DNA of 39,950 nucleotides. Source: Campylobacteraceae bacterium. GTDB lineage: Bacteria > Campylobacterota > Campylobacteria > Campylobacterales > Sulfurovaceae. Below, in pieces: positions 1-39,950 of this stretch; within the stretch, counting starts at the first letter, position 1; the number at the start of each line of letters is the position of its first letter. Position numbers and translations under genes: made by a program. The DNA is taken from positions 1 to 39,950 of the forward strand of contig JALVUD010000014.1 in the NCBI GenBank assembly GCA_027035765.1, written 5' to 3'. The notes below the pieces were generated by a model, which did not search any database, was not told the origin of the DNA, and was given only the letters and a program-made list of their open reading frames with translations.

Positions 1-2
1 TA

Positions 3-866
3 CTCCCTGCCAAAATCCGGCCGGGATGGATCCGTCTGGAACGGCCGATCTCACTGAAAGAGTTCTTTTCGAAGATCAATGAATTCCCGAGAGAAAAAAC
101 CCGCCGAGTCGTCATGTACAGCGGCGACAGCCTGGATGATTTTATCGGCCAATTCTCACGACAGACCAACCTCGATCCCCGGGAGCTTTTCGAAGAGTAT
201 TTTCGCTTCAGCCCCTATGTGGACGGAGGGATCCTGGCGGGCTACTACCGTCTCCCCTACCGCCTCACCCCCGGACCGGCCATGGCCTATCTGACCGAAG
301 AGAGCGAAAAGCGCTTCCGAAAGATCTCCCGCCGCTATCTGGGACATTACGATCCGGCGGAGTTCCGGAAATACCTCATCATCGCCTCTATCATCCAGCG
401 GGAGAGCTGGCATCCTGAGGAGATGCCCCTGATCTCTGCCGTCATTCATAACCGCCTGGAGAAAAACATGAAGCTCCAACTCGATGCGACCCTCAACTAC
501 GGTCCCTGGTCCCACAAACGGGTGACATCCCGGCGGATCCGAACCGATAAAAGCCGCTTCAACACCTATCGCTACCGGGGGCTTCCCCCCGCTCCGCTGG
601 GAAGTGTCACACCGACAGCGCTAAAGGCGGCTTTCCACCCCGCCGAAAGCGAAGCGCTCTATTTTGTCAAAGGCAAAAAGGGGCACCACATCTTCAGCCG
701 CACCTTTGCGGAACACCAGGCGGTCATCGCCCGTCTGAGGGAGCGGAAAAAATCTGACGGATCCGAAGGCAATTTCACCCTGCCTCCCATCCGAACCGAA
801 CCTCAGATAGGCTATAATCTCCCTGATATTATTCCCATCATCCCGGAGACAAACACAACGCCATGA
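3..866 (+). CDS. mltG: Endolytic murein transglycosylase MltG, 5' truncated by window edge
   Basis: The reading frame is open from the first bases of the window, so the N-terminus (membrane anchor and LysM-like part) lies outside. MltG cleaves nascent glycan strands in the periplasm and sets peptidoglycan strand length. The visible part carries the YceG/MltG hallmarks: an IIQRES segment holding the expected catalytic Glu, then [20 protein letters not shown], then [17 protein letters not shown], and a C-terminal [20 protein letters not shown] block. The internal ATG at 114 is only the first Met in the window and not the real start. The stop codon overlaps the trpB start by 4 bases (ATGA), so the two genes are probably translationally coupled. 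The family call is confident; the full length is unknown. Confidence 0.93.
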
Positions 867-2080
867 GTCAGACCCACGATTTCTATATCCCCACCCCTTC
901 ACCCTACGATCCCGACGAGATCGGCCATTTCGGCATCTTCGGCGGCCGTTACGTCCCCGAGACCCTGATGCCGGTCCTCGAATCCCTCAAAAAAGACTAC
1001 GAAGCCGTCCGTTTCGATCCCGAGTTCTGGAAAGAGGTGGACTACTACTACAAAAACTATGTCGGCCGTCCCAGTGCCCTCTATTTCGCCGAGAATCTCT
1101 CCCGGGAGACCGGAGCCAAGATCTACCTCAAGCGCGAAGACCTCAACCACACCGGCGCCCACAAGATCAACCACACCGTCGCCCAGGCGATCCTGGCCAA
1201 GCGGCTGGGCAAAAAGAAGATCATCGCCGAGACCGGTGCGGGGCAGCACGGCGTCGCTACCGCCACCGTGGCGGCACTCTTTGGCCTGGAGTGCGAGATT
1301 TTCATGGGAGCCAAGGATGTGGCCCGCCAGGAGCTCAACGTCTTCCGGATGAAATTGCTCGGCGCCAAGGTCCACGCCGTCCAGAGCGGCTCCAAGACCC
1401 TCAAAGACGCCATGAACGACGCCATCCGCCACTGGGTCACCCACGCTCGGGACACTTTCTACGTCATCGGGACCGTCGCCGGCCCCCACCCATACCCGAT
1501 GATGATCCGGGACATCCAGAGTATCATCGGCTGGGAGGCCAAGCGGCAGATCCGGGAGGCCGAAGGACACCTGCCTGATCACGTCATCGCCTGCATCGGC
1601 GGGGGAAGCAATGCCATCGGGATCTTCAACCACTTCCTCACCGAAGAAGGGGGCGAGTGCATCGGGATCGAAGCGGGCGGCCTGGGGCTGGACTCCAAGC
1701 ACGGTGCCAGCCTGGCCAAGGGCTCTCCGGGAGTGCTCCACGGCCAGATGAGCTACCTGCTCCAGGACGAAGACGGCCAGATCCTCGAAGCCCACTCCAT
1801 CAGCGCCGGCCTCGACTACCCCGGCATCGGCCCCGAACACGCCTACCTCAAAGAGCGGGGCAAAGTCCGCTACGACCACATCACCGACACCGAGGCCCTG
1901 GATGCCTTCGTCTGGCTCAGCCAGAAAGAGGGGATCATCCCAGCCTTCGAAAGCTCCCACGCCGTGGCTTATCTCAAAAAGATGCAGCCCGAAGAGCTCC
2001 AGGGCAAACTGATTCTCATCAACCTCTCCGGACGGGGAGACAAGGATATGATCCAGGCGAAGGAGCTTTTGGAGTTCTGA
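863..2080 (+). CDS. trpB: Tryptophan synthase beta chain
   Basis: TrpB condenses indole with L-serine to tryptophan using pyridoxal phosphate, normally in an alpha2beta2 complex with TrpA. The 405-residue length is usual for TrpB1. The PLP lysine is Lys101 within [11 protein letters not shown]. The phosphate-binding [10 protein letters not shown] segment and the C-terminal [10 protein letters not shown] and LSGRGDKD motifs are all present. The ATG at 863 lies inside the end of mltG, and the two frames overlap as ATGA. No trpA lies next to it; trpG is found 29 kb away on the other strand, so the trp genes are scattered, as is common in this phylum. A 9-bp hairpin spans the stop codon and a repeat element follows directly. 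Confidence 0.97.
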
Positions 2081-2092
2081 CTTCAGAACTCC
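2071..2092. repeat. Hairpin spanning the trpB stop codon
   Basis: GGAGTTCTG (2071-2079) and CAGAACTCC (2084-2092) form a perfect 9-bp inverted repeat with a 4-base loop that holds part of the TGA stop (2078-2080). No U-tract follows, so this is not a canonical intrinsic terminator. It touches the GTCGCAAG repeat element that starts at 2093. Confidence 0.6.
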
Positions 2093-2136
2093 GTCGCAAG
2101 TCGCAAGCACGGGCCTTCGGCCCTCACGTCGCAAGT
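2093..2136 (+). repeat. GTCGCAAG hairpin element, copy A
   Basis: Two direct 7-nt units (GTCGCAA) run into CAC, a GGGCC-TTC-GGCCC hairpin at 2111-2123, TCAC, then GTCGCAAGT again. The same layout, with another hairpin sequence, occurs inverted at 2494-2540 and alone at 23817-23853. The element lies between trpB and the four-helix-bundle gene. Confidence 0.85.
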
Positions 2137-2153
2137 TTTTGAAAGAGTAAACG

Positions 2154-2507
2154 ATGAAGTGTGAAAATCTGGATGTTTGGAAACGTTCAGCGGCTTTGAG
2201 CAGTGAACTCTATCTCTATTTTCGAGAGAGCAAGGACTACAGCTTCAAAGATCAGATCACCCGTTCCGGTCTTTCCATCCCCAGCAACATTGCCGAAGGG
2301 GTCGAAAGAAATTCCGACAAAGAAAGTATTCACTTTCTCGATATAGCTCAAGGATCCTGTGCCGAACTCAAAACCCAGATCTATATCGGTATGAAGATCG
2401 ATTATATCGATCGCGAAAACGGCAGGAAATGGATTGAAGAGGTCTCTGCAATCAATCGAATGATCGGGGGCCTCAAAAAAAGTATCAAAAAAGAACTTGC
2501 GACGTGA
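2154..2507 (+). CDS. Four-helix-bundle protein of the S23/bIVP (23S rRNA intervening sequence) family
   Basis: This 117-residue protein has the typical family pattern: an N-terminal ENLDVWKRSAALSSELY helix, the FKDQITRSGLSIPSNIAEGV core (family signature), a middle helix with FLDIAQGSCAELKTQ, and a C-terminal helix ending in GGLKKSIKKELAT. Family members form small ring-like multimers; relatives include the Avd accessory protein of diversity-generating retroelements and proteins encoded inside 23S rRNA insertions. Here there is no rRNA or reverse transcriptase nearby. The gene is enclosed by two inverted copies of the GTCGCAAG hairpin element, and its last codons and TGA stop lie inside the right copy. 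GAAAGAG before ATG 2154 serves as ribosome-binding site. Its function is unknown; it may travel with the repeats. Confidence 0.88.
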   Translation: MKCENLDVWKRSAALSSELYLYFRESKDYSFKDQITRSGLSIPSNIAEGVERNSDKESIHFLDIAQGSCAELKTQIYIGMKIDYIDRENGRKWIEEVSAINRMIGGLKKSIKKELAT

Positions 2508-2540
2508 GGCGGCTTTGCCGCCGCGCTTGCGACTTGCGAC
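2494..2540 (-). repeat. GTCGCAAG hairpin element, copy B (inverted)
   Basis: Read on the minus strand this is GTCGCAA twice, then GCGC, a GGCGGC-AAA-GCCGCC hairpin, TCAC and GTCGCAAGTT. It is the inverted partner of copy A at 2093-2136, but the hairpin stem has a different sequence with equivalent pairing. It encodes the C-terminal Leu-Ala-Thr and stop codon of the four-helix-bundle gene. Confidence 0.85.
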
Positions 2541-2563
2541 TATTTGACTGAAAGGAAAATCAA

Positions 2564-4048
2564 ATGAAAACCATCAAATTCTACGAAAAACTCCTCAACG
2601 AAATCGACGCCGACATCGAGATCATCATCGTCGTCAACAAAAACTTCGACCAGCGCTTCTGCGACGAAGAAAAAGATCTTCTCAAAGAGGCGGGCTTTTC
2701 CGGTGAGCAGGACGAGACCTGTCTCCTGGCCGAAAAGCGCAAGATTTTCGTCGGGGCCGACTCCATCAAGAGCGCCGACATCCGCTCCGCCGCCGCCAAC
2801 GCCGTGCGAGCTTTGGAGGGCAAAGGATACAAAATCGCCAAGATGGGCAGCTATATGAGCCACCCCACCTGTACCGCCACGTTGCGGGCCCAGGCCGAGG
2901 GGCTCCTGCTGGGAGGCTACCGCTTCGAACGCTACAAGAGCAAAAAGAGCGACAAGCACCTGCACAAGGTCCGTATCTCCCTGGAGGAGTACAACGGCTA
3001 CGAACTCGACATCCCCGCAGCACAGCGGGCGATCGACAAGGGCATCGTCAGCGCCGAAGCGACCAATTTCGTCCGGGATATCGTCAACACCGCCCCCGAC
3101 GACTGCTATCCCGAGATCATGGCGCAAATCGCACAGGAGCTGGCCGAGAAAGAGGCGCACCTGAACGTTGAAGTCCTCGATGCCGAGGTAATGAAAAAGG
3201 AAGGAATGAACGCCCTGCTGGCCGTCGCCCGGGCCAGCCGCCACGAGCCCAGGCTCATCCACCTGAGCTATATCCCCAAAGAGAAGCCCGTCGCCACCGT
3301 CAGCCTGGTAGGCAAGGGGCTCACCTACGACAGCGGCGGGCTCAGCCTCAAACCCGCTGACTACATGGTGACGATGAAAGCCGACAAGAGCGGCGGCTCC
3401 GCTGTGCTGGGGATCCTCAAGGCCGTCGCCGAACTCCACCTGCCCATCGAGGTCCACGGTTTCATCGGTGCCGTGGAGAATATGATCGGCGGCGATGCCT
3501 ACAAACCCGACGACGTGCTCAAGGCCAAAAACGGCAAAACGATCGAAGTGCGCAACACCGACGCCGAAGGGCGCCTGGTCCTGGCCGATGTGCTCTGTTA
3601 CGCCCAGGAGAAGGTCAAAGCCGACTACCTCTTCGACTTTGCCACGCTGACCGGCGCCTGCGTTGTCGGCGTGGGACAGTACACCAGCGGCGTCATGGGA
3701 TTCGCCGCCGAGCCGATCAACCGGGTCCTCTACGCCGCCAATACCCTGGCCGGAGAGATGGCCACAAAACTGGACTTCAACCGCTTCCTGCGCAAGACCC
3801 TCAAAAGCGAGATCGCCGACATCTGCAACATCTCCAACACCCGCTACGGCGGGGCGATTACGGCGGGAATGTTCCTGGGGGAATTCATCGACGAGGATCA
3901 CCGTGAGAAGTGGGCCCACATCGACATCGCCGGCCCTGCCTTCGTCGAGCACCCCTGGGGGGAAAATCCCCACGGCGCCAGTGGCGCGGGGGTGCGGATG
4001 ATGACAAGACTTCTCGAAAAACTCGCACGGGGCGATGAGCACAAATAG
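2564..4048 (+). CDS. pepA: Leucyl aminopeptidase (peptidase family M17)
   Basis: This is a cytosolic dizinc aminopeptidase that removes N-terminal residues during peptide turnover. It has 494 residues, with an N-terminal macro-like domain (about 1-160) and a C-terminal catalytic domain. Expected metal and catalytic residues are visible by comparison with E. coli PepA: Lys251 (VGKGL), Asp256 (TYDSGG), Lys263 (SLKP), Asp274 (KADKSGG), then Asp333 and Glu335 with Arg337 in the signature NTDAEGRLVLAD (331-342). GAAAGGA lies 9 bases before the ATG at 2564. The gene follows the repeat copy B directly and appears to end its transcript near the hairpin at 4055-4075. Confidence 0.96.
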   Translation: MKTIKFYEKLLNEIDADIEIIIVVNKNFDQRFCDEEKDLLKEAGFSGEQDETCLLAEKRKIFVGADSIKSADIRSAAANAVRALEGKGYKIAKMGSYMSHPTCTATLRAQAEGLLLGGYRFERYKSKKSDKHLHKVRISLEEYNGYELDIPAAQRAIDKGIVSAEATNFVRDIVNTAPDDCYPEIMAQIAQELAEKEAHLNVEVLDAEVMKKEGMNALLAVARASRHEPRLIHLSYIPKEKPVATVSLVGKGLTYDSGGLSLKPADYMVTMKADKSGGSAVLGILKAVAELHLPIEVHGFIGAVENMIGGDAYKPDDVLKAKNGKTIEVRNTDAEGRLVLADVLCYAQEKVKADYLFDFATLTGACVVGVGQYTSGVMGFAAEPINRVLYAANTLAGEMATKLDFNRFLRKTLKSEIADICNISNTRYGGAITAGMFLGEFIDEDHREKWAHIDIAGPAFVEHPWGENPHGASGAGVRMMTRLLEKLARGDEHK

Positions 4049-4054
4049 TTCTCA

Positions 4055-4085
4055 TACCGGAATTTCCCTCCGGTAGTCGATTTTT
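4055..4085 (+). terminator. Possible weak terminator after pepA
   Basis: TACCGGA (4055-4061) pairs with TCCGGTA (4069-4075) around a 7-base loop. A run of five T starts 5 bases later at 4081. The gap between stem and T-run makes it a weak candidate. The AT-rich stretch that follows (to 4293) holds no gene. Confidence 0.45.
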
Positions 4086-4192
4086 CCTCCTGTTCTATTT
4101 ATCTTCGTTAAACTTCAAAAAACCTCGTTTAATCCCTGCATATGATCCATTTTACGGGAAATTAATCCCATGTTTTTTCTACAGAATACTTC

Positions 4193-4266
4193 CAAAATAG
4201 TCAGATATTTTGACGAATTAAATAATTATTGGTGCTATTATTACGTCAATGCAGAACAGGTATAAT
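4193..4266 (+). promoter_or_regulatory. Putative promoter/operator region of the cytochrome bd operon
   Basis: A good -10 hexamer TATAAT lies at 4261-4266, 27 bases before the first operon start. No clear -35 is visible, as is usual for this phylum. Upstream, CAAAAT (4193-4198) and ATTTTG (4207-4212) form an inverted repeat, with GTCA/TGAC nested at 4200-4214. This could be an operator, but no known regulator consensus is matched with confidence. Confidence 0.5.
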
Positions 4267-4293
4267 GAATGAGACAAGAGCAGGAGAAAGGAG

Positions 4294-4509
4294 ATGAGTA
4301 TGATAGGAAGGATTTTCCGTTTCTATCGTGAAGGATTCGCTTCGATGCGCCTGGGCAAAAAGCTCTGGCTCATCGTCGCGATCAAACTCTTCGTTCTCTA
4401 TGTCGTCATCAAACTCCTCTTTTTCCCCGACGTTCTGCAGGAGAAGTTCAATAACGACACCCAACGCAGCGATTTCGTACTGCGACAACTCACCCAAGGA
4501 GCACGATAA
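4294..4509 (+). CDS. DUF4492 small membrane protein of the cyd operon
   Basis: The 71-residue protein begins with a basic amphipathic stretch (GRIFRFYREGFASMRLGKKLW), followed by a single membrane helix (about residues 27-43, IVAIKLFVLYVVIKLLFF) and a short polar tail. This is the DUF4492 pattern seen just upstream of cydA in Campylobacterota. Its role is unknown; the constant position suggests assembly or stabilisation of cytochrome bd. Two starts are possible: ATG 4294 with AGGAG at 4282-4286, or ATG 4300 with AAGGAG at 4288-4293. The stop codon overlaps the cydA ATG by one base (TAATG), implying translational coupling. Confidence 0.85.
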   Translation: MSMIGRIFRFYREGFASMRLGKKLWLIVAIKLFVLYVVIKLLFFPDVLQEKFNNDTQRSDFVLRQLTQGAR

Positions 4510-6050
4510 TGGGACACATCGACCCTTCACTCGTCGACTGGTCACGGGCCCAGTTCGCCCTGACGGCTCTGTATCACTGGATCTTCGTCCCCCTCACCCT
4601 GGGGCTGACCTTCATCGTCGCCATCATGGAGACCATCTACGTCAAAACCGGCGATGAATGGTGGAAAAAAACCACCCGATTCTGGATGGGCCTGCTGGCG
4701 ATCAACTTCGCCATCGGCCTGGCCACGGGGATCATCATGGAGTTCGAATTCGGGACCAACTGGTCCAACTACTCCTGGATCGTCGGAGATATCTTCGGCG
4801 CTCCACTGGCCATCGAGGGGATCATGGCCTTTTTCATGGAGTCCACATTCTTCGCCGTGATGTTCTTCGGCTGGGACAAGGTGAGCAAACGCTTCCACCT
4901 TCTCTCCACCTGGCTGGTGGCCATCGGTTCCAACCTCTCAGCGCTTTGGATCCTGGTAGCCAACGGCTGGATGCAGCACCCGGTGGGGATGCGCTTCAAT
5001 CCCGATACCGCCCGCAACGAAATGGAGAACTTTTGGGATGTCCTTTTCAACCCCAACGCCTACACCAAATTTCTCCACACCATCAGTAGCGGCTATGTGC
5101 TGGCCTCCCTTTTCGTCATCGGGGTGAGCAGCTGGTATCTCCTACGTAAACGGGAGATCAAATTCGCCAAACGCTCCATCGTCGTGGCCGCAAGCTTCGG
5201 GCTATTGGTGTCGCTTTTCAACCTCACCACGGGAGACGACTCGGCCCGCCAGATCGCCGTCGATCAGCCGATGAAACTGGCGGCAATGGAGGGGCTTTAC
5301 GAAGGGAAACCGGGGGCCGAAATCGTCGCTTTCGGAATCCTCAATCCCGACAAAAGGCTCAGGGATTCCACCGATCCGTTCCTCTTCAAAGTCGCGATCC
5401 CCGACGGGCTCTCTTTGCTGAGCTATCACCGACTCGATGCCTATGTCCCCGGAATCCATCAGCTCGTAGACGGCAGCAAAGAGCACAAAATCCTCAGCGT
5501 TGCCGAAAAGATGAAGCGGGGCCGCAAAGCGGTCGAAGCACTCGCCACTTACAAAGCAGCCAAAAAATCGGGAGATCGAGAGGCGATGAAACAGGCTCTC
5601 GAGACCTTCCGGAACTACAGCGCCTACCTGGGCTACGGCTATCTCAAGAATCCCGAGCAGGCGGTTCCTCCGGTGGCCACGACCTTCTACGCCTTCCACA
5701 CGATGGTGGGGCTGGGAACCTGGTTTATCCTGCTCTTTTTCCTGATCCTCTACGCCGCCATGACCGATCGGCTTCAGAAGCTGCGCTGGCTGCTCTGGGC
5801 GGGAGTGATCTCCCTGCCCCTGGGGTATGTGGCCCAGGAGGCGGGCTGGATCACCGCCGAGGTGGGACGACAGCCCTGGGCGATCCAGGATATGCTGCCG
5901 GTGGGCATGGCTACTTCCAATCTCAGCACCTCACCGGTCATGCTGACTTTCTGGCTCTTTGCCATCCTCTTCACCGCGCTGCTCATCGCCGAGGTGAAGA
6001 TCATGACGACCCAGATCAAAATCGGACCCAAGGAGCACGATCATGTTTGA
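4509..6050 (+). CDS. cydA: Cytochrome bd quinol oxidase subunit I
   Basis: CydA carries the hemes and the quinol site of the bd-type terminal oxidase, which reduces O2 to water with high affinity. The 513-residue protein is largely membrane helices. His23 in LYHWIFVPLTLG is the expected heme ligand of helix 1. The quinol loop starts around QPMKLAAMEGLYEG and spans about 140 residues to TFYAFHTMVGLG, and the conserved GRQPWAIQDMLPVG motif is in the C-terminal part. In a microaerophilic sulfur- or hydrogen-oxidising cell this would give O2 scavenging and respiration at low oxygen. The gene is coupled at both ends: TAATG with the DUF4492 gene, and an 8-base overlap with cydB. Confidence 0.96.
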   Translation: MGHIDPSLVDWSRAQFALTALYHWIFVPLTLGLTFIVAIMETIYVKTGDEWWKKTTRFWMGLLAINFAIGLATGIIMEFEFGTNWSNYSWIVGDIFGAPLAIEGIMAFFMESTFFAVMFFGWDKVSKRFHLLSTWLVAIGSNLSALWILVANGWMQHPVGMRFNPDTARNEMENFWDVLFNPNAYTKFLHTISSGYVLASLFVIGVSSWYLLRKREIKFAKRSIVVAASFGLLVSLFNLTTGDDSARQIAVDQPMKLAAMEGLYEGKPGAEIVAFGILNPDKRLRDSTDPFLFKVAIPDGLSLLSYHRLDAYVPGIHQLVDGSKEHKILSVAEKMKRGRKAVEALATYKAAKKSGDREAMKQALETFRNYSAYLGYGYLKNPEQAVPPVATTFYAFHTMVGLGTWFILLFFLILYAAMTDRLQKLRWLLWAGVISLPLGYVAQEAGWITAEVGRQPWAIQDMLPVGMATSNLSTSPVMLTFWLFAILFTALLIAEVKIMTTQIKIGPKEHDHV

Positions 6051-7173
6051 AAAACTCTCCTATCTCACCCTCCAGGAGTACTGGTGGTTTCTTATCGGAT
6101 TGCTGGGTGCGCTCTTTGTCTTCATGACCTTCGTCCAGGGGGGACAGACCCTGCTCTATCGCCTGGGCAAGAGCGAAGCAGAGCGTGATCTGATCGTCAA
6201 CGCCCTGGGACGCAAATGGGAGCTGACTTTTACCACCCTGGTGATGTTCGGCGGCGCGCTCTTTGCCGCGTTCCCGCTCTTTTATGCCGTCAGTTTCGGC
6301 GGAGCCTACTACGTTTGGATGGCGATTCTTTTTTGTTTCATCCTCCAGGCGGTGGCCTACGAATATCGCAAAAAACCGGGCAATCTCTATGGAGAGCGGA
6401 CCTATGAGATCTTCCTCTTCATCAACGGTTCGCTGGGGATCATCCTCATCGGTATCGCTCTGGGGACCCTCTTTACCGGCGGGCATTTCGTCGTCAACGA
6501 CAATCACCTCTCCCACTGGACCCGTTCCAGCTACGGCCTTGAGACGGTGCTCAATCCTTTCAACGTCGCGTTCGGGCTGATGCTCTTTTTCCTCGCCCGA
6601 ATCCTGGCCACACTCTATCTCATCGACACCGTCGACGAAGCGGCAATCATCGCTCGAGCCCGCCGCGTCCTCAAGATCGAGACGATCCTCTTTTTGATCC
6701 TCTTTCTCTATGTGGCGGGAAGCATCGTGAGCATGAGCGGATACGGCTACGATCCCCAGACGTTCAAGGTCGCGATCGAGCCCCACAAATTCATGCACAA
6801 TCTCGTCGCCATGCCTTTGGTCGCCGCTTCGTTACTGCTGGGGGCGGTGCTTTTGCTCGTCGGCATCGGGATGGATCTTTTCACCCGCAGCGACAAAGGG
6901 ATCTGGCCCGCCGGGCTGGGGGTGGTCCTGGTGGTCCTTTCGCTCTTTTCGATCCTGGGATACAACCACACCGTCTTCTACCCCTCTTTGGACGATCCGC
7001 AAAGCTCCCTGACGATCCGAAACGCATCGGGTAGCCGCTATACCCTGGTGGCCATGTCCTACGTCTCACTGATGGTTCCCCTCGTCCTGGGGTACATCAT
7101 CGCGGTCTGGCGGGCGATGAACCGCCATAAAATGACCCTGCAGGAGGTCGAAAACGACCCACACCACTATTAA
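6043..7173 (+). CDS. cydB: Cytochrome bd quinol oxidase subunit II
   Basis: CydB is the structural partner of CydA in the inner membrane. The 376-residue protein has about eight to nine hydrophobic helices. It opens with LQEYWWFLIGLLGALFVFM, typical of the family, with an FVQGGQTLL segment close behind. It starts 8 bases inside the end of cydA. The tail (NRHKMTLQEVENDPHHY) is cytoplasmic and polar. A small membrane-protein gene follows after 14 bases, so the operon is at least four genes: DUF4492, cydA, cydB and the small ORF. Confidence 0.95.
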   Translation: MFEKLSYLTLQEYWWFLIGLLGALFVFMTFVQGGQTLLYRLGKSEAERDLIVNALGRKWELTFTTLVMFGGALFAAFPLFYAVSFGGAYYVWMAILFCFILQAVAYEYRKKPGNLYGERTYEIFLFINGSLGIILIGIALGTLFTGGHFVVNDNHLSHWTRSSYGLETVLNPFNVAFGLMLFFLARILATLYLIDTVDEAAIIARARRVLKIETILFLILFLYVAGSIVSMSGYGYDPQTFKVAIEPHKFMHNLVAMPLVAASLLLGAVLLLVGIGMDLFTRSDKGIWPAGLGVVLVVLSLFSILGYNHTVFYPSLDDPQSSLTIRNASGSRYTLVAMSYVSLMVPLVLGYIIAVWRAMNRHKMTLQEVENDPHHY

Positions 7174-7187
7174 AAAAGGAGCCTACA

Positions 7188-7379
7188 ATGGACTATACCG
7201 ACGCCATCATCTGGTACCTCTCCTGGCCGGTCCTGATCTACGTCGCCTATCGATTCGTCTGGCTCAATATCCGGCACCATGCCAGGATGGAAAAGCTAGC
7301 AGCCCTCGAAGAGCATCTCGGTGATACATGGCAAGAGCAGGATCCTCTGCTCAAAGAGAATAGACAGAAGGAAAAGTAA
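7188..7379 (+). CDS. Small membrane protein at the end of the cyd operon (CydX-like position)
   Basis: This is a 63-residue protein with one N-terminal membrane helix (about residues 7-27, IIWYLSWPVLIYVAYRFVWL) and a charged cytoplasmic tail. A strong AAAAAAGGAG ribosome-binding site lies before ATG 7188, and the gene is only 14 bases from cydB. In other bacteria short single-helix subunits (CydX, CydS, CydH) complete the oxidase. Position and topology suggest an equivalent here, but the sequence is not recognisably CydX, which is shorter. That role is therefore inferred from context only. Confidence 0.75.
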   Translation: MDYTDAIIWYLSWPVLIYVAYRFVWLNIRHHARMEKLAALEEHLGDTWQEQDPLLKENRQKEK

Positions 7380-7401
7380 ACTTTCGATTTTTTCCTCAGA
7401 A

Positions 7402-7433
7402 GCCCCGGATTCTCCCCGACTCCGGCATGACAG
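7402..7433 (-). repeat. Dispersed TGTCAT...GGAATCCGGGG-type palindromic repeat
   Basis: Read on the minus strand, the sequence starts TGTCATGCCGG and ends AGAATCCGGGG, matching the copy at 34399-34428 in outline. Related degenerate copies are at 34441-34477 and 26408-26432. It lies in the 98-base gap between the cyd operon and the elyC-like gene. Confidence 0.55.
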
Positions 7434-7477
7434 GTTTTACACTCTTTCGATAGACTTGCATTCAAAAAAGAGTATCG

Positions 7478-8176
7478 ATGGGATTCTACCTCAAAAAAGC
7501 AGTAGCCTACCTCCTCAACCCGTTATTTGTCGTTCTTCTCCTGCTCCTTTTCTCCCTTTGGCAGCTTTATAGAAATCGACGAAAACCCGCTGCGTTCTTT
7601 TTGACGTGCGCGGTACTGCTTCTGTTTCTTTTCAGCTCCAAACCTTTCAGTTATGCCCTGATGCACCCCCTCGAATCACACTATCCAAAGCTTGAAAATC
7701 CATCAAAAAATACCCATGATATTCTCTTCCTCGGTGGCGATCTGGAACGCCGTGGTTGGGAATTGCTGCGGCTCCATCACCTCCTGCCGAAAGCACGTAT
7801 CATCACGACAGGGTACGAAGGCAGCTTCCATGAGAGCGACGCTCTACGGAACAGGCGGATCTTCGCCGATACGGGGATCGAGCCTGAACAGATCATCGCA
7901 CTTCCCCGACCGAAAGATACCGTCGAAGAGGCGAAAGCGATCAAGAAAATTGTTGGAGACAAACCTTTTATTCTCGTCACCTCAGCCTATCATATGCCAA
8001 GAGCCATGATGATCTTCGAGCACGAAGGGCTACATCCTCTTCCGGCTCCTGCAGATTTTCCGCGTCCGTCCAAACGCTTCTGGGTACTCTTCCCCGGGAT
8101 AAAAAATCTGGAAAATACACAGAAGGCTCTCCACGAATACCTGGGGATTTTGTGGTTGAAGATCCAGGGATATTGA
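7478..8176 (+). CDS. ElyC/SanA/YdcF family protein (DUF218)
   Basis: This 232-residue protein has two N-terminal membrane helices (about residues 8-24 and 35-52) and a DUF218 domain. The domain shows the expected landmarks: ILFLGGDLERRG, ARIITTGYEG, ESDALRNRRIFADTGIEPEQI, DTVEEAKAIK and LVTSAYHMPRAMMIFEHEG. Family members such as ElyC influence peptidoglycan and polysaccharide lipid-carrier metabolism in the envelope; the chemistry is unresolved. The ATG at 7478 is preceded by AAAAAAGAG. The gene runs tail-to-tail into the FAD oxidoreductase, with only 18 bases between stops and no terminator visible. Confidence 0.88.
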   Translation: MGFYLKKAVAYLLNPLFVVLLLLLFSLWQLYRNRRKPAAFFLTCAVLLLFLFSSKPFSYALMHPLESHYPKLENPSKNTHDILFLGGDLERRGWELLRLHHLLPKARIITTGYEGSFHESDALRNRRIFADTGIEPEQIIALPRPKDTVEEAKAIKKIVGDKPFILVTSAYHMPRAMMIFEHEGLHPLPAPADFPRPSKRFWVLFPGIKNLENTQKALHEYLGILWLKIQGY

Positions 8177-8194
8177 TACGTTCAGTCTGCAAGG

Positions 8195-9619
8195 TCACCT
8201 ATCGACACAGCGATCCCCCATCGCCTCGGGATATCCCCGGCCGGCAGCGATCCGGCGGGCCCGTTCGGAAAGCTCCTCCTCCTTCACATCCTCCAGCTGC
8301 GGGATCTGCCAGAGCGCCGCTTCGTTGCGCATCTGCGCTGAGCCGCCACGATCCAGATCCCGGAGGATCTCCCTCGCCATATCTGTCACCGAGGAGACTT
8401 TGACGATCTCACAGCGGGCATAGCCCGGCAGTGGAAAAGCCACTTCGGCCACCCGCAGTGTGGGGTCCTCTCCCGGGATCTGCTGGGCCCCAAAGAGCGG
8501 CGGTCCCCCCACCGTCGTCCTGGCGAAATCGGGGAGGAAGCGAGCCAGATGCGTGATGGCCCGACGGGTGCGCTCATCTCTCTCCTCTGCGCTCCAGCCC
8601 TTTTCTATCTTCTCCATAAAGTGTTCCGGCAATTTGGGCTGACTGCTCTCTCCGCCACTTCCGACCAGTCCGTCGGAGTAGAGGGTGATCTCCTGGGTCA
8701 TCCCGTGCAGCTGCACATAGCCCCCGGGATAGGGGGTGAACTGTCCCATCCCCCGAGGGGTCCCCCGCTCCCCGTGGAAGATCACTTCGGGCCAGAGGCT
8801 CTCCCGCCCGGCCCAGTGGGAGGTATAGGCGGCTTTGAACTCCACCATCCGCCGTTCCCGAACCCCCAACATATCGTCGATCTCCCCGGTCCGAAAGCCC
8901 GCGGCATTGATGAGATAGTCGGCTTCAGTCTCTCCGCCAAACACCCCTGTGCATTGCACTGCGAAGCCTTGCGAACGCTTCTGCACCCCCGTGACTTTCG
9001 TCTCACGTAGAATCGTCACGTTGGGCATCGCCTCCAGAGCCAGGCCTGCCCCGGCGGCGAGACGAAAGAGATTGATCCCATACTCCTGCACCAAAATCAG
9101 GGGATACTGCACACGCTTCAGGTCCAGATGTCGCGCCAGAGGTATCATCCATTCCCGGGCGTTTCTAGGCCTCTCCACCGCTTCGGATCGGGCCAGCGTT
9201 TCGATCTCGCCACGATCGAAAAGGTGGTAATACTCCTCCGGCTCCCCCAGCACCCCGCACCCCGGATCCTCGGCCACCATCCGGGCATACGTCTCCCTCA
9301 ACAGCTCCAGTCGCCTCAGAAGCTCCGTAGGTTTCCCGGAGTCCTCCGTCGGCACGGCGATCACCGTCGGACGGCGGTCGATGGCGAAGGGGTAAAGCCG
9401 GGCAAAATCGATCGACTGACGCAGCAGGCTTAGACACTGAGCATCGTCGATCTCCCGGTAGAGATTTCCCCCGGCGTGTAGATGACAAAAAGGTGGCCCC
9501 GCCACCAGGGTGGGCTGCCGCTCGATCAGCATCACTTCCTTGCCCAGCTTCCCCAGCAGCAGTGCCGCACTCACCCCGGCCACTCCGCCGCCGACGATGA
9601 CGATTCGGTTCCTCTTCAT
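8195..9619 (-). CDS. FAD-dependent oxidoreductase (DAO-like family)
   Basis: The 474-residue flavoprotein opens with a classic dinucleotide-binding motif, VIVGGGVAGVSAALLLGKLG, followed by an acidic strand end (LIER). A second FAD-contact region is LINAAGFRTGEID. Internal blocks (CHLHAGGNLYREID, YPGGYVQLHGMTQEITLYSDG) resemble membrane-linked dehydrogenases of the glycerol-3-phosphate or malate:quinone oxidoreductase type, but I cannot assign a substrate. No membrane helix is obvious. It lies 6 bases downstream of gph on the same strand, probably in one transcript. Co-transcription with a phosphoglycolate phosphatase hints at organic-acid salvage, but that is speculation. Confidence 0.8.
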   Translation of the reverse strand: MKRNRIVIVGGGVAGVSAALLLGKLGKEVMLIERQPTLVAGPPFCHLHAGGNLYREIDDAQCLSLLRQSIDFARLYPFAIDRRPTVIAVPTEDSGKPTELLRRLELLRETYARMVAEDPGCGVLGEPEEYYHLFDRGEIETLARSEAVERPRNAREWMIPLARHLDLKRVQYPLILVQEYGINLFRLAAGAGLALEAMPNVTILRETKVTGVQKRSQGFAVQCTGVFGGETEADYLINAAGFRTGEIDDMLGVRERRMVEFKAAYTSHWAGRESLWPEVIFHGERGTPRGMGQFTPYPGGYVQLHGMTQEITLYSDGLVGSGGESSQPKLPEHFMEKIEKGWSAEERDERTRRAITHLARFLPDFARTTVGGPPLFGAQQIPGEDPTLRVAEVAFPLPGYARCEIVKVSSVTDMAREILRDLDRGGSAQMRNEAALWQIPQLEDVKEEELSERARRIAAGRGYPEAMGDRCVDR

Positions 9620-9625
9620 CTCGAC

Positions 9626-10315
9626 TCACTCCCTATGGGATCTTTCAAAAAAATCCAGAATCTCCCCGAAGCGCTCCACCACCGCATCGGCCCCCAGATC
9701 CCGAACCTCCCGATCGGCGCTGTAGCCGTAGGCTACGACGACGGAGGGGATCCCAGCCGCCCGGGCCGCCAGGATGTCATTGGAGGAATCGCCGATCATC
9801 ACCGCCTTTTCAGGCCGGCATCCCAGCACCTCGCAGCAGTGCAACAGCGGTAGTGGATCGGGCTTTTTGCGGGGGAGATCCTCCCCTCCCACTACATGCT
9901 CAAAAAAGGACTCGATCCCCAGATTTTCCAGAATTGGAGCCACGAATTGGGAGGGTTTGTTGGTCACGATCGCCATCCGGTAACCCCACTCCCGGAGCTT
10001 CTGCAACGTCTCTTTGACCTCCGGATAGAGGCCCGTAGCGTCGTTCAATACCGCCGCGTAGCGCTCCAGGAAAATCTCCAACGCCCGTGCAAAGAGCTCC
10101 TTCTCCGGCTCCCGGTCGATCTCCCGTTCGCCCAGCAACCCCCGCTTGAGCAGCATCGCCGCCCCGTTGCCGATCCAGGTGCGGATCGTCGCTTCCTCAT
10201 AGGTGGGTAGATTCAGCTCCCGCAACGTGGCGTTGAGGGCTTTGGCCAAATCGGGTACGCTGTCGATCAGGGTACCGTCCAGATCGAAAAGGAGCATCTT
10301 TTTGTCGTAAAACAT
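9626..10315 (-). CDS. gph: Phosphoglycolate phosphatase (HAD superfamily)
   Basis: Gph removes phosphate from 2-phosphoglycolate, a by-product of DNA repair and oxygen-damaged carbon metabolism. All HAD motifs are in place in 229 residues: motif I LLFDLDGTLIDS with Asp11 and Asp13, motif II VTNKPS with Thr118, motif III Lys151 in RKKPDP, and motif IV MIGDSSND (173-180). A helical cap domain lies at about residues 16-90. AGGAA before ATG 10315 supports the start. It is divergent from the selenoprotein gene across a 130-base spacer; a possible minus-strand -10 (TATAAA) is at 10347-10342. The exact substrate within the Gph-like group is likely but not proven. Confidence 0.92.
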   Translation of the reverse strand: MFYDKKMLLFDLDGTLIDSVPDLAKALNATLRELNLPTYEEATIRTWIGNGAAMLLKRGLLGEREIDREPEKELFARALEIFLERYAAVLNDATGLYPEVKETLQKLREWGYRMAIVTNKPSQFVAPILENLGIESFFEHVVGGEDLPRKKPDPLPLLHCCEVLGCRPEKAVMIGDSSNDILAARAAGIPSVVVAYGYSADREVRDLGADAVVERFGEILDFFERSHRE

Positions 10316-10411
10316 CGTTATTCCTGAGAATTTTTGGCAGATTTATATCGAAAATACCCTGCATCATCAAGCAGGCTGAACCGATACACAAAAGTTCCAC
10401 AGAAGATCCGC

Positions 10412-10440
10412 TATAATCTCTTATTATAAAAGATAAGGAG
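10412..10440 (+). promoter_or_regulatory. Promoter -10 and ribosome-binding site of the selenoprotein gene
   Basis: TATAAT at 10412-10417 is a consensus -10 element, and AAGGAG lies at 10435-10440, five bases before ATG 10446. No strong -35 is seen. The short leader makes the upstream ATG the clear start of the UGA-containing frame. Confidence 0.65.
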
Positions 10441-10445
10441 AACGG

Positions 10446-10838
10446 ATGAAACGAATCGTTTTCACTCTGTTGGGCCTCCTCTTTCTCAGTAGTTTTGCTT
10501 CAGCAGCCGGATGGCTGCACGACTATGAGGCGGGATTGGAGAAGGCCCAGAAAGAGCACAAGCTCGTTTTGATGATGTATGTCAAAAAGACCTGACCGGT
10601 CTGCAATCGTATGGAACAGGCTGTTCTACCACAAAAAGATGTTGCGGATCTGCTGGCGAAGCATTTCGTCACGGTCATTCTGGATATTGACGACGACATG
10701 CTGCCCGAAGGCTTCGGCTACTTTGCCGTCCCGACTTTTTACGTCATCGACGCAAAAGGCAATAAGCTCGATCGGGCTGTGGGCGGTGCGGATGTCCAAA
10801 CTTTCCTGGAATTTCTTCAAAAGTTCATCAAGGAGTAG
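10446..10838 (+). CDS. Exported thioredoxin-fold selenoprotein (UxxC active site, UGA read as Sec)
   Basis: One frame runs from ATG 10446 to TAG 10838, interrupted only by TGA at 10593-10595 (codon 50). Read with Sec it gives 130 residues: signal peptide 1-20 (hydrophobic core LLGLLFLSSF, then ASA), HKLVLMMYVKKT, then U50-P-V-C53, and after it the thioredoxin-fold elements FGYFAVPTFYVIDAKG with the cis-proline motif VPTF. The TGA replaces exactly the first Cys of a CxxC redox motif, as in SoxW/DsbD-like periplasmic thioredoxins. A SECIS-like hairpin follows. The protein probably reduces disulfides or oxidants in the periplasm. A plain gene-finder splits it and calls only the piece from 10611. 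The alternative is a nonsense pseudogene, but the exact placement argues against this. Sec-machinery genes (selA, selB, selC, selD) must lie elsewhere. Confidence 0.85.
10593..10628 (+). promoter_or_regulatory. UGA selenocysteine codon with bacterial SECIS-like hairpin
   Basis: TGA is at 10593-10595. Bases 10612-10618 (TGGAACA) pair with 10622-10628 (TGTTCTA) to give a 7-bp stem including one G-U pair. The loop is GGC (10619-10621). The loop begins 24 bases after the UGA and has G in its first positions, which fits the published pattern for bacterial SECIS elements (small apical loop with an early G, roughly 16-37 nt downstream). An alternative stem pairs 10597-10603 with 10617-10623. Confidence 0.7.
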
Positions 10839-10934
10839 GCTGATCGTCTCCTCCGATTTTCCTCTTATTCTCTACAACCTCTGACATCCTGTTTTATAAC
10901 ATTTTTTCAGCTTTGAATAAGGAATCTGGTTCTA

Positions 10935-10964
10935 TGATGAAATAGAAATCAATTACAAAGGAGT
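10935..10964 (+). promoter_or_regulatory. Putative -10 and RBS of the stress-type gene
   Basis: TATGAT at 10935-10940 is a fair -10 element, and AAAGGAG at 10958-10964 is a strong ribosome-binding site before ATG 10970. The 131-base gap after the selenoprotein gene shows no good terminator. Confidence 0.5.
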
Positions 10965-10969
10965 CGACC

Positions 10970-11491
10970 ATGGCTAATGAGAAATTTGTAGCAGCTCTGT
11001 TTGAAAATGGTGAATCCGAGAAGGTTAAACAATGTGTCGAAGCACTGTTGGCACAGGGCATCGACAAAAACGATATCGCCGTCATCAGCCGCGTCGAAGA
11101 CGAGGAGAAGATCGAAGATATCGAAACCAAAAAAGCCGATCGAAAAGCTCTCTCCTGGTCCGAGTGGGGAGCCCTCTCCGGCGGTTTGCTGGGGCTGTTG
11201 ATCGGCGGTGTAATTTTCACTGCGCCCATCACCGGGCCTGTCGCTGCGGTCGGCGCCTCCTTTGCCGGAGCCATCAACGGCCTACTGGGGGGCGCTGTCG
11301 TCGGCGGTGCACTCTTTGGAGTGGGTGACGGCTTGATTGAATGGGGTGTCGCCGCCGAAGAGGCTAAACGCCTGGAGAAAGCGGTCGAAGAGGGCCGGCT
11401 CCTCCTTATCGTCAAAACTGACGAGACGAAACTCGACGAAATTGAAAAAGTGCTCAGAGAAAACGGGGCTGAGAACGTCGAAAAACTCTGA
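10970..11491 (+). CDS. Glycine-rich membrane-associated protein, general stress/DUF1269-like
   Basis: The 173-residue protein has three parts. Residues 1-60 are a small alpha-beta domain (FVAALFENGESEKVKQCVEALLAQGI) like the YflT/GS17M stress-protein fold. Residues about 65-125 are a glycine-zipper hydrophobic segment (SGGLLGLLIGGVIF, GALFGVGDGLIEWGV). The C-terminal part (LLLIVKTDETKLDEIEKVL) repeats the alpha-beta theme. This layout fits proteins annotated as DUF1269 or general stress protein, often induced by heat or envelope stress. The function is unknown. It has its own promoter and RBS, and it converges on cvfB with 27 bases between stops. Confidence 0.65.
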   Translation: MANEKFVAALFENGESEKVKQCVEALLAQGIDKNDIAVISRVEDEEKIEDIETKKADRKALSWSEWGALSGGLLGLLIGGVIFTAPITGPVAAVGASFAGAINGLLGGAVVGGALFGVGDGLIEWGVAAEEAKRLEKAVEEGRLLLIVKTDETKLDEIEKVLRENGAENVEKL

Positions 11492-11518
11492 GCTTTCTTC
11501 CTGCCGCCGGAGTCAAAT

Positions 11519-12424
11519 CTATAGCGATGCATCCGTTTCGAGTAAACGGATTCCTTCATCTGTCAACTCAATGCTTTTTGTTTCCAGCAAAGCGGTGAGC
11601 GCTTCCTTGAAAACTTTGCGACTCAGGGCAAAGAGCTCCCGGATCTCTTCGGGACGGCTCTTATAACTCACCGGTAAAAATCCGCCGGCTTCCTCCAAGG
11701 CATGGAGGAGCGCCTCCGTCGCCTCCCGGCGTTTGGCCTCCCGTCCCGGAGGGCGCAGACTCAGATCCAGCTTGTGATCGGGGCGCACTTTGCGGATATA
11801 TCCCCGGCGGCGGTCGCCCACTTCCAATGCTTCAAAAGTATCCCCCGAAAAGAGCATACCTTCATACTTCCCCTCGACGATAGCCTTGTATCCAAGGGGT
11901 GTTTTGGCCAGGATCGTCAGCTCCACCTCCTGCCCGGGCTTGAGCCCCTTCATCTCCCGGACGAAATATTTCCCCAGCTTTTGCGTCGCGTAGAGCCGCC
12001 CCGTCTGCTCGTCCCGACAGACCCGCAGCAGTTTCTTTTCCCCGATGCGGAAATACTCTTTCTGCTGGGAAAGAGGGACAAAGAGATCTTTGGGCAGTCC
12101 CCAGTCGACAAAGGCTCCGTAGGGGCGATAGTCCACCACGGTAAAGAGTCCGTACTCATCCAGCATCGCCCTTGGGCGCTGCGTCGTGGCCACCGGTCGA
12201 TCCTCCGAATCGTGGTAGAGAAAGACCTCGACCTTCCCTCCCACTTCCATCTCCGGGGTGGCATACGCGTTGGGCAGGAGCACCTCCCCACCGTCCGCAG
12301 CACGAAGGAAGAGCCCGAATTCACTGCGTTTGTAGATCTCCAGAGTGTTGATCCGCCCGATCTCCAAAGTCTGGGAGAGCTCTTCTCTTCTCTCTTCACT
12401 GCCCACTATTCTTTTCTTCTCCAC
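11519..12424 (-). CDS. cvfB: CvfB-like S1 RNA-binding protein
   Basis: CvfB proteins contain S1-type RNA-binding folds in tandem followed by a winged-helix domain, and act in RNA-level regulation. Matching landmarks are the start of the first S1 unit (EIGRINTLEIYKRSEFGLFL), a second S1 unit with VVDYRPYGAFVDWGLPKDLF and QQKEYFRIGEKKLLRVC, a third around ILAKTPLGYKAIVEGKYEG, and a C-terminal segment (FLPVSYKSRPEEIRELFALS) typical of the winged helix. The ATG at 12424 overlaps the upstream small gene by 29 bases. An alternative TTG start just before Glu-Ile-Gly-Arg would match the usual family N-terminus. Last gene of a four-gene minus-strand operon with purU and trmL. Confidence 0.88.
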   Translation of the reverse strand: MEKKRIVGSEERREELSQTLEIGRINTLEIYKRSEFGLFLRAADGGEVLLPNAYATPEMEVGGKVEVFLYHDSEDRPVATTQRPRAMLDEYGLFTVVDYRPYGAFVDWGLPKDLFVPLSQQKEYFRIGEKKLLRVCRDEQTGRLYATQKLGKYFVREMKGLKPGQEVELTILAKTPLGYKAIVEGKYEGMLFSGDTFEALEVGDRRRGYIRKVRPDHKLDLSLRPPGREAKRREATEALLHALEEAGGFLPVSYKSRPEEIRELFALSRKVFKEALTALLETKSIELTDEGIRLLETDASL

Positions 12425-12587
12425 TCAATTTCTCATTTCTCTTTTCTATTTTCTCATTGGGATCGACAAGATCGCGTCTGCGCCCCTCCTCATCGAACTT
12501 CCGCTGAAAATTCCCTCGAACGATAGCAAAAGTGATCCACGCAAATACCACCATCGCCACGATATACAGAATATCACCCAGTTTCAT
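12396..12587 (-). CDS. Small single-helix membrane protein
   Basis: This is a 63-residue protein with an N-terminal membrane helix (about residues 4-24, GDILYIVAMVVFAWITFAIV) and a highly charged tail (NFQRKFDEEGRRRD and after). AGGGGGT precedes ATG 12587. It lies 14 bases behind trmL, and its end overlaps cvfB by 29 bases, so it is embedded in the purU-trmL-cvfB transcript. I do not recognise the family; small CcoQ- or TatA-like topology is seen but the key motifs are not. Confidence 0.7.
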   Translation of the reverse strand: MKLGDILYIVAMVVFAWITFAIVRGNFQRKFDEEGRRRDLVDPNEKIEKRNEKLSGEEKNSGQ

Positions 12588-12601
12588 AAATACCCCCTAA
12601 C

Positions 12602-13078
12602 CTATAATCCAAAATCCAAAACCCTCAATCCGCCGTTCTGCCGCACCCCTTCGTAGGCCACGATCCCGACGGCTACAGAGAGATTGAGGCTTCTGCCTTG
12701 CGGTCCCATGGGGATCGTCACACAATTTTGGGGATAATCCTCTAGCAGCATTTCGGGAAGCCCCGAGGTCTCCGAACCGAAAAGCAGCCAGTCCCCGGGT
12801 CGGTAGCTCGCTTCCCAGTAGGGACGCGTCGTTTTGGTGGTGGCCAGATGAAAACGCTCGCTGATCGGATGGGCCTGCAAAAACTGTTCCAGTGAATCCC
12901 AGACCGTCAGATCCAGCTCTTTCCAGTAATCCAACCCTGCTCTGCGCACCGCCTTTTCACTGATATCGAACCCCAGGGGCTTCACCAGATGCAGCCGCGC
13001 CCCCAGGTTGACACAGAGGCGTCCGATATTACCGGTATTGGGAGGAATCTGAGGAGAGACGAGGACGATATTGAACAT
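12602..13078 (-). CDS. trmL: tRNA (cytidine/uridine(34)-2'-O)-methyltransferase
   Basis: TrmL is a SPOUT-class enzyme that methylates the wobble ribose of leucine tRNAs. The start is chosen at 13078, because MFNIVLVSPQIPPNTGNIGR is the family N-terminus; a longer frame to 13195 only adds shadow codons from inside purU. At 158 residues the length fits the family. The SAM-binding knot region shows LLFGSETSGLP and a C-terminal IPMGPQGRSLNLSVAVGI. The ATG overlaps the purU stop by one base (TGATG). The last residues (VLDFGL) and the stop are encoded by a short 7-nt-period repeat of the AAAATCC type, so the tail may be added by repeat insertion. Confidence 0.93.
   Translation of the reverse strand: MFNIVLVSPQIPPNTGNIGRLCVNLGARLHLVKPLGFDISEKAVRRAGLDYWKELDLTVWDSLEQFLQAHPISERFHLATTKTTRPYWEASYRPGDWLLFGSETSGLPEMLLEDYPQNCVTIPMGPQGRSLNLSVAVGIVAYEGVRQNGGLRVLDFGL
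12606..12631. repeat. Short heptamer array (AATCCAA type) in the 3' end of trmL
   Basis: The plus strand reads AATCCAA, AATCCAA, AACCCTC, AATCC with 7-nt period. It has the same unit as the long AAAATCC array at 17892-18024. Here it forms coding sequence for the last TrmL residues on the minus strand. Confidence 0.65.
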
Positions 13079-13914
13079 CAAAAGACGATGGTCTTGTTGC
13101 CGTGGATGAAGACCCGGTCGTTGAGGACCAGATTCAGTGCCCGGGAGAGGACCACCTTTTCCACATCCCGACCGGCGCGCTGCATATCTCGCCAATCAAA
13201 TCGGTGGTTGACCGGGATCACATCCTGGGCGATGATGGGCCCCTCGTCCAGATCGTCGGTGACGAAGTGGGCAGTGGCACCGATGATCTTGACCCCCCGC
13301 TCGTAGGCCTGTTTGTAGGGATTGGCACCGATGAAGGCCGGGAGAAAGGAGTGGTGGATATTGAGGATCTTGCCCGGATAGCGGGCGACGAAAGCGGGAG
13401 TGAGGATCCGCATATATTTGGCCAGGACGATCACGTCGAAATCGTACTTCTCCAGCTCCTCCATGACCTTCGCCTCATGTTCCTCCCGACTCAGCCCGTC
13501 CGCGGGGATGTAGACGAAAGGAATGTCAAAGCGCTCCACCAGTCCCCGCAGCACCTCCCGGTTGGCGATCACCGCTTCGATATCCGCCTCCAGCTCCCCG
13601 TCGGTATGACGGATCAGGATATCCCCCAGGGCGTGGGACTCTTTGGTAGCCATGAGGACAATCTTTTTCCGGCGGGGCGTGATGACCCGGACATTGGCCC
13701 CCTCGGGAACCACCGCACGCAGATCCTCCTGCAGGCACTCTTCGTCGAAATTGCCGGTGACCACCGAACGCATGAAGAACTTCCCCGCCTCCTTGTCCAC
13801 GAACTCCCGGTTGCTGTCGATGTTGAGCCCGTAGTCGTAGAAGACTTTGGAGATCCGATAGACTAATCCCCGTTCATCATTGCAGTCGATGAGTACCCGC
13901 GCCCGTTCCGCCAT
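13078..13914 (-). CDS. purU: Formyltetrahydrofolate deformylase
   Basis: PurU hydrolyses 10-formyl-THF to formate and THF, balancing one-carbon pools. The start at 13914 (MAERARVLIDCNDERGLVYR) has AAGGAT before it; the frame to 13977 lacks such support. The protein has 278 residues: an N-terminal ACT domain (about 1-80) and a C-terminal formyl-transferase fold, with NIHHSFLPAFIGANPY and GATAHFVTDDLDEGPII holding the catalytic Asn, His and Asp. First gene of the minus-strand operon purU-trmL-small membrane gene-cvfB. A minus-strand TATAAT lies at 13948-13943. It is divergent from mnmD. Confidence 0.95.
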   Translation of the reverse strand: MAERARVLIDCNDERGLVYRISKVFYDYGLNIDSNREFVDKEAGKFFMRSVVTGNFDEECLQEDLRAVVPEGANVRVITPRRKKIVLMATKESHALGDILIRHTDGELEADIEAVIANREVLRGLVERFDIPFVYIPADGLSREEHEAKVMEELEKYDFDVIVLAKYMRILTPAFVARYPGKILNIHHSFLPAFIGANPYKQAYERGVKIIGATAHFVTDDLDEGPIIAQDVIPVNHRFDWRDMQRAGRDVEKVVLSRALNLVLNDRVFIHGNKTIVF

Positions 13915-13942
13915 GGCCGATCCTTGAAGAATTTTATTCGCG

Positions 13943-13948
13943 ATTATA
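13943..13948 (-). promoter_or_regulatory. Putative -10 of the purU operon
   Basis: The minus strand reads TATAAT, 28 bases before the purU start codon at 13914. No confident -35 is seen. Confidence 0.5.
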
Positions 13949-14002
13949 TCGAAGATAACGTTTCGACACGGAGACACCCGGAAAGCCTGTACAAAACAGC
14001 GC

Positions 14003-14008
14003 TATAAT
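14003..14008 (+). promoter_or_regulatory. Putative -10 of mnmD
   Basis: TATAAT lies 22 bases before ATG 14031, with GAGGGGAA as ribosome-binding site between them. It is divergent from the purU promoter 55 bases away. Confidence 0.5.
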
Positions 14009-14030
14009 TCCTGAAAAAAGCGAGGGGAAT

Positions 14031-14804
14031 ATGTCTCTGTACGATCCCGAAAAACGTGGAAAGAAAAAGGTGGTTCTCACGGAAGACGGCACCGCCACCC
14101 TCTACTCCGCCGAATTTGACGAGTGCTATCACTCCACCCACGACGGAGCCCTCAGAGAGTCCCTGCACAAACATATCCTCCCCGCCTTCAGCCTGGCCGA
14201 AACCGACAAAGAGGAGCTGGTGGTCCTGGATGTCTGCTTCGGGCTGGGCTACAACACCCTGGCGACACTCCATTATCTACAGGAACACCCTATCGATGCC
14301 AAAGTGAAAATCTACTCCCCCGAATTCGATCGGGAGCTGGTGGCTTCGCTGACCGACTTCGACTATCCCGAAGTCTTCGCCCCCTTCGCCGGGATCATCC
14401 GGCAGTTGGCCGAGCAGGGATCCTACAGCGATGAGAAGGTAAAGATCACGATCCTCTTCGGCGATGCGAGAGAGACGATCCCAGAGATTCCGGATCGGAT
14501 CGATATCGTCTATCAGGATCCGTTCAGTCCGAAGAAAAACCCCCTCCTCTGGACCCGAGAGTATTTCGCTCAGATCCGAGCCAAAGCTTCCGAGGATCTG
14601 ATCCTCACCACCTACTCCAGCGCCACACCGGTGCGGATGGGGCTGTACGAAAACGGCTTTCTGCTCTACGACCCCCCCGGTGAGGAAGTTCGGCCCGGCA
14701 CAATCGCCTCAAAGAAACCCCTCAAGCTGAAGCCCGTCGATATGGAACTCAAAAAACAACGCAACCCCCAAGCGGCTTCCCTACGGGATGCCATGTTCCG
14801 CTAA
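14031..14804 (+). CDS. mnmD: MnmC-like methyltransferase domain protein (tRNA wobble-uridine modification)
   Basis: MnmD-type enzymes carry only the methyltransferase half of MnmC, completing 5-methylaminomethyl-2-thiouridine at tRNA position 34. The 257-residue protein has the family start [20 protein letters not shown] followed by [12 protein letters not shown], the SAM-binding [15 protein letters not shown], and the catalytic-region motif [17 protein letters not shown]. No FAD-oxidase half is attached. A GAGGGGAA site and a -10 box support the start. Its 3' end overlaps the longest possible mutS7 frame. Confidence 0.88.
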
Positions 14805-17802
14805 CATCCCCGACACCCTCACTATGGTAAAATCTCCCAAACAAAAAGAAAGAGGCGGAGTGGATCGGGCGACGGAGATTCTCAACCAAAAGGGCAAACT
14901 GCTCACCGAAATCTATTTCGAGCTTCAGCGCTACTACGAGGAGCGCTACGGGCCCGACGCCCTGGTCTTCATCGAGGTGGGCAACTTCTTCGAGGTCTAC
15001 GAGGTCAACAACGAAGAGCTCAAGATCGGCAAGGCCAAAGAGATCGCCGAGTTTCTCAACATCCAGCTGACGCGCAAAAACAAAACCATCCTGGAAAACT
15101 CCGTCACCAACCCCCTGATGGCCGGCGTCCCCACCATCAGCCTGGAGCGCTACCTCTCCCGGCTGGTCCAGAGCCGCAAATACACCGTCATCCTGGTGCG
15201 TCAAAAGGGCACGCCCCCCAAGGTCAAACGCTACATCGGCAACATCATCTCTCCCGGTACCAACTTCGACTACCAGAACGACGCCAAAGAGAACAACATC
15301 GTCTCGATTCTCGTGGACGAGAACCGGGGGATCTACTCGGTAGGCTACGCCGCCATCGACGTCACCACCGGCAAGACCCTGGTCAACGAGATCCACTCCA
15401 CGCGTGACGACCGGACCTTCGCCCTGGATGAGCTTTTTAACCTGCTCCAGAGTTACCACAGCTCCGAGGTGATCCTCACCCTGGCCAACAGCGAGATCGA
15501 TCCCGAATGGCTCCTGGGCTATCTGGAGATCAAAAACCTTCCCCACAGCTTCAATGAGTCCCACCCCCGCATCGCCTACCAGAACGAACTCTTTGCCCGG
15601 GTCTTCGAGATCCGCTCCCTGCTGAGCCCCATCGAATATTTGGATCTGGAGCGCTACCCCCTCACCACCGAGGCCCTGGCGATCCTCATCGACTTCATTA
15701 TCGAACACGACGAGAGCCTCATCGAAAAGATGAACCGCCCCCAGTTTCTGGGAAACAACCGCTACCTCTACCTGGGCAACAACGCCCTGGAGCAGCTGGG
15801 GGTCATCAGCCGGGACCCCTCCGAGGTGACGCTGCTGGAGCTTATCGACCGCAGCTCCACCGCCTTCGGCAAGCGGCTGCTCAAGGAACGGCTCCTCAAC
15901 CCCGTCTGCGATCCGGAGATCCTCAACGCCCGCTACGACCTGAGCGAACGGGTCGCACCGCGCAGCGAGCAGTTCGCCACCCGTCTCAAGCAGATCTACG
16001 ACCTGGAGCGCCTGGCACGGCGGATCAAGCTTCGCCGCCTCCACCCGGTAGAGCTGACCTACGTCGCCATGTCCATGGAGGGGATCGAGGGGCTTTTCGA
16101 CCTCTGTCGGGAGTCGGGGATCGAGGTGGAGGCCGCCCTGGAGAGTGAAAGCCGGGAGTTCTCGCGCACGCTGGAGCAGAGCTTCGATCTGGAGCGCTGC
16201 GCCCGTTTCCGCCTGGATCAGATCGACGACAATATTTTCCGTGAAGGGATCCACCCCGCTATCGACGAGCTGGTGGAGCAGCAGCGCCGGGAGCTGGAAA
16301 AGATCGAAGCCGTCGCCCGTCACATCGAAGCGCTCTTCGACCGGGACCGCCTCCTCTCCACCGCCAACGGCTCGGTGGTACAGGTGGGGTATCTGGAGAG
16401 TGAGGGGTATCACCTCGCCCTGACCAAATCCCGCTTCAACCAGATCGAAAAGGAGCTCAAAGAGAGCTACGTCACCCTGGAAGGGGAACATATCTTTCTG
16501 CGGGATTTCCGCTTCAAAGTCCTCAAGAGCGTCGTCAAGATCCACGCCCCCGTCTTCGAAGAGATCACCAAGCGTGTCGAATCGGCCCGGGTCAAACTGG
16601 TGGCCCTGGTCAAAGAGCGCTATCAGCTCAGCCTCGAAGAGATCGAACGGCGACACTCGCTGCTGCTGGAGCGTCTGGTCGCCTTCATCGCCGATATCGA
16701 CGTGGCCGTCAGCAACGCCCGCTGCACCCGCTGGATGCACCTAAGCCGTCCCATCCTCGAAGAGGGAAACTTTTTTGAAGCGATCGCCCTGCGTCACCCC
16801 ATCATCGAAGCCAACGAAAAGCACGGCATCTACATCCCCAACGATGTTTATCTCGGTGAACCCAACGGCACGGCCCACGATCACATCATGCTGGATTCAA
16901 GCGGGGACGAAGAGGTCCGGGGGGTCCTGCTCTATGGGATCAACTCCAGCGGCAAATCTTCTCTGATGAAGAGCGTAGGCCTGGCGGTCATCCTGGCCCA
17001 GGCGGGCTTTTTCGTTCCGGCGGTGGAGCTGCGGATGGGAATCTTCCGCAAACTCTTCACCCGGATCGTCAGCCGGGACAACCTCTACAAGGGGCTCAGC
17101 ACTTTCAGTGTGGAGATGCTGGAGCTCAAAAACATCTTCAACCGTGCCGACGAGCGCTCCATCGTCCTGGGCGACGAGATCAGCCAGGGAACCGAAACCC
17201 TCTCGGCTCTGGCGATCGTCAGCAGCGCCATTCTGCGCCTGGAGGAGCTGGGGGCCCGCTTTATCTTCGCCAGCCATCTGCACCAACTGGCCGAGGTGGA
17301 GGCAGTACGCAAGCTCAAGCGGCTGATTTTCCTGCACCTGGGTGTGCGCTACGACGCCGCCACCGACCGGCTCATCTACGACCGCAAGCTCAAGATCGGC
17401 CTGGGGGATTCCCTCTACGGCCTGGAGTTCGCCCGCAGCCTCCATATGGACGAGACCTTCCTCCGCCGGGCTTCCGAGATCCGCGAGGAGCTGGTCTCCG
17501 GCGGCAGCGAGCTCAAAAAGCTCAAAAAGAAAAAACGCAGCAAATACCACAAAGAGCTCTACGTCGCCCAGTGCGCCCTCTGCGACGCCCCCGTGGAGGA
17601 GGTCCACCACATCACCCCCCAGCACGTGGCCGACGACGCCGGCCATATCGCCCACTACCACAAAAACCACCGCTACAACCTCATTCCGCTCTGCAAAAAA
17701 CACCACGAGATGGTTCACAAAGGCGAGATCGTCATCAGCGGCTTCGTCATGACCAGCGAGGGGCTGCAACTGCATTATGAAGAGAAAAATAATAGTGGGT
17801 AG
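14788..17802 (+). CDS. mutS7: MutS7-type mismatch repair protein with C-terminal HNH nuclease
   Basis: The long frame gives 1004 residues. The N-terminal mismatch-recognition domain keeps the F-x-E type motif ([10 protein letters not shown], Phe68-Glu69). Connector, lever and clamp domains follow. The ATPase has Walker [14 protein letters not shown] (about residue 717) and Walker [15 protein letters not shown] (about 790). A basic linker ([14 protein letters not shown]) leads to an HNH domain (about 927-990: [28 protein letters not shown]). This MutS-plus-HNH layout matches the MutS7 subfamily known from Campylobacterota, some giant viruses and octocoral mitochondria. It may cut DNA itself, replacing MutL/MutH; that part is inference. 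ATG 14788 overlaps mnmD and lacks a good RBS. GTG 14860, after AGAGG, is the more likely start. The stop lies in a heptamer array. Confidence 0.92.
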
Positions 17803-17859
17803 TGGGTAGTGGGTAGTGGGTAGTGGGTAGTGGGTAGTGGGTAGTGGGTAGTGGGTAGT
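17794..17859. repeat. Heptamer array (AGTGGGT) x 9 at the mutS7 stop codon
   Basis: Nine perfect copies of AGTGGGT run from 17794 to 17856, followed by AGT. The first copy supplies the Ser-Gly codons and the TAG stop (17800-17802) of mutS7. It is 32 bases from a second array with another unit. Confidence 0.95.
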
Positions 17860-17891
17860 TTAAACTACCTGATAATTTTTGTCAAGGCCTG

Positions 17892-18024
17892 AAAATCCAA
17901 AATCCAAAATCCAAAATCCAAAATCCAAAATCCAAAATCCAAAATCCAAAATCCAAAATCCAAAATCCAAAATCCAAAATCCAAAATCCAAAATCCAAAA
18001 TCCAAAATCCAAAATCCAAAATCC
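17892..18024. repeat. Heptamer array (AAAATCC) x 19
   Basis: Nineteen perfect tandem copies of the 7-nt unit AAAATCC with no spacers. Both strands stay open in some frames (giving NPKSKIQ or ILDFGFW repeats), but there is no start signal or family match, so no gene is called. The same unit recurs at the trmL 3' end. The perfect identity suggests recent expansion or slippage. Confidence 0.96.
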
Positions 18025-18063
18025 CCCTCTCAGCCCCCTTTGGATACACTATCCATTGATTTT

Positions 18064-18090
18064 CCGGCCTGTGTGCCGGGAGCTTATTTT
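18064..18090 (+). terminator. Hairpin plus T-rich run in the ilvE leader (terminator or attenuator-like)
   Basis: CCGGC (18064-18068) pairs with GCCGG (18075-18079), followed after GAGCTTA by a T run at 18087-18091. It sits 12 bases before the ilvE ATG, so it may end upstream transcripts or affect ilvE translation. The stem is short. Confidence 0.35.
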
Positions 18091-18102
18091 TGGAGTGTAA
18101 CA

Positions 18103-19017
18103 ATGACAGAAGCGAAGTTTATCTGGATGGATGGAGAGCTTGTTCCCTGGAAAGAAGCCAAGGTTCATGTCCTGACCCATACCTTGCACTACGGCAACGC
18201 CGTTTTCGAAGGGACCCGCGCCTATCAGACCGCTGAGGGGCTGGCGATTTTCCGGCTGGAGGATCACTGCCGCCGCCTCTACAACAGCGCCAAGATCGTC
18301 GCCATCGAGCCCAACATCGACTACGAGACCGTCAAGAAGGCCCACATCGAACTGCTGCGGGCTAACGAATTTGCCGGCAACGTCTATATCCGCCCCCTGA
18401 TCTACCTGGGCTACGGCGTCATGGGGCTCTACCACAAGCATGCCCCCGTCAACACCATGATCGCTGCCTGGGAGTGGGGAGCCTATCTGGGCGAAGAGGG
18501 ACTGGAGAACGGCATCAAAGTCTGCACCTCCTCCATCACCCGCAATCCCAACCGCTCCACCTTCGGCAAAGCCAAGGCCGCCGCGAATTACCTCAACAGC
18601 CAGATGGCCAAATACGAAGCGATCGAAAACGGTTTCGAAGAGGCCCTGATGCTGGACGAGAATGGTTTTGCGGCCGAAGGAACCGGCGAGTGCCTCTTTA
18701 TCGTCCGAAACGGCAGACTGATCACCCCGCCCAACGACAACTCCCTGGAGTCCATCACCCAGGCGACGGTCCTGGAACTGGCTCGGGATATGGGGATCGA
18801 GATCGAACGGCGCAATATCACGCGGGACGAGATCTATATCTGTGACGAAGCCTTCTTCACCGGAACCGCCGCCGAACTGACCCCCATCAACTCTCTGGAT
18901 CACCGTGTCATCGGCAACGGCCGCCGCGGTCCGGTCACAGAGAAGCTGCAAAAAGCCTATTTCGACGTGGTCTACGGACGCAACGAAAAATACAAAAACT
19001 ATTTGACGTTCATCTAG
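18103..19017 (+). CDS. ilvE: Branched-chain amino acid aminotransferase (fold type IV PLP enzyme)
   Basis: IlvE interconverts Leu, Ile and Val with their 2-oxo acids using glutamate. The start is set at 18103, where MTEAKFIWMDGELVPW matches the family N-terminus and GGAG lies 7 bases upstream; the frame to 18040 is not supported. The 304-residue protein has YGNAVFEGTRAY, the PLP lysine Lys158 in AKAAANYLNSQ, EGTGECLFIV and the C-terminal FFTGTAAELTPI, which favours IlvE over D-amino-acid or ADC-lyase relatives. It lies between two repeat islands. Confidence 0.95.
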   Translation: MTEAKFIWMDGELVPWKEAKVHVLTHTLHYGNAVFEGTRAYQTAEGLAIFRLEDHCRRLYNSAKIVAIEPNIDYETVKKAHIELLRANEFAGNVYIRPLIYLGYGVMGLYHKHAPVNTMIAAWEWGAYLGEEGLENGIKVCTSSITRNPNRSTFGKAKAAANYLNSQMAKYEAIENGFEEALMLDENGFAAEGTGECLFIVRNGRLITPPNDNSLESITQATVLELARDMGIEIERRNITRDEIYICDEAFFTGTAAELTPINSLDHRVIGNGRRGPVTEKLQKAYFDVVYGRNEKYKNYLTFI

Positions 19018-19028
19018 ATGAATGTCAA

Positions 19029-19165
19029 ATAGTTCAGTTAATAGTTAATAGTGAAAAGTTAATAGTTTCGGTTTGTGTTTCTTACGAAACATTTTTTATA
19101 TAAAAGCGTTGCCACCGCAACGCATACCCCAACTATTCACTATTAATTATTAACTATTAACTAAA
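19029..19165. repeat. Inverted heptamer arrays (AGTTAAT / AACTATT) with internal hairpins
   Basis: The left arm at 19029-19070 contains AGTTAAT, AGTTAAT, AGTGAAA, AGTTAAT at 7-nt period. The right arm at 19131-19165 is its inverse: AACTATT, CACTATT, AATTATT, AACTATT. Between them lie two hairpins: TGTTTC-TTAC-GAAACA (19076-19091) and GCGTTGC-CACC-GCAACGC (19106-19123). The whole island could fold into a large cruciform. On the minus strand the second hairpin is followed by TTTTAT. Confidence 0.85.
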
Positions 19166-19179
19166 TCCAAAGGATTCCC

Positions 19180-20301
19180 ATGCCCGCTGATCTCAACGAC
19201 TATTTCAAAAAACGCAAAACACCGAGCCCCGAACCTGAAAAGGACTCTTCCGGCAACGGAAACGGTGGAAACAACAGCGGACCGGACTATCAGAGCCCTT
19301 TTGGCGGCGGTGGCAGCACCAAATACGCCGTCATTTTCGGAATCCTGCTGATCCTGATTCTGGGCTTTTTCACCTTCAAGCCCTTTACCATCATAAACTC
19401 CGGAGAGGTAGGGATCAAAGTCGTTACCGGTAAGTTCCAGGACAAGCCGCTGCAGCCCGGGCTCCACTTTTTCATTCCTATCTTCGAAAAGATCATTCCC
19501 GTCAATACCCGGGTACGGATGATCACTTACTCCAACCAGACCCGACCCAGTGTCAATGATGGATATTCCCGTTACGAGGGGGGGCTCAAGCGCAATCCCG
19601 CGATCCGGGTAATGGATTCCAGAGGGCTGGATGTCGATATAGATCTGGCGGTCCAGTACCACCTCCGTCCCGAGACCGCTCCCCGGACCATCGCCACCTG
19701 GGGAACGGCCTGGGAGGACAAGATCATCAACACCAAAGTCCGGGAAATCGTCCGGGACGTCATCGGCAAATATGCCGCCGAGAATCTGCCTCAGAAACGC
19801 ACAGAGATCGCCAAGGAGATCCAGGAGCGGGTCCGCAAAGCCGTCGAGTCCATCCCCGGCAAACCGGTGGTCCTGGATTCGGTGGAGCTTCGCAATATCG
19901 AACTGCCTCCCAAGATCAAGCAGAAGATCGAAGAGCTCCAGGCCGAAAAACAGAATGTCATGATCGCCGAGCAGCAGAAAGACCGGGCCAAACGGGAAGC
20001 GGAACGCAAAGCCGAGATCGCACGGGGTGAAGCCCAGAAGAAGCGAATCGAAGCCCAGGGCTTCGCCGACAAGATCCGGATCGAAGCTTCCGCCCAGGCC
20101 AAGGCCAACAAGCTGATCTCCGAATCCCTGACCCCCGCCCTGCTCCAGCTGGAGCAGATCAAGACCCAAAAGGCCTTTAACGACGCCCTGCGGGTCAACA
20201 AGGATGCCAAGATCTTCCTGACCCCCGGCGGTGCCGTCCCCAATATCTGGGTCGACACCAAGGGTCGGGAGCAGAAGGCGACATCAACTCAAGATCAGTG
20301 A
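19180..20301 (+). CDS. SPFH/band 7 (prohibitin/HflK-like) membrane protein
   Basis: The 373-residue protein has a Gly/Asn-rich N-terminus (SSGNGNGGNNSG), one membrane helix (about residues 48-66, YAVIFGILLILILGFFTF), and an SPFH domain from NSGEVGIKVVTGKFQ through VDIDLAVQYHL and the TKVREIVRDVIGKYAAENL region. A long coiled coil follows (about 240-310, EELQAEKQNVMIAEQQKDR and Ala/Arg/Glu-rich repeats), as in flotillins, prohibitins and HflK/HflC. Such proteins scaffold membrane proteases such as FtsH. No HflC partner is adjacent, so it is more like the single prohibitin-type protein of Campylobacterota. Its TGA stop is inside a heptamer repeat unit. Confidence 0.88.
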   Translation: MPADLNDYFKKRKTPSPEPEKDSSGNGNGGNNSGPDYQSPFGGGGSTKYAVIFGILLILILGFFTFKPFTIINSGEVGIKVVTGKFQDKPLQPGLHFFIPIFEKIIPVNTRVRMITYSNQTRPSVNDGYSRYEGGLKRNPAIRVMDSRGLDVDIDLAVQYHLRPETAPRTIATWGTAWEDKIINTKVREIVRDVIGKYAAENLPQKRTEIAKEIQERVRKAVESIPGKPVVLDSVELRNIELPPKIKQKIEELQAEKQNVMIAEQQKDRAKREAERKAEIARGEAQKKRIEAQGFADKIRIEASAQAKANKLISESLTPALLQLEQIKTQKAFNDALRVNKDAKIFLTPGGAVPNIWVDTKGREQKATSTQDQ

Positions 20302-20370
20302 GGAGTGAAGAGTGAAGAGTGAGGAGTAGATTGAATTCTTCTCAACACTCAGCACTCAACACTCAACACT
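20297..20370. repeat. Opposed heptamer arrays (AGTGARG and CTCAACA)
   Basis: AGTGAGG, AGTGAAG, AGTGAAG, AGTGAGG run from 20297 to 20324, with the SPFH gene stop TGA (20299-20301) inside the first unit. At 20341-20370 CTCAACA, CTCAGCA, CTCAACA, CTCAACA form the opposing arm (AGTGTTG type on the minus strand). The 16-base centre includes the GAATTC at about 20333. The two arms share AGTG but differ in the other three bases of the unit. Confidence 0.85.
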
Positions 20371-20391
20371 GTTGATTTCGGAGAAATCATC

Positions 20392-21054
20392 ATGAACATC
20401 GACTGGAAGAAAACCCCGCTCGTCCCCGCCATCGCCCAGGAGGCCGACAGCGGCGAAGTCCTGATGCTGGCCTATATGAACGAAGAGGCCTACCGGCTAA
20501 CCCTGGAGACTGGCTACGCCCATTACTTCAGCCGCTCCAGACAGCGGATCTGGAAAAAGGGCGAGAGCTCTGGCCATACCCAGAGGGTCCGGGATCTTTT
20601 GATCGACTGCGACGCCGACACGATCCTGCTGAAAGTCGAGCAAAAAGGGGTCGCTTGCCATACCGGCCGCCCCAGCTGTTTCTTCACCTCCGTTACCCGG
20701 GATAAAGTAATAGCGGACAAAGCGGTAGATACCCACGCGATCTACAGCGTCGTGGACACGCTCTATCACACCATTCTCGAGCGCAAAAGCTCCGGTGGAG
20801 AAAAGTCCTGGACCCGCAAGCTGCTGGAGGACAAAGAGCTGCTGCTCAGCAAGATCCGGGAAGAAGCCGACGAACTGGTCACCGCCATCGACGAGGAGAG
20901 CGACGAGCAGGTGATCTACGAAGCCGCCGACCTACTCTACCACGCCCTGGTCGGCCTGGGTTATCGGGAGATCTCCCCCGACCGGGTCAAACAGGAACTC
21001 GCCCGCCGTTTCGGAATGAGCGGGATTGAAGAGAAGGAGAGCCGCAAAAAATAA
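20392..21054 (+). CDS. hisIE: Bifunctional phosphoribosyl-AMP cyclohydrolase / phosphoribosyl-ATP pyrophosphatase
   Basis: HisIE performs the second and third steps of histidine biosynthesis. Residues about 1-115 are HisI, with the metal-binding DCDADT and [10 protein letters not shown] motifs and [18 protein letters not shown]. Residues about 120-215 are HisE, with [20 protein letters not shown] and [14 protein letters not shown]. The 220-residue fused length is normal. The gene is alone, not in a his operon. It starts 21 bases after a heptamer array, and a strong terminator overlaps its last codons. Confidence 0.96.
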
Positions 21055-21070
21055 TTTTGCGGCTCTCTTT
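21037..21070 (+). terminator. Intrinsic terminator overlapping the hisIE stop
   Basis: GAGAGCCGCAAAA (21037-21049) and TTTTGCGGCTCTC (21055-21067) form a 13-bp stem with a 5-base loop, followed by TTT. The stem encodes the last HisIE residues (Ser-Arg-Lys-Lys). Confidence is reduced only by the short T-run. Confidence 0.75.
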
Positions 21071-21071
21071 C

Positions 21072-21085
21072 GTCATTGGTCATTG
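21072..21085. repeat. Two-copy heptamer (GTCATTG)
   Basis: GTCATTG occurs twice in tandem just after the hisIE terminator. Two copies alone are weak evidence, but the 7-nt unit fits the other repeat islands of the window. Confidence 0.45.
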
Positions 21086-21164
21086 GGAGACAGTTCCATA
21101 GAAAAAAACGACAAAGGCCGATAGAACTGCGCTACACATGGCATATAGTAAGAGACCACAGTAC

Positions 21165-21247
21165 CTCGCGTTTTCTTTTTCTTTGCTTCGTTTCTTTTTC
21201 TTTGTCGCGAAACAAAGAAAAAGAAATGAAGGGGAAACCCGAAAAAC
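21165..21247. repeat. Pyrimidine/purine hairpin repeat, copy 1
   Basis: The sequence opens CTCGCGTTTTC. TTTCTTTTTCTTTG (21191-21204) pairs perfectly over 14 bases with CAAAGAAAAAGAAA (21213-21226) around TCGCGAAA, followed by TGAAGGGGAAACCCGAAAA. A shorter copy is at 23945-24006. The 244-base gap between hisIE and the DUF4015 gene holds otherwise only the GTCATTG pair. Confidence 0.8.
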
Positions 21248-21298
21248 CAGTAATGTAATGTTTCAAAGCAAAAATATAAGACATCAGGAACACCCACA

Positions 21299-22588
21299 GT
21301 GAAGACCCAAACAACCATTTTTCTTTTTTCAATACTTTTCACCGTCCTCCTGAACGCACGGGAAGCTTTTCACCCCTCACAACTCAAAGATACCTCGGAA
21401 ACGTATCGAAAACCCGATGCCTACGGCTCCTTCGGTTTCGGAATACGCTCTGAGGTCCGGGCCCTCTACCTCAACCGCCATACTGCCAAACCTAGCACCC
21501 CGCAATTCAGGCGTGCCCTCAAAATCATCGAAACGACTCCGATGAACGCCCTGATTATCGACATGAAAAACGTCAAAGGTGATTTAACCTATCACAGCAG
21601 TTTTTCCGAGGCCAAACGGACCAGAGCTTCCCGATATGCCACGATACGCAATATCCGTGCTTATGTACAAAATCTCAAAGCCAGAGGCATCTATCTCATC
21701 GCCCGTATTGCTGTCTTCAAAGACAGGCGTCAGGCCCGTACCTACCCCTCCCGTGCCGTCCATGGCCCCGGCGGCGGGGTCTGGCGGGACCGGCATGGGG
21801 AGATGTGGGTCGACCCCTTCGACCCGAGAGCGAGGAACTACACGCTGGAGATCGCCGAAGAGGTGGCCCGTCTGGGCTTCGACGAGATCAACTTCGACTA
21901 TATTCGTTTTCCGGCCCACAAGGGACTGCGCTACGATCGGGCCGATACTCAGGCCAACCGGGTCGCCGCCATCGATAGTTTCCTCCAGGAGGCCGAAAAT
22001 CGGCTCCATCCTCTCGGCGTCAAAGTCTCCGTGGATGTTTTCGGCTATGTCCTCTGGAACCGTACCGACACCCATATCGGCCAGATTCTGGAGCGGATGG
22101 CCCCCCATGTGGATTATGTCTGCCCCATGCTCTACCCTTCAGGATTCCGGCGGGGAAGCGTCACCTTCTCCAACCCGGCGGCCCATCCCTACGACATCGT
22201 TCGCATCAGCCTCCAAAAAGGGATCGCCCGCGGTGTGGCTCCCTCCAAATTCCGTCCCTGGCTCCAGGCTTTCCGGGATTACGCTTTCAGTCGGCACCAA
22301 TACCGGGAACATGAGATCGCCGCCCAGATCCGTGCCGCCGAAAAACTGGGAGCCTCGGGGTGGCTGCTCTGGAACCCCTCCAGCCGATTCTCTTATGTCA
22401 ACGGACGAATGTTCGCCCTCATCGGCTGCGACGGTGTAGAAGCTCCCAGTGCCGTCCGATACACCCCTCGAAGCGCCCGTATCGGTAAACGGGCACGTAC
22501 GGTATCAAGCCATCGGAGAAGAAGCTTCAAGAACAAGAGGACCGCTACGGCAAAACCTTCACCTCTTGAGATCCTCCGGGAACGCTAA
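21299..22588 (+). CDS. Exported putative glycoside hydrolase (DUF4015 / COG1306 type)
   Basis: A GTG start at 21299 with AGGA upstream opens a 429-residue protein with a signal peptide (residues 1-20, IFLFSILFTVLLNA). The core is a TIM-barrel-like domain with TTPMNALIIDMKNVKGDLTY, GIYLIARIAVFKD, EEVARLGFDEINFDYIRFP and VSVDVFGYVLWN, the pattern of the DUF4015 putative glycosidases; the Asp in NFDYIRFP is the likely catalytic or substrate-binding residue. The C-terminus is Arg-rich. The substrate is unknown, perhaps an envelope or exopolysaccharide. The MFS gene follows after 3 bases, so the two are co-transcribed. Confidence 0.85.
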   Translation: MKTQTTIFLFSILFTVLLNAREAFHPSQLKDTSETYRKPDAYGSFGFGIRSEVRALYLNRHTAKPSTPQFRRALKIIETTPMNALIIDMKNVKGDLTYHSSFSEAKRTRASRYATIRNIRAYVQNLKARGIYLIARIAVFKDRRQARTYPSRAVHGPGGGVWRDRHGEMWVDPFDPRARNYTLEIAEEVARLGFDEINFDYIRFPAHKGLRYDRADTQANRVAAIDSFLQEAENRLHPLGVKVSVDVFGYVLWNRTDTHIGQILERMAPHVDYVCPMLYPSGFRRGSVTFSNPAAHPYDIVRISLQKGIARGVAPSKFRPWLQAFRDYAFSRHQYREHEIAAQIRAAEKLGASGWLLWNPSSRFSYVNGRMFALIGCDGVEAPSAVRYTPRSARIGKRARTVSSHRRRSFKNKRTATAKPSPLEILRER

Positions 22589-22591
22589 CCC

Positions 22592-23812
22592 ATGTCCTAC
22601 CGCATCAATAATCTCAAAAACGCCCTCCACGGCTTCTTTCTCTCGGTAGCCACCACCGTCGCTGAGCCCTCGACGATCCTCCCGCTGATCGTCCACCACT
22701 TCAGCTCCAATCTCATCCTGGTGGGTCTCTTCGCTTCGCTGCTGCGGGGCGGGGCCATCGCCGTGCAGCTGGTGGCAGCCTTCTACGCCCAGAGCTATGC
22801 CCGGGTCATGCCGCTGATGCGCCTGGTCTTTCTCTTTCGCTTCCTCTTCTGGTTTCTCATCGGCGCGGCGATCCACTTCGTCGGCGACCGCAACCCCACT
22901 CTCACCCTCTGGCTCATCGGGATCGGGCTCTTTGGCTTCAGCTTCGTCGCCGGCTTCGGCGGGATCTATTTCAAAGAGATCATCGCCAAGGTCTTCACCC
23001 GCCAGCAGCGGGGCCGTACCATGGCAGACCGACAGCTCTGGTCATCGGTGGGCGCCATCATCAGCGGCGGCATTGCCGGCTGGGTTCTGCAGCACTTTCC
23101 CGCACCCCAGAACTACGCCATGCTCTTCATGCTCAGCGCTTTTCTCATGGCCATCGGACTGATCGCTTTCGCCACCATCGAGGAGCCTCCAAAAGCCAAG
23201 GTGAGCCAACGGGAAGAGAGCTTTCTGCATTTTCTGCGCAACGCCTGGAAGATTCTCAAAGGGGACCGACGGCTCCAGATCCAGATCGGCGCTTCGCTGC
23301 TGGGGTACTCTTTCCTCCTGGCCATGCCCTTCGTCATCCTTCAGGCCAAACAGACCATCCATCTCAGCGGCTGGCTCGTGGGAAGCTTCATCACCGTTCA
23401 GATGGTCGGCAGCGTCCTGGGAAACTTCTTTCTCTGGAAACGCTTCAGCGGCCGTTATGTCCGGATGCTCCAGACCGCCTACAGTCTGATGATCGCTGCT
23501 TTTCTCCTGGCCTTTTTCGCCGACAACGCCTGGCTTTATGCCCTGATCTTCCTGCTTTTCGGCACCGGAATCGACGGCTTCCGAAATGCCGATATGAACC
23601 TGGTGCTGGAGATCGCCCCCGAAGAGAAACGCCCCGTCTATGTAGCTATCCAGTCCACCATCGTCTCGGTGGGGCCTTTCTTTTCGATCCCCGGCGGTTT
23701 CATCCTCGAATGGTTCGGTTACCCTGTCCTCTATAGTGTCACGCTGACGATGCTGGGATTGGGTCTCTATTTCGTCCATCGGCTCAAAGAGCATTTGCCC
23801 CAAGAACGATGA
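22592..23812 (+). CDS. Major facilitator superfamily transporter
   Basis: The 406-residue protein has about 12 hydrophobic helices and little else. A degenerate MFS motif A-like turn is seen at FTRQQRGRTMADRQLWSS (about residues 136-153). The central cytoplasmic loop is charged (EEPPKAKVSQREESF), as in 6+6 helix MFS proteins. The C-terminal half contains LLFGTGIDGFRNADMNLVLE. The substrate cannot be deduced. It is 3 bases downstream of the DUF4015 gene; a sugar or glycan-related export or uptake role is possible from context only. A GTCGCAAG repeat starts 5 bases after its stop. Confidence 0.85.
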   Translation: MSYRINNLKNALHGFFLSVATTVAEPSTILPLIVHHFSSNLILVGLFASLLRGGAIAVQLVAAFYAQSYARVMPLMRLVFLFRFLFWFLIGAAIHFVGDRNPTLTLWLIGIGLFGFSFVAGFGGIYFKEIIAKVFTRQQRGRTMADRQLWSSVGAIISGGIAGWVLQHFPAPQNYAMLFMLSAFLMAIGLIAFATIEEPPKAKVSQREESFLHFLRNAWKILKGDRRLQIQIGASLLGYSFLLAMPFVILQAKQTIHLSGWLVGSFITVQMVGSVLGNFFLWKRFSGRYVRMLQTAYSLMIAAFLLAFFADNAWLYALIFLLFGTGIDGFRNADMNLVLEIAPEEKRPVYVAIQSTIVSVGPFFSIPGGFILEWFGYPVLYSVTLTMLGLGLYFVHRLKEHLPQER

Positions 23813-23816
23813 TTCA

Positions 23817-23853
23817 GTCGCAAGCACGGCCCGACGTGCCTCACGTCGCAAGT
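23817..23853 (+). repeat. GTCGCAAG hairpin element, copy C (solo)
   Basis: GTCGCAAG, then GCACG-GCCCGA-CGTGC as hairpin, then CTCAC and GTCGCAAGT. It has the same architecture as the copies at 2093 and 2494 but with its own hairpin sequence, and no four-helix-bundle gene is adjacent. Confidence 0.8.
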
Positions 23854-23869
23854 CACAGGAAAGGTTCCC

Positions 23870-23904
23870 CGTGTTACGTGCTATGTGTTACGTGTTACGT
23901 AAAG
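23870..23904. repeat. Heptamer array (CGTGTTA)
   Basis: CGTGTTA, CGTGCTA, TGTGTTA, CGTGTTA, CGTAAAG run at 7-nt period, 17 bases after the GTCGCAAG copy C. It is an imperfect array in the gap between the MFS and cytochrome b genes. Confidence 0.75.
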
Positions 23905-23944
23905 TGTTAACGCGACGCATGGCAGAACGGAAGCGACGCCAGTC

Positions 23945-24006
23945 CTTCGCGTTTTCTTCTTCTTTGTCGCGAAAACAAAGAAAAAGAAATGAAGAAAACC
24001 CCTGAA
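23945..24006. repeat. Pyrimidine/purine hairpin repeat, copy 2
   Basis: TTCGCGTTTTCTTCTTCTTTG is followed by TCGCGAAAA, CAAAGAAAAAGAAATGAAG and AAAACCCCTGAAA. It matches copy 1 (21165-21247) but lacks an internal 19-base segment. Both copies are preceded by a loosely similar segment containing CATGGCA. Confidence 0.75.
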
Positions 24007-24031
24007 ATTATAAGCCATTCCGTAAATCAAC

Positions 24032-24056
24032 TATAATTTTCACAATAAAAAAGGAG
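24032..24056 (+). promoter_or_regulatory. Promoter -10 and RBS of the cytochrome b561-like gene
   Basis: TATAAT at 24032-24037 lies 24 bases before ATG 24062, and AAAAAAGGAG ends at 24056. No clear -35. Confidence 0.55.
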
Positions 24057-24061
24057 AAAAA

Positions 24062-24652
24062 ATGGAAAAAAAGTTTTCCCCGATTTTCCGCCTCTGGCAC
24101 TGGCTGACCGTCTTTTCTGTCCTGGGTCTGGCCGGCACCGTCTTTTTGCGCAAGACCTTTCTGAGTAAAAGCGTCAATGCCGAAATCATCCGGACCAAGC
24201 TGGAGAGTTTCCATATTGCGATCGATCCCGATCAGGCTGTCGCGGTGGCCAAGGCGATCCGAGCTCCTATGTGGCAATGGCACTACATCCTGGCTATCGT
24301 TCTGGGTATCGCCATCGCCCTGCGAATCGTCGCTATGCTCCGCGGAGAAGCCCAAATGCCCCTGGTGAAGGTCCTACGAAGCCAAGGGGCCCAGGAGAAG
24401 CTCAAACACGCCGTCCACCTTCTCATCTGTCTCTCGATCCTGGTTATGGCCCTGACTGGAGCCTTCTACTACTTCCATGACGCCCTGGGGATCAGCAAAG
24501 CCTCCGCCTCCTGGGCCAAGGAGCTTCATGAAACGCTTTTCTGGCCTTTGATGGTGCTCATCGCGATGCATATCGGCGGCGTCATCATGCATGAGCTCAA
24601 GACCAAAGAGTGCATCGTCTCCAAGATGATCCATGGAGACGAACAGCATTAA
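24062..24652 (+). CDS. Cytochrome b561 / Ni-hydrogenase b-type heme membrane protein
   Basis: The 196-residue protein has four membrane helices. Histidines lie where di-heme b561-type proteins carry them: His13 (RLWHWL) and a His in each later helix region (MWQWHYILAI, LKHAVHLLICL, ELHETLFWPLM, IAMHIGGVIMHEL). Such proteins pass electrons between quinones and periplasmic or cytoplasmic partners. No hydrogenase or dehydrogenase subunit is adjacent, so the partner is unknown. It has its own promoter and a strong RBS. The exported Hsp20-like gene follows 75 bases downstream, behind a possible HspR-type operator. Confidence 0.85.
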   Translation: MEKKFSPIFRLWHWLTVFSVLGLAGTVFLRKTFLSKSVNAEIIRTKLESFHIAIDPDQAVAVAKAIRAPMWQWHYILAIVLGIAIALRIVAMLRGEAQMPLVKVLRSQGAQEKLKHAVHLLICLSILVMALTGAFYYFHDALGISKASASWAKELHETLFWPLMVLIAMHIGGVIMHELKTKECIVSKMIHGDEQH

Positions 24653-24664
24653 CGTTAGGTTAAA

Positions 24665-24685
24665 CTTGAGTCTATATGCTTAAAG
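24665..24685 (+). promoter_or_regulatory. Possible HAIR-like (HspR) operator before the Hsp20-like gene
   Basis: CTTGAGT (24665-24671), a 7-base spacer, then CTTAAAG (24679-24685). The HspR operator is CTTGAGT-N7-ACTCAAG; the left half is perfect and the spacing right, but the right half matches only 4 of 7. HspR controls chaperone genes in Campylobacterota, so the position is sensible but the match is partial. Confidence 0.35.
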
Positions 24686-24727
24686 TTGAAAATCAACATA
24701 ACTTCAAGCAAAAGAAAGGAGAATCCG

Positions 24728-25351
24728 ATGAAACGCTTCAAGAAGATACTCCCCCTGCTGATCGCCGGAACGGCTCTCGGTGTTGCCAGTGCCACCACCA
24801 CGCCGGCCGCCTCTCAAAACACGACGCCCGCCGATCCCTTTGCTCAGATGGATCGGATCTTTCAGATGCAGATGAAACAGATGGAACAGATGCGCCGCCA
24901 GATGGATGCTATGTTCCGTAACTTCGAGCAGAACTTCCAGGCCCCCTCTATCGTCAATACCCCGATCCTGGTCCACTCCTCGGGGGTACTCAGCTCCGGC
25001 TTCCGAGACAAAGGGGACCACTACGAGCTGCAGATCAAAGTCAATGATCTGAAAAACTCCAAGATCAAAATCACCACCGAAAACGGAATGCTCACCGTGG
25101 AAGTGACCGAAAACAAAAAAGTGGAGAAGACCACCGGCAACTACGGCAAGATCATCAGCTATGCCAACAGCAGCTCCGTCCAGAGCTTCACGCTGCCTGA
25201 CGATGCCGATACTTCCGGAATCAAAGCGGAACAAAAAGACAATACAATCCTGATCACCATTCCCAAAAAAGCAGGGGCCAAGAGCAAAGCGAAAGTGATC
25301 CCCCTCGTCAAACCCCAGGATAAAAACGCCAAAACACCCACTTCCAAATAA
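24728..25351 (+). CDS. Exported Hsp20/alpha-crystallin-like protein
   Basis: The start is set at 24728 (AAAGGAG upstream), giving 207 residues; a longer frame from 24686 covers the operator-like site. A signal peptide (residues 1-21, ILPLLIAGTALGVASA) leads to a Met/Gln-rich helix (about 35-60, QMDRIFQMQMKQMEQMRRQM) and then an alpha-crystallin-type beta domain (about 90-185): YELQIKVNDLKNSKIKITTE, GMLTVEVTENKK, and IKAEQKDNTILITIPKK with an I-x-I-type strand. The tail is Lys-rich. A periplasmic Hsp20 is uncommon; most are cytosolic. It is probably an envelope holdase chaperone. It ends at a strong terminator. Confidence 0.82.
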   Translation: MKRFKKILPLLIAGTALGVASATTTPAASQNTTPADPFAQMDRIFQMQMKQMEQMRRQMDAMFRNFEQNFQAPSIVNTPILVHSSGVLSSGFRDKGDHYELQIKVNDLKNSKIKITTENGMLTVEVTENKKVEKTTGNYGKIISYANSSSVQSFTLPDDADTSGIKAEQKDNTILITIPKKAGAKSKAKVIPLVKPQDKNAKTPTSK

Positions 25352-25353
25352 GC

Positions 25354-25393
25354 GGCAGGAGAGGATTTTGTCCTCTCTATCCTGCCTCTTTCT
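25354..25393 (+). terminator. Intrinsic terminator after the Hsp20-like gene
   Basis: GGCAGG (25354-25359) pairs with CCTGCC (25381-25386), and inside it GAGAGGA pairs with TCCTCTC around TTTTG, with a small internal loop. A T-rich run (TCTTTCT) follows. A convincing terminator. Confidence 0.8.
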
Positions 25394-25522
25394 CTCCCCT
25401 ATTTACTTTTGATACAATTCTCTAGACTGCTTGTTCAGTTGGATAGAGACAAAATGACGTGTATGATCGACAATCAAATCTGACAAGCAAACCGGAACAG
25501 GAGAAGATAAAAGGATCCGAGG

Positions 25523-26374
25523 ATGGGAAAAGGGTGGATAGTATCTGCATTGCTGGGGGCTGTTCTGTTTTGCACGATGGAGGAAACTGCCCACGGCTCC
25601 GACGACGGACTCCTCCCCCCTGATCCCATTTTGCAGGAACTTCAAAAGATCGCCAAAGAGAAACACCACCCACACACTCCGGAACATAATACGTCCAAAA
25701 TTACGACAACATCACAACTGAATAGTATTTCAGAAAAGTCAAACGAGAACAATCTCTCTGGAGCACTGAAAACCAGAATCGTCTCGACGGACAAAGCATC
25801 CAAAGCGCGTCAGAACCCCTCCACTTTCCAAACCGATCCTCATCCGGTGGCGTACGATCCCTCTACTTATCTCGGACTCAAAACGGTGCCCCTTCAACCC
25901 GCCGACCCAGTGGACCCCCAGCGCTATCTCTCCCTCAAACAGATCATCGAGCCCATGCCGGAAAACTATGCCCGGACCTACCTGAAGATGAAGACACTTC
26001 TCAATCCCACCCGAACCTATGTCATTGTCCATATCGACAAGGCGAGACAGCGTATGCGCGTCTATCTGGACAACAACTATATCGGAGGGTGGAAAGTCTC
26101 TACCGCCAGACGCGGCTACTGGACCCCCAACGGTATCTACCGCCCCTACACTCTGGAACGCATGCACTATTCCAAAAAGTATCATCATTCTCCCATGCCC
26201 TGGTCGGTCTTTTTCAAAGGGGGCTACGCCATACACGGCACCTATGCCATCCGCCATCTTGGACATCCCGCTTCCCACGGCTGTGTACGCGTTCACCCCG
26301 GCAACGCCAAAACCCTCTATCAGCTCATCCGACAGCATGGTATGCAGAATACTCGTATCATCATAAGCGGATAG
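25523..26374 (+). CDS. L,D-transpeptidase (YkuD family), exported
   Basis: This 283-residue protein has an N-terminal signal or anchor (about residues 5-25), a long low-complexity Thr/Ser/Asn/Pro linker (about 45-110), and a C-terminal YkuD domain starting near YVIVHIDKARQRMRVYLDNN. The signature is IHGTYAIRHLGHPASHGCVRVHP, here with His252 and catalytic Cys254 in SHGC. L,D-transpeptidases make 3-3 crosslinks or attach proteins to peptidoglycan, and in curved Campylobacterota they affect cell shape. With mltG at the other end of the window and the ElyC-like protein, this adds to an envelope theme. AGGATCCGAGG precedes ATG 25523. Confidence 0.88.
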   Translation: MGKGWIVSALLGAVLFCTMEETAHGSDDGLLPPDPILQELQKIAKEKHHPHTPEHNTSKITTTSQLNSISEKSNENNLSGALKTRIVSTDKASKARQNPSTFQTDPHPVAYDPSTYLGLKTVPLQPADPVDPQRYLSLKQIIEPMPENYARTYLKMKTLLNPTRTYVIVHIDKARQRMRVYLDNNYIGGWKVSTARRGYWTPNGIYRPYTLERMHYSKKYHHSPMPWSVFFKGGYAIHGTYAIRHLGHPASHGCVRVHPGNAKTLYQLIRQHGMQNTRIIISG

Positions 26375-26407
26375 CTCAAGCTACCGGAAGACCGAGTGTA
26401 TGTGACT

Positions 26408-26432
26408 TCGTCATCCTGACCTTGATTCAGGA
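26408..26432. repeat. Degenerate CGTCATCCTGA...TCAGGATCG palindrome
   Basis: The segment resembles the dispersed repeat at 34441-34477 (TCAGGATGACG on the other side). It lies in the 219-base gap between the transpeptidase and aclA, which otherwise shows no gene. Just left of the aclA stop, AGAGCTT/AAGCTCT could act as a weak minus-strand hairpin. Confidence 0.5.
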
Positions 26433-26593
26433 TCGACAGCATAATGGATATTCAGAACTCCCGATTCCAAATCATGTTCGAAACGAGAATATTTTTCAAA
26501 AAGCTCGAATGAGAAAAACCGCTTTACGGAGGTAGTCGTTACAGAGAATGTCTGGATAGATTAGAAAAAGAGAAAGAAGCAATTGCGGAGAGC

Positions 26594-28411
26594 TTAAAGC
26601 TCTTCCGCTTTCTGGACGTCGTAGAGGATATCGTCCCAGGGGTGGCGGTACATGGGCATCGCCAGGCGCTTCTCGTCCAGGACATGACCGATGAAGCCGA
26701 TGGTCCGTCCCAGGATGAAGAAGGCATTGAGGGTTCCCGACTCGATGAACTCGTCGATCTCCTCTTCGTGATAGCCCAGAGAGCGCCACATATCCACCAT
26801 CAGGATTCCGATGGTTCCGTCCACGTTGAGGATCAGGTTGTCCTTTTTGGAGGTAGTGAGCTGCTCCACGGTCAGGGCATAATCCAGCAGCGGCGTTTCG
26901 GGGAAATGCTCCGCCGCAAACTTCTTGAGCCCTTCGACCCGCAGGTCGGGGTTGCGCAGCGACTTGATCCGGTGACCGATACCGGGAATGGGAATCCCCT
27001 CTTTTTTCATGTAGGCCAGGAATTCGGCGGGAGTCATGTCGTTGTCGTGGGCATACTTGAAGTATTTGGCCGCTCCATCGATGGCACCGCCGAAGCGGGG
27101 GCCGATGGTGAGCAGTCCGGTCACCAGAGACTCGACGACACTCTTGCCGGCACGGGCGGTCACTTTGGCGTTGTGGGCACCGGAGACGGCAGGACCGTGG
27201 TCGGCGACGGTCTTGATGACGGTTTCGATGAAGTCGACCGCCCAGCGGGGATAGACCTTTTTAAACCAGAGCAGACTGACGACATCCCCGATGGTCTTGC
27301 CGGTATCGGGAGTGGCGACGGAGCTGATGGGATAGCCGGCGTAGGTCGCCTCCTCGCCCCGATCGTCACTGATGGTACAGATGAAGTTTTTGGGCCGACG
27401 AATCTTGGGAATGGTACGGATCTCGGGCTCTTCGATCTCCAGGATCACCCCTTCGTCGTAGAGTTTGGTATAGACCTCGTTGATGACACGGGGCAGATCG
27501 TTGAAGCTCTCGGGGACGTGGATTCCCGCTTCGCGCATTGCCTGGTTTTTCGCTGCTGCCGTCTCGCGCTCAGCATTGGCGGAAGCGCCCGCATGGCCGA
27601 ACTGGACCCCGCTGCTGAAGTGCTTGGCGATAGTTCCGATACACCAGGCGATGACCGGCTTGGTAATTTTGCCCGACTTGACCGCCTCGATCACTTTGTA
27701 CTCTTCGGTTCCCCCGACCTCACCCAGGAGAATCATATATTTCACATCCGGGTTGCTCTCCATACGGAGCATATTGTCGATGAAGACCGAACCGACGAAA
27801 CGGTCGCCGCCGATGGCCACACCTTCGGCGATACCGTCGGCGTTGAGGGCGATGATGTTACAGAGTTCGTTAAACAGACCGCCGGAGCGGGTCACCAAAC
27901 CGGCGCTTCCGGCACGGTGGAGCTTGGACTTGATGATGTTCTCGATGGTTCCGCCGATGTTGGCGATTTTGAAGGCACCGGGAGCGATGGCCCCGACGGT
28001 CGCGGGTCCGATGACGGTAACGCCGGCATCTCTGGCCGCCTGGTTCATGGTCCGTGCCAGCCGCTCAGGGATCCCTTCGGCAGTGACCATAACCACCCGG
28101 AACTGATTGGGGATGGCGATCGCCTCCATGGTGACGTCATATGCCGTCCGGAAGGAGGCAAAGTTCAGCAGGACGTCGGCGTTGGGATGCGCCTCCACCG
28201 CCTCTTTGGTGCTGCGGAATACATCGATCATGATCTCGTCGGGTCCCCAGAAGAACTTCTCGAACTTGGCACTGCTGGTGGGGGCCACGATCGCAGCGAC
28301 GGAGGGGGTCTCCCGATTGATCACATAGTCGTAGTCCAGCATCCGCTGGATCGCATTCTTGTTGTTGTTCCAGAAAATCGCCTGGGTGTCCCGTGTAAAA
28401 AGTCTACTCAT
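26594..28411 (-). CDS. aclA: ATP-citrate lyase alpha subunit (citryl-CoA/citrate synthase-like part)
   Basis: With AclB it cleaves citrate to acetyl-CoA and oxaloacetate at the expense of ATP, a key step of the reductive TCA cycle of CO2 fixation. The 605-residue protein has a succinyl-CoA-synthetase-alpha-like part (1 to about 330), with PNQFRVVMVTAEGIPERL, GLVTRSGGLFNEL and the phosphohistidine His273 in FGHAGASANAE. A citrate-synthase-like domain follows (about 350-605), with GPAVSGAHNAKVTARAGKS and GIPIPGIGHRIKSLRNPD. It is 17 bases behind aclB in one transcript, the usual order in Campylobacterota. This is strong evidence for autotrophy. Confidence 0.97.
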   Translation of the reverse strand: MSRLFTRDTQAIFWNNNKNAIQRMLDYDYVINRETPSVAAIVAPTSSAKFEKFFWGPDEIMIDVFRSTKEAVEAHPNADVLLNFASFRTAYDVTMEAIAIPNQFRVVMVTAEGIPERLARTMNQAARDAGVTVIGPATVGAIAPGAFKIANIGGTIENIIKSKLHRAGSAGLVTRSGGLFNELCNIIALNADGIAEGVAIGGDRFVGSVFIDNMLRMESNPDVKYMILLGEVGGTEEYKVIEAVKSGKITKPVIAWCIGTIAKHFSSGVQFGHAGASANAERETAAAKNQAMREAGIHVPESFNDLPRVINEVYTKLYDEGVILEIEEPEIRTIPKIRRPKNFICTISDDRGEEATYAGYPISSVATPDTGKTIGDVVSLLWFKKVYPRWAVDFIETVIKTVADHGPAVSGAHNAKVTARAGKSVVESLVTGLLTIGPRFGGAIDGAAKYFKYAHDNDMTPAEFLAYMKKEGIPIPGIGHRIKSLRNPDLRVEGLKKFAAEHFPETPLLDYALTVEQLTTSKKDNLILNVDGTIGILMVDMWRSLGYHEEEIDEFIESGTLNAFFILGRTIGFIGHVLDEKRLAMPMYRHPWDDILYDVQKAEEL

Positions 28412-28428
28412 AATATTCCTCTCCTCCC

Positions 28429-29745
28429 TTACTTCTTCTCATCTTCGAGTGCCATGCGGACAATGTCGGTTACGTGGGTCTCGGGCCCGTAAACATGGAT
28501 CTCCAGTCCCAAACGCTCAGCGGCCTCTTTCATATCCTGGAGGCCTTTTTCATAGTTGGGTCCACCGCGGCGTACGTAGATCTTGGTGTTGTTCTCTTTG
28601 AGCTTGGGGGCCCACTTCTCCAGGGCGTTGATGATCCCGGTAAAGGTCTTGGCCACATCGGTAAAGTTGGCAATGGCGCCGCCGATGATAAGAATCTTGC
28701 CCCGCGGATCGGGGTAGCGGGTCATCAGATCGAAGATCGTCTCGGCGTAGAACTCGGTCTCTCCGGTGGTGGGGCCTCCGGAGTATTCACCGTAGTTGGC
28801 CAGATCTTTGACCCCGGCCAGGTCGGCGATGGTGTCGGCGTAGACAACGGAAGCTCCGCCTCCGGCCACCATGGTCCAGATGCGCCCCTGAGGGTTGAGG
28901 ATCGTCAGCTTCAGGGAAGCGCCTGATTTGCTGTCGGCTTCGGCGATCGCCTTTTCCTCGGGAGACTGCTCCTCCATTCCGAAAGCGGTGGGAAATTCGA
29001 TGTCGCCCCATTTGTCCTTCATCAGGAATGCCGCAGTATCGTCGAGACGGGCCACCAGGTCCAGGATGTGGGCATCGGTGCCGATAAGGACCAGCGGGTT
29101 GATCTCCAGATAGGCGAAGTGCATATCCCGGAAGAACTTGAAGAACTGGATCGCAAAGGAGATGAAGGCTTCGCGGTTTTCGGCGGGAATATCGGCGGGA
29201 ACGTTGGCCCGGATCGCCTTTTCGATATCGGCTTCGTTCATATTGATGGGGATGCGGACTTCGTTGACCTTTTCGTCCCATCCCTCTTCGACCTCCATCC
29301 CTCCTTCGGCGGACATGTAGAGTACATCATCTTCGCCCACGGTGGTAGCGGCGATGTAATACTCCTGATCCTGGGTATGGGGGGTGAAGGGCTCAACGAT
29401 GAAGTGGGTCAGGTGGCCGTGCTGTCCGCTGAGCAGTGTGACATCATGGGACTGTTTCTCTTCGATCCACTTGGCGGCATCTTCCAGCGTCACGTCACCG
29501 GGCTTGTTGACCTTGAAGAGAACCAGATCATTCTTCCCGCGCTTTCCAAAAAGCATATCGGGCTTGACAACCAGGGGTTCCTGGTTGAGCCACTCGAATC
29601 CATGTTCTTTGGCTTTCTGGCGCAGTTCGTCGGCGCTGGTGACCAGGACCGACTTGAAGGGGTAGTGGAACCCGTCGAAATACTCGTTCCAATGCTTGGC
29701 AAAGAGCTGCTTTCCGTCATATTCGCGTATTGCTCGTTGAGCCAT
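28429..29745 (-). CDS. aclB: ATP-citrate lyase beta subunit (ATP-grasp part)
   Basis: AclB is the nucleotide-binding partner of AclA, similar to succinyl-CoA synthetase beta. Its 438 residues start MAQRAIREYDGKQLF and contain the ATP-grasp elements KSVLVTSADELRQKAKEH, LVVKPDMLFGKRGKNDLV, and YLEINPLVLIGTDAHILDL (metal-site Glu and Asn). MVAGGGASVVYADTIADL and GGPTTGETEFYAETI come from the CoA-ligase-type C-terminal domain. AAAGGAGAAGCCG before ATG 29745 is a good RBS. A promoter candidate lies about 45 bases upstream. First gene of the aclBA operon. Confidence 0.97.
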   Translation of the reverse strand: MAQRAIREYDGKQLFAKHWNEYFDGFHYPFKSVLVTSADELRQKAKEHGFEWLNQEPLVVKPDMLFGKRGKNDLVLFKVNKPGDVTLEDAAKWIEEKQSHDVTLLSGQHGHLTHFIVEPFTPHTQDQEYYIAATTVGEDDVLYMSAEGGMEVEEGWDEKVNEVRIPINMNEADIEKAIRANVPADIPAENREAFISFAIQFFKFFRDMHFAYLEINPLVLIGTDAHILDLVARLDDTAAFLMKDKWGDIEFPTAFGMEEQSPEEKAIAEADSKSGASLKLTILNPQGRIWTMVAGGGASVVYADTIADLAGVKDLANYGEYSGGPTTGETEFYAETIFDLMTRYPDPRGKILIIGGAIANFTDVAKTFTGIINALEKWAPKLKENNTKIYVRRGGPNYEKGLQDMKEAAERLGLEIHVYGPETHVTDIVRMALEDEKK

Positions 29746-29786
29746 CGGCTTCTCCTTTGTCTGGTTAGGGTTGGCTAGATTTTATC

Positions 29787-29816
29787 ATTAGATTCTTTCA
29801 AACTTATGAAAGTCAA
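29787..29816 (-). promoter_or_regulatory. Putative aclBA promoter
   Basis: On the minus strand TTGACT (29816-29811), an 18-base spacer, then TCTAAT (29792-29787) resemble a sigma-70 promoter about 45 bases upstream of aclB. A nearby TAAAAT could serve as alternative -10. Confidence 0.45.
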
Positions 29817-29882
29817 AAAGGGGCCGTCACTTTTTGGCAGAAGCTGTGTATTTTGGGAACAGGGGATGAAAAAGATTGGGAC

Positions 29883-31007
29883 TCAGAACGTATCGGGAGA
29901 GTGCTTTTCGACAGGACAGGCAGACAGGCCGTAGAACCGGTAGAGCGCATTGTAACGTCTCTTCACAGGCGGATGGCAGCGGACACCACGGGCTTTCAGC
30001 GCCTCCACCCGGGCCGGCACCTCATAGAGCGGCGCGGCGAAAAAGTGGCTCGGACGTCCCAGCAGGACATAGAGAGGCCGATGCAGGGCCACCGCGGCGC
30101 TGCTGAGAACCAGCGTCGCCAGGACCACCGCTCCCGCGAGTCGATACCGGGTCTGAAAGCGCCGCATCCGCACCCGCATGCTCGAAAAATAAACCCGGAC
30201 GGGGATCATTGTCGCCGCCAGGAGATAGGGGCTGAAATCGACGATGAGGACCTGCTGGCGGATCGAGAGAAGTATCGAAAGGGCCAGGGCCGTGAAGGCG
30301 ATGCTCCAGGTCAGATCCCTGGGCCCCACCAATGCCACCCGGTAGAGGGCATAAAAGTAGTAGACAAAAAAAAGCGGAGAAAAGAGCGCAGCATAAATCC
30401 CGAAGAGTTCGGGCAGATGCCCCTGGGGACGCCCGCCGATACTGTAGAGGCCTGTCGCCAGAGAGAGGACCAGCAGTACCGCCGCCACAATCCCCAGCCG
30501 ATACTCCCGCCGGACGAAGGCGTAGAGCGCCACGGCCAGATAGAGGGCAAACATCGCCGTGGCGGTGCTCAGGAGCAGGAGCAGCGCCAGAAGCTCCAGC
30601 CAATAGATCTTTTTCCGGTAGGCCAGGAGAAAAAGCAGCGTCAAAGTCAGGGCGAAGACCGCATCGTTGAGCAGGACGTTGGCAGCGATCACCCCCGGAA
30701 GAATCGCGAAGATCACCAGGGTAAAACGCCGATCCTCCAGCCGCGGGAAATAGCCCGGAAGGAGCCTGTAAAAGAGCCAGAGATTGATCCCCCCGAGGAG
30801 AAAAGGAACCACACGCAGGCCCAGTGGACCGGGGAGGTACTGATGGAGGATCCGGGCGATCCAGATCGCGGGGCTCCACTCATCGCGGTAGAAGAGCTGC
30901 GCTTCGGTAGGAGAAAGAGGTGTCGTCAGGATCAAGGCGGCAATCCCCGTCATATAGAAGAGGAGAAAACCGTAAAAGAAACGATCGCTGCGCCAGATCC
31001 CGATCAT
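29883..31007 (-). CDS. Multi-spanning membrane protein, GT39/ArnT-like glycosyltransferase candidate
   Basis: The 374-residue protein has about nine to ten hydrophobic helices. The first periplasmic loop contains LTTPLSPTEAQLFYRDEW, whose acidic residues sit where GT39/GT83-type lipid-linked sugar transferases carry their catalytic Asp/Glu. The next part, YLPGPLGLRVVPFLLGGINL, fits that fold too. The C-terminal segment is soluble and short. Acceptor and sugar cannot be inferred. It starts one base after the trpG stop, so it shares the trpG transcript, which is an odd functional pairing. Confidence 0.65.
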   Translation of the reverse strand: MIGIWRSDRFFYGFLLFYMTGIAALILTTPLSPTEAQLFYRDEWSPAIWIARILHQYLPGPLGLRVVPFLLGGINLWLFYRLLPGYFPRLEDRRFTLVIFAILPGVIAANVLLNDAVFALTLTLLFLLAYRKKIYWLELLALLLLLSTATAMFALYLAVALYAFVRREYRLGIVAAVLLVLSLATGLYSIGGRPQGHLPELFGIYAALFSPLFFVYYFYALYRVALVGPRDLTWSIAFTALALSILLSIRQQVLIVDFSPYLLAATMIPVRVYFSSMRVRMRRFQTRYRLAGAVVLATLVLSSAAVALHRPLYVLLGRPSHFFAAPLYEVPARVEALKARGVRCHPPVKRRYNALYRFYGLSACPVEKHSPDTF

Positions 31008-31008
31008 C

Positions 31009-31578
31009 TCAGAGCTTCAGAAAGTTGTCCAGCATCTCGTGGCCGTACTCGCTCATGATCGACTCGGGGTGAAACTGAACCCCGTAGACCGGCATATCCC
31101 GGATCTGCAGTGCCATGATTTCCCCGTCATCGGTGCTGTAGGCGGTGGGGAGTATCCGGTCGGGAAGATTCTCGGAGTTGACGGTGAGAGAGTGGTAGCG
31201 CGTCGCTCGGAACTCTTGGGGCAGTTCCCGGAAGATGGGGCTTTCGGCAGTCACTTTCACCTGAGAGGTTTTGCCGTGCATCATGTTTTTGGCCCGGATC
31301 ACCTCACCGCCGAAGGCCTGAGCAATGCTCTGATGCCCCAGGCAGATTCCGAAAATCGGGGTTTCACCGGCAAAACGCTCGATCACCTCCAGGGTCACGC
31401 CCGCTTCGTCGGGGGTCGAGGGCCCCGGGGAGAGAATGATCTTCTCCGCCCCCAGCTCGGCGATCTGGTCGACTGTCATCTCATCGTTGCGGATCACCCG
31501 CAGATCGGCCCCCAGCTCCCGGCAGTACTGGACAATGTTATAGGTAAAGCTGTCATAGTTGTCGATCATCAGGACCAT
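31009..31578 (-). CDS. trpG: Anthranilate/aminodeoxychorismate synthase glutamine amidotransferase subunit
   Basis: This subunit supplies ammonia from glutamine to anthranilate synthase (TrpE), and in many bacteria also to PabB. The 189-residue protein has the triad Cys79 (GICLGHQ), His170 and Glu172 (VQFHPESI), and the N-terminal MIDNYDSFTYN motif, which separates TrpG/PabA from other class I amidotransferases. No trpE or pabB is adjacent. The GT39-like gene follows it directly. Whether it serves tryptophan, folate or both is not decidable here. Confidence 0.94.
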   Translation of the reverse strand: MVLMIDNYDSFTYNIVQYCRELGADLRVIRNDEMTVDQIAELGAEKIILSPGPSTPDEAGVTLEVIERFAGETPIFGICLGHQSIAQAFGGEVIRAKNMMHGKTSQVKVTAESPIFRELPQEFRATRYHSLTVNSENLPDRILPTAYSTDDGEIMALQIRDMPVYGVQFHPESIMSEYGHEMLDNFLKL

Positions 31579-31746
31579 GCTTTCTCTCCCGGCTTTGCTT
31601 GGGATATTTTAGCGAAAGGACAGAACAAGGCGCCTGTAAACCGCAAAAAAGAGGCCGGGATAGGCACCCCGTCCCTCCCCATCCGACGCTCTACACCTGT
31701 GCGGCAAAGGCCTGACGGGATCATTTATTTTGGCAGCGCTACTGCT

Positions 31747-32958
31747 TTACCCTTCCTCAACCGGGCACATTCCCAATTTTCTGAATCCCGCCCGTGCCCG
31801 AAACTTCAGGGGGAACTTGTAGAGCTTCTCAATCGCTTTTTTACCGAGATAAGCCGAAAAGCCGTAGATCCTGATTCCCTTGGCCTCAATGATCGCGTAA
31901 CGACCTCCCAGGGCTATGGCCAGTCCCCTTATCCGAAGATCGGCCTTCTTCGGCTGCCGGCCCTGTACCATTGCCAGAAGGTTCCGGGCTGCCACGGCAC
32001 CGCTTAGCTCCGCTGTCTGAGCCGTAGGCGGAAGCCGGCGGCCTGCCCTGTCTCTCAGATCCGCCGCATCCCCGACAGCAAAAACCTCTGCGCGTCCGGG
32101 TATCTGCAAAACGGGAGTCACCTTCAACTGTCCGTTGCGATTGTGCTCGGCATCCAGTTTCCGAACAAAGGGGGCGGCAACGATCCCCCCGGTGAAGATC
32201 ATGAAATCAAAGGGAATACTTTTGCCGTCTCCCAGGATTGCCTTCCTCTCCTCCACTTTAACGATCCGTGCCCCGGTATGGAGCCGTACTCCCAACGCTT
32301 TGAGCCGTTTCGTGGCCGCACGGACAACCGCAGGATGCAATCCCGAAAGAATCTCCGGTCCCGCGCCGACCAGATGGATCTGAAGACGTCCGCAGGAAAG
32401 GGCATTGGCCCGATAGTAACGGTTGAAATAGGCCTGCATCTCCGCGGCGATCTCTACGCCCGAAAGTCCGGCACCCCCCACCAGGATCGAATAGTGTTCT
32501 TTGGCCTGGGCAGCGCTCTCCAGACGTTTGTAAAGCTCCTGTTCAAAAAACCCTTTCAGCTTCAGCGCGGCTCTCAGACTTTTGACACCGGAGGAGTAGT
32601 GACGAAGCCCCTCCACTGACTCGAAAAAGCGCGTCACCGCTCCCGCCGCTATGATCAGATAGTCATAGGAGAGCGGCTCCCCCTCCTCAAAAAGAATCTT
32701 TTTTGCCCCGAAATCCACATCACGGACTACGGCGAGTCGAAACCTCACATTGCTTCCGAAACCGGCACACAGCGAACGCAGGCCTATAATCGTGGCATCA
32801 AAGGGGACCTTCCCGGCAATCAGGTCATATCCCTCCGTTTGCAGAAAATGATAAGGATGACGATCCACCAATGTCACCCGGATTCCCGGCCGACCCGCCA
32901 GTACCCTCAGGGCTTTGAGCCCAGCATAGCTGCCTCCGATGATCACCGCATGGAGCAT
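31747..32958 (-). CDS. NDH-2-like FAD/NAD(P) oxidoreductase
   Basis: The 403-residue flavoprotein has an N-terminal FAD motif (AVIIGGSYAGLKALRVLAG) and a second dinucleotide motif SILVGGAGLSGVEIAAEMQ (about residue 158). The FAD-closing EVFAVGDAADL is followed by PPTAQTAELSGAVAARNLL, as in type II NADH dehydrogenases and sulfide:quinone reductases. The SQR redox cysteines are not in place, so NDH-2 fits better. The C-terminus (YLGKKAIEKLYKFPLKFR) is basic and amphipathic, suitable for membrane binding. It may feed electrons to menaquinone, made partly by the nearby mqnE. Substrate NADH or NADPH is not certain. Confidence 0.8.
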   Translation of the reverse strand: MLHAVIIGGSYAGLKALRVLAGRPGIRVTLVDRHPYHFLQTEGYDLIAGKVPFDATIIGLRSLCAGFGSNVRFRLAVVRDVDFGAKKILFEEGEPLSYDYLIIAAGAVTRFFESVEGLRHYSSGVKSLRAALKLKGFFEQELYKRLESAAQAKEHYSILVGGAGLSGVEIAAEMQAYFNRYYRANALSCGRLQIHLVGAGPEILSGLHPAVVRAATKRLKALGVRLHTGARIVKVEERKAILGDGKSIPFDFMIFTGGIVAAPFVRKLDAEHNRNGQLKVTPVLQIPGRAEVFAVGDAADLRDRAGRRLPPTAQTAELSGAVAARNLLAMVQGRQPKKADLRIRGLAIALGGRYAIIEAKGIRIYGFSAYLGKKAIEKLYKFPLKFRARAGFRKLGMCPVEEG

Positions 32959-33065
32959 CTCGATCCCCTTTTCCTCGGAGTCCGGGCAGTGAATCTTCCC
33001 GTCTGATAAATTACATTATAGCGTCACTGGATTCCGAAATGACGCAGAATCGACACTTGAAACCG

Positions 33066-34139
33066 TCAGTAGATTTTTAGTTCGTTATAGAGACTGTCGC
33101 GTTCGACGGGAATAAACCCGCTGTTGCGAATCATTTCCACAAACTCCTCCAACGGCAGACCGTTGGCGCTGGCGGCCCCGGCAGCGGACTGGATCGACTC
33201 CTTTTGGATCGTCCCGTCCAGGTCGTCGGCGCCAAACTCCTGGGCCAGGAGCGCCAGGCCGACGGTGGAGGTGGCCCAGTAGGCCTTGATGTGGGGGATG
33301 TTGTCCAGCAGGATCCGGGCGATGGCGTAGGTTTTGAGGATCTCCTGGGCGGTGGGGAACTCCTCGACTTTCAGGAAGTTGTTCTGACGCTGGTAGACTA
33401 GGGGGATGAAGGCGTTGAAGCCGCCCGTCTCATCCTGGAGCTTACGCAGGCGAAGCATATGGTCGATGCGGTGCTTTCGCTTCTCCACATGACCGAAAAG
33501 CATCGTGGCGTTGGACTCTCTCCCCCGCTGATGCCATTTTCGGTGAATCTCCAGCCAGTTCTCGCTGCTGACCTTGCCTTTGCAGATGTAGTCCCGAACC
33601 TCCTCGTCGAAGATCTCCGCTCCGCCCCCGGGCATGGAGTCCACCCCGCTCTCGACCATCAGATCGATCATTTCGTCGTAGCTGAGTCCGTTGCTCTCGG
33701 CCAGGAAGTTCACTTCCGCCGCAGTAAGGGCTTTGACATGCAGCTCGGGGTGAGCCTCTTTGATCTTGCGGAAGGCCCCCAGATACCAGTCGATCCCCAC
33801 TTCCGGATTATGGGCCGAGACGACATGGACCTCTTTGGCTCCCCGCTCGACCGCTTCGTCGGCGATGGCCAGGATCTCCTCGTGGCTCAGGGTATACTGG
33901 TTGGGGTTTTTACGGCTGGCGCTGTAGGCACAGAATTTGCAGATGTCCTTGCAGACGTTGGTGGGGTTGATATGGCGGTTGACGTTGAAAAAGCTTTTGC
34001 GACCGTAGCGCGCTTTGCGTATCCCGTCCGCCAGCTCTCCCAGGGTCATCAGATCCAGGTCGTAGAGGGCTTCCCCCTCCTCCTGCCCCAGACGCTCACC
34101 CGCTTTGATCTTTTGAATCAATTTTTTTTGTTCCGCCAC
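33066..34139 (-). CDS. mqnE: Aminofutalosine synthase (radical SAM), futalosine menaquinone pathway
   Basis: MqnE adds the SAM-derived radical to an enolpyruvyl chorismate product to give aminofutalosine, the committed part of the futalosine route to menaquinone. The 357-residue protein has the radical-SAM cluster motif Cys63-x3-Cys67-x2-Cys70 in NVCKDICKFCAYSASR. It also shows EVHVVSAHNPEVGIDWY, ALTAAEVNFLAE and the MPGGGAEIF motif typical of the MqnC/MqnE/CofH group; overall it matches MqnE. The start is GTG 34139. The only purine-rich RBS candidate (GAGAGG) sits in a hairpin arm of the leader. Menaquinone is the respiratory quinone of this phylum. Confidence 0.94.
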   Translation of the reverse strand: MAEQKKLIQKIKAGERLGQEEGEALYDLDLMTLGELADGIRKARYGRKSFFNVNRHINPTNVCKDICKFCAYSASRKNPNQYTLSHEEILAIADEAVERGAKEVHVVSAHNPEVGIDWYLGAFRKIKEAHPELHVKALTAAEVNFLAESNGLSYDEMIDLMVESGVDSMPGGGAEIFDEEVRDYICKGKVSSENWLEIHRKWHQRGRESNATMLFGHVEKRKHRIDHMLRLRKLQDETGGFNAFIPLVYQRQNNFLKVEEFPTAQEILKTYAIARILLDNIPHIKAYWATSTVGLALLAQEFGADDLDGTIQKESIQSAAGAASANGLPLEEFVEMIRNSGFIPVERDSLYNELKIY

Positions 34140-34152
34140 AGCTTATCACCAT

Positions 34153-34286
34153 CCTCTCTTTAACCCGATAATCAACCTGTTGAAACAACCTTCCAAAGAG
34201 AGGTTTCAGTTGATGGCGACAAAGGAGCGCTTGCCCCGTAGGGGTGCCAACGGCATTAGCGACTGCCAGAGCTGTCAACTGAAACC
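34153..34286 (-). ncRNA. Structured mqnE leader: candidate riboswitch or cis-regulatory RNA
   Basis: On the minus strand, GGTTTCAGTTGA (34286-34275) pairs with TCAACTGAAACC (34213-34202), a perfect 12-bp stem. Inside it TGGC pairs with GCCA and CGCT with AGCG. They enclose two hairpins, TGCC-GTT-GGCA and CCCC-TAC-GGGG, making a multibranched fold. Right after comes CCTCTCTTT (34203-34195), which pairs with AAAGAGAGG (34161-34153); that arm holds the best RBS candidate for mqnE. The two helices share two bases at 34202-34203, so they compete at the junction. A -10 box upstream gives a leader of about 195 nt. No known riboswitch consensus is recognised. A palindromic mobile repeat is the main alternative. 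Confidence 0.55.
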
Positions 34287-34339
34287 GGTTTTACGCTTCG
34301 AGAAGATTCTGACACGATGGCCGGGTTTAAAATTGCGCT

Positions 34340-34345
34340 ATTATA
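34340..34345 (-). promoter_or_regulatory. Putative -10 of mqnE upstream of the structured leader
   Basis: The minus strand reads GGGTTATAATAGCGC, with TATAAT at 34345-34340. It would start transcription near 34333, about 50 bases before the 12-bp outer stem of the leader. Confidence 0.5.
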
Positions 34346-34398
34346 ACCCAATTATTTTACGTTGGCCGCTGCCCGATGCGAGTGCCCTGAAAATCTTT

Positions 34399-34477
34399 GT
34401 CATTTCGGGCTTGACCCGGAATCCGGGGTTTTAAATTCCCATGACACCCTGGATCCTGAATCAAATTCAGGATGACG
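34399..34477 (+). repeat. Two adjacent dispersed palindromic repeats
   Basis: TGTCATTTCGGGC...CCGGAATCCGGGG (34399-34428) and ATGACACCCTGGATCC...TCAGGATGACG (34441-34477) belong to a common class of short dispersed palindromes. Related copies are at 7402-7433 and 26408-26432. The rest of the gap to glnD shows no gene. Confidence 0.6.
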
Positions 34478-34551
34478 AAACCCATTCTTTGCAAATTTTT
34501 CGGAGCACTCGTTTGACACCCGGCACCCAATACTTCTGCCAAGGAAAATGA

Positions 34552-37020
34552 ATGCGTACACTCAATACCCGCGTCGAAGAGCTGCTCTATGAGAACGCTC
34601 CCGACTTCGAGATCGCCAAAGTGATCAAGAGCTATCTCAAGGAGTATTTCGCCACCCTGCCCCAGACCTTTGCCGAAACCGGGGGCAAGGATTTCCTCGC
34701 CCGGCACACCCGCACCATCGATACCGTGATCCGACTGGCCTACAAAGTAGCCGTTCGGGAGATGTTCGGCCACTACACCCCCCTCAAAAACCACCTCCCC
34801 GTCACACTGGTCGCCCTGGGAAGCTACGGCAGAGAGCAGCTCTGCCTCCACTCCGACATCGACCTGATGTTCGTCTACGAAAATATCCCCGGCTATCAGA
34901 CTCAGCCCCTGATCGAGAAGATGCTCTACCTGCTCTGGGACAGCGGCCTGAAACTGGGCCATCGGGTTCACGAGCTAGCCGACCTGCCCGTGGTAGCGAG
35001 GGAGGATATCACCATCAAGAGCGCCTTTCTCGAATCCCGCTTCATCGAGGGCTCCAAATTCCTCTGGACCGGGATCGAAAACACTCTCACCGAGATCCGG
35101 AAGGAGAACCCGGAGGAGTTCATCCGGCTCAAGGTCGAGGAGCGCCGTGCCCAGCACCGGCGCTATCCCCTGACGATGGAACCCCATCTCAAGGAGGGGG
35201 TCGGCGGTTTCCGGGACGCCAACATGGTCTTCTGGATGGGCAAGCTCCTCTACAATGTCCCGCGAATCCGGGAACTGGACGAGAAGATCGTCGATCCCGA
35301 GGACTACCGGGAGTACCGCATCGCTCTGGAGTTCCTCTTTCGGGTGCGAACCGCCCTGCATATCGTCGCCGGGAAAAAGGTGGATCAGGTCCGGCTCGAT
35401 CTGCTGCCGGACCTGGCTCGGCTCCTGAAGTTCCCCGAGAGCTACCGGGGACAGCTTCGCCTCGCCCGGCGCATCACCGGTGCCCTGCGGACCATCCATC
35501 TCTACAGCCGGATCTGGCTGGAGCGGCTCATCGGCGACTATCTGCCCGAACTCTATGCGAGCTGCTACCTTCCCGAGGTTCATCATCGCAAACTCCCTCC
35601 CCTCGTCGAGGAGCTCAACCGGCGGGCGACCGAGCCCTTCCGTATCCATCCGGAGCTCCTGCATGCCCTCATCCATGCCGAACGTCCCGATCGGCCCGAC
35701 GAGACGCTCTACCGGACATTGCGACACACCTTTGAGCGTCCGGCGGCCTCTTCGGTCCTGGAGGCTTTTGTGGAGGCGCGGATCCTGGGCTACATGATTC
35801 CCCCGATGAAAAAGGTGATCGACCTGCCCCAGTTCGACGGGTACCACCGCTACGCCGTCGACCGCCACAGCGTCGAGACGCTGCGCCATATGGAGAGCAT
35901 CGAAGATCCCTTTATCGCCGAGCTTTTCGACAACCTGGAGCCGGAGGAACAGGCGATGCTCAAGGTGGTCGCTCTGCTCCACGATGCCGGCAAAGGGCGC
36001 AAAAAGGACCACCACCTGGTGGGGGCTTCTCTCTTCCGGGTCTTCGCCGCCAAACTGGGCTTCAGTGAACCGCTCATCGATGCGGGAAGCCGGCTCATCC
36101 TCTACCATACCCTGATGAGCGTCACTGCCCAGCGGGAGGATATCTACAGCGAAAAGACCGTTTTGGCCTTCGTCTCCCGCTTCGGGAACCAAAAGCTCCT
36201 GCAGATGATCTATATCCTTACCTACGCCGATATGAAAGGCGTAGGCACCGACGTCTACAACAGCCACAGCGCCCGGCTTCTGCGGATCCTCTACCATCAA
36301 TCCCTGGATGCTCTCAAATATGAGAACCGGCTGGACGAAACCGCCAAACGCCTCCGGGCCGTGGACCGGCTCAAAAACTCCAAAGCCTTCAAGGAGCTCC
36401 CCAAAAGCCTGCAGAACAAGATCCTCTCCATCCCCTCCAACGCTTTTTTTATCCGCCACAGTACCCGCCGGATCATCGCCATCGCCAAAGCGGCGGCCCA
36501 GATGGAAGAGTACACTTCCCACATCAGCAACGAACAGAACCTCACCGTCGAGGTGATCCGTCGTCACGATATCAACCTGGCCTGGCTGCTCCACCGCCTC
36601 TCACGCCTCCAGGTGGTCGCCATGGAGATCGTCAAACTCTGGGGCGGGCTGAAATACTTCAAGATCGACTTCAACGATCGGCTGGACGAGAGCGAAATTC
36701 CGAGACTCGATACGATCATTCAGGAGTCGCTTCTGCCCCATCCCGAACTCAAGCTCCCCAAGCCCCAGGTCAAACGGGAGGAGATCGAAACCGATTGCCA
36801 ACACTCCCAGGAGTACGCTTTGATGCGTCTCAGAGCCGCCGATCAGCCGGGCTTGTTGGCGTACCTCATCGACCTTTTCGACCGGCTGGGGGTCGACATC
36901 GCCTCGGCCAAGATCCACACCCTCAAAGGACGGGTCAACGATCTCTTCCTTATCGAAAAGAACGGGAGTTTCTGTCATAATATCGACAAAATTGTTCAAG
37001 AATTGACGACAACGGAGTAG
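34552..37020 (+). CDS. glnD: Bifunctional PII uridylyltransferase / uridylyl-removing enzyme
   Basis: GlnD senses glutamine and adds or removes UMP on PII proteins, controlling nitrogen assimilation. The 822-residue protein has the nucleotidyltransferase motif ALGSYGREQLCLHSDIDL (88-105, Asp102 and Asp104 as metal ligands). A GlnE-like middle region follows with LKEGVGGFRDANMVFW. Then come the HD hydrolase domain (ALLHDAGKGRKKDHHLVGA, about 473-492) and a C-terminal ACT domain (RAADQPGLLAYLIDLFDRLG, about 762-781) for glutamine binding. The length fits the family. GGAAAATGA before ATG 34552 is a modest RBS. glmS follows after 2 bases, linking nitrogen status to a glutamine-consuming enzyme. 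Confidence 0.95.
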   Translation: MRTLNTRVEELLYENAPDFEIAKVIKSYLKEYFATLPQTFAETGGKDFLARHTRTIDTVIRLAYKVAVREMFGHYTPLKNHLPVTLVALGSYGREQLCLHSDIDLMFVYENIPGYQTQPLIEKMLYLLWDSGLKLGHRVHELADLPVVAREDITIKSAFLESRFIEGSKFLWTGIENTLTEIRKENPEEFIRLKVEERRAQHRRYPLTMEPHLKEGVGGFRDANMVFWMGKLLYNVPRIRELDEKIVDPEDYREYRIALEFLFRVRTALHIVAGKKVDQVRLDLLPDLARLLKFPESYRGQLRLARRITGALRTIHLYSRIWLERLIGDYLPELYASCYLPEVHHRKLPPLVEELNRRATEPFRIHPELLHALIHAERPDRPDETLYRTLRHTFERPAASSVLEAFVEARILGYMIPPMKKVIDLPQFDGYHRYAVDRHSVETLRHMESIEDPFIAELFDNLEPEEQAMLKVVALLHDAGKGRKKDHHLVGASLFRVFAAKLGFSEPLIDAGSRLILYHTLMSVTAQREDIYSEKTVLAFVSRFGNQKLLQMIYILTYADMKGVGTDVYNSHSARLLRILYHQSLDALKYENRLDETAKRLRAVDRLKNSKAFKELPKSLQNKILSIPSNAFFIRHSTRRIIAIAKAAAQMEEYTSHISNEQNLTVEVIRRHDINLAWLLHRLSRLQVVAMEIVKLWGGLKYFKIDFNDRLDESEIPRLDTIIQESLLPHPELKLPKPQVKREEIETDCQHSQEYALMRLRAADQPGLLAYLIDLFDRLGVDIASAKIHTLKGRVNDLFLIEKNGSFCHNIDKIVQELTTTE

Positions 37021-37022
37021 TT

Positions 37023-38831
37023 ATGTGCGGAATCGTAGGCTATCTCGGCCCCAAAGAGAAAAAAGAGATCCTGCTTGACGGGCTGGCGGAGCTGGAGTAT
37101 CGGGGATACGACTCGGCGGGGATCGCCGTCATCAGCGGAGGGAAACTGACCCACTTCAAAGCGGTAGGCAAGCTCAAAAACCTGAGAGAAAAGGCGGCCG
37201 ATTTTACCAGTGAAGGCCCCGGTGCCGCCATCGGCCACACCCGGTGGGCCACCCACGGCAAACCGACCGAGCTCAACGCCCACCCCCATATGGGGGCTTT
37301 CAGCTATGTGGTCCACAACGGCATCATCGAAAACTACCAGGCGCTCAAAAAGGAGCTGGAGGCCCAGGGGGTCCGCTTCCTGAGCCAGACCGATACCGAG
37401 ACCATCGTCCACCTCTTCGAGCAGAAGATCAAAGAGGGCCTGAAACCCTTCGACGCCTTCAAAGCTACGATCAAACGGCTGGAGGGAGCCTACGCCATTC
37501 TCCTCATCAGCGAAGCGGCGCCCGGAACGATCTTCTTCGCCAAGAACGGATCGCCGCTGCTGATCGCCTTCGACCGGGAGGAGATCTACTTCGCCTCCTC
37601 CGATACGGCGGTCATCGGCAAAGCCAAGGAGGCCTACTACCTCGAAGACGGCGAATACGGCTTCGCCAAACCCGGCGAAGTGGAGCTCTGCGACAGCAAC
37701 GGCCCCAAACCCATCACGACACAGCCCCTGCCCGCCGACAAAGCCATGGCCCAGAAAGACGGCTACCGCTTCTTCATGGAGAAGGAGATCTACGAACAGA
37801 GTACCGTCATCAGCGATACGATGTTGGGGCGGGTCCTGGAGGATCGTGTGGAGTTCGAAGAGCTCGATCCCAGGCTTTTCGAAGGGATCCGGGCCGTCAA
37901 GATCTGCGCCTGCGGCACCAGCTACCATGCGGGACTGACGGGGGCCTATCTGCTCGAAAGAATGGCCAAGATCCCCTGCCAGGTCGAGATCGCTTCGGAG
38001 TTCCGCTACAAGGAGCCTCTGCTGACCCCTGATACCCTCTTCATCACCATCAGCCAGAGCGGCGAGACCGCCGACACCCTCGAAGCGCTCAAGATGGCCA
38101 AACGCGCCGGGCTGCGGAGCCTGACGATCTGCAACGTGGACAACTCCTCCATCGTCCGCGAGAGCGACGCGGCGATCCTGACCCGGGCCGGCATCGAAAA
38201 AGGGGTCGCCAGCACCAAGGCCTTCGCCACCCAGGTGATGGTGCTCTGGATGCTGACCCTCTATCTGGGGCAAAAACGGGGCACCCTCGCGGCGGAAACG
38301 CTGCAGAGTGAGCTCGACGCCATGCGCCACACCCCCAAGGCGCTCCTGGTGGAGGAGAAGCTCCACGAACGGATCCACCGTCTCTCCAAACGCTACCTCC
38401 ACGGCCATGGCTTCTTTTTCATCGGGCGGGATCTCTTTTTCCCTCTGGCATTGGAGGGAGCCCTCAAGCTCAAGGAGATCAGCTACCTCCACGCCGAGGG
38501 CTACCCCGCCGGCGAGATGAAACACGGCCCCATCGCCCTGGCCGACGCGGAGCTCTTCACCATCGCCCTGATGCCCCGCACCCTGCTCTACGACAAGATC
38601 AAATCCAACGTCGAAGAGCTCAGTGCCCGCGACGCCACGATCCTGGCCATCAGCCCCGAAGCGTTCGAACTGGCCGACGACTTCATCCGCATCCGCCACG
38701 CCGAGCACCCGATGCTGGAGTTTTTCGAGATGATGGTGGTGACCCAGCTCCTGGCCCTGGAGATCTCCATCCGGCTGGGCAACGATGTGGATATGCCGCG
38801 GAACCTGGCGAAGTCGGTGACGGTGGAGTGA
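37023..38831 (+). CDS. glmS: Glutamine--fructose-6-phosphate aminotransferase (isomerizing)
   Basis: GlmS makes glucosamine-6-phosphate from fructose-6-phosphate and glutamine, the first step to UDP-GlcNAc for peptidoglycan and LPS. The 602-residue protein starts MCGIVGYLG; Cys2 is the amidotransferase nucleophile once Met is removed. The glutaminase domain (1 to about 240) has ELEYRGYDSAGIA, GHTRWATHGKPT and HNGIIENY. Two SIS domains follow, with CACGTSYHAG, SQSGETADTLEAL, and the C-terminal YPAGEMKHGPIAL and NLAKSVTVE ending. No glmS ribozyme is seen. It is 2 bases behind glnD. Its TGA stop lies within the first unit of a heptamer repeat. Confidence 0.97.
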   Translation: MCGIVGYLGPKEKKEILLDGLAELEYRGYDSAGIAVISGGKLTHFKAVGKLKNLREKAADFTSEGPGAAIGHTRWATHGKPTELNAHPHMGAFSYVVHNGIIENYQALKKELEAQGVRFLSQTDTETIVHLFEQKIKEGLKPFDAFKATIKRLEGAYAILLISEAAPGTIFFAKNGSPLLIAFDREEIYFASSDTAVIGKAKEAYYLEDGEYGFAKPGEVELCDSNGPKPITTQPLPADKAMAQKDGYRFFMEKEIYEQSTVISDTMLGRVLEDRVEFEELDPRLFEGIRAVKICACGTSYHAGLTGAYLLERMAKIPCQVEIASEFRYKEPLLTPDTLFITISQSGETADTLEALKMAKRAGLRSLTICNVDNSSIVRESDAAILTRAGIEKGVASTKAFATQVMVLWMLTLYLGQKRGTLAAETLQSELDAMRHTPKALLVEEKLHERIHRLSKRYLHGHGFFFIGRDLFFPLALEGALKLKEISYLHAEGYPAGEMKHGPIALADAELFTIALMPRTLLYDKIKSNVEELSARDATILAISPEAFELADDFIRIRHAEHPMLEFFEMMVVTQLLALEISIRLGNDVDMPRNLAKSVTVE

Positions 38832-38850
38832 GGAGTTAGGAGTGAGGAGT
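38827..38850. repeat. Heptamer array (AGTGAGG/AGTTAGG) at the glmS stop
   Basis: AGTGAGG, AGTTAGG, AGTGAGG run from 38827 to 38847, followed by AGT. The glmS stop TGA (38829-38831) is inside the first unit, just as at the SPFH gene (20297), which has the same unit. Confidence 0.75.
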
Positions 38851-38881
38851 TTATACTAGCGCACATACTCTGTCAACCCCA

Positions 38882-38911
38882 CTCGTTCCTACCGTCCCCG
38901 GTGGGAACGAG
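38882..38911. repeat. CTCGTTCC...GGGAACGAG palindrome, copy 1
   Basis: CTCGTTCCTACCG (38882-38894) pairs with CGGTGGGAACGAG (38899-38911) over 13 bp with one G-T pair and a TCCC loop. Relatives with shared GGTGGGAAC lie at 39526-39545 and 39606-39636. It resembles a class of dispersed proteobacterial palindromes. Confidence 0.75.
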
Positions 38912-38957
38912 AGAAGACTGACTCAATAAGTAGTAATAGTTATGTAACAAAAGAGAA

Positions 38958-39410
38958 ATGGGCATGAAGGGAATATTTAGCCTTAAGACCCCAGAAGCAC
39001 TAATCAAGAAACTTTTCACAGACTATGAATTATTTGCAAAAAAACCATCTGACCCTTATTTGGCGTTTAACTTCTTTATTACAGCAGAACATATTCCAGA
39101 CTGGATTGGTGACAAAAGCTTAAAAAAAAGTAATGCTATTCTTAGAATATGTTCTCATATAGCCAACGGCGCTAAACATTTTGAAGTTAATAGACATAAC
39201 TCGGTAACCAATACAGAAAAGGTACTGTATGTGGATTCCGGCTATGTAGAAGAAGGGTATTTCGAAGAGCCGTTGATGATTTATTTGTCAGCTGATGAGG
39301 CGAAGGAATTAGGATTTGAATATTGTGAAGCAATAAAGGTTGCAGAATTAGTCCGTAATTTTTGGGCTGAATATTTTCCTGATATTGAGCCAGAAAGTCA
39401 TGCCACATGA
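38958..39410 (+). CDS. Hypothetical AT-rich orphan protein
   Basis: The 150-residue soluble protein is acidic, with no signal peptide or membrane helix. Notable parts are ALIKKLFTDYELFAKKPSD, FFITAEHIPDWIGDKS, ILRICSHIANGAKHFEV and a C-terminal AIKVAELVRNFWAEYFP. The ITAEHIPDW and SHIANGAKHF pair suggests an all-helical fold resembling small proteins often seen beside defence or mobile genes, but I do not recognise the family. Codon use is strongly A/T-rich compared with the neighbours, and palindromic repeats lie on both sides, which suggests acquisition. ATG 38958 has AAGAG upstream; ATG 38964 is an alternative. Confidence 0.75.
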   Translation: MGMKGIFSLKTPEALIKKLFTDYELFAKKPSDPYLAFNFFITAEHIPDWIGDKSLKKSNAILRICSHIANGAKHFEVNRHNSVTNTEKVLYVDSGYVEEGYFEEPLMIYLSADEAKELGFEYCEAIKVAELVRNFWAEYFPDIEPESHAT

Positions 39411-39525
39411 ACATTGCTTTCTGTCTGTACTGATATACTGCCCCCTCCTTTTTGTACACCTAAACAACATATACCGACCTCCAGCCCGACTGAACAGTGT
39501 ATAATGCAAATACCTTCATTCCTTC

Positions 39526-39545
39526 ACACCGTCCCCGGTGGGAAC
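39526..39545. repeat. GGTGGGAAC palindrome, copy 2 (partial)
   Basis: ACACCGTCCCCGGTGGGAAC shares the ACCGTCCCCGGTGGGAAC core with copy 1 at 38882 but lacks the outer arms, so only part of the stem can form. Confidence 0.6.
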
Positions 39546-39605
39546 AGCTACGGAACTTTCGCATCTTCAACATACGCATTTCATACCAACACGTCTGAGA
39601 AAATG

Positions 39606-39636
39606 CATCCCCACCGAGATGGTGGGAACGAGAGAG
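39606..39636. repeat. GGTGGGAACGAG palindrome, copy 3
   Basis: CCCACC (39610-39615), GAGAT loop, GGTGGG (39621-39626), then AACGAGAGAG as in copy 1. The loop sequence differs from the other two copies. Confidence 0.6.
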
Positions 39637-39749
39637 AAAAAAACCATTTTCATTCAACGACTCATATGTTATAATTCATAGTTAACTTTTGGTAAGTAAT
39701 ATTTCTAACTACATCGGATATATCAGAGAATGTGACAATAGGACTTTAA

Positions 39750-39863
39750 ATGCTAAAAGGAAAAAAATTTTGGCCCATACTTATTTTGATTTTAGGAGGT
39801 GCAATATATTGTGCCTATCTCTGGGGACCGTTAGAAATTTTGTGTCAGTCCGATAGAATCTAA
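39750..39863 (+). pseudogene. Small membrane-protein ORF, probably interrupted by the IS element
   Basis: ATG 39750 to TAA 39863 encodes 37 residues: a basic start (MLKGKKFW), a hydrophobic helix (PILILILGGAIYCAYLWG) and a short tail. There is only a weak AGGA upstream. The tail probably reads into the end of the IS256-like element, so the original gene may have continued differently. It could also be chance coding. Confidence 0.35.
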
Positions 39864-39881
39864 CATTCTAAAGGATTGACC

Positions 39882-39950
39882 ATGAACGACAAGTTTGACT
39901 TCAACGAGGCCCTGGAGCAGATCAAGGCCGGGGCCAAAATAGACGGTAAA
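39882..39950 (+). mobile_element. N-terminus of an IS256-like (mutator family) transposase, cut by window edge
   Basis: AAAGGA lies before ATG 39882. The 23 visible residues (MNDKFDFNEALEQIKAGAKI, then Asp-Gly-Lys) resemble the start of IS256-family transposases, which run on into a GKDGVLTPL-like segment. The stretch just upstream (about 39825-39880) probably contains the left inverted repeat, but its edge cannot be fixed without the right end. The call rests on a short N-terminal pattern. Confidence 0.5.

Follow-up and report, generated by a model that had tools for sequence, protein, structure and literature searches.

The analyses presented here indicated, with high confidence, that the gene at positions 10446 to 10838 (forward strand) encodes a genuine selenoprotein, in which UGA codon 50 of a thioredoxin-fold protein is read as selenocysteine (Sec). 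The window (i.e., the whole 39,950-nucleotide stretch of DNA that was analyzed) is contig C14 of a 2.03-Mb genome that is 99.9% complete and belongs to the Nitratifractor group, and the nearest named records to the gene were Nitratifractor sp. metagenome assemblies. The first-pass annotation had proposed the Sec reading by following the rules for bacterial selenoproteins, and that reading was supported by the Sec machinery of the genome, by homologues that carry Cys or UGA at this codon, and by the presence of TGA in 12 assemblies. Each of the three observations that the annotation had named as refuting was checked for, and none was obtained. A group of deep-sea-type bacteria shares the UGA form of the gene by conservation, and it adds a well-supported selenoprotein to the chemolithoautotrophic Campylobacterota.

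Frame translation and Pfam matches indicated that the gene is complete and that it codes for a thioredoxin-like protein (PF13098, Thioredoxin_2) of 130 residues that ends at a TAG stop codon. The lone in-frame TGA was located at 10593 to 10595, where it supplied the U of TUPVC, and the frame was otherwise open to the TAG; the earlier description of a frame broken only at codon 50 (T-U-P-V-C) proved exact in its coordinates when it was re-checked. A ribosome-binding site (AAGGAG, 10435 to 10440, forward strand) was found 5 nt upstream of the ATG. We also observed a TATAAT box at 10412 to 10417, about 30 nt 5' of the ATG, which is possibly the -10 element of the promoter of this gene. The N-terminus of the product was hydrophobic and signal-like, and the segment encoded by 10446 to 10508 (forward strand; MKRIVFTLLGLLFLSSFASAA) is a probable Sec-type signal peptide, a region in which the structural model was of low confidence. 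Two further residues, which were also encoded on the forward strand, were invariant in alignment A1: Cys53 (10602 to 10604), the predicted resolving cysteine of UxxC, and Pro96 of VPTF (10731 to 10733), which occupies the cis-Pro position of the thioredoxin fold and adjoins model strand 97-101.

When the TGA was translated as a residue, PF13098 scored 42 bits against a gathering score of 27, and PF13899 and PF03190 were also above their gathering cut-offs. None of the NCBIfam models reached its cut-off on the selenoprotein, and this included the three seleno-exceptions TsoB (22.2 versus a curated cut-off of 805), Trx7/PDZ (25.5 versus 300), and VPGUxxT (18.3 versus 275). Because no NCBIfam model was reached, automatic annotation probably truncates the protein; standard gene callers split the gene at the UGA, and it is probably overlooked as a rule. 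The active-site motif was a poor guide in itself. Fifty-six UxxC or CxxU motifs, including the one at codon 50, were found in the TGA-read-through frames of the window; thus, such motifs are frequent by chance, and it is the conservation across species, rather than the motif alone, that provides evidence.

Eleven of the 175 genomes in the family, including the genome examined here, contained the gene with exactly one TGA, which was aligned with codon 50 in all cases. A 12th UGA form (L071, genome G276) came from outside this family but within the same order; its product was 42% identical, and its hairpin was in the same register. In total, UGA orthologues were present in 11 other Campylobacterota genomes that represented three genera and two families, with identities of 42 to 89%. 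More distant homologues from other genera had an open frame with a Cys codon (TGT or TGC) at codon 50, and in the comparison set of 12 UGA forms and 17 Cys forms, the column at which a first active-site Cys had been expected contained Cys or UGA.

These data bear on whether positions 10593 to 10595 are in fact TGC or TGT and were misread or misassembled as TGA. The window comes from a draft assembly of 47 contigs, and Cys is the residue that would be expected at this position, both of which fit such an error. However, the same TGA was present in 11 other assemblies, and one of these has been finished as a single contig of 2,101,285 bp. The orthologues thus refuted a misread codon, which we regard as vanishingly improbable.

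A second possibility is that UGA has been reassigned throughout the genome, or that it is read as Trp or another residue and not as Sec, as read-through of the UGA would yield an identical open frame. In contrast to this idea, TGA is a normal stop codon in the window, where it terminated 16 of the 33 genes tallied, and it also terminated four orthologues of the selenoprotein gene, which excluded genome-wide reassignment. Those four orthologues (L040, L043, L044, and L047) used UGA at the internal Sec position and again as their own terminal stop. The homologues carried Cys, and not Trp, at codon 50, and the genome contained a full set of Sec machinery together with a Sec-type selD, as described below. 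Reassignment or a Trp reading is therefore extremely improbable.

The frequency of TGA stops lends some support to a third possibility, namely that the gene is a pseudogene or that translation truly ends at UGA50, with the downstream half dead or separately started, since UGA was the commonest stop codon in the tally. This idea was refuted by conservation and is, in our view, very improbable. Twelve genomes shared the identical TGA, even where identity was as low as 42%, and the hairpin was retained only in the UGA forms. In addition, a strong synonymous excess was observed past the UGA wherever dS could be estimated. Specifically, comparisons with the eight nearest orthologues over the 70 codons past the UGA yielded dN values of 0.03 to 0.22 and dS values of 0.46 to 1.8, the dN/dS ratios were about 0.06 to 0.12, and the changes were mostly at third positions. 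The large excess of synonymous over amino acid changes indicated that the downstream half is translated.

Reading UGA50 as Sec would require a dedicated machinery. The first-pass annotation had suggested searching the genome for selA, selB, selC, and selD, and selA, selB, a tRNA-Sec, and selD were all present. The selA and selB genes were adjacent on contig C34 and scored 523.8 bits (NCBIfam cut-off, 267.9) and 289.5 bits (NCBIfam cut-off, 242.25), respectively; the tRNA-Sec, which had a UCA anticodon, was located about 1.6 kb beyond the end of selB. The frame of the selD gene (L067; C26:729-1646, minus strand) was interrupted by a single TGA, which lay within the GUAAK site (AAGUAAK). Because selD itself is in the Sec form, UGA must be read as Sec in at least one other gene of this genome. 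A 6-bp hairpin with a GGG loop was also observed in selD, and this loop started 17 nt past the selD UGA.

The distribution of the machinery among the genomes that carry the UGA form was consistent with the Sec reading. A tRNA-Sec was found in 9 of these 12 genomes and SelA was found in the other three, so none of the 12 lacked both. The three consisted of G276, which was outside the tRNA-Sec search, and the incomplete assemblies G038 and G043, in which no tRNA-Sec scored above the cut-off and SelA was present. In the case of the g5 genomes G029 and G030, the tRNA-Sec was detected with laxer filters and ARAGORN. One member of the genus (G047, 99% complete) had no SelA, no tRNA-Sec above the cut-off, and no copy of the gene. 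Cys forms coexisted with tRNA-Sec in some genomes (e.g., G085 and G118), which indicated that the Cys form is independent of loss of the machinery. When 29 sequences were placed in an unrooted tree, all 12 Sec forms were set apart from the others by a single branch, which had support values of 93/90 and was recovered in 92% of the bootstrap trees. As the root is not fixed, the tree does not prove the direction of the change between Cys and Sec.

The remaining element is a predicted bacterial SECIS hairpin at 10612 to 10628 (forward strand). Its 7-bp stem (UGGAACA/UGUUCUA) was formed by arms at 10612 to 10618 and 10622 to 10628, which enclosed a GGC loop at 10619 to 10621. The stem started 17 nt past the UGA, exactly as had been noted before, and the gap between the UGA and the loop was 23 nt. 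Published bacterial SECIS elements have a stem of 4 to 16 bp and a loop of 3 to 9 nt that is located 16 to 37 nt past the UGA and requires G in its first two positions (PMC13188914), and the hairpin described here falls within this geometry. A stem of 6 to 7 bp with a GG-N loop was found in one register in all 12 UGA forms; in nine Cys homologues, the same register paired at 0 to 1 positions. Stems of the observed length appeared in register in 0.4% of synonymous-codon shuffles of the window gene. Two-sided covariation was confined to one pair, which changed from G-C to A-U in the distant members; L071 showed the identical change, and the overall covariation was modest, as 14 of 500 shuffles were equally high. 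The 17-nt hairpin alone had a folding energy of -4.3 kcal/mol, and the 51-nt region reached -10.2 kcal/mol but did so as a competing structure; the bacterial SECIS criterion is -7.5 kcal/mol or lower. The fold-energy z-score of the region was -0.7, which means that the local energy was not exceptional, and no Rfam family matched the region. Thus, the energy of the hairpin is unremarkable, and the support for a SECIS element is comparative, not thermodynamic.

To what use might a Sec residue be put in this protein? The AlphaFold2 model had a thioredoxin fold (pLDDT 86) in which residue 50 starts the active-site helix and Pro96 lies just before the next strand. The nearest solved relatives by sequence and fold included a putative disulfide isomerase (2kuc, by sequence), a domain from Bacteroides that is related to cytochrome c biogenesis (3f9u), a Thermus thermophilus thioredoxin, the C-terminal (gamma) domains of DsbD, and DsbH. 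Based on a thioredoxin fold close to that of DsbD-gamma and DsbH, the mature form most likely works as a thiol-disulfide oxidoreductase in the periplasm, and we consider a role as a disulfide reductase reasonably probable. Thioredoxin-fold proteins of such size also act as oxidants, isomerases, or peroxide- or metal-handling proteins, and no neighboring gene was informative in this regard; it is possible, if somewhat doubtful, that the protein is decoded with Sec and has one of these roles instead. The sequence and fold, however, are near those of the reductive modules DsbD-gamma and DsbH, which argues for the reductase.

The genes flanking the selenoprotein gene were conserved within the genus and gave no hint of function. 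Two of them, which were on the other strand, resembled genes for an FAD-dependent oxidoreductase and a phosphoglycolate phosphatase, and the third conserved neighbor encoded a small stress-type membrane protein. Farther along the window, 14788 to 17802 (forward strand) encoded a 1004-residue protein that was assigned by eye to the MutS family and had a C-terminal HNH-type motif (i.e., a MutS/HNH fusion).

During translation, SelB carrying Sec-tRNA(Sec) would bind the hairpin 17 nt 3' of the UGA, and UGA50 would be decoded as Sec to generate a U-P-V-C active site. If the protein is a disulfide reductase, Sec50 would then attack a substrate disulfide, Cys53 would resolve the selenylsulfide, and a membrane DsbD-type reductase would supply the electrons. 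The DsbD transmembrane domain was found in a frame of 652 residues in this genome and in a second frame that was CcdA-sized. In this scheme, we infer Sec insertion in the cell, export, redox direction, electron donor, and substrate.

Our literature search found no paper that named the Nitratifractor member, and the terms selenoprotein and Nitratifractor co-occurred only in passing. A survey from 2015 that covered the selenoproteins of Epsilonproteobacteria refers in its main text to one "thioredoxin" and mentions neither Nitratifractor nor Sulfurovum. Compared with the Cys-form thioredoxin-like proteins of other Campylobacterota (WCPECNYM type), which are 33 to 44% identical, the selenoprotein shares the domain, the cis-Pro, and the signal-like N-terminus, whereas the Cys forms carry Cys at the Sec position and lack an in-register SECIS hairpin. 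Such pairs of a Sec form that has the hairpin and a Cys form that lacks it represent a clean natural series for studies of Cys-Sec exchange. The DsbD C-terminal domain and DsbH are similar to the selenoprotein in thioredoxin fold, probable periplasmic location, and CxxC site. In contrast to them, the selenoprotein is small, single-domain, probably secreted, and not fused to DsbD, it has Sec for the first Cys, and it does not reach the NCBIfam cut-off for either. Selenocysteine thioredoxins (PF00085) also have UxxC in a thioredoxin fold, but the Nitratifractor protein has a signal-peptide-like N-terminus and scored 20.2 against the PF00085 gathering score of 23.5.

The nearest known kind is the "Thiol:disulfide interchange protein" selenoprotein family, which has PF13098 and UxxC (e.g., WP_011366075.1; Table 1 of PMC13188914; also PMC9312934), and PF13098 selenoproteins with UxxC have been reported in Geobacter and Syntrophus (PMC1794560). 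Since this family was already in catalogues, the novelty implied by the first-pass annotation was overstated. It is unlikely, though conceivable, that the UGA forms are a Campylobacterota-specific Sec lineage of a periplasmic PF13098 thioredoxin that arose by a single change from Cys to Sec with a new SECIS element, forms a subfamily apart from the catalogued deltaproteobacterial one, and has a dedicated role in sulfur or nitrate respiration. The protein described here has the same best-hit Pfam domain as the catalogued family, one Sec, and a UxxC site with the Sec first (U50-P-V-C53), a likeness at the level of domain and motif; it differs in that its host belongs to the Campylobacterota. The Nitratifractor protein is, then, a solidly supported additional member of a kind of selenoprotein that has already been catalogued.
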